Shown in pieces: positions 1 through 64,000 of a DNA stretch of 64,000 bases. Position numbers and translations under genes: made by a program. Every line of letters begins with the position of its first letter. Position 1 is the first letter of the stretch. The notes beneath the pieces are model-generated. The model saw only the letters and a list, made by a program, of their open reading frames with translations. It searched no databases and was not told the origin of the DNA. Source of the stretch: Actinoplanes teichomyceticus ATCC 31121 (GTDB lineage Bacteria > Actinomycetota > Actinomycetes > Mycobacteriales > Micromonosporaceae); contig NZ_CP023865.1 of assembly GCF_003711105.1 (NCBI RefSeq), forward strand, positions 3,993,001-4,057,000. The letters are read 5' to 3'.

Positions 1-510
1 GAGTCCCGTCAAGTCCGGCTGAGGCTTGACAATGCGGCGCGCGGCCAGCTGTGGCCGTATTACCGCATTGCCATTTCCAGTAATCCAATAATTCGGCGAC
101 ACTCCAGAATCCGACAAAACGCCGCTACACCATAGTGACAGTTATGTTGTACTCCCGGGCGTGGCGGTTGCGTCGTGCCAGCGGAGCAGTGGTGACCGGC
201 CCGAGCTGGACGACGACGGCAGCACCGGCTGCGGATCGGTCGCCGACAGCGAGGCGGCCTGGTGGTTCGACGGTCGGTAACCGGCCCTGCACGGCGTCGA
301 CGCCGGGCTCGCTGACCGCGATCACGTCGAGCTGCCAGGGCGGCTCGCCCCAGCAGACGGTTCCTCTGACGCTCGGGGACCAACGTTCGGGAAAGTCCCG
401 GTAAGGCCCGGCCCTAGTTTCTCTGGAGAAACAACGACAGGCGAGCGTCCGGGCGGCCGGTGCCTACACAATGGACGTCCGGATCGCTAACCACCTTCAG
501 GGGGTCGTTC
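1..510. other. Intergenic stretch, possibly with a decayed minus-strand fragment
   Basis: I see no intact gene with a convincing start here. A minus-strand frame stays open from about 430 down to a stop near 125 and reads like a protein tail (VCWGEPPWQLDVIAVSEPGV around 345 to 290). It has no recognisable family and no good start. It may be the remnant of a lost gene or chance. Confidence 0.3.
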
Positions 511-1017
511 ATGTCTGTCCGTTTGCTGCGGCGCGCAGCAATCGCCCTGCTCACTGTCGGCGTCGTCCTTGGATTCAGCGCCGTGCCCGCTTCCGCCAAC
601 GGCGTCGACCAGCTCCGGCGGCAGAATGGCAACGTGTGCGTCGTGGTCCGCGGGGCGGCCGAGAACGCGCCGGCCGTGCTGACCACCTGCGCGAACTACG
701 CCGATCAGAAGTGGAACGCCGTGGAGCACACCGGCGGCTGGTGGTCCTTCCACAACGAGAACTCCGGCAAATGCCTTGCGGTACATGGCACGGCCAACGA
801 CACCCAGGCAGTTCAGACCACCTGCGCGCTCTCCCAGAATCCCGACCAACGCTGGTGGCTGGAGGTCTTCGGTGACGACCTCTGGGGATTCCGGAACGTC
901 AACAGTGGCAAGTGCCTGGTGGGCAAGGGCGCCGCGGGCGGCCGAGTGGTGCAGAGCACGTGCGACGGCGACCGCTACACCGACCAGAGGTGGTACCACG
1001 GAGGGGTCCAGCTCTGA
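511..1017 (+). CDS. Secreted ricin-type beta-trefoil lectin domain protein
   Basis: The 168-aa product is probably an exported carbohydrate-binding protein. Residues 1-28 form a signal peptide (Arg-rich start, hydrophobic core, cleavage after ASA). The rest is one beta-trefoil built of three similar repeats, each closing with a Q-x-W type motif (DQKW, DQRW, DQRW), with six Cys that could form three disulfides, as in family RICIN/CBM13. I chose the ATG at 511 because a longer in-frame start at 460 would bury the signal peptide behind 17 polar residues and because a purine-rich site (CAGGGGG) precedes 511. It carries no catalytic domain, so it would be a stand-alone lectin. A second lectin of the same fold lies at 18124-18684. 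The ligand cannot be predicted. Confidence 0.85.
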   Translation: MSVRLLRRAAIALLTVGVVLGFSAVPASANGVDQLRRQNGNVCVVVRGAAENAPAVLTTCANYADQKWNAVEHTGGWWSFHNENSGKCLAVHGTANDTQAVQTTCALSQNPDQRWWLEVFGDDLWGFRNVNSGKCLVGKGAAGGRVVQSTCDGDRYTDQRWYHGGVQL

Positions 1018-1256
1018 CCGGCCAGCGCCACTGATGACGGCGTCGTGACTCACCGGTAGGTCCGCCTCGTGGGTCGGCTGCCCAGGCGCACGGCCGACCA
1101 GTCCGGACCCGCCGCCCGGCCTCCGGCGAGCGGGCAACCCCCAAGGTGAAGGTCACGCCCTGGCGGAGGCGTCACCTGCGGCTGTCTCCGTGGCGTTGGC
1201 GCAGGGCGGCCAGGACTGCATCGTGACGTCCAGCCGATGGCCGCCCTCAGGTTCGA

Positions 1257-1299
1257 CTGACGCGTGGTGGGGTCTGCCGTATCGCCCACCACGCGTCAG
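1257..1299 (-). terminator. Strong hairpin terminator after the 1313-1759 gene
   Basis: A 15-bp perfect stem (CTGACGCGTGGTGGG at 1257-1271 pairing with 1285-1299) with a 13-nt loop lies 13 nt past the stop codon of the minus-strand gene. It has no U-tract, which is common for actinobacterial terminators. It may also stop readthrough from the lectin gene on the other side. Confidence 0.75.
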
Positions 1300-1312
1300 C
1301 GGCGATGCCGGA

Positions 1313-1759
1313 TCAGCAGGAGTAGGAGGTGACGATGTAGGAAGTATTCGCGCCGATCAAGTGCACCCCGGATCCCAGGTCAGGGTACTGCCGGTACCAC
1401 GTCACGCCGTGGTCGTCCGAGCGCAGCTGCCAGGTGCAGTAGTTCGGTCCGGTGTAGAAGCCGCCCGTCGTGTTCCAGCCGAAGCGATCGTGGGTGTACA
1501 TGTTCACGGGCAGGACGTAGTCGTACTTGTTGGGCACGTTGTAGTTGCCGTCCTTGGCGCCAATGACACCGATGCCGATAGCGCTGGCGTTGCCGATGGT
1601 GTTCGTCGCCCATGAAGGCACGATGGCCTGCGCTGTCAGGGACTGGATGACGGCCTCCGAGACTTTCAGACCCGATGCCGCCTGTGCGGAGGCCGGGCTG
1701 ACGAGGCCGGCGGCAACTACGGCGACGAGCGCCGCAAGGTACCTCAGACAAATTCTCAT
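1313..1759 (-). CDS. Small secreted protein, unknown function
   Basis: The 148-aa product starts MRICLRYLAALVAVVAAG and has a clear signal peptide ending near residue 30 (ASAQA). The mature part of about 118 residues is rich in Asn, Gly, Tyr and Trp and holds two Cys in its C-terminal half (NYCTWQ and the terminal SYSC), which may form one disulfide. I did not recognise the family. The ATG at 1757-1759 was chosen because the signal peptide begins there; the longer upstream frame is Arg-rich and looks non-coding. The gene is alone, with a hairpin terminator directly downstream. Confidence 0.7.
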   Translation of the reverse strand: MRICLRYLAALVAVVAAGLVSPASAQAASGLKVSEAVIQSLTAQAIVPSWATNTIGNASAIGIGVIGAKDGNYNVPNKYDYVLPVNMYTHDRFGWNTTGGFYTGPNYCTWQLRSDDHGVTWYRQYPDLGSGVHLIGANTSYIVTSYSC

Positions 1760-2452
1760 GTCTCGATGTAAGTGAAGGATCGACAGAACCTCAACCGCGA
1801 TCTGTCGGTCGTTCGAATGCATCTGTCCGTCCACGACAGATATGGTCTGGTCTTGTCGTCCCCGGTCGCGCCTCTGGCGTCGACGAGCGGATCCTGTCCG
1901 GTGAGCCTGCGGGCTGCCTGCCCGGACCGTACGGTGCTCAGGATGATGCGCCAGCCGCAGTTTCAGCAGGGAACTTCGCGGCAACCCGCAGTCGGCTGCG
2001 GGAGAGCGGCCACCCCGGCGGGGGACATCCGGATCGAGTACGCCCGGTGCAGCACCTTCGCCAGGAGCCTCCTGACGAGCGCTCCGCATGAACGGCCATG
2101 GTGAGAGTCGGGCCAGGATCGGCCGACGGATCGCGATTTCGCACCGTTCCAGTCCTCAGAACGCGTTCTCACGCAGGCGTGTCGTGGTGAGGTTCTGAGG
2201 AAAGCTTGTGCGGACATGCTGGCTGATGAGAACCGTGAATCCGACTCGCGTGACGCCGCCGGGGTGGAACGGCACTCGTGCCCTCGGTGCCAGGTGCAGC
2301 CGCGCTCGCCGTGCCGGTCGCCAGGCACGGTGGAGCAGGCCCTGGATGGAAAGTCCGATCGATCCCGTGAACCCAGCTGGACGGAGGTCGCCCGTGAACA
2401 GGACACCGAAACACGGCTGCTACGCCACGAACACCGAACTGCGGTTTCTCCG

Positions 2453-3283
2453 ATGCAGGCATATGAGACCGAGCGGGCAACACGGGCAGCCATATCGAGC
2501 GCCACTTCTCTCGGCCTAACCGCCCACGACGCCGCTGTCCTGCACAACTCCAACACGCTCACCCTGCGGTTGCAGCCCTGTGACGTGCTCGCCCGGGTGG
2601 CTCCGGCCGCGCACCAATGCGCCCGGCTCGAAGTGGATGTCGCTCAACGGCTGGCCGAAGCCGGAAGCCCGGTGGCCGCGCTGGAATCACCTCGGGTCTT
2701 TGTCCGAGGGGACTACGTTGTCACCCTCTGGACCTACTACGAACCGGTGACCACTCAGCCGATCCCCCACGCGGAATACGTGACCGCGCTGGAGCGTCTG
2801 CACGCCGGAATGCGTGAGATCGACTTGCCGATCCCACACTTCACGGACAGGGTTTCCGCGGCCCAGACGCTGGTGACCGACCACGCCCGAACGCCAGGAC
2901 TGGCTGACTCGGACCGGCTCCTGCTCGCCAGTGTGTTGGACCGCATGCGTCGAGCGGTCACGGAGAGCGGCCGGCCCGAGCAGCTGCTGCATGGCGAACC
3001 CCATCCCGGCAACCTGATCTCGACCCGGACCGGCCCTCTTTTCATCGACTTCGAGACGTGCTGCCGCGGGCCGATCGAGTTCGATCTGGCCCACGCGCCC
3101 GACGACGTCGGGGACCGCTACCCGGGTGCCGACCACCAGCTGCTGCGCGATTGCCGAACCCTCATGCTGGCGATGATCACAGCATGGCGCTGGGATCGCG
3201 ACGATCGGTTCCCCGACGGCCGCCGCCTCGGCATCCAGTGGCTGAGCCACCTGCGGACAGCAACGGCGCATCGGGATGGGTAA
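2453..3283 (+). CDS. Aminoglycoside phosphotransferase (APH) family kinase
   Basis: The 276-aa product has the APH/choline-kinase fold signature: a catalytic loop LLHGEPHPGNLI (catalytic-base position usually Asp, here Glu after HG) and a metal-binding FIDFE about 15 residues later. The family phosphorylates antibiotics or small metabolites with ATP. The substrate cannot be read from the sequence, so resistance is not implied. The ATG at 2453 (MQAYETERATRA) fits the usual family N-terminus. An in-frame start at 2216 would add 79 residues with no family resemblance, and 2453 lacks a strong ribosome site, so the start is uncertain. A related kinase sits at 37654-38496. Confidence 0.75.
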   Translation: MQAYETERATRAAISSATSLGLTAHDAAVLHNSNTLTLRLQPCDVLARVAPAAHQCARLEVDVAQRLAEAGSPVAALESPRVFVRGDYVVTLWTYYEPVTTQPIPHAEYVTALERLHAGMREIDLPIPHFTDRVSAAQTLVTDHARTPGLADSDRLLLASVLDRMRRAVTESGRPEQLLHGEPHPGNLISTRTGPLFIDFETCCRGPIEFDLAHAPDDVGDRYPGADHQLLRDCRTLMLAMITAWRWDRDDRFPDGRRLGIQWLSHLRTATAHRDG

Positions 3284-3345
3284 GCCAACTCGCTCAAGAC
3301 AGAACAGCTGACGCCGCGGCGCACGCCGTTACTACCGCTTCCGGC

Positions 3346-3702
3346 ATGCGGGAGCGCGTGTTCACCGCCGCCTTCGCGCCGGTCACCGAGGCCGTCGAAG
3401 CCGGCGACGAGTTGCCGCGGCGCTCCCGGAGGGCACCGCGGTCACCGCCGGAGAAGGCCCCGCCGCGGCTCGCGCCCTGTCCAGGGCCTTCCCGACCCAG
3501 GCGAGCAGAGCGGCCGCCAGCGGACTCGACGGCTGGGTGCGGATCCCGCGCGCCGCTGACCTCACCGTTTACGCCGACGGCCGGGGCCCTGCCGGTGCCG
3601 CCAGCGAGGACCACATCACCGGCGGTCTGTCCATCCCTCACGCCGGTGGCTCCAGGCCACAGCACGCCCGAACCTGCCGGACGCTTGTTCGGCCCTGAGT
3701 AA
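3346..3702 (+). pseudogene. Frameshifted fragment of an unidentified gene
   Basis: A protein-like N-terminus (MRERVFTAAFAPVTEAVEAG, from 3346) runs in one frame to about 3410. A second frame then continues plausibly (GTAVTAGEGPAAARALSRAF, then GLDGWVRIPRAADLTVYADG) to a stop near 3698. The change of frame between two stretches of normal composition suggests a gene broken by a small indel. The family was not recognised. It follows the APH gene by about 60 bp. Confidence 0.4.
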
Positions 3703-3829
3703 CGAGCGGCTCGGACCTGTCGACCATTGGCCAGCATGTGATCCGAGCCATAACGTATGTCCTATTTCCCGATGATCATCGGAGCTCCCCCGCACGGGCA
3801 TGCCGCCCGGCCGTCTGGAAAAGAGCACC

Positions 3830-6800
3830 ATGTCCCCTCGTCACGTCAGCCCGGCGCGCTCCGCCGGGTGGCGCCCCGGCCGATCAACACTCGGAACCGC
3901 GACGTTGGCCGTCCTGCTCGCCGTCGCCGGCGTCACCGGCGCCGGGCTGTCGGCAGCCTCGGCCGCTGCCGACATCACCGCGCCGGGCGTGCCCGGGAGC
4001 CTCAAGACGGCCTATTACGGCCAGGTCGGCGTGACGGTCAGCTGGGGCAAGGTGTCGGCCTCCGACACCGCGGGCTACCGCGTCTACCGGTCCACCACCA
4101 AGACCATCGTGGCGGCCACCGACCTGCTGGGCAGCACCGGTACCGCGCTGACGTTCACCGACACCACGGCCGCCGCGGACAAGACGTACTACTACGCGGT
4201 CGCCGCCGTGGACCGCAGCGGCAACGTGTCGAAGCCGTCGAGCACGGTCACGGTCAAGACCTCCGACACGAGCGCGCCCGACAAGCCCGCCGGCCTCAAG
4301 CTGTCGGCCTCCGCCACCGGCATCACGGTGAGCTGGAACGCGGTCGCCGCCGTGCCCGACCTGGCCGGGTACGTGGTGGCTCGCTCCAGCTCGTCGGGTG
4401 GCACCTTCAGCCGGCTCACGCCCGGTCCGTACACCGCGACGTCGTTCGTGGACACGAGCGCCCCGGCCGCCAGCACCTCCTACTACCGGGTCACGGCACT
4501 GGACCGCGACGGCAACGCCTCGTCGGCGGCGACCGCCTCGGCAACCCGGCCGACGAGCACCACGACGGCGCCGCCCACCCCGGCCGGGTTCAAGGCCACC
4601 GCGAACGCGGCCGGTGGCGCCGTGCTGAGCTGGACCGCCAACGCCGGCACCGTCACCTCCGGCTACGTGCTCGCCCGCGCCGGCGCCGCGGCCGGGCCGT
4701 ACACGGTGCTGACCGCTACCCCGGTCACCGGCACCACCTACATCGACACCGGCGCCCCGGCCGGCGCGACCGCGTACTACCGCCTCACCGCGGTCAACGC
4801 GGCCGGTACCTCCGCGCCCGCCGCGGCCTGGGTGGCGATCCCCCAGGACACCACCGCACCGGCGAGGCCCGCCTCGCTGACGCTGTCCGCCGCCACCGGC
4901 GGCATCACGCTGACCTGGGCCGCCGTCACCGGCGCCGCCGACCTGCGGGGCTACCTGGTCTACCGGGCCGCCTCGTCCAGCGGCACCTACAGCCTGCTGA
5001 CGGCGACACCGCTGACCGGCACCACCTACACCGACCCCACCGCCCCGGCCGGCGCGGCGTCCTACTACCGGGTCACCGCCGTCGACACCACCGGCAACGC
5101 CTCCACCCCGGCGACCGGGTCGGCGACCCGGCCGGTCGACACGGCGGCGGCGCCGCCGGTTCCGGCCGGGTTCACGGCGGCCGCCGGCAGCACCGGCGGG
5201 GTCGTGCTGACCTGGAGCGCCAACCCGGCCGGCACCACCACCGGCTACGTCGTGCAGCGCGCGCCCGCCGCGTCCGGCCCGTTCACCACGCTGACCGCGA
5301 CCCCGGTCACCGGCACCACGCTGACCGACGCCGCGGCGCCGGCCGGGACCACGTCGCACTACCGGCTCATCGCGGTCAACGCGGGCGGCTCGTCGGCGCC
5401 GGCCACGGCGGCCATCACCCTCGCCGCGGACACCCGGGCCCCGGCCGCGCCGTCCTCGGCCAAGGCCGTCGTCGCGGCGGTGGGCATGACGGTGAGCTGG
5501 GCGGCGAACAGGGAGACCGACCTGGCCGGCTACACCGTGCAGAAGCGCAACGGTGACGGCGTCTACGTCGCCTACCTGCCGGCCGCCGGCGCCACCTTCA
5601 CCGGCACCACCTTCACCGACCCCACCATCACCGAGGGCACCGGCGCCTACTTCCGGATCCGCGCGGTCGACACGACCGGCAACATCTCCTCGTACTCGTC
5701 GGTCACCGCGGCCAGCCCGATGGTCAAGCCGGCCACGCCCACCGGCCTGAAGGCGGCGCCGAGCGCCACGCACGGCATCACGCTGAGCTGGGCGGCGAAC
5801 AGGGAGAGCGACCTCGCCGGCTACACCGTCACCCGCTCGTCGTCCAGCGGCGGCAGCTACGTGCTGATCGGCACGCTTCCCGCGGCCAAGGCCGGCACGG
5901 CGCCGATCTTCACCGACACCAGCGCCCCCAGGGGTGTCGCGCAGTACTACAAGCTGACCGCGCTCGACCTGGTCGGCAACGTCTCGGCGACCTCCGCCGC
6001 CGCGTCGGCGACCTCGGTGACCGACCCGGTGCCGCTGCCGATCGAGTACACCCACGTGTACGTCGCCGCGGACGGCGCCAACGGCGCGTACCGCACCATC
6101 GCGGCGGCTCTGGCCTCGATCCCGGCCACCAACCTGCAGCCCACGATGATCACCATTGCGCCCGGCACCTACCGGGAGACCTTCGAGATCACCTCGCCGA
6201 ACGTGGTGCTGGTCGGCGCCACCGGCGACCCGGCCGACGTGGTCATCGCCGACGACAAGGCCTCGGGCACCCCGGACCCGGCCGGCGGCACCTACGGCAC
6301 GGCCGGCAGCGCGACCGTCTTCGTCTCGGCGAAGAACGTCACGTTGCGCAACCTCACCGTGGCCAACACGTTCGACGAGAAGGCGCACCCGGAGATCACC
6401 AGCCAGCAGGCCGTCGCCCTGCGGGTCGAGGGAGACCGGTTCACCGGCGACCACGTGCGGCTGCTGGGCAACCAGGACACCCTGCTGGCCGACACCCCCA
6501 AGCCGACGACCCGCTCGCGGCAGTACTACGTCAACAGCTACATCGAAGGCGACGTCGACTACCTCTTCGGCGCGGCGAACGCGGTGTTCGACCGGGTGAC
6601 CCTGCGCTCGCTGGATCGCGGCAAGTCGGACAACGGCGCCATCACCGCGGCCAGCACCGACGCCGGCAGCAAGTACGGCTTCCTGATCATCAACAGCAAG
6701 ATCACCAGCAGCGCGGCGGCCGGCACCGTGCACCTGGGCCGGCCCTGGCACCCCAGCGCCGACCCGGACGCGATCGGCTCGGTGAACATCGTCAACACCT

Positions 6801-9800
6801 GGCTGCCGGCCGCGATCGCCACCGACGCGCCGTGGGAGGACATGGCCACCGCCGACTCCAGCGGCGTCAAGGTCAACTTCCGGTGGCAGGACGCCCGCTT
6901 CGCCGAGTACGCCAACATCGGCCCGGGCGCGACGCTGAACCCCAACCGGCCGCAGCTGACCGCCTCGCAGGCCGCCGCCGCCACCCCGGCCAAGTACCTG
7001 GCCGGCAGCGACGGCTGGAGCCCGATGCTGCCGCCGAGCACCGCCACGCCCGCCTCACCGTCCGGCCTGGCCGCCGCCACCGACACCCGGGTCGTGCACC
7101 TGACCTGGAACGACGACACCTCCGCCGATGTGATCGGCTGGAACGTCTACCGGGCGGACGCCGGCACCGGCGCGCTCACGAAGATCGCGAGTGTCGTGGC
7201 GCCCACGTTCAGCGACACCACCGTCACCAACGGGGCCAGCTACTCGTACGCGATCACCGCTGTCTCGCGCGGCGCGACCGAGTCGCCGGCCACCATCGGG
7301 GCGACCGTCACGGTCGCGCCCGCTCCGCTGGTCACCGACATCACCGTCGACCCGGCGGCCACCCCCGACGGCGCCACCGTGTTCCCCACGCTCACCGCCG
7401 CGCTCGCCGCCGCCCGGCCCGGCACCGCGACCGACCCGACGGTCATCGCGGTGGCCAGGGGCACCTACGACGAGTACCTGACGATCACCAAGCCGAACAT
7501 CGTCGTCGTCGGCGCCACCGGTGTCGCGACCGACGTGGTCATCAACGGCAACCGGGCCGCCGGCACCCCGGTCCCGGGCGCCGCGCCGAACCCCGACGGC
7601 ACCCCCGCCACCTACGGCACCTCCGGCAGCGCCACCGTCGTGGTCACCGGCAACGCCGTGCAGATGCGCGACCTGACCATCCAGAACAGCTACAAGGAAG
7701 GCACGTACGCCAACGGCCAGGCCGTCGCCCTGCGCACGACCGGCGACAAGCTGGTCTTCGACAACGTCCGCCTGCTGGGCAACCAGGACACCCTGTACGC
7801 CAACTCGCCGGGCACGACCACGCCGTCGCGCGTCTACTTCCACGACGCGTGGATCGAAGGTGACGTCGACTTCCTGTTCGGCCGGGCCACCGCGGTCTTC
7901 GACCGCAGCACGCTCAAGGTCCTCGACCACGCGACGTCGCCGAACGGGGCGATCACCGCGGCCAGCACCGACATCAGCCAGAAGTACGGCTTCCTGATCA
8001 CCGGCAGCCGGATCATCGGCACCGCCCCGGACGGCTCGCAGAACCTGGGCCGGCCCTGGCAGCCGGGCAAGACCCAGGCCGACGGCACCAGCGTCAAGGA
8101 CGACAACGCCCGCGGGCAGGTCGTGGTCCGCGACAGCTGGCTGGGCCCGGTGGTCAGCACCACCGCCACCTGGACGAACATGACCAACAGCGGGGTGGTC
8201 ACCGACTGGCGCACCGCCCGATTCGCCGAGTACGCCAACACCGGCCCGGGCAGCACCGCCACCGCCACCGCCGACCGGCCGCAGCTGAGCCCCGAGCAGG
8301 CCGGCGAGTACACCGCGGCCGCGTACCTGGCCGGCGCCGACGGCTGGAACCCGGTCGCCGACCCGGCGCCGGACGTGGCCCCGGCCGCGGTCACCGGCCT
8401 GACCGCCGGCGGCGCCGACAAGGCCGTCAACCTGACCTGGGACGACAGCCGGGAAGCCGACGTGACCGGCTACCGCGTCTACCGCGCGGCGGCCGGCGGT
8501 GTCACCACCGACGCCGACCAGCTGGTGGCGACCGTGACCAAGGCGGCGTACACCGACAGGGCCGTCACCAACGGCACCGCCTACACCTACGCGGTCGTCG
8601 CGGTCGACGCCGCCGGCAACGCCGGGCCGGTGCCGGCCACCGTGGCCGCCACCCCGAACCCGGTGGCGCTGGTGGCCGACCTGACCGTGGCCGCCGACGG
8701 CAGCGGCGACCACACCACCCTGCAGGCCGCGGTCAACGCCGCGCCGGCCGGCACCGCCGCCCGGCCCACCGTGATCCTGATCAAGCCGGGCACGTATCGG
8801 CAGGTCGTGACGGTCGCCAAGCCGTACCTGGTGATCGCCGGATCCTCCGGTGACGCGCGTGACGTCGTGCTCACCTTCGACAACGCCAACGGCACCCCGG
8901 CCGGGCCGGGCACCTGCCCGAGCGTGACGAGCGCGACCTGCGGTACCTCCGGCAGCTTCACGGTCGCCGTCACCGCCGGCAACGTCACGGTCCGGGACCT
9001 GACGATCGCCAACACGTTCGACAAGGCCGCGCACCCGGAGATCGGCAACTACAACACCCAGGCGGTGGCGCTCAAGGCCACCGGCGACCGGCAGGTCTAC
9101 CGCAACGTGCGCCTGCTCGGCGTGCAGGACACCCTGCTCGCCGACTCGGCCGGCTCGATCTCGGCCACCGGTGCCGGCTACGCGCGGCAGTACTACTACG
9201 ACAGCTTCATCCAGGGCAACGTCGACTTCGTCTTCGGCCGGGCCACCGCGGTCTTCGACCGGGTGACCTTCCACGCCACCGCCCACAACGGCGGGACGAT
9301 CTTCGCGCCCAGCACCGCGTCGAAGAACCCGAACGGCTACCTGGTGACCGGCAGCCGCATCGTCAGCGCCAACGACCCCGGCACGTTCGCGCTGGGCCGT
9401 CCCTGGCAGGGCTGGGCCGACGGCGCCCAACCGGACAACTCGCGCGGTCAGCTGACCATCCGCGACACCACCATCACCGCCGGCATCGACGCCGCCCGGC
9501 CGTGGGCCGACTTCGCACCGCTGAAGTGGCAGGACGGGCGGTTCACCGAGTACCGCAACAGCGGCGCCGGCGCGCTGGTCAACGCGAACCGCCCGCAGCT
9601 GTCCGACGAGGCCGCCGCCACCCGCACGGCCCAGGCGTACCTGGCCGGCACGGACGGGTGGAACCCGGTCGCCGACGCCGGCGCCGACACGGCCCCGGCC
9701 GCGCCGGCCCCGGTGCGCGCCCGCGGCGGCGACGCCCAGGTCACGCTGAGCTGGGCGGAGAACGCCGAGGCCGACGTCGCCGGCTACCGCGTCTACCGCG

Positions 9801-12640
9801 GCACCGGCACCGAGCCGGTGCCGGTGGACGGCGCCCACCAGGTCGGCGCAGCGCTGCTGAGCACGGCCGGCCTGACCGACACCGGGCTGGTCAACGGCAC
9901 CACGTACCGCTACGTGGTCGTCGCGGTCGACGCGGCCGGCAACACCTCCGCCGCCTCGGCCCCCGTGAGCGCCACCCCGGCACTGCGCGTGGACGCGACC
10001 GTCGACGCCGACGGGACCGGCACGTACCCGACGCTGCAGGCCGCCCTGGACGCGGCCACCGGCACGGCCGGCTGGGTCGTCTCGGTCGCGCCCGGCACCT
10101 ACGCCGGTCCGGTGAGCATCAGCAAGTCGAACGTCACCCTCGTCGGCGCGACCGGCGACCCGGGCGACGTCGTGATCACCAACGGCACCGCCACCGCGGC
10201 GATGTCGGTCACCGGCTCGTCGGTGACGGTGCGGGACGTGACCGTCCGCAACACCACGGCCTCCGGCGCCGCGCCGGCGGTGACGATGACCGGTGACAAG
10301 GTGCTGCTGCAGCACGTGGCGCTCACCGGCGGCACCCGGACGGTCTTCGCCGACACGTCCACCTACACCGCCGCCGCCCGCCAGATGATCGACAACTCGG
10401 TCATCGAGGGCAACAGCGACATCGTGCTGGGTCGCGCCACGCTGGTGATCAACAAGACCGTCATCACGGTCAAGGCCGGCGGCGGCACGGTGCTGACCCC
10501 GAGCACCGCCGCCACGTTCCCGGGCATCCTGCTGATCAACAGCACGGTCAGCACCCCGGCCGGGGTGACCGGCGTGCAGCTGGGCCGGCCGTACCGGGCC
10601 TGGGGTGACCAGTACACCCCCAACTCGGTCGGCCAGGCGGTCGTCCGCGACACCGTCCTGGGCGCGGGGATCACCACCGCCAAGCCGTGGGGGACCGGAC
10701 CGGCCGGTGAGCCGTGGACCCTGGGCCGGCTGGCCGAGTACGCCAACACCGGTGACGGCGCCGGCGCCGGCGACAACCGCCCGCAGCTGAGCCCGGCGGA
10801 GTCGGTCACGGCGACGGTCAGCGGCTGGCTCGGCACCGGCGCCTGGCACCCGGCCGTCGCGGACCCGGCGGCCCCCGCCGACGTCACCGCGCCGGCCGTG
10901 CCGGGGCAGCTCACCGCCACCGGCGCCGACGGGACCGCCGAGCTGCGCTGGGCGGCCGGCGACGACGCCGACCTCGCCGGGTTCCGGCTCTACCGCGCCA
11001 CCGGCGCCGCCGTCACGCCCGGGCCGGCCACCCTGGTCAGGTCCGGGCTGACCGGCACCTCGTACGCCGACTCCGGGCTGACCAACGGCACCACCTACAC
11101 CTACGCGCTGGTGGCCGTCGACGCCGCCGGCAACACCTCGGCGCCGGCCACGGTGCGCCTCACCCCGGCCGACAGCGCGCCACCGGCGGCACCGGCCGGG
11201 CTCAGGGCCGGCGCCGGCGACACCAGGGTCACGCTGAGCTGGACCGCCAACCGGGAGACCGACCTGGCCGGCTACCACGTCTACCCGGCCGACGGGAACA
11301 CGAAGATCAACAACAGTCTGATCACCGGTACGTCGTACGCGGTGACCGGGCTCGACAACGGCACCGCCTACCGGTACGTCGTCACCGCCGTGGACACCGC
11401 GGGCAACGAGTCGGCGGCCTCCGCACCGGTCGAGGCCACCCCGGCGGCCGGCGACCGCACCGCTCCGGCCGCACCGGGCGCGGTGCGTACCGTGCTCGGC
11501 AAGGCCTCGGTGACCGTGGCCTGGTCGGCGGTGGACGACAGCGACCTGGCCGGTTACGACCTCTACCGCTCCACCGGTGGCGCCGAGCCGCAGCGGATCG
11601 CGACCGGCGTGACCGCGACGTCGCACACCGACACCACGGTCACCGTCGGCACCGCCTACACCTACACCGTGGTGGCCGCCGACACCGCCGGCAACACCTC
11701 CGAGGCCTCGAAGGCGGCGTCCGCGACACCGGTCAAGGCCGACGTCGTGGTGGCCGCCGACGGCTCCGGCGACGCCACCACGGTCGCGGCCGGGCTCGCC
11801 CTGCTGGCCGACAACGCCGACTACACCACGCAGGGCTACCGCGTCGTGCTGATCAAGCCGGGCACCTACACCGGCACCGTGACCAGCGGCAACCGGTACG
11901 GCGTCACCCTGCTCGGCGCCACCGGCGACCCGGCCGACACGGTTCTGACGGCCGGCGGCACCGCGACGGCGGCCACGCTGACCCTCTCCGGGCACCAGTG
12001 GACGGTGCGCAACCTGACGGTCGCCAACACCAACGGCGCCGGGGCGCAGGCCACCGCCGTGCAGGTCAAGAGCGGTGACAGGGACGTCTTCGACAACGTA
12101 CGCCTGCTCGGCGACAAGCAGACGCTGCTGCTGAGCACCGCCAACGTGACGACCTACAGCCGGATCTACTTCCGCGGGGCGTACATCGAAGGCGGCGCGG
12201 ACATGGTCCTGGGCCGGGCGGTCGCGGTGTTCGACCGCAGCACCTTCCACGTGCTGTCGCGCCCCGGCGCCAGCATCACCGGCTCGTCGATCAGCAGTGC
12301 GTCGCCGTACGGTTTCCTCATCACCGACAGCACCATCACCACCGACGGCGCCGCGAACTCGGTCTACCTGGGCCGGCCCTACAGCACCACCGGGCAGGCA
12401 CAGGTCGTGGTCCGCGACTCGGTGCTGGCAGCGGGCGTCAACACCGCCCAGCCGTGGAACAACGGGGACGCCGCCACCCCGTGGACGGCCGGACGGTTCT
12501 TCGAGTACCAGAACAGCGGGCCGGGAGCGGCCGTGGTCAACGCCGCGACCCGCCCGATGCTGGCCGACGCCGACGCGGGCGCCTACACCGCCCGCAGGTA
12601 CCTGGCCGGCGCCGACAACTGGAACCCGACCGCCGGCTGA
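3830..12640 (+). CDS. Giant secreted multidomain pectin methylesterase with 13 FN3 domains
   Basis: The 2936-aa product has an N-terminal signal (Arg-rich start, hydrophobic TATLAVLLAVAGVTGAG, cleavage near ASAA). Seven tandem fibronectin III domains follow (about 45-735), then five pectinesterase (CE8) domains at about 740-1067, 1167-1510, 1615-1950, 2052-2344 and 2637-2936. Single FN3 domains separate the first four and three FN3 precede the last. Domains 1-3 keep the family's QDTL acid/base Asp (D883, D1320, D1767), the EG/QGxVDxxFG nucleophile Asp (D910, D1347, D1799) and LGRPW. Domains 4 and 5 keep the second Asp (D2197, D2791) and LGRPY but have Arg2170 and Gln2764 in place of the QDTL Asp. 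The likely role is demethylation of plant pectin outside the cell. The ATG at 3830 follows GGAAAAGAG; an ATG at 3800 is the alternative. No sortase or transmembrane anchor is seen. Confidence 0.9.
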   Translation: MSPRHVSPARSAGWRPGRSTLGTATLAVLLAVAGVTGAGLSAASAAADITAPGVPGSLKTAYYGQVGVTVSWGKVSASDTAGYRVYRSTTKTIVAATDLLGSTGTALTFTDTTAAADKTYYYAVAAVDRSGNVSKPSSTVTVKTSDTSAPDKPAGLKLSASATGITVSWNAVAAVPDLAGYVVARSSSSGGTFSRLTPGPYTATSFVDTSAPAASTSYYRVTALDRDGNASSAATASATRPTSTTTAPPTPAGFKATANAAGGAVLSWTANAGTVTSGYVLARAGAAAGPYTVLTATPVTGTTYIDTGAPAGATAYYRLTAVNAAGTSAPAAAWVAIPQDTTAPARPASLTLSAATGGITLTWAAVTGAADLRGYLVYRAASSSGTYSLLTATPLTGTTYTDPTAPAGAASYYRVTAVDTTGNASTPATGSATRPVDTAAAPPVPAGFTAAAGSTGGVVLTWSANPAGTTTGYVVQRAPAASGPFTTLTATPVTGTTLTDAAAPAGTTSHYRLIAVNAGGSSAPATAAITLAADTRAPAAPSSAKAVVAAVGMTVSWAANRETDLAGYTVQKRNGDGVYVAYLPAAGATFTGTTFTDPTITEGTGAYFRIRAVDTTGNISSYSSVTAASPMVKPATPTGLKAAPSATHGITLSWAANRESDLAGYTVTRSSSSGGSYVLIGTLPAAKAGTAPIFTDTSAPRGVAQYYKLTALDLVGNVSATSAAASATSVTDPVPLPIEYTHVYVAADGANGAYRTIAAALASIPATNLQPTMITIAPGTYRETFEITSPNVVLVGATGDPADVVIADDKASGTPDPAGGTYGTAGSATVFVSAKNVTLRNLTVANTFDEKAHPEITSQQAVALRVEGDRFTGDHVRLLGNQDTLLADTPKPTTRSRQYYVNSYIEGDVDYLFGAANAVFDRVTLRSLDRGKSDNGAITAASTDAGSKYGFLIINSKITSSAAAGTVHLGRPWHPSADPDAIGSVNIVNTWLPAAIATDAPWEDMATADSSGVKVNFRWQDARFAEYANIGPGATLNPNRPQLTASQAAAATPAKYLAGSDGWSPMLPPSTATPASPSGLAAATDTRVVHLTWNDDTSADVIGWNVYRADAGTGALTKIASVVAPTFSDTTVTNGASYSYAITAVSRGATESPATIGATVTVAPAPLVTDITVDPAATPDGATVFPTLTAALAAARPGTATDPTVIAVARGTYDEYLTITKPNIVVVGATGVATDVVINGNRAAGTPVPGAAPNPDGTPATYGTSGSATVVVTGNAVQMRDLTIQNSYKEGTYANGQAVALRTTGDKLVFDNVRLLGNQDTLYANSPGTTTPSRVYFHDAWIEGDVDFLFGRATAVFDRSTLKVLDHATSPNGAITAASTDISQKYGFLITGSRIIGTAPDGSQNLGRPWQPGKTQADGTSVKDDNARGQVVVRDSWLGPVVSTTATWTNMTNSGVVTDWRTARFAEYANTGPGSTATATADRPQLSPEQAGEYTAAAYLAGADGWNPVADPAPDVAPAAVTGLTAGGADKAVNLTWDDSREADVTGYRVYRAAAGGVTTDADQLVATVTKAAYTDRAVTNGTAYTYAVVAVDAAGNAGPVPATVAATPNPVALVADLTVAADGSGDHTTLQAAVNAAPAGTAARPTVILIKPGTYRQVVTVAKPYLVIAGSSGDARDVVLTFDNANGTPAGPGTCPSVTSATCGTSGSFTVAVTAGNVTVRDLTIANTFDKAAHPEIGNYNTQAVALKATGDRQVYRNVRLLGVQDTLLADSAGSISATGAGYARQYYYDSFIQGNVDFVFGRATAVFDRVTFHATAHNGGTIFAPSTASKNPNGYLVTGSRIVSANDPGTFALGRPWQGWADGAQPDNSRGQLTIRDTTITAGIDAARPWADFAPLKWQDGRFTEYRNSGAGALVNANRPQLSDEAAATRTAQAYLAGTDGWNPVADAGADTAPAAPAPVRARGGDAQVTLSWAENAEADVAGYRVYRGTGTEPVPVDGAHQVGAALLSTAGLTDTGLVNGTTYRYVVVAVDAAGNTSAASAPVSATPALRVDATVDADGTGTYPTLQAALDAATGTAGWVVSVAPGTYAGPVSISKSNVTLVGATGDPGDVVITNGTATAAMSVTGSSVTVRDVTVRNTTASGAAPAVTMTGDKVLLQHVALTGGTRTVFADTSTYTAAARQMIDNSVIEGNSDIVLGRATLVINKTVITVKAGGGTVLTPSTAATFPGILLINSTVSTPAGVTGVQLGRPYRAWGDQYTPNSVGQAVVRDTVLGAGITTAKPWGTGPAGEPWTLGRLAEYANTGDGAGAGDNRPQLSPAESVTATVSGWLGTGAWHPAVADPAAPADVTAPAVPGQLTATGADGTAELRWAAGDDADLAGFRLYRATGAAVTPGPATLVRSGLTGTSYADSGLTNGTTYTYALVAVDAAGNTSAPATVRLTPADSAPPAAPAGLRAGAGDTRVTLSWTANRETDLAGYHVYPADGNTKINNSLITGTSYAVTGLDNGTAYRYVVTAVDTAGNESAASAPVEATPAAGDRTAPAAPGAVRTVLGKASVTVAWSAVDDSDLAGYDLYRSTGGAEPQRIATGVTATSHTDTTVTVGTAYTYTVVAADTAGNTSEASKAASATPVKADVVVAADGSGDATTVAAGLALLADNADYTTQGYRVVLIKPGTYTGTVTSGNRYGVTLLGATGDPADTVLTAGGTATAATLTLSGHQWTVRNLTVANTNGAGAQATAVQVKSGDRDVFDNVRLLGDKQTLLLSTANVTTYSRIYFRGAYIEGGADMVLGRAVAVFDRSTFHVLSRPGASITGSSISSASPYGFLITDSTITTDGAANSVYLGRPYSTTGQAQVVVRDSVLAAGVNTAQPWNNGDAATPWTAGRFFEYQNSGPGAAVVNAATRPMLADADAGAYTARRYLAGADNWNPTAG

Positions 12641-12656
12641 GCCTCTGCGCCGCACC

Positions 12657-12692
12657 GTACCCCCGTCACCGGAGCTCCGGGGCGGGGGTGCG
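12657..12692. terminator. Bidirectional terminator between convergent genes
   Basis: A near-perfect palindrome (ACCCCCG ... CCGGAGCTCCGG ... CGGGGGT) lies 17 bp after the esterase stop and before the convergent dehydrogenase gene ending at 12817. It could serve both. Confidence 0.6.
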
Positions 12693-12816
12693 TGCGTTCC
12701 GGCTGCCGGTTGTCCTGCCACCCGTCGGTGCCGCCGGCGCGGACCGCGTGACGCGCCGGCGGGGAAGAGTCGGCCCGGCCCGGATCGCGGGGGCGTCCGT
12801 CGCGCACCCGGACGTG

Positions 12817-13977
12817 TCAGGCGCCCGCCCCCGCCATCGCCGGGTGCAGGACGACCTTCGTCCAGCCGTCGTCGCGGTTGTCGAAGTGCTCGTAGGCCTC
12901 CGGTGCCCGGTCGAGGGGCAGTTCGTGGCTGACGATGAACGACGGTTCGGCCTTGCCGCCGGCGATCAGGTCGCGCAGCTGCCGGTTGTACTTCTTGACC
13001 GGGGCCTGGCCGGTGCCGATGTGCTGGCCCTTGAACCAGAACATGCCGTAGTCGAAGGCGAGTTTGCCCTGCTTGGCAAGCTCGTCGCCGGCCCCGGGGT
13101 CCTGGGGCACGAAGACGCCGACGTTGCCGATCCTGCCGGTGAAGCGCACCGAGGCGACCAGCCGGTTCATCGTCAGGTCGGCCTGTTCCTGGCCGTCGGG
13201 CTCGTGCGCCTGGTAGCCGACGCACTCGCAGCCGTTGTCCGCGCCCAGCCCCATCGTCTGCTCGAGAACGGCCTGCACCGGGTCGACCTTCGAGTCGTCG
13301 ACGGCGATCGCGCCGATCGACTCGGCCAGGCGCAGCCGGTCGGGGTGCCGGTCGACGACCATCACCTTGCTCGCGCCTCGGATGGTTGCGGAGAGGGCGG
13401 CCATCAGACCGACCGGGCCCGCGCCGTAGATGACCGTCTGGTCGCCGGGCCGCACGCCGGCCATCTCGGTGGCGTGGTAGCCGGTCGGGAAGATGTCGGC
13501 GAGCATCACGTAGTCGGTTTGGCGCTGCTCGGCGTCCTCGCCCAGCCGCAGGCAGTTGAAGTCGCCCCAGGGCACGCGCAGCAGCTCGGCCTGTCCGCCG
13601 CCGTACGGGCCCATGTCGGCGAAGCCGTACGCGGCGCCGGCCATCTTGGGCTCGGGCTGGGCGGTCAGGCAGTAGTTGGTCAGCTGACGCTCGCAGTTCT
13701 TGCAGTGCCCGCAGGAGATGTTGAACGGCAGGACGACCCAGTCGCCCACCCGTACCTTGTCGACCCCGGTGCCCACCTCGACCACCTGGCCCAGGTTCTC
13801 GTGCCCGAACCAGCGGCCGGGCTCGAAGTCGGTCCGGCCCTCGTACATGTGCAGGTCCGAGCCGCAGATGTTCGCCGACGTGATCCGTACCAGGACGTCG
13901 GTCGGCCGTTCGATCCGCGCGTCCGGCACATCCTTGACGCTGACCTGCCGCGGCCCGTCGTACACCACTGCCTTCAT
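12817..13977 (-). CDS. Zinc-dependent alcohol dehydrogenase, glutathione-independent formaldehyde dehydrogenase type
   Basis: The 386-aa product is a medium-chain dehydrogenase. The catalytic-zinc ligands are in NICGSDLHMYEGR and GHENLG. The four structural-zinc Cys are clustered (SCGHCKNCERQLTNYC, about 98-113). A Rossmann motif GAGPVG binds NAD(P). The long insert with MAGAAYGFADMGPYGGGQAE and DIFPTGYHATEMAGV is typical of the FdhA group, which oxidises formaldehyde or other aldehydes without glutathione. The ATG has an excellent GAGGAGGCA site. It lies 185 bp downstream of the DUF1345 gene on the same strand, separate from that operon or loosely attached to it. The precise substrate is inferred from similarity only. 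Confidence 0.85.
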   Translation of the reverse strand: MKAVVYDGPRQVSVKDVPDARIERPTDVLVRITSANICGSDLHMYEGRTDFEPGRWFGHENLGQVVEVGTGVDKVRVGDWVVLPFNISCGHCKNCERQLTNYCLTAQPEPKMAGAAYGFADMGPYGGGQAELLRVPWGDFNCLRLGEDAEQRQTDYVMLADIFPTGYHATEMAGVRPGDQTVIYGAGPVGLMAALSATIRGASKVMVVDRHPDRLRLAESIGAIAVDDSKVDPVQAVLEQTMGLGADNGCECVGYQAHEPDGQEQADLTMNRLVASVRFTGRIGNVGVFVPQDPGAGDELAKQGKLAFDYGMFWFKGQHIGTGQAPVKKYNRQLRDLIAGGKAEPSFIVSHELPLDRAPEAYEHFDNRDDGWTKVVLHPAMAGAGA

Positions 13978-14161
13978 TGCTGCCTCCTCGTCGCAGTCGC
14001 CTCCCTCCGCCCGGCTCGGGCCGGGTCTTCATTACATACAGGCGACGGATCGCCCGGGGCCGGTATCGGAATCTATGCCGGTACCGGCCGGGGATGCCGA
14101 TCCGAGGATCGGTCACCGTGCGGGGGTGACGCGGACGGTGGCGCCGGCTCGCCGGCGATCG

Positions 14162-14833
14162 TCAGGACGATTGCCCGAGATTCGTGACGAGGTTGATGGC
14201 CACAGCGAGGATGCCGGTGCCGAAGGCGTAGGCCAGCAGAGCGTGCCCGAGCACCACCCGCCGCACCGGGCTGAGGGTGGGTTCGGTCTCGGTGACGCCG
14301 AAGGCCATGCCGACGGTGAACGCCATGTAGGCGAAGTCGCTGTAGCGGGGCGGGGCCTGGTGTTTGAAGTCGATGCCGCCGCCGCTGTCGTGGTGGTACA
14401 TCCGGGCGTACTTGAACGCGAATACTGTGTTGACCAGCGCCCATGACAGGATGACCGCGACGACGCTGGCGATGACGGTGGCCACCGCGATGGTGTCCTG
14501 GCCACCGGAGGATCGGATCAGCGCTTCGGCCACCACGGCCAGGCTGACTCCGCTGGCGATCAGCACGGCCGAGTCGGTCGACCGCGACCGGCTCTCCGCC
14601 TGGGCCAGCCGCTCGGTCCCTTGCGGGCCTTGCGGCCAGCTGATCCGCCACACCCAGACGAGGATCAGGGCGGCCGCGACGATCCAGCCCAGCAGGGCGC
14701 TCAGTTCCGGCGCGCCGAGCACCACGGCCACCGCCGCGGCCGCGATGCCGGCGGCCAGGGACAGTGACACGCGGCGGACCGACAACAGCCGCCCGGTGGA
14801 GGTCGGCGCGCCCGTGCCGCGGTTGTCGGTCAT
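14162..14833 (-). CDS. DUF1345 family membrane protein
   Basis: The 223-aa integral membrane protein has about five hydrophobic segments (near residues 20-40, 45-65, 90-110, 120-140 and 195-218). It carries the DUF1345 signature of an acidic/aromatic loop: YARMYHHDSGGGIDFKHQ followed by YSDFAYMAFTVGMAFGVTET. The function of the family is unknown. Its ATG overlaps the stop of the preceding dehydrogenase gene by 4 bp (ATGA at 14830-14833), so it is probably translated by coupling as the last gene of the three-gene unit 16544-14162. Confidence 0.85.
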   Translation of the reverse strand: MTDNRGTGAPTSTGRLLSVRRVSLSLAAGIAAAAVAVVLGAPELSALLGWIVAAALILVWVWRISWPQGPQGTERLAQAESRSRSTDSAVLIASGVSLAVVAEALIRSSGGQDTIAVATVIASVVAVILSWALVNTVFAFKYARMYHHDSGGGIDFKHQAPPRYSDFAYMAFTVGMAFGVTETEPTLSPVRRVVLGHALLAYAFGTGILAVAINLVTNLGQSS

Positions 14834-16005
14834 GGCTTCAGCACGATCTTCTCGCAGTTGTCCTGCTTGTTCTTGAAGATGTCGTAGCCGTGCGGGGCCT
14901 CGTCGAGCGGGAGCCGATGGGTGATGATGCGGGTCGGATCGATCTCGCCGCGTTCGATGCGCCGCAGCAGTGGTTTCATGTACCGCTGCACGTGGCACTG
15001 CCCGGTGCGCAGGGTCAGCGACCGGTTCATCCAGGCGCCGGCGGGGAACTTGTCGAGGAAGCCGCCGTACACACCGATGACCGAGACCACGCCGCCGCTG
15101 CGGCACGACATGATCGCCTGGCGCAGCGCGTGCGGGCGTTCGGTCTCCGACCGTACGGCCTGCTTGATCCGGTCGTACGCGGCGATGTGCGCGCTGCCGT
15201 GGGTGGCCTCCATGCCGACCGCGTCGATGCACCTGTCCGGTCCCCGCCCACCGGTCAGTTCCAGCAGCCTCAACCGCACGTCGACGTCGTCGAAGTTCAC
15301 CGGGATGTGGCCGGCCTGTTCGGCCATCCGCAGCCGGTACGGTTCCCTGTCGATGGCGATGACCTTCGCGGCGCCGAGCACCCGGGCGCTGTCCATGGCG
15401 AACTGGCCGACCGGACCGGCGCCCCACACCGCCACCACGTCGCTGGGCCGGATGTCGCACATCTCGGCGCCCATGTAGCCGGTGGGCAGGATGTCGGACA
15501 GGAACAGCACCTGCTCGTCGGTCAGGTCCGACTCGATCTTCAGCGGGCCGACGTCGGCGAACGGCACTCGCGCGTACTGGGCCTGACCGCCTGCGAAGCC
15601 GCCGGTCAGATGCGAGTAGCCGAAGATCCCGGCCACCGGGTGCCCGAACATCTTCTCCGCGATGCCCGCGTTGGGATTGGAGTTCTCGCAGCAGGAGTAC
15701 AGCTCGGCGGCGCAGGCGGCGCACGCGCCGCACGCGATCGGAAACGGCACGACCACCCGGTCACCGACGCGCAGCGTGTCCGCGGGCACCCCGGATCCGA
15801 CCTCGATCACCTCGCCCATGAACTCGTGGCCCATGACGTCGCCGTCCTGCATCGTGGGCACATACCCGTCGACCAGGTGCAGATCCGAGCCGCAGATCGC
15901 GGTGGAGGTGATGCCTACGATGGCATCGCGCTTGTTGAGAATCTTCGGGTCCGGCAGGTCGCGGACCTCGACCTTGTTGCGGCCGGCCCAGGTGTTCGCC
16001 CTCAC
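14830..16005 (-). CDS. Zinc-dependent alcohol dehydrogenase (MDR family)
   Basis: The 391-aa product begins with a GTG at 16003-16005 (read MRANTWAGRNKVEV), preceded by GGAAGGAG; the upstream in-frame ATG has no such site. Zinc-binding TAICGSDLHLVDG and GHEFMGEV, a Cys-rich structural-zinc lobe (IACGACAACAAELYSCC), cofactor motif GAGPVG and the conserved DILPTGYMGAEM place it among glutathione-independent formaldehyde-dehydrogenase-like enzymes. Its GTGA start overlaps the SRPBCC stop and its own stop overlaps the DUF1345 start, so the three proteins are likely made together. The substrate is unknown. It is a paralogue of the 12817-13977 enzyme. Confidence 0.85.
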   Translation of the reverse strand: MRANTWAGRNKVEVRDLPDPKILNKRDAIVGITSTAICGSDLHLVDGYVPTMQDGDVMGHEFMGEVIEVGSGVPADTLRVGDRVVVPFPIACGACAACAAELYSCCENSNPNAGIAEKMFGHPVAGIFGYSHLTGGFAGGQAQYARVPFADVGPLKIESDLTDEQVLFLSDILPTGYMGAEMCDIRPSDVVAVWGAGPVGQFAMDSARVLGAAKVIAIDREPYRLRMAEQAGHIPVNFDDVDVRLRLLELTGGRGPDRCIDAVGMEATHGSAHIAAYDRIKQAVRSETERPHALRQAIMSCRSGGVVSVIGVYGGFLDKFPAGAWMNRSLTLRTGQCHVQRYMKPLLRRIERGEIDPTRIITHRLPLDEAPHGYDIFKNKQDNCEKIVLKP

Positions 16006-16544
16006 TGCCCGGCTCCTTCCGCCAGCTCGGCGTCCGACAGCGGTTGCGCCGGACGCTGCGGGAACTCCTTGCGGGCCCGTTTGCCCCACGGGGCGCCGTC
16101 GGACCGGACCACCTCGCCGGTCTCCAGCACCTGCTTGAACCGGCGCAGATCGTCGTCGAGCTGCTGATGCGGCTCTTCACCGAAGTACTTCGCGACCGCC
16201 TTGCCGACCGCGCCGCCCGGAATGTCGTACACCAGCGCGACATGCACCTCGGTGCTCACCCCGTCCGGGGCCGGCACGAACCGGACCGTACCGGCATTCG
16301 GCACGTCGGCGTTGCCGGTCGAACGCCACGCGATCTTCTCGCCGGGCACCTCGTCGACGATCTCCGCGTCCCATTCGACGTCCCTGCCGAACGGGGCGCC
16401 GGCCACCCAGTGGCTCGTCCGGTCACCGGTGGCACGCACCTGCTCCAGATGCGCCATGAACGTCGGCAGGTTCTGCAGATCACGCCAGAACGCGTAGACC
16501 TCCGTCCCGGCTCTGCGAACAGTTGTCGCGGCTGTCAGCTCCAT
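16002..16544 (-). CDS. SRPBCC (START-like) family protein
   Basis: The 180-aa product starts MELTAATTVRRAGTEVYAFW and shows the polyketide-cyclase/dehydrase-type SRPBCC layout: an N-terminal strand, helix FWRDLQNLPTFMAHLEQV, alternating strands through WDAEIVDEVPGEKIAWRSTG, and a long C-terminal helix. Such folds bind a hydrophobic ligand in a cavity. Family members next to a zinc alcohol dehydrogenase are common in actinobacteria, but the ligand is not known. GGGAGG lies just upstream of the ATG. It is the first gene of the operon with the dehydrogenase and DUF1345. Confidence 0.8.
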   Translation of the reverse strand: MELTAATTVRRAGTEVYAFWRDLQNLPTFMAHLEQVRATGDRTSHWVAGAPFGRDVEWDAEIVDEVPGEKIAWRSTGNADVPNAGTVRFVPAPDGVSTEVHVALVYDIPGGAVGKAVAKYFGEEPHQQLDDDLRRFKQVLETGEVVRSDGAPWGKRARKEFPQRPAQPLSDAELAEGAGQ

Positions 16545-17057
16545 GTGGATCCTCCCTACTTGTGCCCGCGCCGCCGGCACGAAGCCGATCCGAACAGCGC
16601 CGTCGGCCCGCGGCGTCGTGACCCGCGCCGCGGGGCCGTCGCACCGTGCCGGGCGCCGCCGGCTGTGCCAGGCCCCTAGCCGGAGCCCACCAGCGCCACC
16701 CGCAGCCCGTCCCGCGTTCTTCCCCTGCCTACCGGGGTGGGAAGTCGCTTCACGGGCGTCCTCGTATCGAGATCGCGTCCGTCCCGGCGCCGCCGCGATT
16801 GCCGTACACGGCTTCTTCCCGGCGCGCATACCCCCCGGGGAGGCGGCTGAACCCACAGGTGGCGGCGGGCGGCTCCGGCTATGCCACCCGAATGGCGGGT
16901 GGCTCGCGCGGCACGATTTATGCAGGTTTGTCGGTGGCGGTGCGCACCCGTGCCGACGGCCGCCTCCGTCGCCCGCGCACGCACTCCGCCACGGCGCACG
17001 CGGTGACGCGGCCCGCCGCGGTCATCGGGGGGTGGTGTCGGCTACGACCTGGGTCAG
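16545..17057. other. Intergenic region with a truncated minus-strand tail at its right edge
   Basis: Most of this 500-bp stretch holds no gene I can support. From about 17169 to the stop at 17022-17024 a minus-strand frame reads AAWSPMVLKIDEYC and ends FQHLTQVVADTTPR. It looks like the C-terminus of a protein whose upstream part is missing; the break coincides with the damaged start of the neighbouring monooxygenase. Confidence 0.4.
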
Positions 17058-17933
17058 GTGTTGGAAGAGGGTCAGGATGGTGGCCCGCTCGGCCTGCGGG
17101 GGCGACGAGCAGTACTCGTCGATCTTGAGCACCATCGGGCTCCACGCGGCGAAGGAACCGGTGGCAGTATCGCCGGGCCCGCGCTGGCGTGGGCGTTGTC
17201 TCGGGAGGGCTTCGAGCCCACCGTCCTGGAGCGGTCACCCGGCCGGCGCGACGCGGGGCAGAACGTCGACATCCGCGGACTCGGCCGGGTGGTGCTGGAA
17301 CGGATGGGCATCCTGGACGCGGTGTGGGCGAAGCGCACCGGAGAGACCGGCACCCGCTTCGTGGACCGCGACGGTCGGGTGCGCGCCGAGCTGCGGCCCG
17401 AGCCGGGGCGCGACGCCAGCACCGCCGAGCTGGAGATCCTGCGCGGGCGGCTGTCCGAGATCCTGCTCGCCGCGATCGAGGACGATGTGCAGATCCGCTA
17501 CGGCGACTTCGTCACCGCGGCGCATCGGGACGCCTCCGGCGTCGACATCGAGACCGAGCGCGGCCGGCGGGAACGTTTCGACATGCTGGTGGTCGCAGAG
17601 GGGCGGAGTTCGCGTACGCGGCGGCTGCTCTTCGCCGGTGAAACCCGCCGTCTCGACAAGGGCGTCACCATCGCGTACGGCACCATCGACCGCCGGGACA
17701 GCGACTCCGACTGGTGGCAGTGGATGACCACGACCGGTGGGCGTACCGCCGGACTGCGCCCGGACAACGTCGGCACCATCCGGGCCCACCTGTCCTTCCA
17801 GAGCCTCGGGCCCGGTCCGCGGCTGATGCATCCACAGACGTCCGCCGGTGTCTCGCTGATCCAGGCCGGGATGCGGCTGGCCGGCTCGTGGCCGGATGCC
17901 GCCCAGACCCACGACATGAGCGTCCAACTGTAA
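17058..17933 (+). pseudogene. FAD-dependent monooxygenase, truncated at both ends
   Basis: From about 17160 the frame reads GGSIAGPALAWALSREGFEP, then TVLERSP and NVDIRGLGRVVLERMGI, the FAD/NAD-binding start of a para-hydroxybenzoate-hydroxylase-type enzyme, and continues through LRPDNVGTIRAHLSF. The first residues of the dinucleotide-binding strand are missing, replaced by unrelated sequence back to a GTG at 17058. After about residue 245 the family sequence stops and about 45 unrelated residues run to the stop. The remaining 250 residues compare with about 390 in the family, so I call it a nonfunctional remnant. The 5' break abuts a truncated minus-strand gene. Confidence 0.7.
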
Positions 17934-18123
17934 GGCTGTCCGCAGGCTGCCCGAGGTTGTAATGTCGCCGTCGCCGTCGAGGCGACTGTCCTTCCGCATC
18001 CGCGTCATTCAGGTACGGCCATGCCGATGTTTCGCTCTCCGGCGATCAGAAACCGACCCTGGGCGCGTCCAGATGATCCATGCCTGGTCCCGGCGCCATC
18101 CCCCCGACTCTTCGGAGGTATCT

Positions 18124-18684
18124 GTGAGACGTCTCGCGACCGCTCTCGCCGCGGCCGGTGCCGCCGGTGCGGCTGTTCTCGCGGCACCGGCCGCGGCGCT
18201 GGCGACGCCCGATGCGGCGTCAGCCGCCGCATCCGCCTCGGCGCAGGAAGTCTGGTGGACCACGCGGAACTGGCGAAGCGGGAAATGCCTGGAGCAGAGC
18301 TGGGTGAACGGCGTCGAGCAGCCGGACGTCAAGGTGGCCGGATGTACCGGCGGCGACCATCAGCAGTGGGCGTTCACCTTGGTGGACAGCTCCTACAGCA
18401 TCGTGACCGTGAAGAACAAGAGAAGCGGTAAGTGTCTGCAGCAGAGCTGGGTGAACGGCGTCGAGCAACCGGACGTGAAGGCGGCCGGCTGCACCGGCGG
18501 CTCGAACCAGCTGTGGCAGATCCACCAGGCGCAATACCAGGTCACTGGATATTTCCTCGAAAACGAGAGCAGCGGCAAACTGTTGCAGCAGCGCTACGTG
18601 AACGGCACCGAGTACCCGGAGGTGAACGTCGGTACAGGCGGCGGTTTCGATTACCTGAACCAGGTCTGGCGCTCGCCACGCTAG
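18124..18684 (+). CDS. Secreted ricin-type beta-trefoil lectin domain protein
   Basis: The 186-aa product begins at a GTG (18124) six bases after CGGAGG; the longer upstream frame would bury the signal peptide. Residues 1-40 are an Ala-rich export signal. The remainder is a beta-trefoil of three repeats with QQWAF, QLWQI and QVW motifs. Repeats one and two are almost identical (SWVNGVEQPDVKVAGCTGG against SWVNGVEQPDVKAAGCTGG), while the third is diverged (RYVNGTEYPEVNVG). It is likely an exported glycan-binding protein; no enzyme domain is attached. Confidence 0.85.
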   Translation: MRRLATALAAAGAAGAAVLAAPAAALATPDAASAAASASAQEVWWTTRNWRSGKCLEQSWVNGVEQPDVKVAGCTGGDHQQWAFTLVDSSYSIVTVKNKRSGKCLQQSWVNGVEQPDVKAAGCTGGSNQLWQIHQAQYQVTGYFLENESSGKLLQQRYVNGTEYPEVNVGTGGGFDYLNQVWRSPR

Positions 18685-19036
18685 TGCCTCGTCTCCAGAC
18701 GTCGGCCGGCCGGATCGAGGCGTACGGGCCAGCGGCAGGAGGGTTCATCATGTCGGCGTCGTGCCCACCCACGCGGCGGAAACGATCAACGCCGGAACGG
18801 GGCGGCGCGGCGGGCGCGCGCCACGCGGTGTCGGCTCACACGCCGACGCCAGGGGTCGTTCGCGTCGCGTCCGCTGTGGCCGGAAGTCTTTCGCGCCACG
18901 ACTGAGGTGGACGCGGCTCGCGCCCGCGTGCCGCCGGTGCCCAGGACACGGCCCCGGACAGGTGCCGCGCGAGGACGTCGACCGGCCGCCCGGAGATCAC
19001 CCGCTGGGCGAGGCCGGCCACCACCAGGTCACGCAG
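18685..19036. other. Intergenic, no gene seen
   Basis: About 350 bp between the lectin stop and the stop of the convergent acetyltransferase gene. Open frames here are Arg-rich and lack ribosome sites. A GCCTCG/CGAGGC pair at about 18687-18722 may form a weak terminator stem. Confidence 0.4.
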
Positions 19037-19825
19037 CTATCGCGGCGGCGTCCACTGATAATGCGTCGAGGTGGTGATCTCGTGGAAGCCGCACCGGCGC
19101 AGGATGGGCGCGCTGGCCGCGGACGCGTCGACATGCAGCAGCCGGAAGCCGCGGCTGACGGCCTCCCGTGCCCGAGCGGCGATCATGGCGCGGTAGAGCC
19201 CGCGTCCGCGCCACTGCGGCAGTGTCGCGCCGCCGAGCAGCGCGACGAATTCGGTGCCCGGCTCGTACACCGCAATGGCAGTACAGGCCAGCCGCTCACC
19301 GGCCTCCGCGACCAGGATGGTGATCTGGCCGGGATCCGCCGACACCCGGGCGCTGAGGTCGGCCGCGACCCAGGAGCAGTCGGCCCCGAACACCTCGGTC
19401 TGAAGGTCGGCGAAGCGGCGCAGGTCCTCGGCCGCGCTGACCTGCCGCAGCACGACTGCGCGGGGTAGGACCGGCTCGGCGGCCACCTGTTCGGCGAAGG
19501 CGATCAGCACCGTCGCCGCTTCCTGCGCGACGAACCCCGCCGCGACCAGGCGCTCGGGAAGGTCGGTGGGAAGGTCGTGTGCCCGCAGCTTCCACTCGAC
19601 GCCCTGGCCACGCGCCCGGAAGTAGTCGCGCTGACGGGCGATCAGGCGGTCGAGCTCAGCGCCGGTGACGCCGACGTCACGCGGCGCCCGGATCCGTCCC
19701 ACGTGCCCACCGGCGATCCGCAGGATCGGACCGTCGTGCTCGTAGGTCATGCCGGACGGGACGGCGCCGGCCGGTATACGCATCTGCGCGTCGTAAGCGG
19801 CCAGCAGAGCGGCGGCATCAACCAT
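19037..19825 (-). CDS. GNAT family N-acetyltransferase
   Basis: The 262-aa product starts MVDAAALLAAYDAQMR. The C-terminal half is a GNAT domain with the acetyl-CoA-binding loop LPQWRGRGLYRAMI (Q/RxxGxG/A type) followed by the helix and strand GFRLLHVDASAASAPILRRC and the family ending GFHEITTSTHY. The N-terminal 130 residues resemble the paired, degenerate half of two-domain acetyltransferases. The acceptor is unknown. An upstream in-frame GTG would add up to 32 residues without support. Confidence 0.75.
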   Translation of the reverse strand: MVDAAALLAAYDAQMRIPAGAVPSGMTYEHDGPILRIAGGHVGRIRAPRDVGVTGAELDRLIARQRDYFRARGQGVEWKLRAHDLPTDLPERLVAAGFVAQEAATVLIAFAEQVAAEPVLPRAVVLRQVSAAEDLRRFADLQTEVFGADCSWVAADLSARVSADPGQITILVAEAGERLACTAIAVYEPGTEFVALLGGATLPQWRGRGLYRAMIAARAREAVSRGFRLLHVDASAASAPILRRCGFHEITTSTHYQWTPPR

Positions 19826-20258
19826 GGTCACACCGTGCCAGACGCGCGCTACCACGGCGGCTGCTCGACCGGCGCGGCCTGCACGCGCGAGCACGCCGCC
19901 GGTTCCGCGGCCGGCGTTCACCTTCGGCGCGGTGCCGCCGGATCCGACGATGCTCGCGGGAAACCCGCGCCGCGTGCGCGGCGTGCCGCAGGCCGTGGCA
20001 GTCGCACACGCGGGCCGGACCGGCGAACGGGCGATCGCGCGGGCCGGGCGGCCCGGCGCGCGGTGGCGCTGCGCTGAGGGAGGTGACGGCGGTGCTCACG
20101 GCCGCGGTGCCCCGTACCGTCAGAATCGGCCGCCCGGCCGGACGTCTCGACCGGCCCGGCAGGCAACGGCCTGGTCAGCGGCCGGGCGGCGCCCGCCGCC
20201 GGATAACGATAGTGTGTCGTGAGTACACAAAACCCGATCGGCGTGCGTCACTGTTGGC
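19826..20258. other. Intergenic between divergent genes, no gene seen
   Basis: About 430 bp of divergent intergenic DNA. Near its right end it turns AT-richer (GATAACGATAGTGTGTCGTG at about 20202-20221), which could hold the promoter of the LytR_C gene. Nothing else is convincing. Confidence 0.4.
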
Positions 20259-20789
20259 GTGACACACACGCGCGTGCGGGCCTACCTGGTCATCGGTGTT
20301 CTGGCCGCGGTCGCGGCCGTCGTGGCGGTGCTCTCGGTGGTGCGTGACTCCCAGGCCGGCGCGGCGGCCGGCGGCCGCTGCCCGGCCGGTGCGGTCCCGG
20401 CGGACCTGACCTTTCCCGACGTGCCCGAGCAGGTGACGCTGCGGGTGCTCGACGGCACCCGGGCCGGGGGAGTGGCCCGCCGGGTCAGCGCCGACTTCCG
20501 GGGCCGCGGCTTCAGGGTGCAGCCGGCCAGCCGGAGCAGGACCAGGTTCGACCAGGTCGCGATCATCCAGTACGGCCCGAAGACGGTCGGCGCCGCCCAG
20601 TGGATCAGGGCGTTCTTCCTGGGCCAGGCGACAATGGAGTTCAACGCCAAGCGCGGCACCGAGGCGATCGACGTCGTGATCGGTGACCGGTTCCGTCAGC
20701 TCGCCACCTTCACCGAGGTCAACCAGTCGCTGGCGCAGCTGAGCGAACCGACCCTGCCGCCGGGCACCTGCGCGGCCCCGGCCTCCTGA
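20259..20789 (+). CDS. LytR C-terminal (LytR_C) domain membrane-anchored protein
   Basis: The 176-aa product has one N-terminal transmembrane helix (AYLVIGVLAAVAAVVAVLSVV) and an extracytoplasmic LytR_C domain (VTLRVLDGTRAGGVARRVSA ... VAIIQYGPKTVGAAQWI). In related proteins this domain accompanies LytR-CpsA-Psr enzymes that attach glycopolymers to peptidoglycan; here it stands alone, so a wall-associated accessory role is inferred. The GTG start at 20259 has no obvious ribosome site and could be leaderless. A GTG at 20274 is an alternative. Confidence 0.75.
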   Translation: MTHTRVRAYLVIGVLAAVAAVVAVLSVVRDSQAGAAAGGRCPAGAVPADLTFPDVPEQVTLRVLDGTRAGGVARRVSADFRGRGFRVQPASRSRTRFDQVAIIQYGPKTVGAAQWIRAFFLGQATMEFNAKRGTEAIDVVIGDRFRQLATFTEVNQSLAQLSEPTLPPGTCAAPAS

Positions 20790-20813
20790 GCCGCCGCGCG
20801 CGACGGCGCCGGC

Positions 20814-20940
20814 TCAGCGGCGCGGGCCCAGCGTGCCCGGCGCGCCGCGCCCGGCCCTGATCAGCGACGCGGCGGCGGTCACGGCCAGGGTGCCGGCGAT
20901 CACCGACAGGGAGACGCCGATGCCGATGTGCGGGGCAGCC
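20814..20940 (-). pseudogene. C-terminal remnant of a TerC-family membrane protein
   Basis: On the minus strand the frame ending at a TGA (20814-20816) reads AAPHIGIGVSLSVIAGTLAV then TAAASLIRAG, matching the last transmembrane helix of TerC-family proteins. Nothing upstream resembles the rest of the gene, so only about 40 codons survive. Confidence 0.55.
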
Positions 20941-21124
20941 AGCCGGTCACCTGCACGGGCGTCGACCTCCCAGCACGCGCGCGACGGGGACCATCAGCAG
21001 CCTCGCAGACAGCGGCCAGGGGAGAGAAGCCCGGAAGACATCCGCCCGCGTTTCTTCTTCTCCGGGCACGACACCCCCGTACCGGCCGCCGCGGCGTGCC
21101 GTACCGGCACGCCGCGGCGGTGAC

Positions 21125-22636
21125 TCACCGGTGCAGCAGTTCGTGGGTACGGCTGATCTGCGCCCACGACTTCGGCGCGACCGGCACGTTCGCCGAGCGT
21201 GCCGAGCTCGCCGGCGCGCCGGCGAGCACCGGCTTGGCCGGGGTGTACAGCCACGCCTGGAACAGCGCGTGCAGGTCCTTGCCGGAGATCTGCTCGGCCA
21301 GGGCGGTGAACTGCTCGGTGGTGGCGTCGCCGTACCGGTGCTGCGCCGTCCAGGTCCGCACGATCTCGAAGAAGTCCTCGTCGCCGACCGCGGTGCGCAG
21401 CTGGTGCAGGGTCATCGCGCCGCGGTCGTAGACGGCGTCGCCGAACAGCTGCGCCACGCCCGGGTCCGCCGGGGCGGTGGTCCAGATCGGCGCGTCGTCC
21501 GGCGAGGTCGCGTACAGGTAATCGAAGATCTCCTGCGCGGTGCCCTCGTCGGTCTTCTCCGACCACAACCATTCGGCGTAGCTGGCGAAGCCCTCGTTGA
21601 GCCAGGTGTGCTGCCAGGAGCGCACCGACACCGAGTCGCCGAACCACTGGTGGGCGTTCTCGTGCACGATCACCGCGGGGTTGGAGCCGCGGCGGAAGAA
21701 CCCGGCCGAGTAGATCGGCCGGGTCTGGTTCTCCAGGGCGAAGCCGAGCTCGCCCGGAGGCAGGACCACGCCGCCGCGCGCCTCGAACGGGTACGGCCCG
21801 AACACGGTGGACCCCCAGTCGACGATCTCCGCGGTGCGTTCGACGCTGGCCTGCGCGGCGTCACGCAAGTCCGCGGGCAGCAGCTGCGAGTACGCGTTGT
21901 AGACGGTGGTGCCGTCGGCGGCGGTGTCGGTGGTGACGTCGTACTGCCCGACGGTCAGGAACGTCAGGTAGGTGGCCTGCGGCTTCAGCGACCGCCAGCT
22001 CCACCGGGTGTAGCCCAGCGTCTCGCGCACCGGCGGGCGCGGCTGCACGCCGTTGCTGATCGCCTCGACACCGTCGGGCACGGACACCGACACGTCGAAG
22101 GTGGCCTTGTCCGACGGGTGGTCGTTGCTCGGGTACCACCACCAGGCGATCTCCGGCTCGCCGACGGCCAGCGCCCCGTCGGCGGTGCGTTCCCAGGCGG
22201 TGAAGCCGTCGACCGCCTTGCTGGAGGGCACGCCGGAGTACTGCACCACGATGGTGATCGCGGCGCCGGCCGTGATGCTGCGCGCCGGGGTGACGACCAG
22301 CTCGTGCGCGCCCTCGCGGGCGAAGCCGGCCGGGCGGTTGTTCACCTGCACCGAGGAGACGTCCAGCAGGAAGTCGAGGTTGAGCCGGCTCAGGTCCTGG
22401 GTGGCCGTGGCCAGGATGGTCGTGGTCCCGGTGAGCCTGTCGGTGGCGGGGGTGTAGCGCAGCCGGATGTCGTAGTGGGCGACGTCGTAGCCGCCGTTGC
22501 CGTAGTCCGGGTAGTAGGTGTCGCCGGCGCCGGCCGCGCCGGGGGCCGGTGCGGCCCGGCGGTGCGCGTGGGCGGCCGCGCCCGTCGCGGCGAGCGTCAA
22601 CGCTGTGGCGAGGGTGGCCACGAGCAGTCGTCGCAC
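21125..22636 (-). CDS. Secreted M1-family zinc metallopeptidase
   Basis: The 503-aa product is an exported gluzincin peptidase. Residues 1-27 are a signal peptide, then an N-terminal beta-sandwich (about 40-240). The catalytic domain has H325-E-N-A-H329 and E348 in WLNEGFASYAEW (HExxH-x18-E) and the exopeptidase-type substrate motif GFALENQ (variant of GAMEN) about 40 residues earlier. At 503 residues it lacks the C-terminal ERAP-type domain of full-size aminopeptidases, like many secreted actinobacterial members. The GTG start at 22634-22636 follows GAAGGAGTT. It is transcribed divergently from 22849. Confidence 0.85.
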   Translation of the reverse strand: MRRLLVATLATALTLAATGAAAHAHRRAAPAPGAAGAGDTYYPDYGNGGYDVAHYDIRLRYTPATDRLTGTTTILATATQDLSRLNLDFLLDVSSVQVNNRPAGFAREGAHELVVTPARSITAGAAITIVVQYSGVPSSKAVDGFTAWERTADGALAVGEPEIAWWWYPSNDHPSDKATFDVSVSVPDGVEAISNGVQPRPPVRETLGYTRWSWRSLKPQATYLTFLTVGQYDVTTDTAADGTTVYNAYSQLLPADLRDAAQASVERTAEIVDWGSTVFGPYPFEARGGVVLPPGELGFALENQTRPIYSAGFFRRGSNPAVIVHENAHQWFGDSVSVRSWQHTWLNEGFASYAEWLWSEKTDEGTAQEIFDYLYATSPDDAPIWTTAPADPGVAQLFGDAVYDRGAMTLHQLRTAVGDEDFFEIVRTWTAQHRYGDATTEQFTALAEQISGKDLHALFQAWLYTPAKPVLAGAPASSARSANVPVAPKSWAQISRTHELLHR

Positions 22637-22848
22637 GGTGGAACTCCTTCCGATCGGTGAGAACGGTCGGCCGTAACCTATCGAAGAACTTCGACCTTGA
22701 TGATGCGTGTGGTGTTTACGTGCGTGAATTGCGGTGACCGCCGGGCGGCACGCCACTGTCCCCGCGGGCCACGGCCGGGCCGAGGTGACCGCGATGGCGG
22801 CCCGGACCGGCCGGGGTGCGCGGGCCTGCGCCCGATAGGCTGCCGCCC

Positions 22849-23664
22849 GTGACACGACGACTGCTGATCACCGGCGGTGGCGGATATCTGGGGCGGCGCG
22901 TCTTCGCCCGGGCCGCGGCCGCCGGCTGGGAGCCGGTCGGCACCTATCTGCGCAGCCCGGCCCCGAGCGCCGGGGTGCGCCTGGACATCCGGGATCCGGA
23001 CGAGGTGCGCCGGGTCGTGGCCCGGGTGCGCCCGGACGCGATCGTGCACACCGCCGCGGGCCGCGACCGCAACGACTGGGTGTCGACCGCCGACGGGGCC
23101 GCGCATGTGGCGGTGGCCGCCCGCGGTGTCCGCCTGGTGCACGTGTCCAGCGATGCGATCTTCTCCGGGCGCGAGGTGCACTACGACGAGGCGGCCCGCC
23201 CGGATCCGGTCTACCGGTACGGCGCGGCCAAGGCCGCCGCGGAGACCGCCGTGCGCGCCGTCGACCCGCACGCCGCGGTGGTGCGCACCTCGCTGATCCT
23301 CGGCGACGGCAACGGCGGGCACGAGGTCCTCACCCGTGATCTGATCGCCGGCCGCGTCACGGGCGCCCTGTTCACCGACGAGGTGCGTACCCCGGTGCAC
23401 GTCGACGACCTGGCCGCCGCGCTGCTCGAACTGGCCGCCGGTGACTATGCCGGGGTGCTCAACGTGGCCGGCGCCGACCCGGTCAGCCGGTACGAGCTGG
23501 GTGTGCTGGTGGCCCGCCGCCAGGGGTGGGACGTGTCGGCGATCCCGGCGGCGTCGCTGGCCGGGCTGGGTCTGCGCCGCCCGGGCGACGTCCGCCTGGT
23601 GCTCGACCGTGCCCGGCAGCTGCTGGCCACCCGGCTGCGCGGCGCCCGCGAATTCCTGGCCTGA
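22849..23664 (+). CDS. RmlD-like NAD(P)-dependent sugar-nucleotide reductase/epimerase family protein
   Basis: The 271-aa extended SDR protein has the N-terminal cofactor motif TGGGGYLGRR, an active-site region with Ser (VHVSSDAIFSG) and Y-x-x-x-K (YRYGAAKA), and a TPVHVDDLAAAL segment, as in dTDP-4-dehydrorhamnose reductase relatives. The sugar substrate is not known and no nucleotide-sugar pathway genes are adjacent. I chose the GTG at 22849 because the Rossmann strand starts immediately after; an upstream start adds 11 unlikely residues. The promoter region of 212 bp is shared with the divergent peptidase. Confidence 0.8.
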   Translation: MTRRLLITGGGGYLGRRVFARAAAAGWEPVGTYLRSPAPSAGVRLDIRDPDEVRRVVARVRPDAIVHTAAGRDRNDWVSTADGAAHVAVAARGVRLVHVSSDAIFSGREVHYDEAARPDPVYRYGAAKAAAETAVRAVDPHAAVVRTSLILGDGNGGHEVLTRDLIAGRVTGALFTDEVRTPVHVDDLAAALLELAAGDYAGVLNVAGADPVSRYELGVLVARRQGWDVSAIPAASLAGLGLRRPGDVRLVLDRARQLLATRLRGAREFLA

Positions 23665-23690
23665 ACGCCGGGCGCCGCGCCGGCAGACCC

Positions 23691-23835
23691 GCCCCGCGCC
23701 GCCCGGCCCGGACCCGGGCGGTACCCGGCAGACCCGCACGGCGGCGTCGCGGCGCCGGACGCGCCCCGCGCCGCCCGGCCCGGACCCGGGCGGTAAACCG
23801 ACGGACCCGCACGGGCGGCGTCGCGGCGCCGACCG
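23691..23835. repeat. Two-copy 72-bp tandem direct repeat
   Basis: Copy one (from GCCCCGCGCCGCCCGGCCCG at 23691) is repeated from 23763 with a few differences: a GACCCGCACGGCGGCGTCG part in copy one and an extra G in copy two. It lies between 22849-23664 and 23903-24259 and contains no gene. Confidence 0.7.
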
Positions 23836-23902
23836 GCCCCGCGACCGGGTGGCGCGGATAATCCGGTGTCGGCGCACGGCCGGGCCCGCCGATACTGGCC
23901 GG

Positions 23903-24259
23903 ATGACCCAGACCCGCACGATTCGCGTGACCGTACGCGGATCCTTCGACAACCTCAGCGCCGAGCAGAAAGCGCGGCTGGCCGCCGACGGTGGCGACGA
24001 CCTGCTGTCCGTGCAGTACACCGAGCAGGGCCACATCACCTACGACATCGCCGCGCGGCCGTTCTTCACCTTCCGTTTCGCCGAGCAGGTCACCGACGAG
24101 AAGCAGATCCCGCAGGTGGTCGCGCGCGCCGAGGCCAAGACGGTGGCCTGGCTGACCGAGCGCGGCTACGGCTACAAGAAGATCACCTCGCAGGCGGTGG
24201 ACATGTCCGAGGTGCCGCTGGGCAGACGCGGCCGTAAGGAGGCCGCCAAGTCGTCCTGA
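23903..24259 (+). CDS. DUF6204 family protein
   Basis: The 118-aa cytoplasmic protein starts MTQTRTIRVTVRGSFDNLSA and keeps the family's conserved blocks: DIAARPFFTFRF, ERGYGYKKITSQAVDMSEVP and a basic tail LGRRGRKEAAK. The family is confined largely to actinobacteria and has no established function. The ATG at 23903 is the only start that gives the normal length. Confidence 0.8.
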   Translation: MTQTRTIRVTVRGSFDNLSAEQKARLAADGGDDLLSVQYTEQGHITYDIAARPFFTFRFAEQVTDEKQIPQVVARAEAKTVAWLTERGYGYKKITSQAVDMSEVPLGRRGRKEAAKSS

Positions 24260-24267
24260 CGCGCCGC

Positions 24268-24295
24268 GCGCCGGGCGGGCTGGCCTGCCCGGCGC
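24268..24295. terminator. Bidirectional hairpin between convergent genes
   Basis: GCGCCGGGC (24268-24276) pairs with GCCCGGCGC (24287-24295) across a 10-nt loop, in the 37-bp gap between the convergent DUF6204 and VOC stops. Confidence 0.6.
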
Positions 24296-24296
24296 C

Positions 24297-24680
24297 TCAC
24301 GCCGCGGCGCGCTCGGCCGCGCTGCGTTCCACGCAGAACTCGTTGCCCTCCGGGTCGAGCATGGTCACCCAGCCGGTCCCGTCGCCCGCGCGATGGTCCT
24401 CGTGCACGCTGGCGCCCAGCCGCAGCATCCGCTCGACGAACTCGTCGCGCGTCCCGGCCGGTGGCTGGATGTCCAGATGCATCCGGTTCTTGGCGCTCTT
24501 GGGCTCGGGCACCGCGATGAACAGCATCCCCGGCGAGCCGTCCAACGGTGAGGTGAGCAGGGCCTCCTCGGCGTCGCAGTCGTCGGCCAGCCGGTAGCCG
24601 GTGACCTGGGCCCAGAACCGGGCGAGCTTGAGGGTGTCGTGCGCGTCGATGGTGATGTGCCGGATCGGATTGACGGTCAT
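24297..24680 (-). CDS. VOC (glyoxalase-like) family protein
   Basis: The 127-aa single-module VOC protein starts MTVNPIRHITIDAHDTLKLA. It shows the beta-alpha-beta-beta-beta pattern with RFWAQVTGYRL, KNRMHLDIQPP (a typical metal-side His) and a closing MLDPEGNEFCVE (Glu ligand). Family members include glyoxalases, dioxygenases and antibiotic-binding proteins; the reaction here is unknown. A longer start at 24764 adds 28 unlikely residues. Confidence 0.75.
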   Translation of the reverse strand: MTVNPIRHITIDAHDTLKLARFWAQVTGYRLADDCDAEEALLTSPLDGSPGMLFIAVPEPKSAKNRMHLDIQPPAGTRDEFVERMLRLGASVHEDHRAGDGTGWVTMLDPEGNEFCVERSAAERAAA

Positions 24681-24757
24681 GCGCTCATCCTGCCCGATGC
24701 CGCGGACGCCGGTGCGGCCGGTGTGGACGGCGGTCACCGCCGCACGGTCACCCCCAA

Positions 24758-24806
24758 GCGTCAACCCGACGTTGACGCACGGCCGTTCGTCAACCTAAGG
24801 TTGACG
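24758..24806. promoter_or_regulatory. Twin inverted-repeat operators upstream of the Clp-N regulator
   Basis: Two perfect inverted repeats share a GTCAAC/GTTGAC half-site. The first is GCGTCAAC (24758-24765), 5 bp, GTTGACGC (24771-24778). The second is CGTCAACCT-A-AGGTTGACG (24788-24806), ending 2 bp before the ATG at 24809. A repressor bound at the second would cover the start region, so a leaderless, self-regulated transcript is likely. Confidence 0.7.
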
Positions 24807-24808
24807 GC

Positions 24809-25525
24809 ATGACGCAGCTGACACCTCCGGTACGCCTGGACGACCTGATCTCCACGATCACCCTCAACCGCCCCGACGCCCCACTGGACCGGCTCTCCGA
24901 CGCCGTCCTGCTCGCCGACCACCTGGGGGAGCTGGCCGACCACCTGATCGGCCACTTCGTCGACCAGGCCCGCCGCTCCGGCGCGTCCTGGACCGAGATC
25001 GGCCGCAGCATGGGAGTCAGCAAACAGGCCGCGCAGAAACGATTCGTCCCCAAGGAGAAGCTCGACCCGTCACAGGGCTTCCACCGCTTCGGCCAGCTCG
25101 CGCGCAACGCGATCGTCGCCTCGATGAACCAGGCCAAGACGCACGGCAACGACGAGATCACCCCCGCGCACCTGGTGCTGGGCCTGCTGGAGCAACCCGA
25201 CTGCCTGGCCGTGCGGGCCATCACCGCGCAGGGGCTGAGCATCGAGACGGTCCGCGCGCGCGTGAGCGCCGCACTGCCCGCGCCGGCCGCCCAGGTGCCG
25301 CAGCTGGTGCCCTACGACGCGCGCTCACGCAAAGCGCTGGAACTGACCTTCCGGGAGGCGTTGCGGCTCGGGCACGACGACATCGGCACCGGGCACGTGC
25401 TGCTGGCCCTGCTGGAAGAGGAGGAACCCGGCGCCGGCGTGCTGCACGGCCTGGGCCTGACCAAGACCGCGGTGGAGCAGGTGCTCGCCGCCGCCGGGCC
25501 CGACGCCGGCGAGCCGCCGCACTGA
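24809..25525 (+). CDS. HTH and Clp N-terminal domain protein
   Basis: The 238-aa product has an N-terminal helix-turn-helix (WTEIGRSMGVSKQAAQKRF, about residues 58-76). Two Clp_N repeats follow (FGQLARNAIVASMNQAKTHG ... ITPAHLVLGLL, and LELTFREALRLGHDDIGTGH with VLLALLEEEEPGAG). In Clp chaperones this domain binds substrates and adaptors; with an HTH and no ATPase the protein is probably a regulator sensing Clp-type clients. Two operator-like palindromes sit directly before the ATG, which suggests autoregulation. No ribosome site is visible. Confidence 0.75.
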   Translation: MTQLTPPVRLDDLISTITLNRPDAPLDRLSDAVLLADHLGELADHLIGHFVDQARRSGASWTEIGRSMGVSKQAAQKRFVPKEKLDPSQGFHRFGQLARNAIVASMNQAKTHGNDEITPAHLVLGLLEQPDCLAVRAITAQGLSIETVRARVSAALPAPAAQVPQLVPYDARSRKALELTFREALRLGHDDIGTGHVLLALLEEEEPGAGVLHGLGLTKTAVEQVLAAAGPDAGEPPH

Positions 25526-25689
25526 AGCGGCCCGCGCCGCACCGGCCGCCGCCAACGTCGCAGCACGGCTGCCCGGCGCGGCCGGATGCCCGGCCTCGAC
25601 GGCGTCGCCCGGGGCCCGGCTGCCGCGCCAGGCGCTGGCGCACCGCCGGGTGCTGACGGTCACCACGTGCGGCCGCAGCGGTGCACCAC

Positions 25690-25721
25690 GGGTGGGGGCG
25701 GGACTGAAACAGCCCCCACCC
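25690..25721 (+). terminator. GC-rich hairpin, terminator or leader stem
   Basis: GGGTGGGGGC (25690-25699) pairs with GCCCCCACCC (25712-25721) across a 12-nt loop, 165 bp past the Clp-N stop and 114 bp before the sigma factor start. It can end the first transcript or lie in the leader of the second. Confidence 0.5.
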
Positions 25722-25743
25722 CACACCTGAGAAGAAATACGCA

Positions 25744-25783
25744 GTGCAACCAAGCAGCAACCGAGAGTGCCCATCGGTTGCAC
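25744..25783 (+). promoter_or_regulatory. Spaced inverted repeat upstream of the sigma factor gene
   Basis: GTGCAACC (25744-25751) and GGTTGCAC (25776-25783) are perfect inverted repeats 24 bp apart. Further TGCAACC copies occur nearby, for example at about 25807, close to the start at 25835. A regulator site is possible; no -10/-35 pair is clear. Confidence 0.4.
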
Positions 25784-25834
25784 CCGTAGCCACGAAAAGT
25801 TCCCCCTGCAACCAACACCACGGGGGGAACCGAC

Positions 25835-26698
25835 ATGACCGCGACCGCCGCGCACACCACCACGCCCGTCACCGGCGAGCAGGAGCAACTCATCCGGGAC
25901 AACATGGCGCTGGTCGGTCACATGGTCCGCGAAATGCTGTTCAAGGTGCCGCCGCACGTGCACCGCGACGACCTCGCCTCGGCCGGCTACGCCGCACTGG
26001 TCACCGCCGCCCAGGCCTTCGACCCCTCCCGCGGCATCCCGTTCGGCCGATTCGCCGCCGTACGCGTACGCGGCGCCCTGCTCGACGAACTGCGCAGCAT
26101 GGACTGGGCCAGCCGCTCCGTACGCGCCCGGGCCCGCCGCGCCGAAGTGGCCCGCGAAGAGCTCACCCGCCAGCTGGGCCGCACCCCGACCGCCGACGAA
26201 CTCGCCGAACTGCTCGGCGTCGCGGTCGGCGAACTGAGCACCGTCGACGACGACGTCCAGCGCGCCGCCGTGCTGTCACTGCAGGGCTTCGCCACCGGCA
26301 CCGCCGAGGACATGGTCACCGACAGCGCCCTCAACCCCGAGGAGATGCTGCTGCACCGCGAACGCCTCGGCTACCTGCACGACGCCGTCACCGCCCTGCC
26401 CGAACGGCTGCGCTACGTCGTCGAAGCCTCCTTCCTGCAGGAACGACCGCTGTCACAGGTCGCCGCCGAACTCGGCGTCACCGAATCCCGCGTCTCGCAA
26501 CTGCGCACCGAAGCCCTCGCCCTGCTGCGCGACGGCCTGACCACCCACATGGAGCAGACCGGCGTCCCCGCCGCCAAGGACGGCTGCGTCGCACGCCGCC
26601 GCGCCGCCTACGCCGCCCAGATCGCCGCCCGCAGCACCATGACCACCCGGCTGAGCATCACCGACGCCCAAGGCATGCGCCTGGCCACCGCCGCCTGA
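25835..26698 (+). CDS. FliA/WhiG-type RNA polymerase sigma factor
   Basis: The 287-aa sigma-70 family protein lacks region 1.1. Region 2 (about 20-95) includes VHRDDLASAGYAALVTAAQA and RGIPFGRFAAVRVRGALLDE, the signature of the FliA/WhiG class. Region 3 has LTRQLGRTPTADELAELLGV. Region 4 has LSQVAAELGVTESRVSQLRT. About 50 C-terminal residues extend past region 4. In the family, FliA drives flagellar genes and WhiG sporulation genes; Actinoplanes-type bacteria make motile spores, so either role is possible. GGGGGGAA precedes the ATG. It is followed at 100 bp by a recombinase gene. Confidence 0.8.
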   Translation: MTATAAHTTTPVTGEQEQLIRDNMALVGHMVREMLFKVPPHVHRDDLASAGYAALVTAAQAFDPSRGIPFGRFAAVRVRGALLDELRSMDWASRSVRARARRAEVAREELTRQLGRTPTADELAELLGVAVGELSTVDDDVQRAAVLSLQGFATGTAEDMVTDSALNPEEMLLHRERLGYLHDAVTALPERLRYVVEASFLQERPLSQVAAELGVTESRVSQLRTEALALLRDGLTTHMEQTGVPAAKDGCVARRRAAYAAQIAARSTMTTRLSITDAQGMRLATAA

Positions 26699-26797
26699 TG
26701 CCCGCCTGCCCCGGCGGGGTCGCACACCGACGACCCCGCCCCACCGCCACCACCCCAGGGCATGTCGCCGACCGCACACCGATCGAAAACTGAGAAC

Positions 26798-27730
26798 ATG
26801 GGCCGCATGTCGCTGCTGCCCCACATCACCGCCTCCGCCACCCAGTTCACCGAGGCCTGGCTACGCAACCGGCGACTGTCCGAACACACCCGCGACGCCT
26901 ACCGCCGCGACGTCACCACCTGGCTGCGCTGGTGCGCCGAACACCACCTCGACCCGCTCACCGCCACGTTCCTCGACGTCAACGCCTACGCCCGTACCCT
27001 CGAAGCACGCCCGATGGCCGCCGCCACCGTCGCCCGCAAACTCTCCGGCCTCTCCAGCTGGTACGCCTTCCTCGTCAAACTCGGCGCCGTACCCGCCAAC
27101 CCGGTCAGCGGCGCCGACCGCCCCTACGTCGACCGCGACCACTCCGCCACCATCGGCCTCACCGCCGACGAAGTCGACGCCCTGCTCACCGCCGCCGACA
27201 CACACACCGGACCCGCCGCCACCCGCCACCGCGCCGTGCTCACCCTGCTCGCCGACCTCGGCCTGCGCGTCGGCGAACTCGTCAGCCTCGACCTGGCCGA
27301 CCTCGGCGTCGAACGCGGCCACCGCACCGTCCGCTTCACCGGCAAAGGCGGCCGCCCCCGCCGCCGCGTGCTCACCCCCGCCGCGGCCGCCACCCTCGAC
27401 GCCTACCTGCGCACCCGCGGCACCGCCGACGGCCCGCTGTTCACCACCACCACCGGCGCCCGCCTCGACCGGCACGCCGTGTTCCGCCTGGTACGCCGCC
27501 TCGCCCAGCAGGCCGGCATCCCCGGCGCCGACCGGATGTCCCCCCACTCGCTACGGCACGCCTTCGCCACCGCCGCCCGCGCCGAAGGCGTCCCCCTCGA
27601 AGACGTCCAGGACGCCATGGGACACGCCGACCCGCGCACTACCCGCCGCTACGACCGTGACCGGCACAACCTGGACCGTGACCCCGCGTACACGATCGCG
27701 GCCGCCCGGGACCGGCGTCGCTCCGCCTGA
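26798..27730 (+). CDS. XerC/D-like tyrosine recombinase
   Basis: The 310-aa integrase has an N-terminal SAM-like core-binding domain (FTEAWLRNRRLSEHTRDAY, about 12-100) and a catalytic domain with the first Arg in LGLRVGELVSL, HSLRHAFAT (H-x-x-R), GHADPRTT and the nucleophile region RRYDRDRH. All catalytic residues appear present. No attachment site, tRNA or phage gene flanks it, so it may be a chromosomal recombinase rather than part of an intact element. I chose the ATG at 26798; an internal ATG at 26807 is also possible. Confidence 0.8.
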   Translation: MGRMSLLPHITASATQFTEAWLRNRRLSEHTRDAYRRDVTTWLRWCAEHHLDPLTATFLDVNAYARTLEARPMAAATVARKLSGLSSWYAFLVKLGAVPANPVSGADRPYVDRDHSATIGLTADEVDALLTAADTHTGPAATRHRAVLTLLADLGLRVGELVSLDLADLGVERGHRTVRFTGKGGRPRRRVLTPAAAATLDAYLRTRGTADGPLFTTTTGARLDRHAVFRLVRRLAQQAGIPGADRMSPHSLRHAFATAARAEGVPLEDVQDAMGHADPRTTRRYDRDRHNLDRDPAYTIAAARDRRRSA

Positions 27731-27788
27731 TCCGTCCCCCTATGCTCGGGACCGGCCAGGCACGTTACAAAACAGGCGGGATCCGTTT

Positions 27789-28625
27789 TTGAACATCTTC
27801 GAAGCAGTGTTGATGGGCGCGGTGGAGGGCGTCACCGAGTTCCTCCCGGTGTCCAGCACCGGTCACCTGACCATCCTGGAAAAACTCCTCGGCTACCAAC
27901 TCGACGACCCGGCCATCACCGCCTTCACGGTCATCATCCAATCCGGCGCCGTCCTCGCCACCATCATCTTCCTGCTACCCGACATCCGCCGGATCGTCCC
28001 GGCCTTCTTCAAAGGCCTCGCCAGGAAGGAAGAACGCCAGCACCCCGACTTCCGGTTCGCCTGGGCCGTCATCCTCGGCTCGATCCCCATCGTCATCGCC
28101 GGCCTGACCTTCAAGGACACCATCGAGACCACGCTACGCAGCCTCTGGTTCGTCGCCGGCGCGCTCATCGTCTGGTCCGGCGTCATGGCCTTCGCCGACC
28201 ACGCCGCCACCCAGGTCCGCCACGAAGACGACGTCACCTGGAAAGACGCCCTCATCATCGGCGTCGTCCAATGCCTGGCCGTCATCCCCGGCATCTCCCG
28301 CTCCGGATCCACGATGTCCGCCGGCCTGCTACGCGACCTCGACCGCGTCACCGTCACCAAACTGTCGTTCTTCCTGTCCGTGCCCGCCCTCACCGGCGCG
28401 TCGATCCTGCAGGGCTACGAAGAGTTCGACAACATCTCCCACGGCGTCGGCTGGACCAACACCCTCGTCGCGACCGCCGTCAGCTTCGCCGTCGCCTACT
28501 TCGCCGTCACCTGGCTGCTCAAATTCGTCGCCAAACACTCCTACAGCATCTTCATCTTCTACCGCCTCGCCCTCGGCGCACTGCTCATGCTGCTCCTGGC
28601 CACCGGCACCATCAGCGCCCAATAA
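27789..28625 (+). CDS. uppP: Undecaprenyl-diphosphatase UppP (BacA)
   Basis: The 278-aa polytopic membrane enzyme dephosphorylates undecaprenyl diphosphate to recycle the lipid carrier of peptidoglycan and wall polymers, and confers basal bacitracin tolerance in the family. The two active-site motifs are intact: EGVTEFLPVSSTGH near residues 13-26 and PGISRSGST in the second half. About eight hydrophobic segments are visible and the length is normal. The start must be TTG (27789-27791), since the family's conserved N-terminus NIFEAVLMGAVEG begins right after it. A strong terminator follows. Confidence 0.92.
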   Translation: MNIFEAVLMGAVEGVTEFLPVSSTGHLTILEKLLGYQLDDPAITAFTVIIQSGAVLATIIFLLPDIRRIVPAFFKGLARKEERQHPDFRFAWAVILGSIPIVIAGLTFKDTIETTLRSLWFVAGALIVWSGVMAFADHAATQVRHEDDVTWKDALIIGVVQCLAVIPGISRSGSTMSAGLLRDLDRVTVTKLSFFLSVPALTGASILQGYEEFDNISHGVGWTNTLVATAVSFAVAYFAVTWLLKFVAKHSYSIFIFYRLALGALLMLLLATGTISAQ

Positions 28626-28640
28626 GCCACACCACACCAC

Positions 28641-28670
28641 GAAAACGCCCGCCCCCGTGCGGGCGTTTTC
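28641..28670. terminator. Strong bidirectional intrinsic terminator
   Basis: GAAAACGCCCGC (28641-28652), a 6-nt loop and GCGGGCGTTTTC (28659-28670) form a perfect 12-bp hairpin with a T-run on one side and an A-run on the other. It lies between uppP and the convergent gene ending at 28700. Confidence 0.9.
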
Positions 28671-28699
28671 TCATCCACACCCCGCAAGCCCACCACCGC

Positions 28700-29434
28700 T
28701 CACGACGGCTGCGAACCCGCCTCACCCAACTCCGCCAACCGCGCCTCGATCTCCGCCAGCTCCGCCCGCAACCGCTGCGCCTGCTGCTGCGCCTCCGCCC
28801 GCTCCGCCGCCAGAATCTGCTCCACCGCCTCCTGCACCCCCGGCACGTCGATCAGCTGCACCATCTTCAACGCCTCCGCCGGACGAATCACATAAGGCTT
28901 CGCCAACGCCTTCGCGCCCTGCGTCGCACCCACCGTCCACTCACCCTCGCCATAGGCCAACGTCACCGTCAACGACGGCGACGGCTTCGCCTTCACCGGC
29001 CGAGCCGCCTTCCGCGGCGCCGGAGCCGTCACGTCCTGTCCACCCTTCTCCACCTCATCCACACTCCTGCGCTGCGCCGGAGCCGCCTTCGGCTTCTCGA
29101 TCGGCTTGTCGATCAGAAACTCCGGCCCCGACAACACCGGATCCGGCTCCGGCTCCACCACCGGCGCCTTCCTCGGCGCCACCGCACCCTTGGGCGCCAT
29201 CCGCAGATCACCGGGGGAGAAGGGCAACTCGTCACGACCGAAGCGCACCACCACCCACTCCTCGCTGACCGCCGGATCCTCCAACCCGACAACCTGCCCC
29301 ACCTGCCCCGCGATCTGCCCCGCCGCCTCGGTGAACTGCACCTTCGGCTTACGCCCGGCCGCCAGCGCCTCCCGGATCCCATCCAGCTCCGGCACGGTCA
29401 ACCCCCGCGCCTCCACACCCGCCGCCACCAACAT
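28700..29434 (-). CDS. Conserved hypothetical protein with C-terminal coiled coil
   Basis: The product of about 244 residues has an N-terminal globular part (MLVAAGVEARGLTVPELDGI ... EEWVVVRFGRDELPF), a Pro/Lys/Ala-rich linker (about 95-150), a second short domain (LTVTLAYGEGEWTVGA) and a Gln/Ala/Glu-rich coiled coil (about 205-235). I recognise only a generally actinobacterial hypothetical; no function is assigned. The start may be the ATG at 29434, the GTG six bases upstream (29440) or a start further up at 29491. It converges on uppP and shares its terminator. Confidence 0.65.
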   Translation of the reverse strand: MLVAAGVEARGLTVPELDGIREALAAGRKPKVQFTEAAGQIAGQVGQVVGLEDPAVSEEWVVVRFGRDELPFSPGDLRMAPKGAVAPRKAPVVEPEPDPVLSGPEFLIDKPIEKPKAAPAQRRSVDEVEKGGQDVTAPAPRKAARPVKAKPSPSLTVTLAYGEGEWTVGATQGAKALAKPYVIRPAEALKMVQLIDVPGVQEAVEQILAAERAEAQQQAQRLRAELAEIEARLAELGEAGSQPS

Positions 29435-29909
29435 CCCCACCTTCGTACGTCTGTATGAGAGGGCCTTCTTTCTACCAGCCCCCACCGACAACCACCCCGC
29501 GCCCCGCCGAGCAGCGCAGACCCAAGATCATCGCCGAACGGCGCCGACCCACGCCCACCACTCACGACCGTCCACATCAACCACCGCTGCCCCCGCCACC
29601 TCCGGATCCTTCGTCCCCCCGGAGCCACCACGGCGCGAGTCGCCCCCCGCCGCCTGCACGGGACCGACCCGACCCGCCAGGGGAGAGGCGGAACTCTCCA
29701 CCGCTGCTGACGCTCCGGCCAGACGCGCCAACCCCGACAACAGCCGCGCGCCGCCGCTGAGGCAGAACGACCGGACGATTCCAGAAAGCTACTCTGCGTG
29801 ATCGACCGGCAGCGGACCACCAACGGCGGGCAGTGGGGAAGTGGCGGCTGCCAGGCGAAGGAGACCAGCCGTGCCAACGTAGCCGCCACGTCGAAACCGG
29901 CACCCGGCT
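29435..29909. other. Intergenic, no gene supported
   Basis: About 470 bp between the hypothetical gene and the remains of the NUDIX gene. Open frames are Arg/Pro-rich and overlap on both strands without ribosome sites. Promoter elements of the 28700-29434 gene may lie near 29440-29470. Confidence 0.4.
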
Positions 29910-30405
29910 GGCGCAGCAGGCCTGCTCGGGTCGCCCGATCCACGGGTCGGCGTCCTCGGCCAACGCCAGTGTCGACATCGCGCCTGATGGGCAGGCAGCG
30001 ACGGCACCACATCCGGATCGAACCAGCCGACCTCAACGGACTCGTCGTCGTTGACCCGGGCGTCGCCCTCGACGAGCCGGCATCGCAGCCCGATGGCGAG
30101 CCAGTGGACCTGATCGCCGTTGGACACGACGGACAGCTCCAGCGCCTCTACGGACAGGAGACGCTCCACCCGTACGCGGACACCGGTTTCCTCGAACACC
30201 TCACCAGGGCGCCGTCGGCCGGCTGCTCGCCGGGTTGCCGGCATCCTGTCGTGAGGGCCCACTGGCCGTTGTCCGATCGCCGGACCGGGAGCACCCGGTT
30301 CCGCCCGTCGAGGACAACGGCGATCACGCCGTTCAGGGGCAGCGGGGCAGGGCCGATCTTGGAGCCTAGGGCGGCGACGACATCGGGGAAGGACACGCGA
30401 GCCAC
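29910..30405 (-). pseudogene. NUDIX hydrolase gene with two frameshifts
   Basis: From 30405 the frame reads MARVSFPDVVAALGSKIG ... VLPVRRSDNGQWALTTG and then PGEQPADGALVR. The NUDIX box continues only in another frame (EVFEETGVRVRVERLLSVEA ... GWFDPDVVPSLPAHQARC), so the gene is shifted inside the box near 30215. A second shift near 29975 is needed to reach LALAEDADPWIG. The box G-x5-E-x7-R-E-x2-E-E-x-G is recoverable only by joining frames. Either the gene is dead or the sequence has two errors. Confidence 0.75.
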
Positions 30406-30468
30406 CGCACGGGCGGTCCGCAGGAGGCGGTGGCGTCCGCTCCTCCGCGCACCAATCTCAGGTCGATA

Positions 30469-30480
30469 ATCTACATTATG
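30469..30480 (+). promoter_or_regulatory. AT-rich leaderless-start-like site
   Basis: GATAATCTACATTATG (30465-30480) is a rare AT-rich patch with short inverted arms (ATAAT/ATTAT) whose right arm contains an ATG at 30478. The frame from that ATG runs 149 codons but is Arg/Pro/Gly-rich and not convincing as protein. The layout resembles the 31057-31082 site of the recombinase gene. Confidence 0.3.
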
Positions 30481-30654
30481 TCAACCCCGGCCGTGGAAAG
30501 TGGCCCCCAGCCGGCGCCATGCCACAAACGCGGCGCGCCCCCGGCGGCCACCGGGCACCGCGCCGAGGCCAGCCTCAAGATTCACGCCTGCGGTTCGCGT
30601 CGTTCAGGAAAGCCGACCGGCTCCCGACCGGGACCGGAACGCGGCGCGCCGAGG

Positions 30655-30790
30655 ATCGTGCGCAGCGTGCTGGAGCCCGGACCGCAGCGTGCTGGAGCCC
30701 GGCGCCCGGACCGTAGTGCGCCGGAGTCCGGCCCGCGGTGCGTCGGAGCCCTGCGCCCGGACAGGCCCGGCCCGCGGTGCTGGGTGCTCC
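30655..30790. repeat. Degenerate short tandem repeats
   Basis: About four imperfect copies of a 20-28-bp unit (GCAGCGTGCTGGAGCCCGGA and variants such as GTAGTGCGCCGGAGTCCGG) follow one another. No gene is supported here. Confidence 0.5.
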
Positions 30791-30839
30791 CGCGCGGCCG
30801 GGCGTGGACGGATCACAGCCCCCGCTCCCCGCTCGGGAT

Positions 30840-30876
30840 CGCCGGGTGCCTGCGGCTCGGCCGCAGGCACCCGGCG
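30840..30876. terminator. Perfect 17-bp hairpin
   Basis: The arms at 30840-30856 and 30860-30876 (CGCCGGGTGCCTGCGGC and its complement) are perfectly paired around a 3-nt TCG loop. It has no U-tract. A partial repeat of the right arm (GCTCGGCCGCAGGC) occurs 30 bp downstream. Confidence 0.6.
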
Positions 30877-31056
30877 GCGGGCACGGTGCCGCTCGGCCGC
30901 AGGCCCCCGCGGCAGGTGCGGCGCTGATCTCGGCCGAGGGCCCGGCGATGCCGATCCGGGCTGGTCACGCCTGAATCCCGGCACCGCGAAATACCACAAA
31001 ACAGACGTCAGTGCCGGTCGACATGCCAGGGCTCGATCGGCATGAATAGGAATATT

Positions 31057-31082
31057 TGCTGCATAATATCTCTTATGCAGCA
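31057..31082 (+). promoter_or_regulatory. Inverted repeat spanning the recombinase start codon
   Basis: TGCTGCATAA (31057-31066) and TTATGCAGCA (31073-31082) form perfect 10-bp arms with a 6-bp spacer. The ATG start (31075) lies in the right arm and TAATAT (31064-31069) could serve as a -10. It suggests a leaderless mRNA and an operator or autoregulatory site. Confidence 0.6.
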
Positions 31083-32043
31083 CGAATCATCCTCCGAGCC
31101 GTCCACTCCCCTGACCGAGCTCATCGACGAGTTCCTCGCGGCGCGGGCCACCCGCAAACCGTCGGTGCACACGCTGGCCGCGTACCGCAGGGACCTGAGC
31201 CTGGTGTTGCGGCAGGCCGTGCCCGCCCCGGCGACGCCGGCCGACCTGTCCCCCCGCGTGTTGCGCGCCGCGTTCGCGCGGTTCGCCACGGACCGCGCCC
31301 CCGCCTCGGTGGCGCGCGCCTGGTCGTCGTGGAATGCGTTCTTCACGTTCCTGGTGACCGAGGGGGTGGTGGCGGGCAATCCGATGTCGGCGGTGGACAA
31401 GCCGCGGATGGTGGCGCACTCCCCCAAGCCGTTGCGGGGTGAGGACACGCCGGAGCGGTTGTTGCGGGTGGCGAGCCGGGTCGACGAGCGGCAGCGGGAT
31501 CCGTGGCCGGAGCGGGATGTGCTGGTGCTGGCGTTGGCGTTGTGTGCCGGTCTGCGGTTGTCGGAGTTGTTGAGTCTGCGGGTGGGTTCGGTGTCGGGTC
31601 GCGACGGTGAGCGGCGGGTGGAGGTGGCCGGCAAGGGTGGCCGGCCGCGGTCGGTGCCGATCGATGCGGGGTTGGATGCCGCGGTGCGGCGGTATGTGGA
31701 CAGTTGCCGGGTGCGGTTCGGGCGGGTGGACGGTTCCGCTCCCCTGTTGGTGGATCGGCATGGGGCGCCGTTGCGGCGGGGTGGTTTGCAGTACCTGGTG
31801 AGGTCGTGTTTCCGGCGGGCGGGGATCGGTGACCGGGTTCCGCGGGGTGCGCAGTTGCATGCGTTGCGGCACACGTTTGCGACGCGGCTGGCCGAGGACG
31901 GCGCGAACGCGTCGGAGATCATGCGGTTGTTGGGGCATGCGTCGTTGGCGACGTCGCAGAACTACATCGAGGTGACGGCGGAGCAGCAGCGCGCGGCGAT
32001 CCTGTCGAATCGTACGAATCGGGTGTTGCGTGAGTTGGGGTGA
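31075..32043 (+). CDS. Tyrosine recombinase/integrase
   Basis: The 322-aa protein starts MQHESSSEPSTPLTELIDEF. The core-binding domain covers about 10-110 (SVHTLAAYRRDLSLVLRQ). The catalytic domain shows LCAGLRLSELLSL (first Arg), HALRHTFATRLAEDG (H-x-x-R), LLGHASLATSQNYI (second His and Tyr nucleophile) and a C-terminal tail. It resembles XerC/D-like solitary recombinases. No phage or plasmid genes accompany it. Within the gene, codon choice switches from C-ending before about 31440 to G/T-ending after it. The start codon lies inside an inverted repeat, so the mRNA is probably leaderless. Confidence 0.85.
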   Translation: MQHESSSEPSTPLTELIDEFLAARATRKPSVHTLAAYRRDLSLVLRQAVPAPATPADLSPRVLRAAFARFATDRAPASVARAWSSWNAFFTFLVTEGVVAGNPMSAVDKPRMVAHSPKPLRGEDTPERLLRVASRVDERQRDPWPERDVLVLALALCAGLRLSELLSLRVGSVSGRDGERRVEVAGKGGRPRSVPIDAGLDAAVRRYVDSCRVRFGRVDGSAPLLVDRHGAPLRRGGLQYLVRSCFRRAGIGDRVPRGAQLHALRHTFATRLAEDGANASEIMRLLGHASLATSQNYIEVTAEQQRAAILSNRTNRVLRELG

Positions 32044-32106
32044 GCCCCGTGTGGGGTGCGCTTGGCGTGGGCCGATGTCGTGGACCGACCGGTGCGCGGG
32101 GCGGGT

Positions 32107-32226
32107 TCAGCCGGCGAGCGTGGTGATGTCGTCGCCGGTGGTGGCGTTGACGGTGACGTCGGTGACGGGGCGTGCGAGGTCTCAGGGGGTGTCGCCGGTG
32201 CGGTAGCGCTGGTCCCAGTCGCTCAT
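32107..32226 (-). pseudogene. Possible methyltransferase N-terminal remnant with a nonsense codon
   Basis: From an ATG at 32224-32226, preceded by GGGAGAAA, the minus strand reads MSDWDQRYRTGDTP, then a TGA where the common SAM-dependent methyltransferase start has Trp, then DLARPVTDVTVNATTGDDIT before another TGA. The first 14 residues closely resemble the start of small methyltransferases. The rest of the enzyme is absent. Confidence 0.4.
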
Positions 32227-32371
32227 GTGTTTCTCCCGGTGTGTCGGGTGTGTGGTTGGCGGGTGTGTGCCCGTGCCGGGCGGGTGTGCGGAGTGGATGT
32301 GCGTACCCGGAAAGGGGTTCTGGGTGGTCGTAGGGTGGTCGTGTCGCGGCCGGGTCACGGGTGGGGGTTGG

Positions 32372-32527
32372 ATGCGGCGGGTTCGGTGTTACGTGTCTGG
32401 TGGGCCGTCGGTGGTGCGGGTGGCGGATGTCGTGGAGCCGGTGGCCGGTGATGGTGAGTCGGCGGTGCGGGCGCGGGCGGTCGTGGAGGCGCGGGAGAGC
32501 TGCGGGAAGGTGGTGTCGGTGTCGTGA
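32372..32527 (+). CDS. Small ORF coupled to the VOC gene, unknown
   Basis: The 51-codon frame (MRRVRCYVSGGPSVVRVADV ... SCGKVVSVS) ends in a TGA that shares one base with the ATG of the following VOC gene (TGATG). This overlap is the main reason to list it; no domain is recognisable and no clear ribosome site is present. Confidence 0.3.
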   Translation: MRRVRCYVSGGPSVVRVADVVEPVAGDGESAVRARAVVEARESCGKVVSVS

Positions 32528-33255
32528 TGGTGCGCTGGGTGACCGGGTTTTTGGATACGCCGGGGGCGGGTGCGGTGGTGGCGGAGCGTTTCTGGGCGGC
32601 GGTGACCGGTGCGGCGGTGTCGGCGCGTCGTGGTGGGGGGCGGTTCGCGACGCTGGTGCCGGGGGGTGGTGATGCGTGCCTGCGGGTGCAGGTGGTCGGT
32701 GACGGGCCGGCGCGGGCTCATCTGGATCTGCATGTGGTGGATCTGTCGGGTGCGGTGGCGCGGTTGCGGGGGCTGGGTGCGGTGGTGGTGCGCGCTGATG
32801 ATGATGTGGTGGTGCTGCGCTCGCCCGCGGGTCTGGTGTTCTGTGTGGTGGGTTGGGGTGGTGAGCGGGTGGCGCCGGGGGCGGTGCGGTGGCCGGGTGG
32901 GCAGGTCAGTGTTGCCGATCAGTTGTGTCTGGACATTCCTGCCGGTGGTTACGCCGCGGAGGTGGGTTTCTGGCGGGCGGTGACCGGGTGGGCGCATGAT
33001 CCGATGCCGGACAGTGTGGAGTTCGAGCGGTTGTTGCCGGCCGCGCCGGTGCCGATGCGGTTGTTGTTGCAGCGGGTCGAGGATGGTGCGGCGGGGGTGC
33101 ATGTCGATCTGGCGTGTTCGGATGTGGCGGCTGAGGTGGCGCGGCATGAGGCGTTGGGGGCGACGGTGGTGCGGCGGGTGCCCGGGCAGTGGACGACGCT
33201 GCGTGATCCGGTGGGGCGGGCGTACTGTGTGACGGCTCGTGCGCCGCGGCGGTGA
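32527..33255 (+). CDS. VOC family protein with two glyoxalase-like modules
   Basis: The 242-aa protein carries two VOC modules. The first is about 1-110 (RWVTGFLDTP ... AHLDLHVVDLSGAVARLRGL ... SPAGLVFCVV). The second is about 120-238 (CLDIPAGGYAAEVGFWRAVT ... GVHVDLACSDVAAEVARHEA ... LRDPVGRAYCVT). Single-chain two-module VOC proteins form one metal or ligand site. The His/Glu pattern in module one is weak, so it may bind rather than turn over a ligand. ATG 32527 or GTG 32524 can start it. Codons end mostly in G or T, unlike most of the window. Confidence 0.7.
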   Translation: MVRWVTGFLDTPGAGAVVAERFWAAVTGAAVSARRGGGRFATLVPGGGDACLRVQVVGDGPARAHLDLHVVDLSGAVARLRGLGAVVVRADDDVVVLRSPAGLVFCVVGWGGERVAPGAVRWPGGQVSVADQLCLDIPAGGYAAEVGFWRAVTGWAHDPMPDSVEFERLLPAAPVPMRLLLQRVEDGAAGVHVDLACSDVAAEVARHEALGATVVRRVPGQWTTLRDPVGRAYCVTARAPRR

Positions 33256-33288
33256 GGTGCCGGTTGGGGGTTGAGGGATGGGTGTCGG

Positions 33289-34083
33289 GTGCGGATCGTG
33301 AGTGTGAACGCGTGGGGTGGCGCGCTGTTCGACGAGTTGGTGGCGTGGTTGCCTGGTAGTGGGGCGGATGTCGTCTGTCTGCAGGAGGTGACGCGGACGG
33401 CGGGGTTGCGTGGGTGGACGCGTTTTGAGGACGGGCAGCGTAGTGTGCCGCAGCGTGCTGATCTCTTCGACGATGTTCGGGGGGTGTTGCCGCGTCATCA
33501 GGGGATTTTCGTGACCAGTGATTGTGGTCCTGTGTGTGATGGCGCGGGGGTCCGGCATCGGCAGGATTTCGGTGTGGCGACGTGGGTGGCTGAGCGTCTG
33601 CCGGTGGTCGGTGTGGATTCCGCGTTCGTGCACGGGCGTTTTGTCGATCATGTCGAGTGGGCGGTGGCGGATCGTCCTCGTGTCGCGCTGGCGGTGCGGG
33701 TGGTGGATCGTGGTGCGGGGCGTTCGGTCGCGGTGGTGCAGTTGCATGGGTTGCGTGATCCGGCGGGCAAGGGGGATGGTCCGGCGCGGCGTCGGCAGGC
33801 TGAGCGGCTGGTGGAGTTGGTGCGCCGGTTCCGGGAGCCGCACGATGTGGTGGTGGTGTGCGGGGATTTCAATCTGCTGCCGGGCAGTGAGACGTTCGGC
33901 ATGTTGGCCGAGATCGGGTTGACTGATCTGGTGGGTGTGGCGGATACGCGGACGTCGCATTATCCGAAGCCGGTGCGCCATGCCAGTTATCTGTTGGTGT
34001 CGGATGTCGCGGCGGTGAAGCGGTTCGAGGTGGTGGCGCGGCCGGAGGTTTCCGACCATCGTGCGCTGGTTCTGGAGTTGTGA
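33289..34083 (+). CDS. Endonuclease/exonuclease/phosphatase family protein
   Basis: The 264-aa protein has the EEP fold landmarks in order: RIVSVNAWGG (N-terminal Asn), VVCLQEVTRT (metal-binding Glu), VAVVQLHGL, VVVCGDFNLLPGS (Asp and Asn) and the terminal SDHRALVLEL (Asp-His pair). The family cleaves phosphodiesters in nucleic acid, sphingomyelin or inositol lipids; the substrate is unknown. No signal peptide is present. I chose the GTG at 33289, with GAGGGATGGG upstream; a TTG at 33271 would add six residues. It shares the G-rich codon style of the VOC gene before it. Confidence 0.8.
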   Translation: MRIVSVNAWGGALFDELVAWLPGSGADVVCLQEVTRTAGLRGWTRFEDGQRSVPQRADLFDDVRGVLPRHQGIFVTSDCGPVCDGAGVRHRQDFGVATWVAERLPVVGVDSAFVHGRFVDHVEWAVADRPRVALAVRVVDRGAGRSVAVVQLHGLRDPAGKGDGPARRRQAERLVELVRRFREPHDVVVVCGDFNLLPGSETFGMLAEIGLTDLVGVADTRTSHYPKPVRHASYLLVSDVAAVKRFEVVARPEVSDHRALVLEL

Positions 34084-34177
34084 GCCGGCGGGGTGTTTCG
34101 CGGCAAGCGCGGTGACGCCAGGGGCGCGTGGGTGCGCCCCTGGCGTGGGGGTCTCCGGGTTGGGCGGGTTGGGCGGG

Positions 34178-34714
34178 TCAGCGTCGGGACTGTTCCTGCC
34201 ACCGGTCGCGTTCGCGCTGGGCCTTTTTGCGGCAGGTGGCGCCGCAGTACTGCCGGGGCCGTCCGGTGGGGGCGACGGCCATGATGCAGGGGCATCGGCT
34301 GCAGACGGCGGTCGGCAGGTGGGTGTCGCCGCGTTGTGTCCAGCCGTGTTCGTCGCACCGGACGGGGTCCTGTGGGCGTGCGGTGGCCTGCAGGATCCGG
34401 GTGCGTACCGTTTCCGGCAGGCGCAGCAGATCGTCGCTGTCCAGGTCGGCCAGCCGGTTGGTCGGTGAGCGACGGCGCAGCGTCGCGAGCGCCGCGGATT
34501 CGATCTGACGGATTCGCTGCGGGGTGGTGGCGTGGGCTTCGGCGATCTGTGCGTGGGTCTTCGCCGGTCCGTCCATGCCGAAACGCATCCGCAGGATGCG
34601 GGCGCGCTGGTCGGAGAGTGTCTGGAGGGCGGCGGCGATCGTCTCCAGGGTGTCCGGTGCGATGGCGGTGGCCTCGGTGGGGCTGTAGGGCGTGATGGCG
34701 CGGCGACGACTCAT
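34178..34714 (-). CDS. Stand-alone sigma-70 region 4 protein fused to a C-terminal zinc-finger-like motif
   Basis: The 178-aa protein has, at about residues 22-85, a complete sigma region 4 of primary-sigma type (LQTLSDQRARILRMRFGMDG ... HAQIAEAHATTPQRIRQIES). Regions 2 and 3 are absent, so it cannot melt DNA alone. After a linker, residues 118-172 hold Cys pairs (VCSRCPC ... RQYCGATCRKKAQRERDRW), likely a small zinc ribbon. A DNA-binding regulator or anti-sigma partner is plausible. Its ATG overlaps the stop of 34711-34995 by 4 bp, so the two are cotranslated. Confidence 0.7.
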   Translation of the reverse strand: MSRRRAITPYSPTEATAIAPDTLETIAAALQTLSDQRARILRMRFGMDGPAKTHAQIAEAHATTPQRIRQIESAALATLRRRSPTNRLADLDSDDLLRLPETVRTRILQATARPQDPVRCDEHGWTQRGDTHLPTAVCSRCPCIMAVAPTGRPRQYCGATCRKKAQRERDRWQEQSRR

Positions 34715-34995
34715 GCCGGCTCCTGTTCGTTACCGGTGGTGTTCTCGTCCGGCGAGGTTGCGGTCGGTGGCTGCGGGCCGGGTCCTGTCGTGAGGACCCG
34801 GCCGAGCGTGGCCGCCGGTCGTTGGCCGATCCGGACGCGTTCCACCAGTTTGGTGAAGGCGGTGGCGAAGGTCGAGGTTACCGCCGGCACGTCTTCGGGG
34901 CGGGCCCGGATCAGGGCGGTCATGGTGACCGCGGCCAGCACGCCGGCGGTGACCAGCAGCGGCGAGACCGCGATGAGGATCCAGATGGTGGGCAA
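34711..34995 (-). CDS. Small single-pass membrane protein
   Basis: The 94-aa product starts at a TTG (34993-34995) placed 9 nt after AGGAG. It has one N-terminal transmembrane helix (IWILIAVSPLLVTAGVLAAV) and a cytoplasmic tail rich in Pro, Thr and Glu (PGPQPPTATSPDENTTGNEQ). No family was recognised. It is the first gene of a two-gene unit with the sigma-region-4/zinc protein, whose start overlaps its stop by 4 bp. Tandem terminator-like hairpins lie immediately before its ribosome site. Confidence 0.6.
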   Translation of the reverse strand: MPTIWILIAVSPLLVTAGVLAAVTMTALIRARPEDVPAVTSTFATAFTKLVERVRIGQRPAATLGRVLTTGPGPQPPTATSPDENTTGNEQEPA

Positions 34996-35020
34996 CGATG
35001 GTGCTCCTGTCGGTAGAAAG

Positions 35021-35060
35021 CAGAAAACCCTCGGCCGCTGTGGCGGCCGAGGGTTTTCTG
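35021..35060 (-). terminator. 18-bp terminator-like hairpin just before a start codon
   Basis: Arms at 35021-35038 and 35043-35060 (CAGAAAACCCTCGGCCGC and its complement) pair perfectly around a 4-nt loop; on the minus strand the second arm ends GGGTTTTCTG. It sits about 25 nt before the TTG of 34711-34995, inside its expected leader. Confidence 0.75.
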
Positions 35061-35072
35061 GGAAACAAAAAT

Positions 35073-35095
35073 GCCCTCAGCGATCCGCTGAGGGC
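35073..35095 (-). terminator. Second hairpin with a T-run on the minus strand
   Basis: GCCCTCAGCG (35073-35082) and CGCTGAGGGC (35086-35095) pair around a 3-nt loop; on the minus strand the stem is followed by ATTTTTG, a classic intrinsic terminator. Together with 35021-35060 it makes a tandem pair. Confidence 0.75.
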
Positions 35096-35114
35096 GATGG
35101 GGTTGAGGGTGATG

Positions 35115-35160
35115 CGGGCACATATGTGCCCGGACGAAGGCCAGACTAGATAAAAATTGT
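35115..35160 (-). promoter_or_regulatory. 18-bp palindrome and AT-rich promoter-like patch
   Basis: CGGGCACATATGTGCCCG (35115-35132) is a perfect palindrome. Upstream on the minus strand a second GGGCACA copy is followed by ATTTTTATCTAG (about 35146-35157), the AT-richest stretch nearby. A regulated promoter for the leader ending in the two hairpins is likely. Confidence 0.5.
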
Positions 35161-35749
35161 GCCCGCCGCAAGCGGTGATTGTCGGGCAAAAAGGGTGCTT
35201 CTCCGGTGTGTGCCGGTCTTCCCGGCGAAGGCCAGGCGTGCCGCGCCGGACCTGACAACGCGTGTATGTGCTGCTGGCGGCGGGGTTCTGCGGGCCGGGG
35301 TGGTGCGGCGGCCGGCGTTTCGGAGTTTCGTGACACCGATATGCGGCTTCGATTAGCGTATGCCCATTTCGCTTTCTCGGGAATGGGACGTTTCCCTGCG
35401 AAGCTTGACGGAAAAATTCTCCATCAGCGCAGCGGTGAGGCCGCCGGGCACGGCGGTTGCGTGGCCGCCGGGCGGGCGCGTCAGCGGTCACGGCCTGCGG
35501 TACGGCGCGGTCCCCGTGCGCGCCGGTGGGCTTTCCTGGACGACGCGAAGCGCGGGCCGGCGCACGCGGAGGCGAGGCGGGCAGCGGCGCACCGCAGGGT
35601 GTGGCCGCCGAGCTGGTCGGCCGGCTGCTCGCGCGGACCCGCGTGGCGGCCGCCGCCTGCCGGGGTTGGCGGTTTCCGGCCGGGACGTCGCTCTGGGGAC
35701 ACGTTTGTATGCTGCGGGCACATCGACACTCCGACGGGGAGGAATCCAT
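35161..35749. other. Intergenic before the RTX gene, no gene supported
   Basis: About 590 bp with Arg-rich overlapping frames on both strands and no ribosome-site-backed start. A CATATGCCATC start region with GGGGAGGAA marks the beginning of the next gene. Confidence 0.4.
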
Positions 35750-36868
35750 ATGCCATCGGCTTTATGGCGGCTGCGTGCCGCTGGAAGCTTGGCGACGGCC
35801 GTTGCTGTCTGCGCGTCGCTTCCGCTGGCCGCTGTGCCGGCGCGGGCTGCCGGCACAGCCGGTCTGCTGGCCGTCGTCGACGGCACGGTCGTCGAGTACA
35901 AGACGGCCAAGGGCAAGCAGAGCACGATCACGCTGACGCGCAAGGGCGCCACGATCACGGTCGACGACCGGGTGGCCATCAAGGTCGGGGCCGGCTGCCG
36001 GCGGGTCAAGGGTGACAGGACCAAGGCGCGGTGCACGCCGGCGGCGGCGCCGACGCGGCTGCGGGTCTACGCCTACGACCGTAGCGACACGATCGTCAAC
36101 AGCACCGACCTGCCGATCACCGCGGACGGCGGCACCGGCAGCGACAAGCTCACCGGCGGGTCGAGCCACGACCGGCTCTACGGCCGTTCCGGCAACGACG
36201 TTGTGCGGGGCCGTGGCGGCAACGACGTGCTCTACGGCGGGGCGGGCAACGACAAGCTCTACGGCGGCGCCGGCGACGACGGGCTCGACGACGGTTCCGG
36301 CACGGACGTGGCCTGGGGCGCATCCGGCAGCGACAGCTTCACCAACGGTCCGGGCAACGACCGGTTCTACGGCGAGTCCGGCGACGACCGGTACCATTCG
36401 CGGCAGCACGCGGGTAAGGACGCCGACCTGTACCTGGGTGGTCCGGGCGTCGATGCGGCCGGATACAGCAACTACACCAGCGCGGTGAGCGTGGACCTGG
36501 ACGGCCGCAAGGGCGACGACGGCCGCAAGGGCGAGGGCGACAGCATCGGCGCCGACGTGGAGGACCTGCTCGGCGGTCGCGGCAACGACCGGCTCGCCGG
36601 CAACGGCCGGGCCAACGACCTCGACGGCCGTGAGGGCAACGATGTCATCCTCGGTCACGGCGGTGACGACACGCTGCTGGGCCGCAAGGGCGTCGACAGG
36701 CTCTACGGCGGCGCCGGCGACGACCGGCTCGACGGCAACGCCACGCCCGGGGTTCCTGACGAGTACGACGAGGTGACCGACTGGCTCGACGGCGGTCCGA
36801 ACACCGCCGTCGGCGACACCTGCGTACGGCTGGACTTCGCGCACACCACGGGGTGCGAGAAGCGGTGA
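35750..36868 (+). CDS. Secreted RTX-type calcium-binding repeat protein
   Basis: The 372-aa product has a signal peptide (about 1-34, cleaved near ARAAG), a 100-residue N-terminal region with a Cys pair (GAGCRRV ... ARCTPA), then nonapeptide GGxGxD repeats from about 128 to the end (GRSGNDVVRGRGGNDVLYGG, GAGNDKLYGGAGDDGLDDG, GHGGDDTLLGRKGVDRLYGG). Such repeats fold into calcium-binding beta-rolls after export. No protease, lipase or toxin domain is attached, so the function is unknown. GGGGAGGAA lies at good distance from the ATG. Confidence 0.85.
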   Translation: MPSALWRLRAAGSLATAVAVCASLPLAAVPARAAGTAGLLAVVDGTVVEYKTAKGKQSTITLTRKGATITVDDRVAIKVGAGCRRVKGDRTKARCTPAAAPTRLRVYAYDRSDTIVNSTDLPITADGGTGSDKLTGGSSHDRLYGRSGNDVVRGRGGNDVLYGGAGNDKLYGGAGDDGLDDGSGTDVAWGASGSDSFTNGPGNDRFYGESGDDRYHSRQHAGKDADLYLGGPGVDAAGYSNYTSAVSVDLDGRKGDDGRKGEGDSIGADVEDLLGGRGNDRLAGNGRANDLDGREGNDVILGHGGDDTLLGRKGVDRLYGGAGDDRLDGNATPGVPDEYDEVTDWLDGGPNTAVGDTCVRLDFAHTTGCEKR

Positions 36869-36874
36869 GCGGGA

Positions 36875-36927
36875 CCGCCACCGGGGCGCGGCGCGGAAGG
36901 ACGCGATGTGCCGCGCCCCGGTGGCGG
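36875..36927 (+). terminator. 18-bp perfect hairpin after the RTX gene
   Basis: CCGCCACCGGGGCGCGGC (36875-36892) pairs with 36910-36927 around a 17-nt loop, starting 6 nt after the RTX stop codon. It lacks a U-tract. Confidence 0.75.
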
Positions 36928-37103
36928 CGCGCTGGTAGCGCCGGTGAAGCACCCGGTTGCCCGGGATCACCACGTGCCGTTCGCGGCGTTGGTGAGATCG
37001 GGACCCACCCGGTCAGCCGGTCCTCTTGTCTGCTGCGGCGGTGGGGGCGGCATGCTGCAGCGGGTGACGGTTGCCGGCAGCGGTGAACCGTCGCCACACG
37101 ATG

Positions 37104-37575
37104 TCAAGGGTGGGCCCGGGTGTCCGCGGCGAATGCGACGATCCGTGCGGCGAGGTCGTCGGGATGCCGCAGGACCAGGTCGTGGCTGGCTTCGGGGATG
37201 ATCTCGCCGACGGCGCGCGGCATGCGGGCGGGACCGTGGCCACGACCTCGCGTGCGTCGTACAACTGGCTGTGGCCGCCGACCGGCATCAGCGTGGGCGT
37301 CGTGATCCGTTCGAGGTCGTCGTCGGTGAGCGGGGTGAGCAGGATGTGCTTGCGCCGGTAGCCGAAAATGGCTTCGACCAGCGGCATCGCCTCGTCGTCG
37401 CGCAGGGCGAGGTTGCGCAGCGGCCGGGCCAGCGCGCGCCGGATCGGCCTGGGGGTGAAGCTGGCCAGCCCGCACGCGATCAGCCGGGCCGCGCAGCCGG
37501 TCGGCCAGCCAGAACGACGGCGCGGCCCGCTCGATCGCCGCGAGGTTGCCCTCGAAGAAACGCGTACGCCTCTCC
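37104..37575 (-). pseudogene. Alpha/beta hydrolase remnant with frameshifts
   Basis: Three minus-strand frames together give a hydrolase C-terminal half: RFFEGNLAAIERAAPSFWLA (from about 37562), then LARPLRNLALRDDEAMPLVE ... ITTPTLMPVGGHSQLYDA, then ARMPRAVGEIIPEASHDLVL ... IVAFAADTRAHP to the stop at 37104. TPTLMPVGGHSQLYD and the IPEASHDL His are the usual late landmarks (acid and catalytic His). The nucleophile half is missing and at least two frameshifts intervene. Confidence 0.7.
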
Positions 37576-37606
37576 GTCGGTATCCCTCAGCTGGTAGAGC
37601 CTCGGC

Positions 37607-37633
37607 CGCGATGGGGCGCTCACCCCCATCGCG
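37607..37633. terminator. 10-bp hairpin before the APH gene
   Basis: CGCGATGGGG and CCCCATCGCG pair around a 7-nt loop 20 bp before the ATG at 37654. It may end transcription from the left or be part of the leader. Confidence 0.4.
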
Positions 37634-37653
37634 TCGCCGTTACGGTGGACCTG

Positions 37654-38496
37654 ATGAACGCCGCCGAGGTTCGAAGTGTGCTCGCCGAGGGCCTGCCCGA
37701 CTATCAAGCCGGCACGGTGACGCTGCTGGACGAGGGCGAGGACAACCGCGCGTTCGAGGTGGACGGTACGCTGGTCGTGCGTTTCGCCCTTGAGCCGGAT
37801 CCGGCCGCGATCGACCGCGAGGCACGCCTGCTGAACGCGGTCGCGGCGGTCGTGCCCGTGCCGGTTCCAGTGCCGGCGTTCGTGCTCGCCGAGCGCGGCT
37901 GTCTGGCGTATCGGAAACTACCGGGCATCCCGCTGCTGGACCTGCCTCAGCGTCTGGACCACGCCGAATCGCTGGTCTCACAACTTTCGGGGCTGCTCGC
38001 CGTGCTGCATGCGATCCCCCCGGAGTCGATGGCCAGCCTGGCCGCCGTAGACGACCAGCCGATGACGCGGTGGCTCGCTGAGGCGGGCGCGTACTATCCG
38101 GGCGTCGCCAGCCGCCTGCCGACGCGGTTCCGGCCGCGGGTGAAGGCGTTCCTGGCAGCCGATCCGCCTTCTCGCGGCCATGCCCGGGTGTTCACGCACA
38201 ACGACCTCGGAGCCGAGCACGTTCTCGTCGACGCCGCCACCTGGACTGTCACCGGCATCCTCGACTGGACCGACGCAGCACTCACTGACCCCGCCTACGA
38301 CCACGGTCTGCTCCTCCGCGATCTGGGACCAACCGCCCTTGCCGGGCTGGCTTCGGACGTCCGCGAGCGAGCGGTCTTCTACGCCAGGTGCAGTGTTCTG
38401 GAAGAGCTGGCGTATGCGCTCGAGTCCGGCAAGCAAAAGTATGCCGCCAACGCACTGTCTGCGCTGCCGTGGTTGTTCAGCCAGGTGGTTATGTAG
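37654..38496 (+). CDS. Aminoglycoside phosphotransferase (APH) family kinase
   Basis: The 280-aa product has a kinase-like N-lobe (GTVTLLDEGEDNRAFEVDGT with LVVRFA) and the catalytic loop FTHNDLGAEHVLVD, followed by the metal-binding GILDWTDAALTDPAYDHG. This H-x-D-x6-N-type loop (here THNDLGAEH) and DW motif are characteristic of APH/MPH kinases; macrolide- and homoserine-kinase-like members are close. The substrate is unknown. The ATG at 37654 fits the family's length; upstream in-frame residues look non-coding. Confidence 0.8.
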   Translation: MNAAEVRSVLAEGLPDYQAGTVTLLDEGEDNRAFEVDGTLVVRFALEPDPAAIDREARLLNAVAAVVPVPVPVPAFVLAERGCLAYRKLPGIPLLDLPQRLDHAESLVSQLSGLLAVLHAIPPESMASLAAVDDQPMTRWLAEAGAYYPGVASRLPTRFRPRVKAFLAADPPSRGHARVFTHNDLGAEHVLVDAATWTVTGILDWTDAALTDPAYDHGLLLRDLGPTALAGLASDVRERAVFYARCSVLEELAYALESGKQKYAANALSALPWLFSQVVM

Positions 38497-38603
38497 GTGA
38501 CCGGCTGCTCGCCGCCCTCACCGCAGGAGGTGCCACCTTCGACCGGACGCGACACGCGCTGTCGGATGAGATCCGAGTCGTCTCCTGATCGGCGCTCGTT
38601 GTA

Positions 38604-39900
38604 GTGGTCATGGCAGATGAGGTCGGGGCAGCCGGTGTCCTGCCGGGGTTCCGGGATGAGTTGTACCGCTGCTTGACCGCTCGGTCGGATGCGTTGCTCG
38701 AGCTGGCCGACGCGGTGTTGTGCGCGGACGGGCCGGTCAGGGCGTCGGTTGATGTGACGCTGACGGCTGAGCACCGGCGTGGACACGACGCCTGTATGAC
38801 GGGCTCCACCAGGGCCGCATCGATGTGAGGCGGCTGCGGCGGGCGTTGACGGCGCAACCTCCACCGCGGTTCGGTGACGGCCGGATCGTTCTGGTGGTCG
38901 ACGTGTCACCGTGGCTGCGGTCGGCCGCGGCGTGTAGCTCGGACCGGCTGTTCTGCCACGTGTACGGGCGCGCTAGAAGCGCCGCGCAGTTCATCCCCGG
39001 CTGGCCGTACTCGTTCGTGGCGGCGCTGGAACCCGGCCGGACGTCGTGGACGGCGATGCTGGACGTGGTCCGTCTCGGCCCCGCCGGCGACGCCACAGCG
39101 GTCACCGCGACCCAGCTGCACGACGTGATGGAGCGGCTGATCGCCTGCGGACAGCAGCAACCCGGTGACCCGAACATCCTGATCGTTTGCGATGCGGGCT
39201 ACGACGTGACCCGGCTGGCCTGGGCGCTGCGTGATATCTGCCGGTCGAGGTGGCCGGACGCATTCGCGCCGACCGGGTCCTACGGCTACCCGCCCCGCCG
39301 CACCAGTACAACGCGTCCGGTGGTCGCCCACCCAGGCACGGCGGCGAGTTCGACCTCAAAGATCCTGACTCCTGGCCCGAGCCGGCCGTGACCACGATCA
39401 ACGAGACGGCCCGCTACGGAAAAGCCGCGCAACCGATGTGGCCGTGGTGGTCGCACACCGGCGCGAATCCCGGGGATGGAGACCGGATCTGGCAGGCATA
39501 CCTGCGGCGCTTCGATCTGGAGCACACGTGTCGCCTGGTCAAGCAGACTCTGGCTGGACCAGGCCGAAGCTGCGCGACCCGCGAGCAGCCGGCCGGTGAA
39601 CCTGGATCATGATCGCCGCCCACACCCAGCTACGACTGGCCCGGCCCCTCGCGCCATCGATCTACGTCGCTCCTGGGAACAGCCGTCACCGCCTGACCGG
39701 CTCACCCCGGCCCGGGTCCGGCGCGGGTTTCGGAACCTCCGCCCCGCATCGGCTCTCCCCGCTGCGGCACCGGAACGCACCCGCCCCGGCCCCGGACGAC
39801 CTGGGGGATCGAAGAACCACAACGGCCGTCACGGGGACGCCAATCAGAACGCCGCACCGCGGAGGCGGCCTCAACTTGATCCGGTGCACGGATCTGCCGA
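38604..39900 (+). pseudogene. Degenerate DDE transposase gene (insertion sequence remnant)
   Basis: The remains of one transposase read across three frames: GVLPGFRDELYRCLTARSDA (38604-38810), IVLVVDVSPWLRSAAACSSD with FIPGWPYSFVAALEPGRTSW and ILIVCDAGYDVTRLA (38811-39240), RIRADRVLRLP then TTINETARYGKAAQ and IWQAYLRRFDLEHTCRLVKQ (39250-39560), and finally TPARVRRGFRNLRPASALPA. The middle part is shortened by a deletion. VDVSPW, CDAGYD and the FDLEH glutamate mark the DDE triad. At least three frameshifts make it inactive. Confidence 0.8.
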
Positions 39901-39918
39901 TGAGCGGTGCTCGTCTCG

Positions 39919-40482
39919 TCAGCCGGAGACGTCAGCCACGTGGTGTACGACGTCGTGGAGCAGATAGCGGCCCAGGGAGTCGACGGTGAACGACGACCCG
40001 TTCGAGCGCAATCCGGTACGCGCCCACGATTGCGGGGGAACCGCCGCGAAAACCGCCGACAGGTGGCTTCCCTGCTCGGCGAGCTCCTCGGCCACCCGGT
40101 GCGGATCCTGCTCCCAGTACCGCCCGGCGATCGCCGCAGCGTCCTGGTCCCAGTCGGCGAACCGGGGACCGTCCTCGGTGAGCATGAGGGTGGCCCGGTC
40201 GGCGAAGACCACGAACACGTCGCGCACGTGGCACGCGTACTCCAGTGGGGACCACACCGCCGGCGCGGGGCGCACCGCGACATCGTCGCGGGCCAACACC
40301 CGCAGCCACCGCGGTACGAGCCCGGATACGGCAGCCGATACCTCGGTCCCAGCTACGCGCCGGCCCTCGAATGCGCAGAACTCGCAGCGCCCGTCGAGGA
40401 CCCACGTCCAATCTTTGGTATCCGGCACTGGAGCGTCCGGGACAGATAGCCTGCCAGGTCCCGCGTTCCGGTCGTTGATCAT
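39919..40482 (-). CDS. DinB-fold (mycothiol-dependent enzyme-like) protein
   Basis: The 187-aa protein starts MINDRNAGPGRLSVPDAPVP and shows a four-helix DinB domain: WTWVLDGRCEFCAFEG at the start, WSPLEYACHVRDVFVVFADR with a metal-ligand His, and LGRYLLHDVVHHVADVSG with a further His pair. In actinobacteria such proteins use zinc and sometimes mycothiol for thiol transfer; the reaction here is not known. The gene begins right beside the decayed transposase. Upstream in-frame codons to 40602 look non-coding. Confidence 0.75.
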   Translation of the reverse strand: MINDRNAGPGRLSVPDAPVPDTKDWTWVLDGRCEFCAFEGRRVAGTEVSAAVSGLVPRWLRVLARDDVAVRPAPAVWSPLEYACHVRDVFVVFADRATLMLTEDGPRFADWDQDAAAIAGRYWEQDPHRVAEELAEQGSHLSAVFAAVPPQSWARTGLRSNGSSFTVDSLGRYLLHDVVHHVADVSG

Positions 40483-40541
40483 GGATGGACCATAGCGACC
40501 CCGCTGGTTGCCGGCGACCGGGTTTCCACCGGGCTCCGCAG

Positions 40542-41102
40542 TCACCGGGTCACCGGCGGACGATCGTTGAGAACGCGCTGGAAGAGCAGACTGTCCTGCC
40601 ACGTGCCGTCGAGATAGAGATAGTCGCGAGCCGTCCCGAAATGGCGGAACCCGTTCTTGGTCAGCACCCGCTGCGAGGCCAGATTTGTCTGACCCGTGCT
40701 CGCTTCCACCCGGTGCAGGCCGAGCTCCTGGTCCGCGATGCGGCAGAGGTTGGCGACCGTGGCACCGGCGAGCCCCTTCCCGACCTCACCGGCATCCACC
40801 CAATACCCCAGACTCGTGCTGCACATCGGGCCGAGCACGATGCCGTGCAACGAGGCGCATCCCACGATGCGATCACCGCGCTGCAGTGCGCAGGCGAACA
40901 GGGTGCCGTCCGCATGCTGCCGCAACAGCGAGTCCAGCCCTTTCCGCTGACCGTCGAGCGTCCAGAACGAGTCCGGCCGTGGCGGATAGAACGGGCGCAG
41001 GTGATCCCGGTTGCGCACGTATGCGTCCAGAAGCGCCGGCGCGTCACCGTCCGCCAAGCAACGCAGGATGACGCCGCCCGGCAGCTCGGCAAGAATGGTC
41101 AT
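40542..41102 (-). CDS. GNAT acetyltransferase, RimJ/RimL type
   Basis: The 186-aa protein resembles ribosomal-protein alanine acetyltransferases: LRCLADGDAPALLDAYVRNR at the start, LGYWVDAGEVGKGLAGATVA carrying the acetyl-CoA loop and LHRVEASTGQTNLASQRVLT followed by KNGFRHFG. The acceptor may be a ribosomal protein N-terminus or a small molecule. It starts 60 bp upstream of the DinB gene on the same strand. Confidence 0.85.
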   Translation of the reverse strand: MTILAELPGGVILRCLADGDAPALLDAYVRNRDHLRPFYPPRPDSFWTLDGQRKGLDSLLRQHADGTLFACALQRGDRIVGCASLHGIVLGPMCSTSLGYWVDAGEVGKGLAGATVANLCRIADQELGLHRVEASTGQTNLASQRVLTKNGFRHFGTARDYLYLDGTWQDSLLFQRVLNDRPPVTR

Positions 41103-41176
41103 CGTCGTAGCGTAGATGAAAGCCTATGAGCCGGCCGCACGGATCTGCCGCGATCCGTGTCTCCAGATGCCGAGTC

Positions 41177-41335
41177 GATCAGGCGGCGATGAGCTCGGGC
41201 ACTGCAGCCCGCCCACCCTCCGCGCGAGCCGTCCGGCGGGTCATCAAGGTGATGTTTGCCCGGGTGATGTGGGCTTCGCAGTGTTCGGGAAAGGTTCGTA
41301 GTCGCGGGCGTTGCGGCGGGCGCGCACCAGCCGGT
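41177..41335 (-). mobile_element. IS5-type transposase C-terminal remnant
   Basis: On the minus strand LRTFPEHCEAHITRANITLM followed by TRRTARAEGG and AVPELIAA matches the end of the transposase at 44302-44731 (YERLPEHSEAHITWANITLM). DNA similarity begins at CAGGCGGCGATGAGCT in both. Only about 50 codons remain, and the flanking frame is unrelated. Confidence 0.75.
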
Positions 41336-41376
41336 CCCTTCCGTGGTAACCAGCGAAGAATCAACCGCAACGCTGG

Positions 41377-42288
41377 TCAGACCGCACGCGGGGACTGTAG
41401 TACCGGACGGCCCGGGCTCAACCTCAGAGGCGGTGGCGTGATGAGCCGCTGGGCGAGGGTGATGAGATCTGGCACGGCGGGATGGCTCGGTGGCTGCCTC
41501 CAGACGAGGTAGACGGTGACGGCCGGGGCGTCGATGAGCGGAATGTAGACCACGGCGGGGTGCGGATACATGGCCGCGGTGGCGGTGGTGGTGACGCCGA
41601 CGGCGTGGCCGGTGGTGATGGCAGCGAGCCAGTCGTCGGTGTTGGCGACCTCGATGATGTCGGTTGGGATTTCGTCCGCAGGCCAGAGGTCGGGGGTCGT
41701 GGTGCCGGCGACGGTGTTGACGGCGATCGGCTCGGTGCTCAGATCGTGCAAGGTCAGCCGTGGTTTCCGGGTGAGGACGCTGTCGGCGGCGACGGCGGCG
41801 AGGCGCGGCTCGGTCAGCAGAGCCACGGTGTGCACCTCGTCGGGTAGGTCGGCCCGGCCCCGGATGACGGCGACGTCGACGGTGCCGTGGGCGAGCCCGG
41901 CGGTGCGATCGTCGACGCGCAGGAGTTGCACCGGTGTGTGCGGGTGTTCCTGTTTCCAGCGTCGCAGCAGGGGCGTGGTGTGTTCGCCCAGTGCTGACCA
42001 GGCGTGGCCGACGCGCAGTGGCCAGGTGCCGGCTCCGGCCGGATCGAGTGCTTCGTCGACGGCCGCGACGGCGGCGGCGGCCCGGGGCTGGAACGCGTGT
42101 CCGGCCGCGGTGAGCTGCAGGTGATGGGTGGACCGGTCGATCAGGCGGACACCGAGGTGGGTTTCCAGCTGACGCAGTGTGCGGGAGAGCGCGGGCTGGG
42201 TCACGTGCAGCCGGGCCGCCGCCCGGGTGATGGTGCCTTCGTCGGCGATGGCGAGGAAGGCACGCAGATGCCGCAACTCCACGGTCAT
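41377..42288 (-). CDS. LysR-family transcriptional regulator
   Basis: The 303-aa protein begins MTVELRHLRAFLAIADEGTI with the LysR winged helix (ITRAAARLHVTQPALSRTLR, about 16-35) and a two-lobe effector-binding domain (about 88-295). It is divergent from the EamA exporter gene with only 70 bp between starts, the usual arrangement for a LysR protein controlling its neighbour. The effector is unknown. The longer upstream start overlaps the exporter start and is rejected. Confidence 0.85.
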   Translation of the reverse strand: MTVELRHLRAFLAIADEGTITRAAARLHVTQPALSRTLRQLETHLGVRLIDRSTHHLQLTAAGHAFQPRAAAAVAAVDEALDPAGAGTWPLRVGHAWSALGEHTTPLLRRWKQEHPHTPVQLLRVDDRTAGLAHGTVDVAVIRGRADLPDEVHTVALLTEPRLAAVAADSVLTRKPRLTLHDLSTEPIAVNTVAGTTTPDLWPADEIPTDIIEVANTDDWLAAITTGHAVGVTTTATAAMYPHPAVVYIPLIDAPAVTVYLVWRQPPSHPAVPDLITLAQRLITPPPLRLSPGRPVLQSPRAV

Positions 42289-42358
42289 AACGGCAGAGCA
42301 TAACCGCGGCGAGATCGGCATTTCCGTTGCTATCGGGGTGCCTCCTAGCGTCGACCTC
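42289..42358. promoter_or_regulatory. Divergent promoter region of LysR and EamA genes
   Basis: The 70-bp gap contains GGCATTTCCGTTGCTATCGG and ends GGGTGCC, so an outer GGCA/TGCC pair frames a T-N11-A-like site typical of LysR proteins. Both promoters must lie here. Confidence 0.45.
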
Positions 42359-43303
42359 ATGGTCAACGCCCTGAACTTCGCTCCGTCCGCCGTCACGCCT
42401 GTCGACGGACCGGCGGTCTCGACCCGGCATCCTGGTCACGGGACCGCGGCGGCCGGGCTGGTGTTGGGAGCCGTGCTGTCCGTGCAGTGCGGTGGCGCGG
42501 TCGCGGCGCTGCTGTTCCCCAGCATTGGGGTGGATGGGGTCGTGGCCCTGCGGTCGACGATCGCGGCGCTGGTGCTGTCGGCGGTATGCCGGCCCCGTGT
42601 GAGGGGCTACCGGCGCACGGACTGGTTGCTGATCGGCGGATTCGGCGTGGCGCTCGCCGGCATGAACGCACTGTTCTACCACGCGATCGAGCTCATCCCG
42701 CTCGGTCCCGCGGTGATGCTGGAGGTGCTGGGGCCGCTCGTGCTGTCCGTGGCGACCGCACGCCGCGCGGCGAGTTGGTGGTGGGCCGGCCTGGCCGCTG
42801 CCGGTGTGGCGTTGCTGAGCAGCACCGGATTCGACCGGCTCACCCCGGCCGGAATCGGCTTCGCCCTTGCAGCAGGCGTCATGTGGGCCGGATACATCAT
42901 GGCCAGTGCGCGGGTCGGACAACGCTTCCCCAAGGCTGACGGCCTCGCCCTGGCCATGACCGCGGCCGCATTGATCACCCTCCCCGTGGGCGCCGGCACA
43001 GCGGGGGCCACGCTGCTGAGCCCTTCCATCCTGGCGATGGGCGTTGCCGTGGCGCTGCTCTGCTCCGTGCTGCCCTACACCCTGGAACTGCTGGTACTAC
43101 GCCGCATGCCCACGACGACTTTCGCCGTGCTGATGAGCCTCGGACCCGCCGTCGCTGCGCTCGCCGGCTACGTCGTCTTGCATCAGAGGCTCACGACCGT
43201 CGAAGGGCTGGCCATCGCGCTGGTCATCGCCGCCAACATCGGCGCCGTCCGCACTCCGGCCCCGGCGAAACCCGGTCTCGACCACCCCCGCCCGACGGCG
43301 TAA
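42359..43303 (+). CDS. EamA/DMT-family transporter (RhtA-like)
   Basis: The 314-aa membrane protein has about ten hydrophobic segments arranged as two EamA repeats; IELIPLGPAVMLEVLGPLVL and LLVLRRMPTTTFAVLMSLGP are the conserved positions of RhtA-type exporters of amino acids such as threonine and homoserine. Function as an exporter is inferred. It starts at an ATG (42359) facing the divergent LysR gene, its probable regulator. Confidence 0.85.
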   Translation: MVNALNFAPSAVTPVDGPAVSTRHPGHGTAAAGLVLGAVLSVQCGGAVAALLFPSIGVDGVVALRSTIAALVLSAVCRPRVRGYRRTDWLLIGGFGVALAGMNALFYHAIELIPLGPAVMLEVLGPLVLSVATARRAASWWWAGLAAAGVALLSSTGFDRLTPAGIGFALAAGVMWAGYIMASARVGQRFPKADGLALAMTAAALITLPVGAGTAGATLLSPSILAMGVAVALLCSVLPYTLELLVLRRMPTTTFAVLMSLGPAVAALAGYVVLHQRLTTVEGLAIALVIAANIGAVRTPAPAKPGLDHPRPTA

Positions 43304-43642
43304 GTGGCTGTCTCGCAACCTGTTTCTGCAGCTAGTGCGACTATTGGCCTTGCGGGATCCCTCTCAGGCGTTCGTATCACCATCACGGTGACGCCCATCC
43401 GAACGCGCGAAGCTGGTTGATCGGCTGCCGTCAAGATGACAAGGCGTTCAGTTCACCGCGGGCGGGCTACCTACCCTGAGCCGCAGCAGTGCTACCTGAC
43501 CGCAGTGCTCGCTGGGCGCGGATGGTGGTCAGCCCGCAAGCCGCCGTTGCGTGCCTGCTACCCAAGTTGCTACTGCCCCTGCATGCGGTGCTGCAGCCGG
43601 GGCTATGGAAAGATCGCGCAGTCTCCGAAGGATGGATCTTGT
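43304..43642. other. Intergenic, no gene seen
   Basis: About 340 bp between the EamA stop and the lipoprotein start. Frames here are Cys/Arg-rich and lack support. GAAGGATGG near 43628 is the ribosome site of the next gene. Confidence 0.4.
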
Positions 43643-44281
43643 ATGCGCTGGCTGTGGCCGGGAGTCGTGTTGATGGTCGCGGTGGCTGGCTGCGGGCAAG
43701 GTGCAGCCTTTGAAGACCACGGCGACGATGCGGCACCCACCGTGTCCGCCGAGTCAGTAACTAGCAGTATGTCCTCTTCGGCTGCCTCACCTGCAGCGGC
43801 CAGTGCCCAGGCCGGACCGCCTTGGTATTCGGTAGCCGGTAGCGGTCCGGAATTCTCCGGCTCGAAGCGCGTGACGACCGGGCCGCTGGCTTCCATGAAC
43901 GGGTTCGACAACGACGCCCAGTTCCAGCGGGTCTGGGCCTATGACGGCAGGGTCAGATCCGCCACGGTTGACATCGACCGGGCGAATCCCGGCGCTAATC
44001 ATCGAGGTGGCCTGGAGCAGACCATGAGAGTTTCGAAAATGGCTGGCCACCTCGTCGTGCCACTGTCCGGAATCGGGGACGGCGGCCTGGCGGTTCTCGC
44101 CAGCAGCAGCAAGGGCGCCAATCGTCCGCTGGTGCGGGCCTACGCCAGTTCGGGCAATGCGAGCATCAGCGTGCTCGTTTACGTCGACGGCGTGATCGAT
44201 GACGAGGCCGACTTGACCGCGCATTCCTCTGAGTTGATCGCCGCCCTCAACGAGTTAGTCGACGACCTGCGCCCGCGGTGA
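43643..44281 (+). CDS. Putative lipoprotein, unknown function
   Basis: The 212-aa product starts MRWLWPGVVLMVAVAGCGQG with a lipobox (VAGC, Cys17), so it should be lipidated and held on the outer face of the membrane. A Ser/Ala-rich linker (about 30-60) precedes a compact domain (FSGSKRVTTGPLASMNGFDN ... LVVPLSGIGDGGLAVLASSS) that recalls DUF3558-like lipoproteins, though the match is weak. GAAGGATGG lies upstream of the ATG. Its stop is 20 bp from the IS5 remnant. Confidence 0.75.
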   Translation: MRWLWPGVVLMVAVAGCGQGAAFEDHGDDAAPTVSAESVTSSMSSSAASPAAASAQAGPPWYSVAGSGPEFSGSKRVTTGPLASMNGFDNDAQFQRVWAYDGRVRSATVDIDRANPGANHRGGLEQTMRVSKMAGHLVVPLSGIGDGGLAVLASSSKGANRPLVRAYASSGNASISVLVYVDGVIDDEADLTAHSSELIAALNELVDDLRPR

Positions 44282-44301
44282 CGCCGACCCTGGGTGGGGC
44301 A

Positions 44302-44737
44302 GGCGGCGATGAGCTTGGGCAGGGCGGCCCGCCGGGCATCCGCGCGGGTGATGCGGCGGGTCATTAGGGTGATGTTTGCCCAGGTGATGTGGGCTTCGGA
44401 GTGTTCGGGGAGGCGTTCGTAGTCGCGGGAGTTACGGCGGGCGCGCATCAGCCAAGACAGTGACCGTTCCACGATCCACCGGCGGGGCAGCACCTTGAAG
44501 CCGACCTGGTTCGAGGGCTTCTTCACGACCTTGAAGGTGAGGTCGAGGTCGTTGCGGGCCCAGTCGGCCAGGCCGGTGTAGGCGTTGTCGGCCCACATCA
44601 GGGTCAACTCCGGGTTGTTTTTGCGCAGCTCAGGCAGCATTTCGCGTGCGGCATCGCGGTCGGTGACGTCCGCCCTGGTCACCTTCACCGTCATCAACAG
44701 GCCCTTCGTGTCGACGATCAGGTGCCGCTTCCGGCCG
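44302..44737 (-). mobile_element. C-terminal half of a split IS5-type transposase
   Basis: From 44731 downward the minus strand reads RKRHLIVDTKGLLMTVKVTR ... LMWADNAYTGLADW ... RRWIVERSLSWLMRARRNSR and LPEHSEAHITWANITLM, the second half of an IS5/IS1647-like DDE transposase, including the late catalytic Glu in WIVERSL. Its first half lies 5.6 kb away at 50365-50795 on the same strand, separated by the element 44738-50364. The frame runs on past the IS end to 44179. Bases 44732-44737 (CGGCCG) are the left copy of the flanking direct repeat. Confidence 0.9.
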
Positions 44738-44747
44738 TTATCTTGAG
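44738..44747 (+). repeat. Left terminal inverted repeat
   Basis: TTATCTTGAG is the exact reverse complement of 50355-50364; similarity stops after these 10 bp. Confidence 0.85.
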
Positions 44748-44855
44748 CCCGAGTGGGGCTGTCGTTCATGTGCGTGACGCGGCCTTTGGGTCCTTCAATC
44801 TGCGTGCTGGATGCGGTTATCTACCGCGGTCCATCACGAAGGATCTGGAGGCTCG

Positions 44856-45974
44856 ATGCGCGTACAGCGGGTGTTGGCGCCCGACTCGATGGCGGAGTCG
44901 TGGACGCTGCTGGGCGATGATCTGCGACCGGTAGGCCCGGTGGAGTCGTTCCTGGCCTACCTGACGGCGGTCGAGCGGTCGCCGAACACCGTCAAGGCGT
45001 ACGCCCATGATTTGAAGGACTGGTGGAGCTTCCTCGTCGGCCGAGGGCTGGACTGGACGGCGGTGGACTTGGAGGCGTTGGCGTCCTTCGTGGCCTGGCT
45101 GCGGCTGCCGCCGGCGGCTCGCAGCGGCGCGGTGGTGGTGCTGCCGACGGTGGAGCATCACTGCACTGCTTCCAGCGTGAACCGCAAGCTGGCCGCGGTC
45201 AGCGCGTTCTACGAGTTTCATGCCCGCAGCGGGGTCGAGGTCGCTGGTCTGCTGGTGACAACGCGCCCGGCCGGACGGCACCGCGCGGCGGCCACCTCCT
45301 ACAAGCCGTTTCTCCAGCACATCGCGTCCGGCCGGCCTGAACGGAGCCGGACGATCAAACTCAAGACCGGGCCGAAGCGTCCCCGTGTCCTGACCGCTGC
45401 CCAGGACCAGACCATCCTGGATGCTTGCGAGCACCTGCGCGACCGGCTGCTGTTCGCCCTGCTGCTGGACACCGGGATTCGTATCGGCGAGGCCCTCGGC
45501 CTACGCCACGACGACATCGCGATCGCCGAACGGCAGGTCAGCGTGGTGTCGCGGCACAACGACAACCGGGCCCGGGCGAAGGCCGACCGGTCGCGCACCG
45601 TCCCGGCGAGCGCATAGTTGATGCGCCTGTACTGCGACTACCTGCACCGCGAGTACGGCGCGTTGGACTCCGACTACGTCTTCGTGAACCTCTTCGCCGA
45701 GCCGCAGGGACACCCTTGGGGTTATCCGGCTGTCTATGACCTGGTCAGACGGCTGCGTAAGCGCACGGGCATCGCCTTCGCGCCTCACCAGTACCGTCAC
45801 ACCTACGCGACCTGGCTGCTGCGCCGCGGCGCCGGCATGGAGAACGTCAAAGAGCTCCTCGGCCACGCCTCGATCAGCACCACGATCGACACATATGGCC
45901 ACCTCACCGTCGAGGACGCCCGCCGCCCTCTCGAAGGTGCGGGCTGGTTCACCGGACGCGAGGTACGGCTGTGA
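44856..45974 (+). pseudogene. tnpA: tnpA tyrosine recombinase with an in-frame amber codon
   Basis: The frame encodes a 372-codon Tn554 TnpA-like recombinase: N-terminal SAM-like domain (SFLAYLTAVERSPNTVKAYA), catalytic Arg in [50 protein letters not shown] and the usual ending [16 protein letters not shown] ([12 protein letters not shown]). A TAG at 45615-45617 (codon 254), where relatives have a normal residue before [14 protein letters not shown], cuts off H, R, H and Tyr of the active site. Otherwise the frame is uninterrupted, so the mutation looks recent. GGAGG precedes the ATG. Its stop overlaps tnpB (GTGA). Confidence 0.85.
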
Positions 45975-48209
45975 CCGTCACCGTCCTCAACGTTGAACGG
46001 GGACGTGCCGGCCTGTTGGAGAAGTTGCTGGCCGCCGTCCGAGCCGAGTTCCGCACCGAGATCTACCGCCCCCGTCCCGACGATCCGGTCTTTGCCTCCC
46101 CGCCCTGCACCGTTTCGGACTGCGACCGTCCGGTCATTCAAAGCGGGCTCTGCAACGCACACGCAATCCGATGGCGCCAGCGCGGGCACCCGGACATGCA
46201 CGCCTTCCTCGCCGATCCGCCGAGGCCCGGTCCGTGGTGGGATACTGCCGGGCTGCACCGTCGCTGGATGCCGCTACGGCGTCAACAGCGGCGGGCTTTG
46301 CGTGAAGCATCGCGACCGGTGGCTGCGAGCCGGACGCCCCGACCTGGCTGCCTGGAACGCCCCTTCCTTGATCACTGCCGATGACGTTCCGGCTCAATGC
46401 CGCCTGCCGTTCTGCACCTTGTGGGTCGAGAATCGGCAGAAAGTCTTCTGCAAGAACCACGAAGCCCGGTGGCGTCACGCTGGCCGTCCCGACATCGAGC
46501 AGTTCATCGTCGACTGCCAGGTGATCGGCACGGCAAGCATCGACCTGCGAGGGCTGCCGCCTCAGCTGAAGCTGGAGTTCCAGTACGGCCTGCAATGCCG
46601 GGCCGACGCCCGCGCCCGCACGACGCCTCCGTACATGGTGATGCAAGCAGTGCGGCTGGCCAATGCCGCCGCAGTCGCCTCGCTGCTGGACCTGGAGGAA
46701 CCCGAATGGCGCAAGGCCGCGAAGGCCGGCCGCAGCCGGCCACCCATCCTGTTCGTGATCGAAGCCCGAGAAGCGGTCGAGTCGCTGCGCGACGGCACGG
46801 GTTGGGAGGTGGAGTATCCCCGCGACGTCTGGCGGCTGCACAAGCTGCCCGGCATCACCGTCCGGCACGCGGATTCGACCTCGCGGGAGCGGCTGCGGTT
46901 CGACCGGATCAGCCAGCCTTGGCTGCGCGAACTGGGCAAACGGTGGACCCGGCTGCGGCTGGCCACGGGCTTGAGCGTCGGCGCGGCGAAAGCGGGAGTG
47001 GACGCACTGACCTGCTTCAGCCAGTTTCTGGCGCACGCCGGCGTCGACCGGCTCGCTGAGGTCGACCGCCCGCTGTTGGAACGGCACCTGGGCTGGGTTG
47101 CCTCATAGCCCGGTGGACACGGGGTGAAGAAGACCCGGATCGGCGGGCTGAACCTGTTCTTGCAGGCCGTCCGGCAGCACCGCTGGGACGACACCCTGCC
47201 GGGCAGCGCAGCGTTCTACGCCGGCGATACCCCGCCCGTTCCCGCACAGGTCTCACGCCGCTTGGCCGAACACGTCATGACCCAGGTGGAAGCCGAACAC
47301 AATCTCAGCCGGTGGAGCGATCCGGCGGGCCGCCTGATCACGCTCATCCTCATCCGCTGCGGCCTGCGGATCTCCAGCGCCCTCACCCTCGACTTCGACT
47401 GCCTCGTGCACGACGCCCAAGGCGCCCCCTACCTGCGGTATTTCAACACCAAGATGAAACGTGAGGCGGCAGTCCCCATCGACGAAGAACTCCAGGCCGC
47501 GATCCGCGACCAACAGCAGCGCGTCCTGGCCCGCTGGCCCGAAGCGCCACCCGTGCTCTTCCCCCGTCCGCAAGCGAACGTCTCCGGCACCCTGCGCCTG
47601 CCCCACGGCACCTACCGCCAGATGCTCAACCGCTGGCTGGCCACCTGCGACATCCGCGACGAACACGGCCGACCGGTTCACCTGACACCGCATCAGTGGC
47701 GGCACACCTTCGCCTGCCGGCTGATCAACCGCGACGTTCCCCAAGAGGTCGTACGCGTGCTGCTCGACCACGAGTCCAACCAGATGACCGCCCACTACGC
47801 GCGGATCACCGACCAGACCGTCCGCCGTCGCTGGGAGGCCGCGATGAAAGTCAACATCAAAAGCGAGCGCGTCAGCCTCGACGCCGACGGACCGCTCGGC
47901 CAGGCGCAGTGGGCCAAGACCCGCTACGGCATCGCCACCCAGACCCTGCCCAACGGCTACTGCGGACTGCCCGTGCAAAAGAGCTGCCCGCACGCCAATG
48001 CCTGCCTGACCTGCCCGGTTTTCCTCACCGGGCCCGAGTTCCTGCCTGAACTACGCGAACAGCACACCCGCACCCTGACCCTGATCGACAACGCCACCAC
48101 CTGCGGCCATACCCGGGTCGCGCAGATGAACCAGCAGGTCGCCGACAACCTCACCCGCATGATCGGCGAACTCGAGGATGGCAACGAGGAGACCGCGAGT
48201 GCGAGCTGA
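45971..48209 (+). pseudogene. tnpB: tnpB tyrosine recombinase with N-terminal zinc-finger repeats, one frameshift and one amber codon
   Basis: The gene starts at a GTG overlapping the tnpA stop. Residues 1-170 include three Cys/His repeats of the form C-x3/4-C ... LC-x2-H-x3-RW-x3-G-x-PD (PPCTVSDCDRPVIQSGLCNA, PGCTVAGCRYGVNSGGLCVK, AQCRLPFCTLW ... FCKNH). A +1 shift (one extra base near 46235, after PRPGPWW) and a TAG at 47106-47108 (after LERHLGWVAS) break the frame. Beyond them the catalytic domain is complete (LIRCGLRISSALTLDFD, LTPHQWRHTFACRLINRD, LLDHESNQMTAHYAR), followed by the Cys-rich tail SCPHANACLTCPVF. The repaired product would be about 745 residues. Confidence 0.85.
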
Positions 48210-48615
48210 CAACTCCCACGTGATCGTCGCTGCTGCCCGGCGGCGGGCAGCAGCGACCCTGCGCCGCGCGAAGGCGGCCCTGCGCCGGCTGGACACCACC
48301 GGCGTCACGATCACCTTCGAAACGGTCGCCCGCGAAGCGGGCGTCTCCCGGTCCTGGCTCTACAACCAACCCGACTTGCGAGCCGAGATCGAGCGCCTCC
48401 GAGCGCGGCACCGCGTTCCTTCAGCCCGCGCTGTTCCGGAGCGGCAGCGAGCCTCCGACGCCTCTCTGCTGCGGCGACTGCAGGCCGCCACCGAACGCAA
48501 CCGGCAACTGGAAGCCGAGAACCGAGCGCTACGCGCTGCCCTCGCCCTTGCACTCGGGGAACGCCGCACAGCGCACCTCCCAGGGAAAGCTGCAAGTGCC
48601 TCAAGCTCGGCTTGA
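48199..48615 (+). CDS. tnpC: DUF6262 / TnpC-like transposition accessory protein
   Basis: The 138-aa protein starts at a GTG (48199) 9 nt after GAGGAG and overlaps the tnpB stop by 11 bp. It has an HTH-like segment (ITFETVAREAGVSRSWLYNQ, about 36-55) followed by a coiled coil (DASLLRRLQAATERNRQLEA with ENRALRAALAL). The family always accompanies Tn554-type recombinase pairs and is thought to help transposition by binding DNA or the recombinases. It is intact, unlike tnpA and tnpB. Its location defines the module's right end. Confidence 0.8.
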   Translation: MRADNSHVIVAAARRRAAATLRRAKAALRRLDTTGVTITFETVAREAGVSRSWLYNQPDLRAEIERLRARHRVPSARAVPERQRASDASLLRRLQAATERNRQLEAENRALRAALALALGERRTAHLPGKAASASSSA

Positions 48616-48862
48616 CGCAGGGTAATCAACAGCATGCCGCAACAGCTTGATCACATACCCGCTTCTGCCGAGACAGTGTGAGTGTTCGATTCTTGCCTGC
48701 GTAGTAGTTCGTCGCCGTGAGAGCCCCGGCCACGTGCCAGATCACCGTTGCCGTGGGGCAGACTGAGCGGGGACGGTCAGCCTCCCCTTCGGTCCTCGAT
48801 TATCGGCAAGGGGCGTCCGCGGTCTTGACCGAGGCAAGTGGCTTGTCGGCCGGGACGGCGGG
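48616..48862. other. Intergenic inside the element, nothing recognised
   Basis: About 250 bp between tnpC and the convergent tetR stop. No gene, repeat or clear terminator was found. Confidence 0.4.
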
Positions 48863-49441
48863 TCAGAACATGGCGAGCCTGTCGAGCAGCAGCTCCACCC
48901 TCGACGCGGTGTCCTCCGGCAGTAGGCGTCCGGCCCGGGTCAGGGTCGCCAGGCCGTGCAGAGACGCCCAGAACACCTCGGTGAACAGCTGTGGGTCGAC
49001 GCCGTTCCCGGCGACCTCGCTCAGGCACTCCAGCAGCGAGGCGAAAGCATCCTTGAGTGGTTGTGGGGTTTCCTCCTGCGCGTACGCAAGACCGCCGTCG
49101 AGCTCGAAGAGGGCGTCGTAGACCGCCGGGTTGCGTGCGGCGAAGTCAAGGTAGGTGCGTGCGAGGGCGGCTACCCGCTCGCGCGGACCGTCCATGGTAT
49201 CGGTCGCGGCCCGCACCGCCGCGGCCATCTCGGTGGCGCCCTGGAGGGCGACGGCACCAATGATTTCGCGCTTGCCGCGGAAGTGGCTGTAGAGGACGGG
49301 CTGGCTGTACTCGATGCACTCGGCGAGCCGGCGGGTGGTGACCGCGTCCCAGCCCTGCTGTTCGGCGAGTTCCCGGGCCGTCACCACGATGAGGCGTTCA
49401 CGCTGCGCCCGTTCTCGTGCCTTGCGTTCCTGTGCCGACAT
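48863..49441 (-). CDS. TetR/AcrR-family repressor (element cargo)
   Basis: The 192-aa protein has an N-terminal TetR DNA-binding domain: ARELAEQQGWDAVTTRRLAE, then ECIEYSQPVLYSHFRGKREI. The C-terminal part (about 75-192) is a TetR_C type ligand-binding domain (PRERVAALARTYLDFAARNP). It is divergent from the DUF1772 membrane-protein gene, and two matching palindromes lie in the gap, so it probably represses both genes and is released by an unknown ligand. ATG 49441 or GTG 49450 may start it. Confidence 0.85.
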   Translation of the reverse strand: MSAQERKARERAQRERLIVVTARELAEQQGWDAVTTRRLAECIEYSQPVLYSHFRGKREIIGAVALQGATEMAAAVRAATDTMDGPRERVAALARTYLDFAARNPAVYDALFELDGGLAYAQEETPQPLKDAFASLLECLSEVAGNGVDPQLFTEVFWASLHGLATLTRAGRLLPEDTASRVELLLDRLAMF

Positions 49442-49450
49442 AGCCGCCAC

Positions 49451-49515
49451 CCTAGCACCGCTAGGAATGCGAGCGCTGCACTGCTATCGTTGCCACGAAA
49501 TCTAGCAACGCTAGG
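49451..49515. promoter_or_regulatory. Paired TetR operators in the divergent promoter
   Basis: CCTAGCACCGCTAGG (49451-49465, a perfect palindrome around ACC) and TCTAGCAACGCTAGG (49501-49515) are the same site with two changes. The first adjoins the tetR start; the second lies 15 bp before the membrane-protein ATG at 49531. Confidence 0.8.
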
Positions 49516-49530
49516 AAAGGGAAGGTCAAT

Positions 49531-49977
49531 ATGCTCAACGCACTTGAGGTCGTCACGACCGTGGTCGTCGGCGTGATGGTGGGGGTGGAGTTCTCCGTCG
49601 CCTTCGTCATCAACCCGATCCTCAACGCCCTGCCCGGGGAGAGCGGCCAGCTCGGTCGCGCCCACGGGGGTCGGATGCTCGGCGCCGTGATGCCGGCTTG
49701 GTACATCACCTCGCTCGCCCTCGTTACGGTCTGGGCACTCGCCGAATGGCAACGTCATGGCGCCGACCTCGTCATCGCCGCCGGCGCACTCCTGATCCTG
49801 AGCGTGATCATGTCGATCCTGCTGCTCGTCCCGATCAACAACCGCAGCAAGACGTGGACCCCCGAGAACCGGCCTGCCGATTGGAAGCAGCAGATGAACC
49901 GCTGGGACCGCTTTCACTACGTCCGCGTCGCCGTCATCATCGCCGCCTTCGCCCTGCTGGTCACCGCCATCGCCTGA
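49531..49977 (+). CDS. DUF1772-like integral membrane protein (element cargo)
   Basis: The 148-aa protein has four hydrophobic helices (about 6-28, 52-72, 82-100 and 130-147) and the family's conserved pieces: GVMVGVEFSVAFVINPILNA, LLLVPINNRSKTW and MNRWDRFHYVRVAVIIAAFA. DUF1772 proteins are small membrane proteins of unknown function often paired with TetR regulators. GGGAAGG precedes the ATG. Control by the divergent TetR protein is inferred from the operators. Confidence 0.8.
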   Translation: MLNALEVVTTVVVGVMVGVEFSVAFVINPILNALPGESGQLGRAHGGRMLGAVMPAWYITSLALVTVWALAEWQRHGADLVIAAGALLILSVIMSILLLVPINNRSKTWTPENRPADWKQQMNRWDRFHYVRVAVIIAAFALLVTAIA

Positions 49978-50359
49978 GCCGGAACCAGTGGCCTGGGACG
50001 CTTCGGCAGGCACCGGTGACACTGGCGGATATGTGTTGCTCACAGGCATCCGCATCTGCCGCGATCCGCGTGCTTGTTACATGTGCCTGCGGTGACATGG
50101 CGTAGTCGTCGGCGAGTCGTTGGTGCGGCCGGTTCAGGACCGCTACGCCGCCGGGGTCGTCGATCTTCGGTGCGGCGAGCGCCGTCCGGGTACGGCGGGC
50201 GAGACCGCCAGGAGGGCTGAAGGGGTCTGCCCAGACCAGAGGCGACACGCCGAAGAGTAATTTCTGCGCTGCCGCCAAGTCCTGCTCAACCGAAGCGTCG
50301 ATGACACCGCCCACCACGCAGAACACCAGGTCAGCGGACCACGCGTTGTGCTGACTCAA
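49961..50359 (-). CDS. Doubtful ORF at the right end of the element
   Basis: The 132-codon frame (SQHNAWSADLVFCVVGGVID, then KLLFGVSPLVWADPFSPPGG) starts at a TTG lying inside the right terminal inverted repeat and has no ribosome site. The central 80 residues look protein-like but matched no family I know. It may be the remnant of a cargo gene cut by the element's end. It overlaps the DUF1772 stop by 17 bp. Confidence 0.25.
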   Translation of the reverse strand: MSQHNAWSADLVFCVVGGVIDASVEQDLAAAQKLLFGVSPLVWADPFSPPGGLARRTRTALAAPKIDDPGGVAVLNRPHQRLADDYAMSPQAHVTSTRIAADADACEQHISASVTGACRSVPGHWFRLRRWR

Positions 50360-50364
50360 GATAA
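50355..50364 (+). repeat. Right terminal inverted repeat
   Basis: CTCAAGATAA mirrors the left end exactly and is followed directly by the CGGCCG copy at 50365-50370. Confidence 0.85.
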
Positions 50365-50795
50365 CGGCCGTTGATCAACTTCGCGCCGTCGAAGCCACGG
50401 GTGTCCCGGCTGACGGTCTCGGCAGCTGTCACGCTCTGGGAGTCCATGATGGCGGTGACCGGGCGGGGGCACCGGCCTGCGTCAACGCGGATGCGGCGTC
50501 GCAGCTGGTCGCGGACGTGCTCGAGCACACCTGCCTTGGCCCAGCGGGCGAAGAACCCGTAAACGGTCTTGAAAGGCGGAAAGTCCGAGGGCAGGGCTCG
50601 CCACTTGCATCCGTTGTCGACCAGGTAGCGGATCGCGTCGACGATCTCGCGGCGCGGGTGCGCCTCCGGATGCCCACCCGTTGGTGTGGTGCTGGCCGGC
50701 ACCGGCAGCAGCGGTTCGAGGAGCTCCCACTCGGCGTCGGTGGTGTCCGACGGGTAGCGCCGCCGCCGGGGCAGGGCCGTGATCGTGGCGTTCAT
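50365..50795 (-). mobile_element. N-terminal half of the split IS5-type transposase
   Basis: From an ATG at 50793-50795 the minus strand reads MNATITALPRRRRYPSDTTD, then AEWELLEPLLPV ... RWRALPSDFPPFKTVYGFF-type sequence, MDSQSVTAAETVSRDTRGFD and GAKLINGR, the first half of an IS5-type transposase with the first catalytic Asp in IMDSQS. At NGR it breaks off and resumes at 44731. The 143 codons plus two bases join the other half in frame. Confidence 0.9.
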
Positions 50796-50992
50796 TCGCC
50801 ACGTGCCAGCAGCTCAAGCGCGGTCTTGACGCTGATGAGTTGGCCCAACACCAGCTGGGCCCACTCGTCGTCGGGATGGCCCTTCAGGTGCGGGATGATC
50901 ACGCTGTCCAGCAGCCGGGTGGTCCGCAGCATCTCCTCGCGCACGCAGCCGCGGTCGTAGGCGATCCAGTCCGCGCCCTCGATGGTCGTCAT
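50792..50992 (-). CDS. Truncated duplicate of the RacP-like C-terminus
   Basis: The 66-aa product (MTTIEGADWIAYDRGCVREE ... LVLGQLISVKTALELLARGE) repeats the last half of the neighbouring RacP-like protein (ADWIAYERACVRTELTRIAR ... LVLGQLTGVKSALGLLVRST) at moderate identity. It lacks the N-terminal DNA-binding half. Its ATG overlaps the stop of 50989-51393 by 4 bp, so it is probably cotranslated. Its own stop overlaps the transposase ATG. Confidence 0.6.
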   Translation of the reverse strand: MTTIEGADWIAYDRGCVREEMLRTTRLLDSVIIPHLKGHPDDEWAQLVLGQLISVKTALELLARGE

Positions 50993-51393
50993 GTGCTGCG
51001 GACGAGCAGCCCGAGCGCGGACTTGACGCCGGTGAGCTGCCCGAGCACCAACTGGACCCACTCGTCGTCGGGAAGCCGTTGAGCGTGCGGGATAACCGTG
51101 CTGCTCAGCAGCCGCGCGATGCGGGTCAGTTCGGTGCGCACGCAGGCCCGCTCGTAGGCGATCCAGTCGGCCGGCTCGGTCGACAGCTGGTAGCCGTCCC
51201 TGCGAGTCCAGGTCAGCGGGGTCAGGTTCTCCGCCGCCAAGACCTCACGCACGAACCGGAGCCCGGACTGGACCTGGTAGGCACTCATCTCGGTCGCGGT
51301 CATCAGCTGCCGGGTGGTCAGCCCGGCCGGGCGGGCTTCCATCAACGCGACCCGGACCAGATCACCGGCGACGTTCGCGGGCACCCGTCCCAT
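50989..51393 (-). CDS. RacP-like winged-helix regulator
   Basis: The 134-aa protein has an N-terminal winged-helix-like part (LVRVALMEARPAGLTTRQLM and TATEMSAYQVQSGLRFVREV) and ends WIAYERACVRTELTRIARLL ... DDEWVQLVLGQLTGVKSALG. It matches proteins annotated RacP in streptomycetes, usually on plasmids or mobile regions and next to a DUF6192 protein, as here. The role is unknown. It follows the DUF6192 stop by 10 bp and overlaps the downstream duplicate by 4 bp. Confidence 0.65.
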   Translation of the reverse strand: MGRVPANVAGDLVRVALMEARPAGLTTRQLMTATEMSAYQVQSGLRFVREVLAAENLTPLTWTRRDGYQLSTEPADWIAYERACVRTELTRIARLLSSTVIPHAQRLPDDEWVQLVLGQLTGVKSALGLLVRST

Positions 51394-51403
51394 AACCGGC
51401 GGC

Positions 51404-52417
51404 CTACTCGCCGCGCAGGAGGCGGGCCAGGCCCTCCTCCGGAGTGACCTGACCGGTGGCCACCGCGCCCTCGATCCAGTCCGCAGCGGCCCTGACCCGG
51501 GCAACGTTGCGCTGCACCGTCGCCTTCTCATCGTCGGTGTAGTTCTGCCCGCGCAGGCCAGGCACGATCCGGCCGGCGGACGCGACGAACTGGGCGCACG
51601 CACCGACCAGGTCGAGGAACTCGGCGGTGTGCTGAACCTGCTGGAGCGCGGGCGTGCGCTGCCGCACGACCTCCGCTCCTTGCCGGGACCGGTCGACCTG
51701 GGCGCGGTTGACCTGGTGCCTGGCCGTGCTGTCGGTCATCGCCCGTGCGGCCACCTCCGGCCGGCGCAGCAGATTCGTGGCAATCTGCGAGGCGACTTCC
51801 TCGTCACGAACCAACTCTTGCGCCGCCATGACCTTCTCCTGCACGGTGGTTTCGCTCATCGCCTTGAACGCCACGTCCGGCCGGCGCAGCAGGTCGGCGG
51901 CGACACGCGAGGCGACCTTCTCGTCGCGGACCAGGTCATGGACCGCCACGACCTTCTCCTCCACCGACTCCGGGCGCGCGACCCGGTTGCCGACCCGGCG
52001 CCTGGCGTCGTCCGGGCTCCACCGCCGCTCGCCCGTACGAGCGATCAACGGCGGCTGAGCGATCGCCGCGAACCGCTGCTGCGCGTCCGGGATCTCCGCC
52101 AGGATCGTGTGCACGGTGAACGAGGCGTCCACCCGCCGGTGCTCCCGGGGCCAGCGCGAGGCGACCCACCGCCACTTCTTCACTGTGGTCGCTGCGGCTC
52201 CGATGTCCTCAGCGAACATGGCCAGGGCCTGCGAGACGGTCACCATCTCCTCGCTCAACGCCGGATGCGCACCCCCATACGGGCGCATCGGCTCGATCTT
52301 CAACGCCCACTCGCCCATCCGGAACTGGATCCGGGCGTGTTCCTGCAGCAACTTGCGGCACTCGGTCACGATTTCGTCGTACCGGGCCTGCGTCACGTTC
52401 CCGATCATGGCTGGCAT
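51404..52417 (-). CDS. DUF6192-like (RacO-type) protein with an internal tandem repeat
   Basis: The 337-aa protein starts MPAMIGNVTQARYDEIVTEC. An N-terminal helical, possibly DNA-binding region (MVTVSQALAMFAEDIGAAAT ... TVKKWRWVASRWP) precedes two 40-residue repeats near 165-245: KVVAVHDLVRDEKVASRVAA with DLLRRPDVAFKAM, and KVMAAQELVRDEEVASQIAT with NLLRRPEVAARAM. A C-terminal helical domain follows. Members occur beside RacP-like genes in actinobacterial mobile regions. The function is not established. ATG 52408 is an alternative start. Confidence 0.65.
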   Translation of the reverse strand: MPAMIGNVTQARYDEIVTECRKLLQEHARIQFRMGEWALKIEPMRPYGGAHPALSEEMVTVSQALAMFAEDIGAAATTVKKWRWVASRWPREHRRVDASFTVHTILAEIPDAQQRFAAIAQPPLIARTGERRWSPDDARRRVGNRVARPESVEEKVVAVHDLVRDEKVASRVAADLLRRPDVAFKAMSETTVQEKVMAAQELVRDEEVASQIATNLLRRPEVAARAMTDSTARHQVNRAQVDRSRQGAEVVRQRTPALQQVQHTAEFLDLVGACAQFVASAGRIVPGLRGQNYTDDEKATVQRNVARVRAAADWIEGAVATGQVTPEEGLARLLRGE

Positions 52418-52534
52418 CAAGTCACCGCCCAGAGGGCCGCCCGCAGCGCGGCGAAGAACCCGCCGTCAGCAACTACGGTCGATACCAGTCAGGCTGAACC
52501 GCAGGCCAGCAAGGTCGCAGTCCCTCACAAGCGG

Positions 52535-52906
52535 TCACTCGTCCGAACGACCCGCTGTGAGTGACCTGCTCCGCCACGCCCTCGTACGACACCGCGGCGA
52601 ACAGAACACCGCCGACAACGGCCGATCCAAACCAGCCGCCCACTCGGCCCCGCACTGCGGACACGTCACCCGGCGCTCCAGCCTCACCGCGGCGATCCGG
52701 GCCCGGCTCCGCCGCACCGTACGCCAATGCCGTGCTCGGCACGCCGGCGAGCAGAACACCATCGACGATCTGGCCGCCACCGGCAACCGGTCACCGCAGA
52801 CCGGGCACCGCCGCAGCGGCTTCTTCTCCGCCGAGTTCCGCGCCGCGCCAGTCGGCTGCGGGACCAGCGACAGCCAGCCCAGGGAACCGCGCTTCGCACC
52901 GCTCAT
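52535..52906 (-). CDS. Small protein with two zinc-ribbon repeats
   Basis: The 123-aa protein has two C-x2-C ... F-C-x3-C modules: CPVCGDRLPVAARSSMVFCS with PACRARHWRTVRR, and CPQCGAEWAAGLDRPLSAVF with CSPRCRTRAWRSR. Each is followed by a basic helix, so nucleic-acid binding is likely. A related CxxC/YCGATCR motif occurs at the end of the 34178-34714 protein. It is the first gene upstream of the DUF6192 and RacP-like genes on the same strand, 118 bp from them. Confidence 0.65.
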   Translation of the reverse strand: MSGAKRGSLGWLSLVPQPTGAARNSAEKKPLRRCPVCGDRLPVAARSSMVFCSPACRARHWRTVRRSRARIAAVRLERRVTCPQCGAEWAAGLDRPLSAVFCSPRCRTRAWRSRSLTAGRSDE

Positions 52907-53017
52907 CTCGCGAGCGTAGAACCGGCTCTAACTCGCTCTTGGAGTAGCGAGACAGGCACTAAGTGGACGGTTCTCGGCATGACCACCACCCCTGGCGCCT
53001 TCGCTGGCGCTGTCGGG

Positions 53018-53431
53018 TCAGCCCCCGGGCCGCGGGGCCCGCACGGCCGTGGACGACACCGTCGCCAGCTCCGGCCGGGCAGGCACCAGCAACGTCGTCA
53101 CGCCCAGTGCCTCGTTCATCGCGGCGAGTTCGTACTCGCGCAGGTGGTCGGTCGCGTTCCTGACCCCACGGATGATCACAGCGCAGCCGTTTCGCCGGCA
53201 GTAATCCACGGTCAACCCATGCCAGGCGGCGACCGCGACGTTCTCCCAACCCGCCGGCAGCAAGGCCCGGATGTCCCTCGCCCGCGCGGCGGTCGTCCCG
53301 GACGGCTGCTTGCCGTCGTTGACGGCAACCAGAACCGTGACCCGATCGAACATGCGGCGCGATCGGTCGACAATATCGAGATGACCTGGCGTGAACGGAT
53401 CGAACGTTCCGGGATAGACCGCTCGGATCAC
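53018..53431 (-). CDS. coaD: Short phosphopantetheine adenylyltransferase (CoaD) paralogue
   Basis: The 137-aa protein starts at a GTG (53429-53431; MIRAVYPGTFDPFTPGHLDI). It carries the nucleotidyltransferase T-x-G-H motif, the substrate segment AWHGLTVDYCRRNG, IIRGVRNATDHLREYELAAM with the conserved Arg and Glu, and SSTAVR, equivalent to the ISSS motif. CoaD makes dephospho-CoA from 4-phosphopantetheine and ATP. It ends about 20 residues early, without the C-terminal helix of the usual 160-residue enzyme. It may be a second copy or use another substrate. Confidence 0.7.
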   Translation of the reverse strand: MIRAVYPGTFDPFTPGHLDIVDRSRRMFDRVTVLVAVNDGKQPSGTTAARARDIRALLPAGWENVAVAAWHGLTVDYCRRNGCAVIIRGVRNATDHLREYELAAMNEALGVTTLLVPARPELATVSSTAVRAPRPGG

Positions 53432-53588
53432 GCCGGGGCCGCCATCACCAGCATGAGACACCGGACCAGGGTAGGCCCGCGCCGACCCCGAAGACGACGC
53501 GCGAAGCATCGGCTCGCGCGGTCACGGACAGCACCGGGTGCGGTTGTCTCGTCCGGGGGCTGCTGCCGCCACGGCGCGGGTCTCGGCC

Positions 53589-54914
53589 TCAACCGTCGGC
53601 CGGGGCGGGGTCGTCCCGCGCACGCGGCGGCTCTGCCGGAACGTGCGCGGGCCGGCCGGGGCTGTCCGGCAGGTCGCGGTGGTGTCTGATCGGGCCGGTG
53701 AGCAGGATGCCGGTGGACAGCACGAGCGCACCTGTCATGATCCAGACGGCGGGGCGTACGCCGAGGGCGGTGCCCAGCAGCCCGCCGAGCAGGGCGCCCA
53801 GCGGCATCGTGCCGTAGTTGACCAGCTGCATGCCGGTGACGACGCGGCCGAGCAGGTGCCGCGGCGTGTAGGTCTGGCGGAAGCTGTCCTTGATGATGTT
53901 GCCGGCGACGATTCCGGTACCGACCGCTGTCCCGGCCAGCACGACGAGGGTGAGGCCGGGACCGGGACCGGCGAGCGGAATCAGCAGCGCGAAGGGCGCT
54001 GTCGCCAGGTGGCACAGCAGCAGGCCGCGCGCCGTGCCGCAGCGGCGCGCCACCGTGGTGGCCACCAGCGCGCCGAGGACTCCCCCACCGCTCATGAGGG
54101 CGAGGATGACGCCGACCGTGCCGGGCTCGGTGACCGCGTTCTCCCGGACCAGGAAGACGACCAGGATCGACTGGTAGCCGGTGAGCGCGAGATTCGCGGC
54201 GGCGCCGAAGACGGCCATGGTGCGCAGGTACGGGTCGTGTCTGAGAAACCGCAGTCCTTCGGTGAGCTCGCCCAGCAGCGGCCGGTGCGGGGTCCGCGGG
54301 GACGGGCGTGGTTCGCGGTGGCGCAGGGTGAGCAGGCAGACGGTGCAGACCAGGAAGGTGCTCGCGTCGGCGAGCAGCCCGAAGACGGCTCCGAGCAGCT
54401 GAGCGATGAGGCCGCCCGCGCCGGGTCCGGCGACCTGGGCGGCTGCTTCGCTGCCGTGCAGCTTGGCGTTGCCCTCAGCCAGCCGGTCCCCGCTCAGCAG
54501 CGACGGTAGGTAGACCTGGTGGGCGGTTTCGGAGAACACCGCCGCCGCGCCGGCCAGCAGGGCCACCGTGAGCAGGTGGGCGATGGTGAGGGCGTTGAGC
54601 CAGGCGGCTGCCGGCACACTGGCCACCAGCAGCAGTGACACCGTGTTGCAGGTGATCATCACGGGGCGGCGCCGGAGCCGGTCGACCCAGACGCCGGCGG
54701 GCAGCCCGATCAGCAGCCACGGTAGCCAGACGGCGGCCTGCAGCGCGGCGACGTGCAGCGTGGAGGCGTTCAGGGCGCCGACGGCGACCAGGGGCAGGGC
54801 GACCGCGGTGATCGCGCTGCCGAACGTGCTGGTGGTCTGGCCCACCCAGAACAGCCGGAAGTCGCGGTGGCGCAGCACGGTGCCGCGCCGGTCGCCGGCG
54901 ACCAGCGCGGTCAC
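53589..54914 (-). CDS. MFS transporter, EntS-like multidrug/siderophore exporter family
   Basis: The 441-aa protein has twelve hydrophobic helices and the MFS loop-2 motif GLPAGVWVDRLRRRPVM. HRDFRLFWVGQTTSTFGSAI at the start and SETAHQVYLPSLLSGDRLAE are typical of the EntS/macrolide-efflux-like subgroup. The C-terminal 30 residues are polar and disordered. The substrate is unknown. It starts at a GTG (54912-54914) that overlaps the stop of a 60-codon ORF (GTGA). Confidence 0.8.
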   Translation of the reverse strand: MTALVAGDRRGTVLRHRDFRLFWVGQTTSTFGSAITAVALPLVAVGALNASTLHVAALQAAVWLPWLLIGLPAGVWVDRLRRRPVMITCNTVSLLLVASVPAAAWLNALTIAHLLTVALLAGAAAVFSETAHQVYLPSLLSGDRLAEGNAKLHGSEAAAQVAGPGAGGLIAQLLGAVFGLLADASTFLVCTVCLLTLRHREPRPSPRTPHRPLLGELTEGLRFLRHDPYLRTMAVFGAAANLALTGYQSILVVFLVRENAVTEPGTVGVILALMSGGGVLGALVATTVARRCGTARGLLLCHLATAPFALLIPLAGPGPGLTLVVLAGTAVGTGIVAGNIIKDSFRQTYTPRHLLGRVVTGMQLVNYGTMPLGALLGGLLGTALGVRPAVWIMTGALVLSTGILLTGPIRHHRDLPDSPGRPAHVPAEPPRARDDPAPADG

Positions 54915-55093
54915 GGTGTGCCCGGCACGCCGTGGGCGAACACGACGACGGCCGGTCCGGTGGTGGCCGCCCGTGAACCGGCCGTGCCGGGGTCGTGGAC
55001 CTTCCGGGCGTCCCTCAGCCGCCGCCGTGGCGGGTGGGCCGGGGCGGCAAGCAGGCGCGCATCGGGGGGCTGGCGTGCCTCGTCCGTGGTCAT
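54911..55093 (-). CDS. Small ORF coupled to the MFS gene, unknown
   Basis: The 60-codon frame MTTDEARQPPDARLLAAPAH ... AVVVFAHGVPGTP ends in a TGA overlapping the MFS GTG, as in coupled operons, and begins 18 bp after an operator-like palindrome. Composition is Pro/Arg/Ala-rich and no domain was recognised. It could be a leader peptide gene, a decayed regulator or chance. Confidence 0.35.
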   Translation of the reverse strand: MTTDEARQPPDARLLAAPAHPPRRRLRDARKVHDPGTAGSRAATTGPAVVVFAHGVPGTP

Positions 55094-55110
55094 GAGGTCA
55101 GCATTCTATG

Positions 55111-55140
55111 CGCCAGATGTGTCGTACAAGACGTCTGGCG
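55111..55140 (-). promoter_or_regulatory. 30-bp imperfect palindrome, probable operator
   Basis: CGCCAGA (55111-55117) and TCTGGCG (55134-55140) are the outer arms, with GTAC at the centre and mostly paired bases between. The TATTCTATG-like stretch beside it (55101-55110) and the start at 55093 suggest a repressed promoter of the small ORF and MFS gene. Confidence 0.55.
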
Positions 55141-55184
55141 CCGGTGGTGTCCGCGCCCGATGCGCGGCGGCCGGGGCCGGGGTT

Positions 55185-55712
55185 TCAGTCCGGCTGGCGC
55201 TGGCGCAGGTAGGCCAGGACGGCTTCGCGGGTGGTGCGTACCCCGAACAGCGCGCGCGCCTCGGCGATGCGCCGGTTGGCGGTGCGCAGCGACAGGAATT
55301 CGGCGGCGGCCGCGGCGGCGATGGTGTCGCCGGCGGCGAGACGGTCGAGCAGGGCGCGTTGTTCCGGGATCAGGCTGGCCACCGGGTCGGCGCCGTCGGC
55401 GCCGTGGTGCACCGGCCCGATCCGGGCCAGGTCGTCGAGCAGGGCGCGGCCGGCCGCCGACTCGGCGTCGCAGATCACCACCACGCCGGCGCCGCGGGCG
55501 GCGGCGAGCACCGCCAGCCGGACGCTGTCGGTGTCGTCGTCGCCGATGCGCCCGTGCAGCACCAGGTGCGCCGCGGCGACGTCCCAGGACGGGTCGGGCA
55601 GCGCGAAGCCGGGCCGTGCCGTCCAGCCCTCGCGGGTCAGGCGGCGCAGGAGCGTGTCGGCCTCGGCGGTGCTGGCAACTACATGGCGTGGTGCGTCGAT
55701 CTGTGTGTTCAC
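55185..55712 (-). CDS. Small LuxR-type helix-turn-helix protein
   Basis: The 175-aa protein has an alpha/beta N-terminal region (DVAAAHLVLHGRIGDDDTDS ... GAGVVVICDAESAAGRALLD) that may be a receiver-like or ATPase-remnant fold without phosphorylation residues I can point to. The C-terminal HTH (LLDRLAAGDTIAAAAAAEFL with SLRTANRRIAEARALFGV) is of LuxR type. Its GTG overlaps the stop of the large LuxR ATPase gene by 4 bp, so the two are coupled and may act together. Confidence 0.7.
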   Translation of the reverse strand: MNTQIDAPRHVVASTAEADTLLRRLTREGWTARPGFALPDPSWDVAAAHLVLHGRIGDDDTDSVRLAVLAAARGAGVVVICDAESAAGRALLDDLARIGPVHHGADGADPVASLIPEQRALLDRLAAGDTIAAAAAAEFLSLRTANRRIAEARALFGVRTTREAVLAYLRQRQPD

Positions 55713-58177
55713 CGGCCATCCTCGCTGTGGTCGCTGGTGTCGAGTCGGGTCGCTGACGCGGCGAAGGCGAGCGCGGCGGCCTCGGTGCGGGTGCGGGCGC
55801 CGAGTTTGCGCATGCTGGCGCGGATGTGGGTGTCCACGGTCTCGGCGGAGATGCCCAGCTGCCCGGCGATGCGGCGGGTCGGTTCGCCGGCCGCGACCAG
55901 TGCCAGCACGTCCTGTTCGCGCCGGGTGAGCGCGCCCGGGCTGCGGCGTCCACGGGTGTCGCGGTGCACGCGGTGCTGGCGCAGCCCGCGCCGGGCCCGG
56001 CCGGCGAGCACGGTCAGCCCGGCGGTGTCGGCGAGTTGCTCGGCGTGCAGCAGCGCGGCGACCGCGCGGTCGCGGTCGGTGTCGGTCAGCCCGGCGGCCA
56101 GCAGGCAGCGGATCTGTTCGCGCAGCGCGACCGGCTGCCAGCCGGCCGCGGCGGCCTCGAATCCGGAGCCCAGCGCCCAGGCGGTCAGGGTGCGCCGTGC
56201 CGGTGCGGGCAGGTCGACCGGGACCGGGGCGTGCGTGGCCACGCCCAGGTCGTGCGCCGCCCAGCGGGCGGTGATCGCGTGCAGGCCGGCCAGCAGGCCG
56301 CTGCCGGTGTCCTGGCCGGCGGCGCGCTCGGGCTGCCCGTCGAGCCAGGCGGCCTCGCGGGCCACCCAGTCGGCGGCCGGGTGTGCCGGCGCGCCGGCCA
56401 GCCGGGCACGGGCGGTGGCCAGCAGCCCGGTGTCGGCTTCGATCAGGGCGGTGGCGGCGGTCGCGTACGCGCGGGCCTGTTCCGGCAGCGCCCGGTCGGT
56501 GAGGTTAGCCGCGCGGCGCAGCACCGCGTCCGCGCCGTCCCCGCCGCCGGCGGCGGTGCCGGTGGCGGGCCCGTGCAGGGCCAGGGCCCAGTCGGCGGCG
56601 GCGGCGAACCGGGTCTGCCAGCCGTAGGCGAGCGCGGCCCCGGCAGCCCGCGCGGCGCTGCGCGCCGCGGTGGCCGCGTCGAGCAGCCGGGCGTCGGCGG
56701 CCAGGGTTTCCACCAGCAGCCAGGCGCTCCACCGGGCGATCAGCGGGTCGCCGGTCTCGGCGGCGGCGGCCAGCTCGCGGTCCCAGCCGGGCCTGCGGTG
56801 CGCGGCGCGTACGGCGGCCAGCGCGGCGGCCACGCCCGGTGGCGGCGCCGGATGCCGGGCGGCGATCTTGTCGGCTGTCTCCAGCGCCGCCATCGGGGTG
56901 GTGGCCAGGGCGGCCAGCAGCAGCACCCGGTCGCGGGCGGCCACGACCGTGGCCGGCGCGGTGTCCGGTACGCCGCGCACGGCGTCGTGCGCGGCGGGTG
57001 TCCGGCCGTCCTGCAGCAGCGCCTCGCCGTGCAGCACGGCGACTTCCAGGGCCAGCGGCGCGGCGGCGCCGCCGGGGCGCGCCCCGGCGGCGGCGAGCAC
57101 GGCGGCGGCGTCGCCGGGACGTCCGGCGATCAGCGCGGCGTCCGCGGCGGCCAGGCGTACCCGCAGGTCGATCGAGGTGTCGAGGCCGCAGGCGAACAGC
57201 AGCAGCGCGGCGCGTTCGCCGCCGGTGGCCGCGTCGGCGGCGGCCAGGGCCTGCCGGTACGCGCCGGCGTGGTCGCCGGCGGCGGCCAGGTGCCGGGCCG
57301 CTTCGGCCGGTGGGGTCAGCTGCGCCAGCCGCTGGTGCAGCTCGGTGCGCGCGGCCGGGTCCAGCAGCCCGGCGGCGGTCTCGGCCACGTACGCCGACAC
57401 CGGTGTCAGCGCGCCGCCGGGTTCGGCCTGCACCAGCCCGGCGGCCAGCAGGTCGGTGGCGCCGGGGCCGAGCAGGGTGGCCGCGGCGGGCCGGCCCAGC
57501 AGTCCGAGCGCGGCCAGCGCGGTGCGTGCCGGCCGCGGCAGGTCGGCCAGGGCGGTGGCGATGGCGTACGCGAGCTGGTCGACGTCGCCGGGCGCGGCGC
57601 GCCCGGCGACGGCCTGCCGGGCCAGCGCGATGATCGCCAGGGGGTTGCCGCCGGCGCGGGCGGTGACCGCGGCGACGGTGGCGTCGTCCAGGCGTGCGGC
57701 GGTGCGCCGGGCCAGCGCGCCGGCCTGCTCGGCCGACAGCGGCGCCACGGTCAGCCATGCGGTCGCGGCGGCGCGCAGCGCCCGGTGCGTGTCGTCACCG
57801 AGCCGGTGCGGGGTGCGCAGCGCGACCAGCACCCGGCAGTGCCGCGCCAGGTGTGTCAGGGCGGCGACGGTGGCCGGGTCGCAGTGCTGCAGGTCGTCGA
57901 GGACCAGCAGGCCACCGCGGACGCGGGAGCGGACCGCCTCGGCCAGCAGGGGCACGTCGTGGCCGGGCAGCCGGGCGCGTACCGCGCGGGAGAGCGCCAG
58001 GGCGGGCACGGTGGCGAGCATGGCCAGTCCGCCTCCGGCGTGCACCGGGCCGGGCACCGCCTGGGCGATCCGGCGCAGCAGGGTGCTGCGACCGCAGCCG
58101 GGCGGGCCGGTGAGCACGACGAGGGCCGGGCCGTGACGCAGAGTGGAGGATGCGGCCAGGTAAGGCTCGTCCGCCAC
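55709..58177 (-). CDS. Large ATP-binding LuxR-family (LAL-like) transcriptional regulator
   Basis: The 822-aa protein starts at a GTG (58175-58177) six bases after AAGGAGG. Its N-terminal STAND-type ATPase has Walker A GPPGCGRST (about residues 23-31) and Walker B GGLLVLDDLQ. A long Ala-rich helical-repeat region (about 250-740) follows, then a C-terminal LuxR HTH (LTRREQDVLALVAAGEPTRR, IAGQLGISAETVDTHIRASM). LAL regulators control catabolic or biosynthetic genes after sensing a ligand with ATP. Targets are unknown; it overlaps the small HTH gene downstream and faces the divergent dynamin operon. Confidence 0.85.
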   Translation of the reverse strand: MADEPYLAASSTLRHGPALVVLTGPPGCGRSTLLRRIAQAVPGPVHAGGGLAMLATVPALALSRAVRARLPGHDVPLLAEAVRSRVRGGLLVLDDLQHCDPATVAALTHLARHCRVLVALRTPHRLGDDTHRALRAAATAWLTVAPLSAEQAGALARRTAARLDDATVAAVTARAGGNPLAIIALARQAVAGRAAPGDVDQLAYAIATALADLPRPARTALAALGLLGRPAAATLLGPGATDLLAAGLVQAEPGGALTPVSAYVAETAAGLLDPAARTELHQRLAQLTPPAEAARHLAAAGDHAGAYRQALAAADAATGGERAALLLFACGLDTSIDLRVRLAAADAALIAGRPGDAAAVLAAAGARPGGAAAPLALEVAVLHGEALLQDGRTPAAHDAVRGVPDTAPATVVAARDRVLLLAALATTPMAALETADKIAARHPAPPPGVAAALAAVRAAHRRPGWDRELAAAAETGDPLIARWSAWLLVETLAADARLLDAATAARSAARAAGAALAYGWQTRFAAAADWALALHGPATGTAAGGGDGADAVLRRAANLTDRALPEQARAYATAATALIEADTGLLATARARLAGAPAHPAADWVAREAAWLDGQPERAAGQDTGSGLLAGLHAITARWAAHDLGVATHAPVPVDLPAPARRTLTAWALGSGFEAAAAGWQPVALREQIRCLLAAGLTDTDRDRAVAALLHAEQLADTAGLTVLAGRARRGLRQHRVHRDTRGRRSPGALTRREQDVLALVAAGEPTRRIAGQLGISAETVDTHIRASMRKLGARTRTEAAALAFAASATRLDTSDHSEDGR

Positions 58178-58349
58178 TAGTGTCCTCCTTGCCTGGCACG
58201 AACGCGGGATCCCCGGCGCGGCGCCGGCATCCGTAGGCTGTGCTGCGGGCCGGATGCCGGTCCGGCTGCCCCACGAGAAAGGCCCCGTACGTGACGCCGA
58301 CTGCCGCGTTCTGCACATTGTCGCTGACGGTGTGCTCGGCTGACGAGTC

Positions 58350-59852
58350 GTGGTGACCGGCCCGCTCAGCAGCCGGCTGGCTACGCTGTGTCACGAGATC
58401 GTCACGGAATTTGGTTCCGGTGCTGGTGGCCAGGTACGACAGATCGGCGAACGTCTCCACGAGCCGCTACGCGTCGCCATCGCCGGCCGCCTGAAAGCCG
58501 GAAAGTCGACACTAGTGAACGCCCTCATCGGACGGCGCGTCGCCCCGACCGCCGCCGGCGAATGCACTAGAGTCGTCACCCGCTTCCGGTACGGCCCCGC
58601 CGACCGCGTCGACATCGTCACCCGCGACGGCAACCGGCGCAGCCTGCCGCTCGACGACGACGGCATGATCCCGGCACGCCTGGGCGTACCCGCCACCACC
58701 ATCGCCTACCTCGACGTCACCCTCACCGACGACCGGCTGCGCGAGCTCACCGTCGTCGACACCCCCGGCCTGTCCTCCACCGACCACGCCTCCAGCCGCC
58801 GCGCCCGGCACGCCGTCGGCCACGCCCCCTTCGACGACGGCATCGACGCCGACTCCACCAGCGAGATCGCCGCCGCCGAAGCCGTCATCTACGTGTTCAC
58901 CCAAGCCGTACGCGCCGACGACGTGCACGCCCTGCACGCCTTCCACGACGCCTCCGCCCGCCTGGCCGCCAGCCCCGTCAACGCCCTCGGCGTCCTCGCC
59001 AAAATCGACACCCTCGCCGGCGGCCCCGACGACCCGTGGCCGATCGCCGTCCCGCTCGCCGCCGACCAGGCCCGCCTGCTGCACCGCACCGTCAGCGACG
59101 TCGTACCCCTGGCCGGCCTGCTCGCCGAAACCGCCGGCGCCGGACGCCTCACCGGCGCCGACCGCGACAGCCTCACCCGCCTGGCCACCCTGCCCGGCCC
59201 CGACCTGCGCCTGCTGCTGACCTCCGTCGACCTGTTCCGCACCCTGCCGGCCCCGCTCGACGCCGAACGCCGCGAACGGCTGCTGACCCGCCTCGACCTG
59301 TACGGCATCGGCTACGCCTGCGCCCAGCTGGCCGCCGAGCCACACCTGAGCACCGGCGAACTCGTCCGCCGGCTGCTGGCCGCCTCCGGCCTGCCCCGCC
59401 TGCACCACACCCTGCGCCAATGCTTCAGCTGGCGCGCCGACGCCATCAAAGCCGGATGGGCCCTGACCCGCCTGGAACGCATCGCCGGACACACCAGCGA
59501 CCCACGACTGCGCGCCGCCGTCCGCGACCGCCTCGAAACCGCGCTCCGCGACCCCGCCTACCACCGGCTACGACTGCTCGACGCCGCACAGCGCGCCGCC
59601 ACCGGCGCCGTCACGCTACCGGCCGACCGCGAAACCGACCTGATCCGCCTGGCCACCAGCGACGACCCGCGCACCGTGCTGCAACTGCCGCACGCCGCCC
59701 CCGACGAACTGGCCGCCGCCGCGATCACCGCCGCCGCCGGCTGGCGCGCCTACGCCGTCGACGGCGCCGGACCCGCCCAGGCCCGCCTGGCCCACATCGC
59801 CCACCGCGGATACCAGCTACTGGCCCAGGAGGTACGCCGATGCGCGAGCTGA
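58350..59852 (+). CDS. Dynamin-like GTPase, first of a pair
   Basis: The 500-aa protein has a large-GTPase G domain: G1 AIAGRLKAGKSTLVNALIGR (about 42-61), a G2-region Thr in GECTRVVTRF, G3 VVDTPGLSSTD and a G4-like AKID in LGVLAKIDTLAGG. A long helical region follows with no clear transmembrane segment. Paired bacterial dynamins (IniA/IniC and DynA/DynB types) remodel membranes under stress or at sporulation septa. The GTG at 58350 is the first sensible start. It overlaps the next gene by 13 bp. Confidence 0.85.
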   Translation: MVTGPLSSRLATLCHEIVTEFGSGAGGQVRQIGERLHEPLRVAIAGRLKAGKSTLVNALIGRRVAPTAAGECTRVVTRFRYGPADRVDIVTRDGNRRSLPLDDDGMIPARLGVPATTIAYLDVTLTDDRLRELTVVDTPGLSSTDHASSRRARHAVGHAPFDDGIDADSTSEIAAAEAVIYVFTQAVRADDVHALHAFHDASARLAASPVNALGVLAKIDTLAGGPDDPWPIAVPLAADQARLLHRTVSDVVPLAGLLAETAGAGRLTGADRDSLTRLATLPGPDLRLLLTSVDLFRTLPAPLDAERRERLLTRLDLYGIGYACAQLAAEPHLSTGELVRRLLAASGLPRLHHTLRQCFSWRADAIKAGWALTRLERIAGHTSDPRLRAAVRDRLETALRDPAYHRLRLLDAAQRAATGAVTLPADRETDLIRLATSDDPRTVLQLPHAAPDELAAAAITAAAGWRAYAVDGAGPAQARLAHIAHRGYQLLAQEVRRCAS

Positions 59853-61645
59853 CCACCGTCATGGACACCGCGATCCGCGACACCCTGGCCTACCTGCGCA
59901 CCACCGACATGGACGCCGCCGCCGACCTCGCCCAGCTACGCCACACCCAGCTCACCCGCCCCGGCGTGGTCGTCGTCGGCGAAACCAAACGCGGCAAAAG
60001 CTCCCTGGTCAACGCCCTGCTCGGCGCCCCCGGCCTGTCCCCGGTCGGCGCCGGCGTCACCACCGCCACCTACCTGCACATCACCCCCGGCCCCACCTAC
60101 ACCGCCCACGCCTGGCTCAGCGACGGCGGCGCACCCGTGCCCGCCGACGACCTCACCGCCTTCACCGCCGCGCGCCGTCGCGCCCGGCGCATCGACATCA
60201 CCCACCCCGCGCCGCTACTGCAATACCTGAGCCTGCTCGACACCCCCGGCGCCGGCGGCCTCGACCCCGCCCACGCCACCGTCGCCCTCGACGCGGTACG
60301 CCGCGCCACCGCGCTGCTGTTCGTCGCCGACGCCTCCGCCCCGCTGTCCCAACCGGAACTCGACTTCCTCGCCCGAGCCGCCGAACGCATCGACGCCGTC
60401 ATCTTCACCCTCACCAAGATCGACGCCTACCCCCAGTGGCGGCGCATCGCCGAGGACAACCACACCCTGCTGCAGGCCCACGCCCCCCGCTTCGCCGCCG
60501 CCCCCTGGTACCCGGTCTCCGCCCGGCTGGCCGAACTCGCCCTCACCGCCGGCCCCGACACCCGCAACGCCCTCGCCGACGCCTCCCGCATCCCCGGCCT
60601 GCAACACGCCCTGGTCGAACTCGCCGGGCGCGGCCACCAACTGCAACTGGCCAACGTGCTGCGCGCCGCCCGCGGCGAACTGGCCCGCCTGCACACCCTG
60701 GCCACCGCGAAACTGCACGCCACCACCGCCGACCCGGCCCACCAGGCCCGGCTACGCGCCCAACGCGCCGCCCTGGCCGACCGCCGCCGCAGCCAGACCC
60801 GCCAATGGACCCTGCTGCTCAACGCCGAGATCCAACGCGCCCGGGTGGAAACCGTCGGCACCCTGCGCGGCCACATCACCGACATCCAACACCAGATCAC
60901 CACCAGCATCGACACCATGCGCGGCGACCAGCTCACCCACCTGCCCGACCACCTCGACCTGCACCTGCAGGCCACCGCCGCCACCCTGTCCGAACACCTA
61001 GAACACACCTTCACCCAGGTCACCGACACCGTACTGACCAGCGCCTGCGAACCCGGCGAACGCGACACCGTGCTCGGCAAGGTCAACGCCACCCTGCGCC
61101 ACGCCGTGACCGCCACCCCACCACGCGACGGCTCCGGCGACAACCTGCTCATCGCCCTGTCCGCCGGCGGCATCGCCTTCATGGCCGGCCGCGGCGCCGC
61201 CGCCGGCCTGTCCGTGCTCGGCGCCGCCGCCGGCGGCCTGCTCATCCCCGCCGCCGGCCTCGGCCTCGGCCTGGCCGCCGGCGGCTACGTCCTCTACCGC
61301 CGCCGCGTCCACACCGACCGCCAACACGCCCGCACCTGGCTACGCGACGTGCTCACCGAAGCCCGCGCCGCCCTCACCGACGAGATCACCGTCCGATTCA
61401 CCGACCTGCAGTACGCCCTGTCACTCGCCCTCGACGACGCCGCCGGGCGCCGCCTGCGCGACCTCGACACCCAGATCGCCGAGATCGACGCGGCCGCCGC
61501 CGAGGACACCGCCGGCCGCGCCAAACGCCGCGCCGCCGCACAACACGAGCTCGACACGGTACGCACACGACTACACCAGGCCGACGAAGCCCTGCTACGG
61601 GCACGCGCCCTGACCCCGGCACCACTCGACGAAGGGCAGTCATGA
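59840..61645 (+). CDS. Dynamin-like GTPase with C-terminal membrane hairpin, second of a pair
   Basis: The 601-aa protein has G1 VVVGETKRGKSSLVNALLGA (about 42-61), G2-region Thr residues in AGVTTATYL, G3 LLDTPGAGGLD and G4-like LTKID. A helical stalk (about 270-440) follows, then a long Gly/Ala-rich hydrophobic segment (about 435-490: GGIAFMAGRGAAAGLSVLGA ... LGLGLAAGGYVLY), probably a membrane-inserting hairpin or paddle, and a coiled coil to the end. GGAGG lies before the ATG. It likely forms a heteromeric complex with 58350-59852, with this subunit holding the membrane. Confidence 0.85.
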   Translation: MRELTTVMDTAIRDTLAYLRTTDMDAAADLAQLRHTQLTRPGVVVVGETKRGKSSLVNALLGAPGLSPVGAGVTTATYLHITPGPTYTAHAWLSDGGAPVPADDLTAFTAARRRARRIDITHPAPLLQYLSLLDTPGAGGLDPAHATVALDAVRRATALLFVADASAPLSQPELDFLARAAERIDAVIFTLTKIDAYPQWRRIAEDNHTLLQAHAPRFAAAPWYPVSARLAELALTAGPDTRNALADASRIPGLQHALVELAGRGHQLQLANVLRAARGELARLHTLATAKLHATTADPAHQARLRAQRAALADRRRSQTRQWTLLLNAEIQRARVETVGTLRGHITDIQHQITTSIDTMRGDQLTHLPDHLDLHLQATAATLSEHLEHTFTQVTDTVLTSACEPGERDTVLGKVNATLRHAVTATPPRDGSGDNLLIALSAGGIAFMAGRGAAAGLSVLGAAAGGLLIPAAGLGLGLAAGGYVLYRRRVHTDRQHARTWLRDVLTEARAALTDEITVRFTDLQYALSLALDDAAGRRLRDLDTQIAEIDAAAAEDTAGRAKRRAAAQHELDTVRTRLHQADEALLRARALTPAPLDEGQS

Positions 61646-62097
61646 CCGACCACTGGGGCGACTTCGACGACCACGACCTGCCCGGCCTCACCGACCACGA
61701 CGACCTGCCCGGCATCCACGAACCGGCCGACACCCCCGCACCCGAGGAAGACCTCGGCCCCGACCCGCACGAGCACCCCACCGACCCACCCGCACCCGAC
61801 CACGAGCACCCCGCCGACCCACCCGCACCCGGCGACACCGCCGGCGACGACTTCCCACCCCCGCTGCACGTCGACGAGCTGCCCGAACCCGTCGACGGCT
61901 TCCCCTGGATCGACACCGCCACCCTCGGCGACCCCGACACCTACCAACCCCCGCACGAACCGGTCGACCCGGCCGCACTGGCCGACCACGCCGGCATCGA
62001 CATCCCCGACGGCGCCGACCCCTGGACCACCCTCGCCGCCAGCGACGACCCCGCCGTCAGCGCCCTCGCCCGCTGGTGGACACCCGACCCCCGGTGA
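61642..62097 (+). CDS. Acidic Asp/Pro/His-rich low-complexity protein in the dynamin operon
   Basis: The 151-aa product (MTDHWGDFDDHDLPGLTDHD ... DPWTTLAASDDPAVSALARW) overlaps the second dynamin gene by 4 bp (ATGA), so it is almost certainly cotranslated. Residues 1-75 are low complexity with DHEHPADPPAP-type repeats (HEHPTDPPAP, HEHPADPPAP) and many acidic residues. The last 70 residues are more ordered (PLHVDELPEPVDGFPWIDTA). It may be a flexible partner or adaptor of the GTPases. No family was recognised. Confidence 0.7.
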   Translation: MTDHWGDFDDHDLPGLTDHDDLPGIHEPADTPAPEEDLGPDPHEHPTDPPAPDHEHPADPPAPGDTAGDDFPPPLHVDELPEPVDGFPWIDTATLGDPDTYQPPHEPVDPAALADHAGIDIPDGADPWTTLAASDDPAVSALARWWTPDPR

Positions 62098-62168
62098 TCG
62101 GCATCTCGCCCGCACCGCCCACGGATGACATCATGTGCGCGCACCGAACCACACCCCGGGAGCACACG

Positions 62169-63545
62169 ATGGCCGTCACCGGCACCCCGACACCCACCCC
62201 CGCCGGTCGACGCGAACGCACCGGCTGGTACCTCTACGACTGGGCCAACTCGGCGTTCTCCACCACCGTCATCACCGTCTTCCTCGGCCCGTTCCTGACC
62301 AGCGTCACCGAACAGGCCGCCGGCTGCGCCATCGACGCCGACGACTGCGACGCCGCCGTGCACCCGCTCGGCATCACCATCGCCGCCGGCTCCTACTTCC
62401 CCTACCTGGTGTCCCTGTCGGTCCTGCTGACCGTCGTCGTCCTGCCCATCATGGGCGCCATCACCGACCGCGCCCCCCGCAAGAAACCCCTGCTGGCCGG
62501 CGCCGCCTTCCTCGGCGCCGCCGCCACCGTCGCGATGGTCTTCGTCACCGGCGAACGCTACCTGCTCGGCGGCGCGCTCTTTCTGATCGCCAACATCGCC
62601 TTCGGCGCCTCCATCGTCGTCTACCACTCCTTCCTGCCCCAACTGACCGGCCCCGACGACCGCGACCGCGTCTCCAGCCTCGGCTGGGGCATCGGCTACC
62701 TCGGCGGCGGCATCCTGCTGCTGCTCAACCTCATCGCCGTCACCACCCTCAGCCAGCACGACAACCCGCAACGCACCCTCGACCTGGCCCGCTACGCCAT
62801 CGTCTCCGCCGGCATCTGGTGGGCCGGCTTCACCCTGCTACCGCTGCTCTGGCTGCGCGAACACCCCGGCGCACACAGCAGCAACACCCGCGGCAACGTA
62901 CTCACCGACGGCTTCCGCCAACTACGGCACACCCTCACCGCCCTGCGCGCCTACCCGCTCACCCTCGCCTTCCTCGGCGCCTACCTGATCTACAACGACG
63001 GCATCCAGACGATCATCTCGCTGGCCAGCCAATTCGGCACCGAAGAACTCCACCTCGACCAATCCACCCTGATCATCACGATCCTCATCGTGCAATTCCT
63101 CGCCTTCGGCGGCGCCCTGCTGCTCGGCGCGCTCGCCCGACGCATCGGCGCCCGCAACACCATCCTGATCAGCCTCGCCCTCTGGCTCGCCGTCGTCACC
63201 GCCGCATTCTGGCTACCCGCCCGCGCCCCCGTACCGTTCATGCTGCTGGGCGCCGGCATCGGCCTGGTCATGGGCGGCAGCCAGGCCCTCAGCCGCAGCC
63301 TGTTCTCCCAACTCATCCCGCACGGCCGCGAAGGCGAGTACTACGGCTTCTACGAAATCAGCGACAAAGGCACCAGCTGGCTCGGCCCACTCTTCTTCGG
63401 CCTGATCTTCCAACTCACCGGCAGCTACCGCCTCGGCATCATCTCCCTGATCATCTTCTTCGTCACCGGCGCCGCCCTGCTCGCCCTGGTCCCCCTGCGG
63501 CGCGCCATCACCGCCGCCGGCAACACCCCACCGAAGCTGATCTGA
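62169..63545 (+). CDS. UMF1/Atg22-like MFS transporter
   Basis: The 458-aa membrane protein has about 12 helices and the subgroup's landmarks: GWYLYDWANSAFSTTVITVF at the start, PIMGAITDRAPRKKP (loop 2-3), NIAFGASIVVYHSFLPQLTG, RVSSLGWGIGYLGGGI and MGGSQALSRSLFSQLIPHGR. Bacterial members are probably metabolite or amino-acid exporters; the substrate is unknown. The ATG at 62169 is chosen because the family's Arg-Thr-Gly-Trp start follows. It overlaps the GntR gene by 1 bp (TGATG). Confidence 0.85.
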   Translation: MAVTGTPTPTPAGRRERTGWYLYDWANSAFSTTVITVFLGPFLTSVTEQAAGCAIDADDCDAAVHPLGITIAAGSYFPYLVSLSVLLTVVVLPIMGAITDRAPRKKPLLAGAAFLGAAATVAMVFVTGERYLLGGALFLIANIAFGASIVVYHSFLPQLTGPDDRDRVSSLGWGIGYLGGGILLLLNLIAVTTLSQHDNPQRTLDLARYAIVSAGIWWAGFTLLPLLWLREHPGAHSSNTRGNVLTDGFRQLRHTLTALRAYPLTLAFLGAYLIYNDGIQTIISLASQFGTEELHLDQSTLIITILIVQFLAFGGALLLGALARRIGARNTILISLALWLAVVTAAFWLPARAPVPFMLLGAGIGLVMGGSQALSRSLFSQLIPHGREGEYYGFYEISDKGTSWLGPLFFGLIFQLTGSYRLGIISLIIFFVTGAALLALVPLRRAITAAGNTPPKLI

Positions 63546-63907
63546 TGAACATCACCATCGACCCCACCTCCCCGACCGCCCCCTACGAACAGATCCGGCT
63601 GCAGATCGCCGCCCTCGCCGCCGACGGCACCCTGCCCGCCGGCACCAAACTCCCCCCGGTCCGCCACCTCGCCACCGACCTCGGCGTGGCCGCCAACACC
63701 GTCGCCCGCGCCTACAGAGAACTCGAACAAGCCGGCCTCGTCGACACCCGCGGCCGCCTCGGCACCGTCATCACCGCCCGCGCCACCGGCACCTCCCAGC
63801 GCGCCCAGCAAGCCGCCACCGCCTACGCCGCAACCACCCGAGCCCTCGGCATCCCACCCGAGACCGCGCTCGCCCTGGTCAAAGCCGCCCTCGACGCCGC
63901 CACCTGA
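63545..63907 (+). CDS. Short GntR-family (YtrA-type) transcriptional regulator
   Basis: The 120-aa protein is a GntR winged helix (APYEQIRLQIAALAADGTLP, KLPPVRHLATDLGVAANTVA, RAYRELEQAGLVDTRGRLGT) with only a short helical tail (about 80-120) and no effector domain, as in the YtrA subgroup that often controls adjacent transporter genes. It starts at an ATG sharing one base with the stop of the UMF1 transporter, so the pair is cotranscribed and probably autoregulated. Confidence 0.85.
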   Translation: MNITIDPTSPTAPYEQIRLQIAALAADGTLPAGTKLPPVRHLATDLGVAANTVARAYRELEQAGLVDTRGRLGTVITARATGTSQRAQQAATAYAATTRALGIPPETALALVKAALDAAT

Positions 63908-64000
63908 ACCACCACCGCTCCCGGCACGGCCGGCACGCCGACAACCGCGCCGCACCGGGCAACGCCGCGGGCACCGGCCTACCGCGGCCCCGCCACGATC

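Follow-up and report, generated by a model that had tools for sequence, protein, structure and literature searches.

A decayed Tn554-like element in Actinoplanes teichomyceticus and its actinobacterial relatives, found at fixed codons in transposase and recombinase genes of other mobile elements

The 5,627-bp Tn554-like element at 44738-50364 of the window (the whole 64,000-nucleotide stretch of Actinoplanes teichomyceticus ATCC 31121 contig NZ_CP023865.1 that was analysed) is, with high probability, a decayed, cargo-carrying member of an actinobacterial Tn554-type clade and possesses the core and target mechanism of that clade. We consider it likely that the members of this clade are hyperparasites, in which the recombinases of each branch read the conserved motif DNA of one target family, find such targets in any host and destroy the gene that they enter, and which have switched between families repeatedly. 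The families exploited in this way would be IS5, IS3, IS256, IS1380, IS1182, Tn3, TniB, and tyrosine and serine recombinases, with ISL3 and ISAs1 as probable further ones. Such elements would possess tyrosine recombinases whose specificity is matched to conserved protein-coding motifs of competing mobile elements.

Gene content and decay of the window element

Profile searches identified a tnpA/tnpB/tnpC triad and bore out an earlier note, made by a model from the sequence, that had called the element Tn554-like. The first gene, tnpA (44856..45974, + strand), encodes a tyrosine recombinase with a SAM-like domain (PF02899) and an integrase domain (PF00589) that were matched in two pieces, and the adjacent tnpB (45971..48209, + strand) encodes a long tyrosine recombinase with PF00589 in its C-terminal piece; start codons were assumed for both. 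Downstream, tnpC (48178..48615, + strand) is an open frame for a DUF6262 protein of 145 aa (PF19776, E 7e-14). The cargo comprises genes for a TetR-family regulator (48863..49450, - strand; PF00440, PF13305) and an anthrone-oxygenase-like small protein (49531..49977, + strand; PF08592), and the right tail (49978..50354) is without a confident gene according to the sequence and its open reading frames. The copy is inactivated, which the earlier note had overlooked. The tnpA gene, 85% identical to the intact L038 protein, is broken by an in-frame TAG at 45615-45617, and tnpB is broken by an in-frame TAG at 47106-47108 together with a frameshift at about 46224-46228, where two reading frames aligned to L038. 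Judged from these lesions, the window copy is unable to make full-length TnpA or TnpB.

The usual target of Tn554 is radC, and its transposition requires TnpA, TnpB and TnpC. The window element has TnpA, an adjacent TnpB and a downstream TnpC (DUF6262) as in Tn554, and it is inserted in an IS5-type transposase gene, so we place it in a Tn554-like related clade and not in the radC-targeting group. A different placement, among the SE or GInt islands, was also considered. According to the available text of Idola et al. (2023, PMC10214605), the SEs share with the window element the inverted ends, the core of 6 bp, the pair of tyrosine recombinases and a small helper protein, and GinD of the GInt islands resembles TnpC in the available text of PMC5385486. 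The extra conserved gene of these islands (Tfp or GinC) is, however, absent from the element, and its three genes stand in Tn554 order with a DUF6262 protein. The SE core gene set intA-tfp-intB-srap was not found in it, and tnpA and tnpB leave no space between them for another gene, since with the assumed start their frames have 4 bp in common. We therefore regard an SE or GInt affiliation as highly unlikely and retain the Tn554-type placement.

Ends and core of the window element

The letters CGGCCG stand just outside each end, at 44732..44737 and 50365..50370. The element begins with the terminal inverted repeat TTATCTTGAG (44738..44747, + strand), which is common to its relatives, and finishes with CTCAAGATAA (50355..50364, - strand), the exact inverted repeat of TTATCTTGAG; the coordinates and letters given for these features in the earlier note were correct. 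Because CGGCCG is palindromic, the inverted repeat and the apparent duplication belong to a single string, which constitutes an exact inverted repeat of 16 bp (I17). This pair is unremarkable by itself and possibly due to chance by its length, since a second exact 16-bp inverted pair (I18) was found within the same 7.2 kb; the ends are convincing because of the target gene and the relatives, not because of the length of the repeat. The element is single-copy in its own 8.29-Mb genome, and the exact 16-mer occurs there twice, both occurrences being the element ends. In a pattern scan of 394 genomes sampled across the class, the 16-mer was absent from the other 393; it was found only at the two ends of the window element, and other members differ in their core or end letters.

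A further TTATCT, located 79 bp inside the left end (44817..44822, + strand), is a possible accessory recombinase site. All 19 relatives for which the left end had first been located without using the repeat have this 79-bp spacing, and only these loci were counted because the later end pattern included the repeat, making the profile derived from it partly circular at that point.

The interrupted IS5-type gene and its empty site

The target gene encodes an IS5-type DDE transposase, as revealed by PF13340, PF01609 and NF033580 over its two halves. The N-terminal half (50371..50795, - strand) matches DUF4096 (PF13340, E 6e-28) and NF033580 and is homologous to intact copies such as L118, and the C-terminal half (44179..44731, - strand) matches DDE_Tnp_1 (PF01609) from profile position 34. 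The insertion point lies at the GR codons of the transposase (LIN-GR-KRH). When the N-terminal half was used as the query against 67 genomes of the genus, 30 loci with IS5 matches were fetched, and intact IS5 copies spanned the junction in 16 of them. The best empty site, L118, aligned at 92.8% identity over 899 bp, contained the hexamer once and had no additional DNA; the query had one surplus base, which led to a 1-bp junction gap in every spanning row. The hexamer differs among intact IS5 copies (e.g., CGGGAG, TGGCCG, and CGGCCG), as expected for codons with free third positions. An uninterrupted IS5 copy with a single hexamer at the junction, envisaged in the earlier note as the empty site, is thus present in congeners, and the further copies envisaged at the same IS5 codons were found at seven other loci, two of them assigned by junction sequence only. 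Together with the uniqueness of the 16-mer and the empty IS5 sites, these seven loci confirm that the observation in the window is real. Searches of the hosts' own genomes for uninterrupted target copies, which would indicate the native core, revealed for L043 and L048 only the interrupted copy plus short or weak matches, and for integrase-type targets the interrupted loci were among the matches.

Relatives of the window element

A TnpB search of the genome collection gave at least 79 loci (among the best 80 of 84 matches), and the same search of plasmids gave 414 records, 10 of which were taken into the survey. Two loci were dropped as duplicates (L170, equal to L169 over 10,083 bp, and L175, equal to L052 over 10,077 bp), leaving a distinct set of 88 loci composed of the window, 79 genome-collection loci and 8 plasmid loci. 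L083 and L084 were both kept, although they share 99.98% identity across the element plus some 200 bp of flank and may represent a single insertion. Six rows with a flank that was too short or contained an N-run (L042, L049, L062, L064, L077, and L078) were left out before the counts, as was the doubtful right end of L093.

Ends of the TTATCT type were located in 56 of the 88 loci (the window, 48 of 79 from the genome collection, and 7 of 8 from plasmids), and the flank was readable in 50 of the 56. The left-end signature, TTATCT or TTCTCT followed 78-79 bp further in by another TTATCT or TTACCT, was found a single time per locus in most close relatives. At the right end stands AGATAA, with CTCA or a similar sequence before it. 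The other 32 loci (31 of the 79, plus L176) are mostly more distant relatives or are cut by a contig end. Nine of these 31 have a candidate AGATAA right end and L095 has both ends; a clean boundary was not obtained for L089 and L101, and L092 and L108 have different ends. Many relatives are about 3.9-4.1 kb in length without cargo, and some have cargo, including a protein-kinase gene in L050. One identical element is carried by L076-L078. Long open tnpA and tnpB frames were present in 39 of the 47 distinct elements with both ends found; a recount at fixed cut-offs gave 38, as the open frame of L044 begins just outside the search interval used. Among viral contigs, 24 stretches fit the patterns and none was confirmed as a TnpB relative; phage records yielded three matches (two from Listeria phages and one from another phage), all under 60% identity.

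Interrupted genes and insertion points

In 48 of the 50 loci with readable flanks, the insertion lies in a gene of another element that encodes its transposase, its transposition ATPase or a site-specific recombinase; a recognised mobile-element gene was not found at the end in L167 and L174. The targets are IS3 transposases (11 loci), IS256 (10), tyrosine recombinases/integrases (9), IS5-type transposases (8: the window, L038-L041, L043, L054, and L107), Tn3 (3), IS1380 (2), TniB (2), IS1182 (1), a serine recombinase (1), and ISAs1 (1, L088, a weak match with E 0.006). IS5 is one of these roughly ten classes, a point that the earlier note had also missed. L041 lies on a Mangrovihabitans endophyticus contig. 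Profile matches at E 1e-3 or better, or tblastn matches with annotation, underlie 34 of the 48 assignments, and, owing to the incomplete pieces, several of the profile scores do not reach the curated cut-offs. Thirteen assignments (L040, L107, L051, L053, L055, L057, L061, L066, L093, L075, L081, L083, and L087) were made by junction sequence only, read as the same motif as in confirmed members, and for seven of these (L107, L051, L053, L057, L093, L075, and L081) the flank pieces were scanned and gave no supporting match. The best tblastn matches of L107 were to IS1380-annotated DNA in the upstream part of the piece, and its IS5 label derives from the junction-adjacent residues.

Among the pieces scanned, breakpoints recurred within a family: DDE_Tnp_1 34/35 in five of five C-terminal halves scanned, Transposase_mut 337/338 in three of three pieces, DUF4158 position 47 in three of three, IS1380 position 352 in two of two, and Phage_integrase 151 in all four main-branch pieces with a Pfam match (L050, L052, L060, and L173). 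L080, on a separate branch, has its Phage_integrase breakpoint at 143. The target class also follows the TnpB tree, on which ten classes require nine changes, the minimum number; shuffled labels gave a mean of 31.2 changes and none of 200 shuffles was as low. Clustering is inflated by near-copies, as the tool warned. This tree was made by a quick method from 56 rows, 48 of them with a target label (including L175, which repeats L052); 17 of its 49 inner branches are starred, and three classes consist of a single row. IS5 (98*) and IS3 (99*) each form one supported group, and the IS256 and integrase targets each need two changes.

An account free of targeting would have the elements land widely, with only those insertions surviving that hit dispensable, repeated transposase genes. 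Transposase genes are indeed multicopy and harmless to lose, but survival alone predicts neither the fixed breakpoints within each family nor the match, at the minimum number of changes, between target family and recombinase clade, and we judge this account very improbable. The argument for targeting, which we favor, rests on the exact position and the TnpB tree, and the branch-specific series of targets makes the target-setting part of the recombinase directly testable.

Outside the counted set, profiles identify ISL3 transposases in L095 and in the left flank of L108, and the match for L090 is to an annotated transposase; these three loci extend the pattern. No Pfam match was detected in the right-flank pieces of L097, L098, L102, L113, and L116, no obvious transposase frame was seen by eye in the flanks of L092 and three Arthrobacter loci, and the flanks of L103 and L105 are short (6 and 135 bp). 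In view of these flanks lacking a transposase match, the target rule may not extend to all Tn554-like elements. What distinguishes the TTATCT-ended clade is that it targets the recombination genes of other elements.

Hexamers and orientation

Elements of the Tn554 family are not known to make a true target duplication, and their hexamers may differ between the two ends. The window copy has equal hexamers at its two ends, as would result if an ordinary cut-and-paste transposon had made a staggered cut and duplicated 6 bp of its target. Among the 38 distinct elements in which both hexamers could be read (L093 having been dropped), 19 have equal hexamers, consistent with such a duplication, but the other 19 have unequal ones; furthermore, a profile search of the window element did not find a DDE transposase, and the target is fixed at the level of codons. 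Cut-and-paste movement is accordingly very improbable. Because of the 19 unequal pairs, interpreting CGGCCG as a crossover core, a possibility raised in the earlier note, is now favored over a staggered-cut duplication.

The target is assigned for 18 of the unequal pairs, and their codons were read by eye in the target frame. Eight pairs are synonymous (L047 by its C-side frame, the N-side being out of frame), as if the second hexamer had originated in a different gene copy within the target's own family, and seven are not synonymous. In the remaining three (L041, L051, and L080) the right hexamer corresponds to the target read on its other strand, consistent with a donor that had been inserted in the reverse orientation. 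Agreement with the protein consensus is seen for the left hexamer in these three and in L066 and L171, and is better for the right hexamer in L043, L044, and L055. We lean toward a scheme in which the target hexamer would stay at the left and the donor hexamer would go to the right, as described for SEs and Tn554 (PMC10214605, available text). Footprint hexamers may reveal the origin of a copy. The right end faces the IS5 N-terminal half in the window and in L041, and the left end faces it in L038, L039, L043, and L054; insertion occurs in both orientations.

Proposed mechanism

On the basis of the directly observed ends, core, empty site, gene content, target positions and branch-target match, we propose that each element comprises tnpA and tnpB, encoding tyrosine recombinases, and tnpC, encoding a DUF6262 protein, between inverted ends of the TTATCTTGAG type. 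Integration would proceed by recombinase-mediated exchange across a 6-bp core that is supplied by the target and covers two or three conserved codons in the transposase or recombinase gene of another mobile element, with each recombinase branch specialised on one target family. TnpA and TnpB would cut the DNA, the target sequence surrounding the core would be recognised directly, and the donor hexamer would be carried to the right end; movement may be of the copy-out type, as proposed for SE elements. Since the insertions break genes of other transposons, they may damp IS activity in their hosts.

Relation to described elements

The Firmicutes members of the Tn554 family include Tn558, Tn6188, and Tn6674. 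The clade shares with this family the tnpA-tnpB-tnpC order, the long TnpB, the DUF6262 TnpC, site specificity, a 6-bp core and imperfect inverted ends, and differs by entering transposase and recombinase genes rather than radC, by a TnpB that is only 33% identical, by its near-perfect TTATCTTGAG ends, and by its hosts. When TnpB was compared with Staphylococcus/Enterococcus plasmid records by tblastn, the identity was 33.4% over 97% of the query (E 1e-54). One of these records, the enterococcal L177, carries all three genes, the third again for a DUF6262 protein. It interrupts a JAB-domain gene inside the motif HNHPSGD and has an 11-of-12-bp inverted repeat at its ends, so that neither inverted ends nor the targeting of a motif separates the clade from the Tn554 family. 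The ends of Tn554 are described as imperfect inverted repeats in the available text of Idola et al. (2023, PMC10214605), which gives Staphylococcus and Enterococcus as hosts of Tn554-related elements and states that host range was not formally investigated. That description and the L177 repeat contradict the view, expressed in the earlier note, that the Tn554 family is without terminal inverted repeats. Of its suggestion of a distinct actinobacterial lineage, membership stands and terminal inverted repeats as the distinguishing feature do not.

Tn554-related actinobacterial transposons were defined on plasmids and chromosomes by Van Houdt et al. (2012, PMC3414803). Gene set and hosts agree in the available part of that account, and the two are very likely the same group; that part of the account differs in describing neither the ends nor a core nor a rule for targets. 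All three are now provided, the ends exactly, for this poorly defined element group. In the titles and abstracts of the literature searched, a scope outside which most subscription journals lie, a stated target rule was not found. The same partially available source suggests that genomes with multiple copies may offer several attB sites resembling one another (PMC3414803).

SEs share the inverted ends, the 6-bp core and the carriage of the left hexamer to the right of the new site, and differ in their four core genes including Tfp, their gammaproteobacterial hosts and a median size of 15.7 kb; one SE was inserted into insJ of IS3 (PMC10214605, available text). RIT elements, as described in the available parts of PMC3414803 and PMC10214605, similarly have tyrosine recombinases in series with inverted ends, but these are three consecutive tyrosine recombinases, whereas the third gene of the window element encodes a DUF6262 protein. 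One RIT element was reported inside a transposase gene (PMC3414803, available text).

Nested and possibly multicopy Tn554-like elements

At a Streptomyces locus bearing an IS5-targeting element (L039), the tnpA gene of this element was split by a 4.9-kb insert (L039:1872-6757) that has a tyrosine recombinase of its own as well as a carbon-nitrogen hydrolase gene. The locus is a three-level nesting, in which an insertion sequence contains the parasite and the parasite in turn contains a further mobile element.

Three Mycobacterium records (L076, L077, and L078) carried the same element; the 3,925-bp contigs L077 and L078 did not differ in sequence and matched part of L076 exactly, and both contigs ended in the core, the 6-bp sequence outside each element end. 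These identities and shared endpoints suggest that the Mycobacterium element is present in several copies and has spread recently. An identical 10-kb stretch was common to two plasmids of Rhodococcus pyridinivorans 5Ap (L169 and L170), where a TniB-type gene contains a Tn554-like element and a TniQ gene adjoins.

Element ends and flanking sequences

A distant relative was found as two copies, 99.5% identical, in a single MAG (L092:6603-11672 and L108:6604-11673). The ends of both copies differed from the TTATCT type, consisting of an inverted repeat of ∼20 bp with CTTCGCGTTT, and the left flank of L108 was read as an ISL3 transposase. A transposase coding sequence adjoined the right ends of two distant relatives beyond the set counted for TTATCT-type ends (L090 and L095), and the neighbor in L095 was assigned to ISL3 by both profile and annotation. 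The Arthrobacter relatives (L071, L073, and L074) had ends in the GATATCTTTAG region, with a longer inverted repeat that extends into the flank. At locus L081, the same side of an IS3 gene apparently lay on both flanks, with the order inverted, an arrangement that reflects either a rearrangement or an assembly artefact.

In the window, directly past the IS5 gene, we observed a 190-bp tandem duplication (50792-50981 and 50989-51178; copies 73% identical) that overlaps small minus-strand reading frames.
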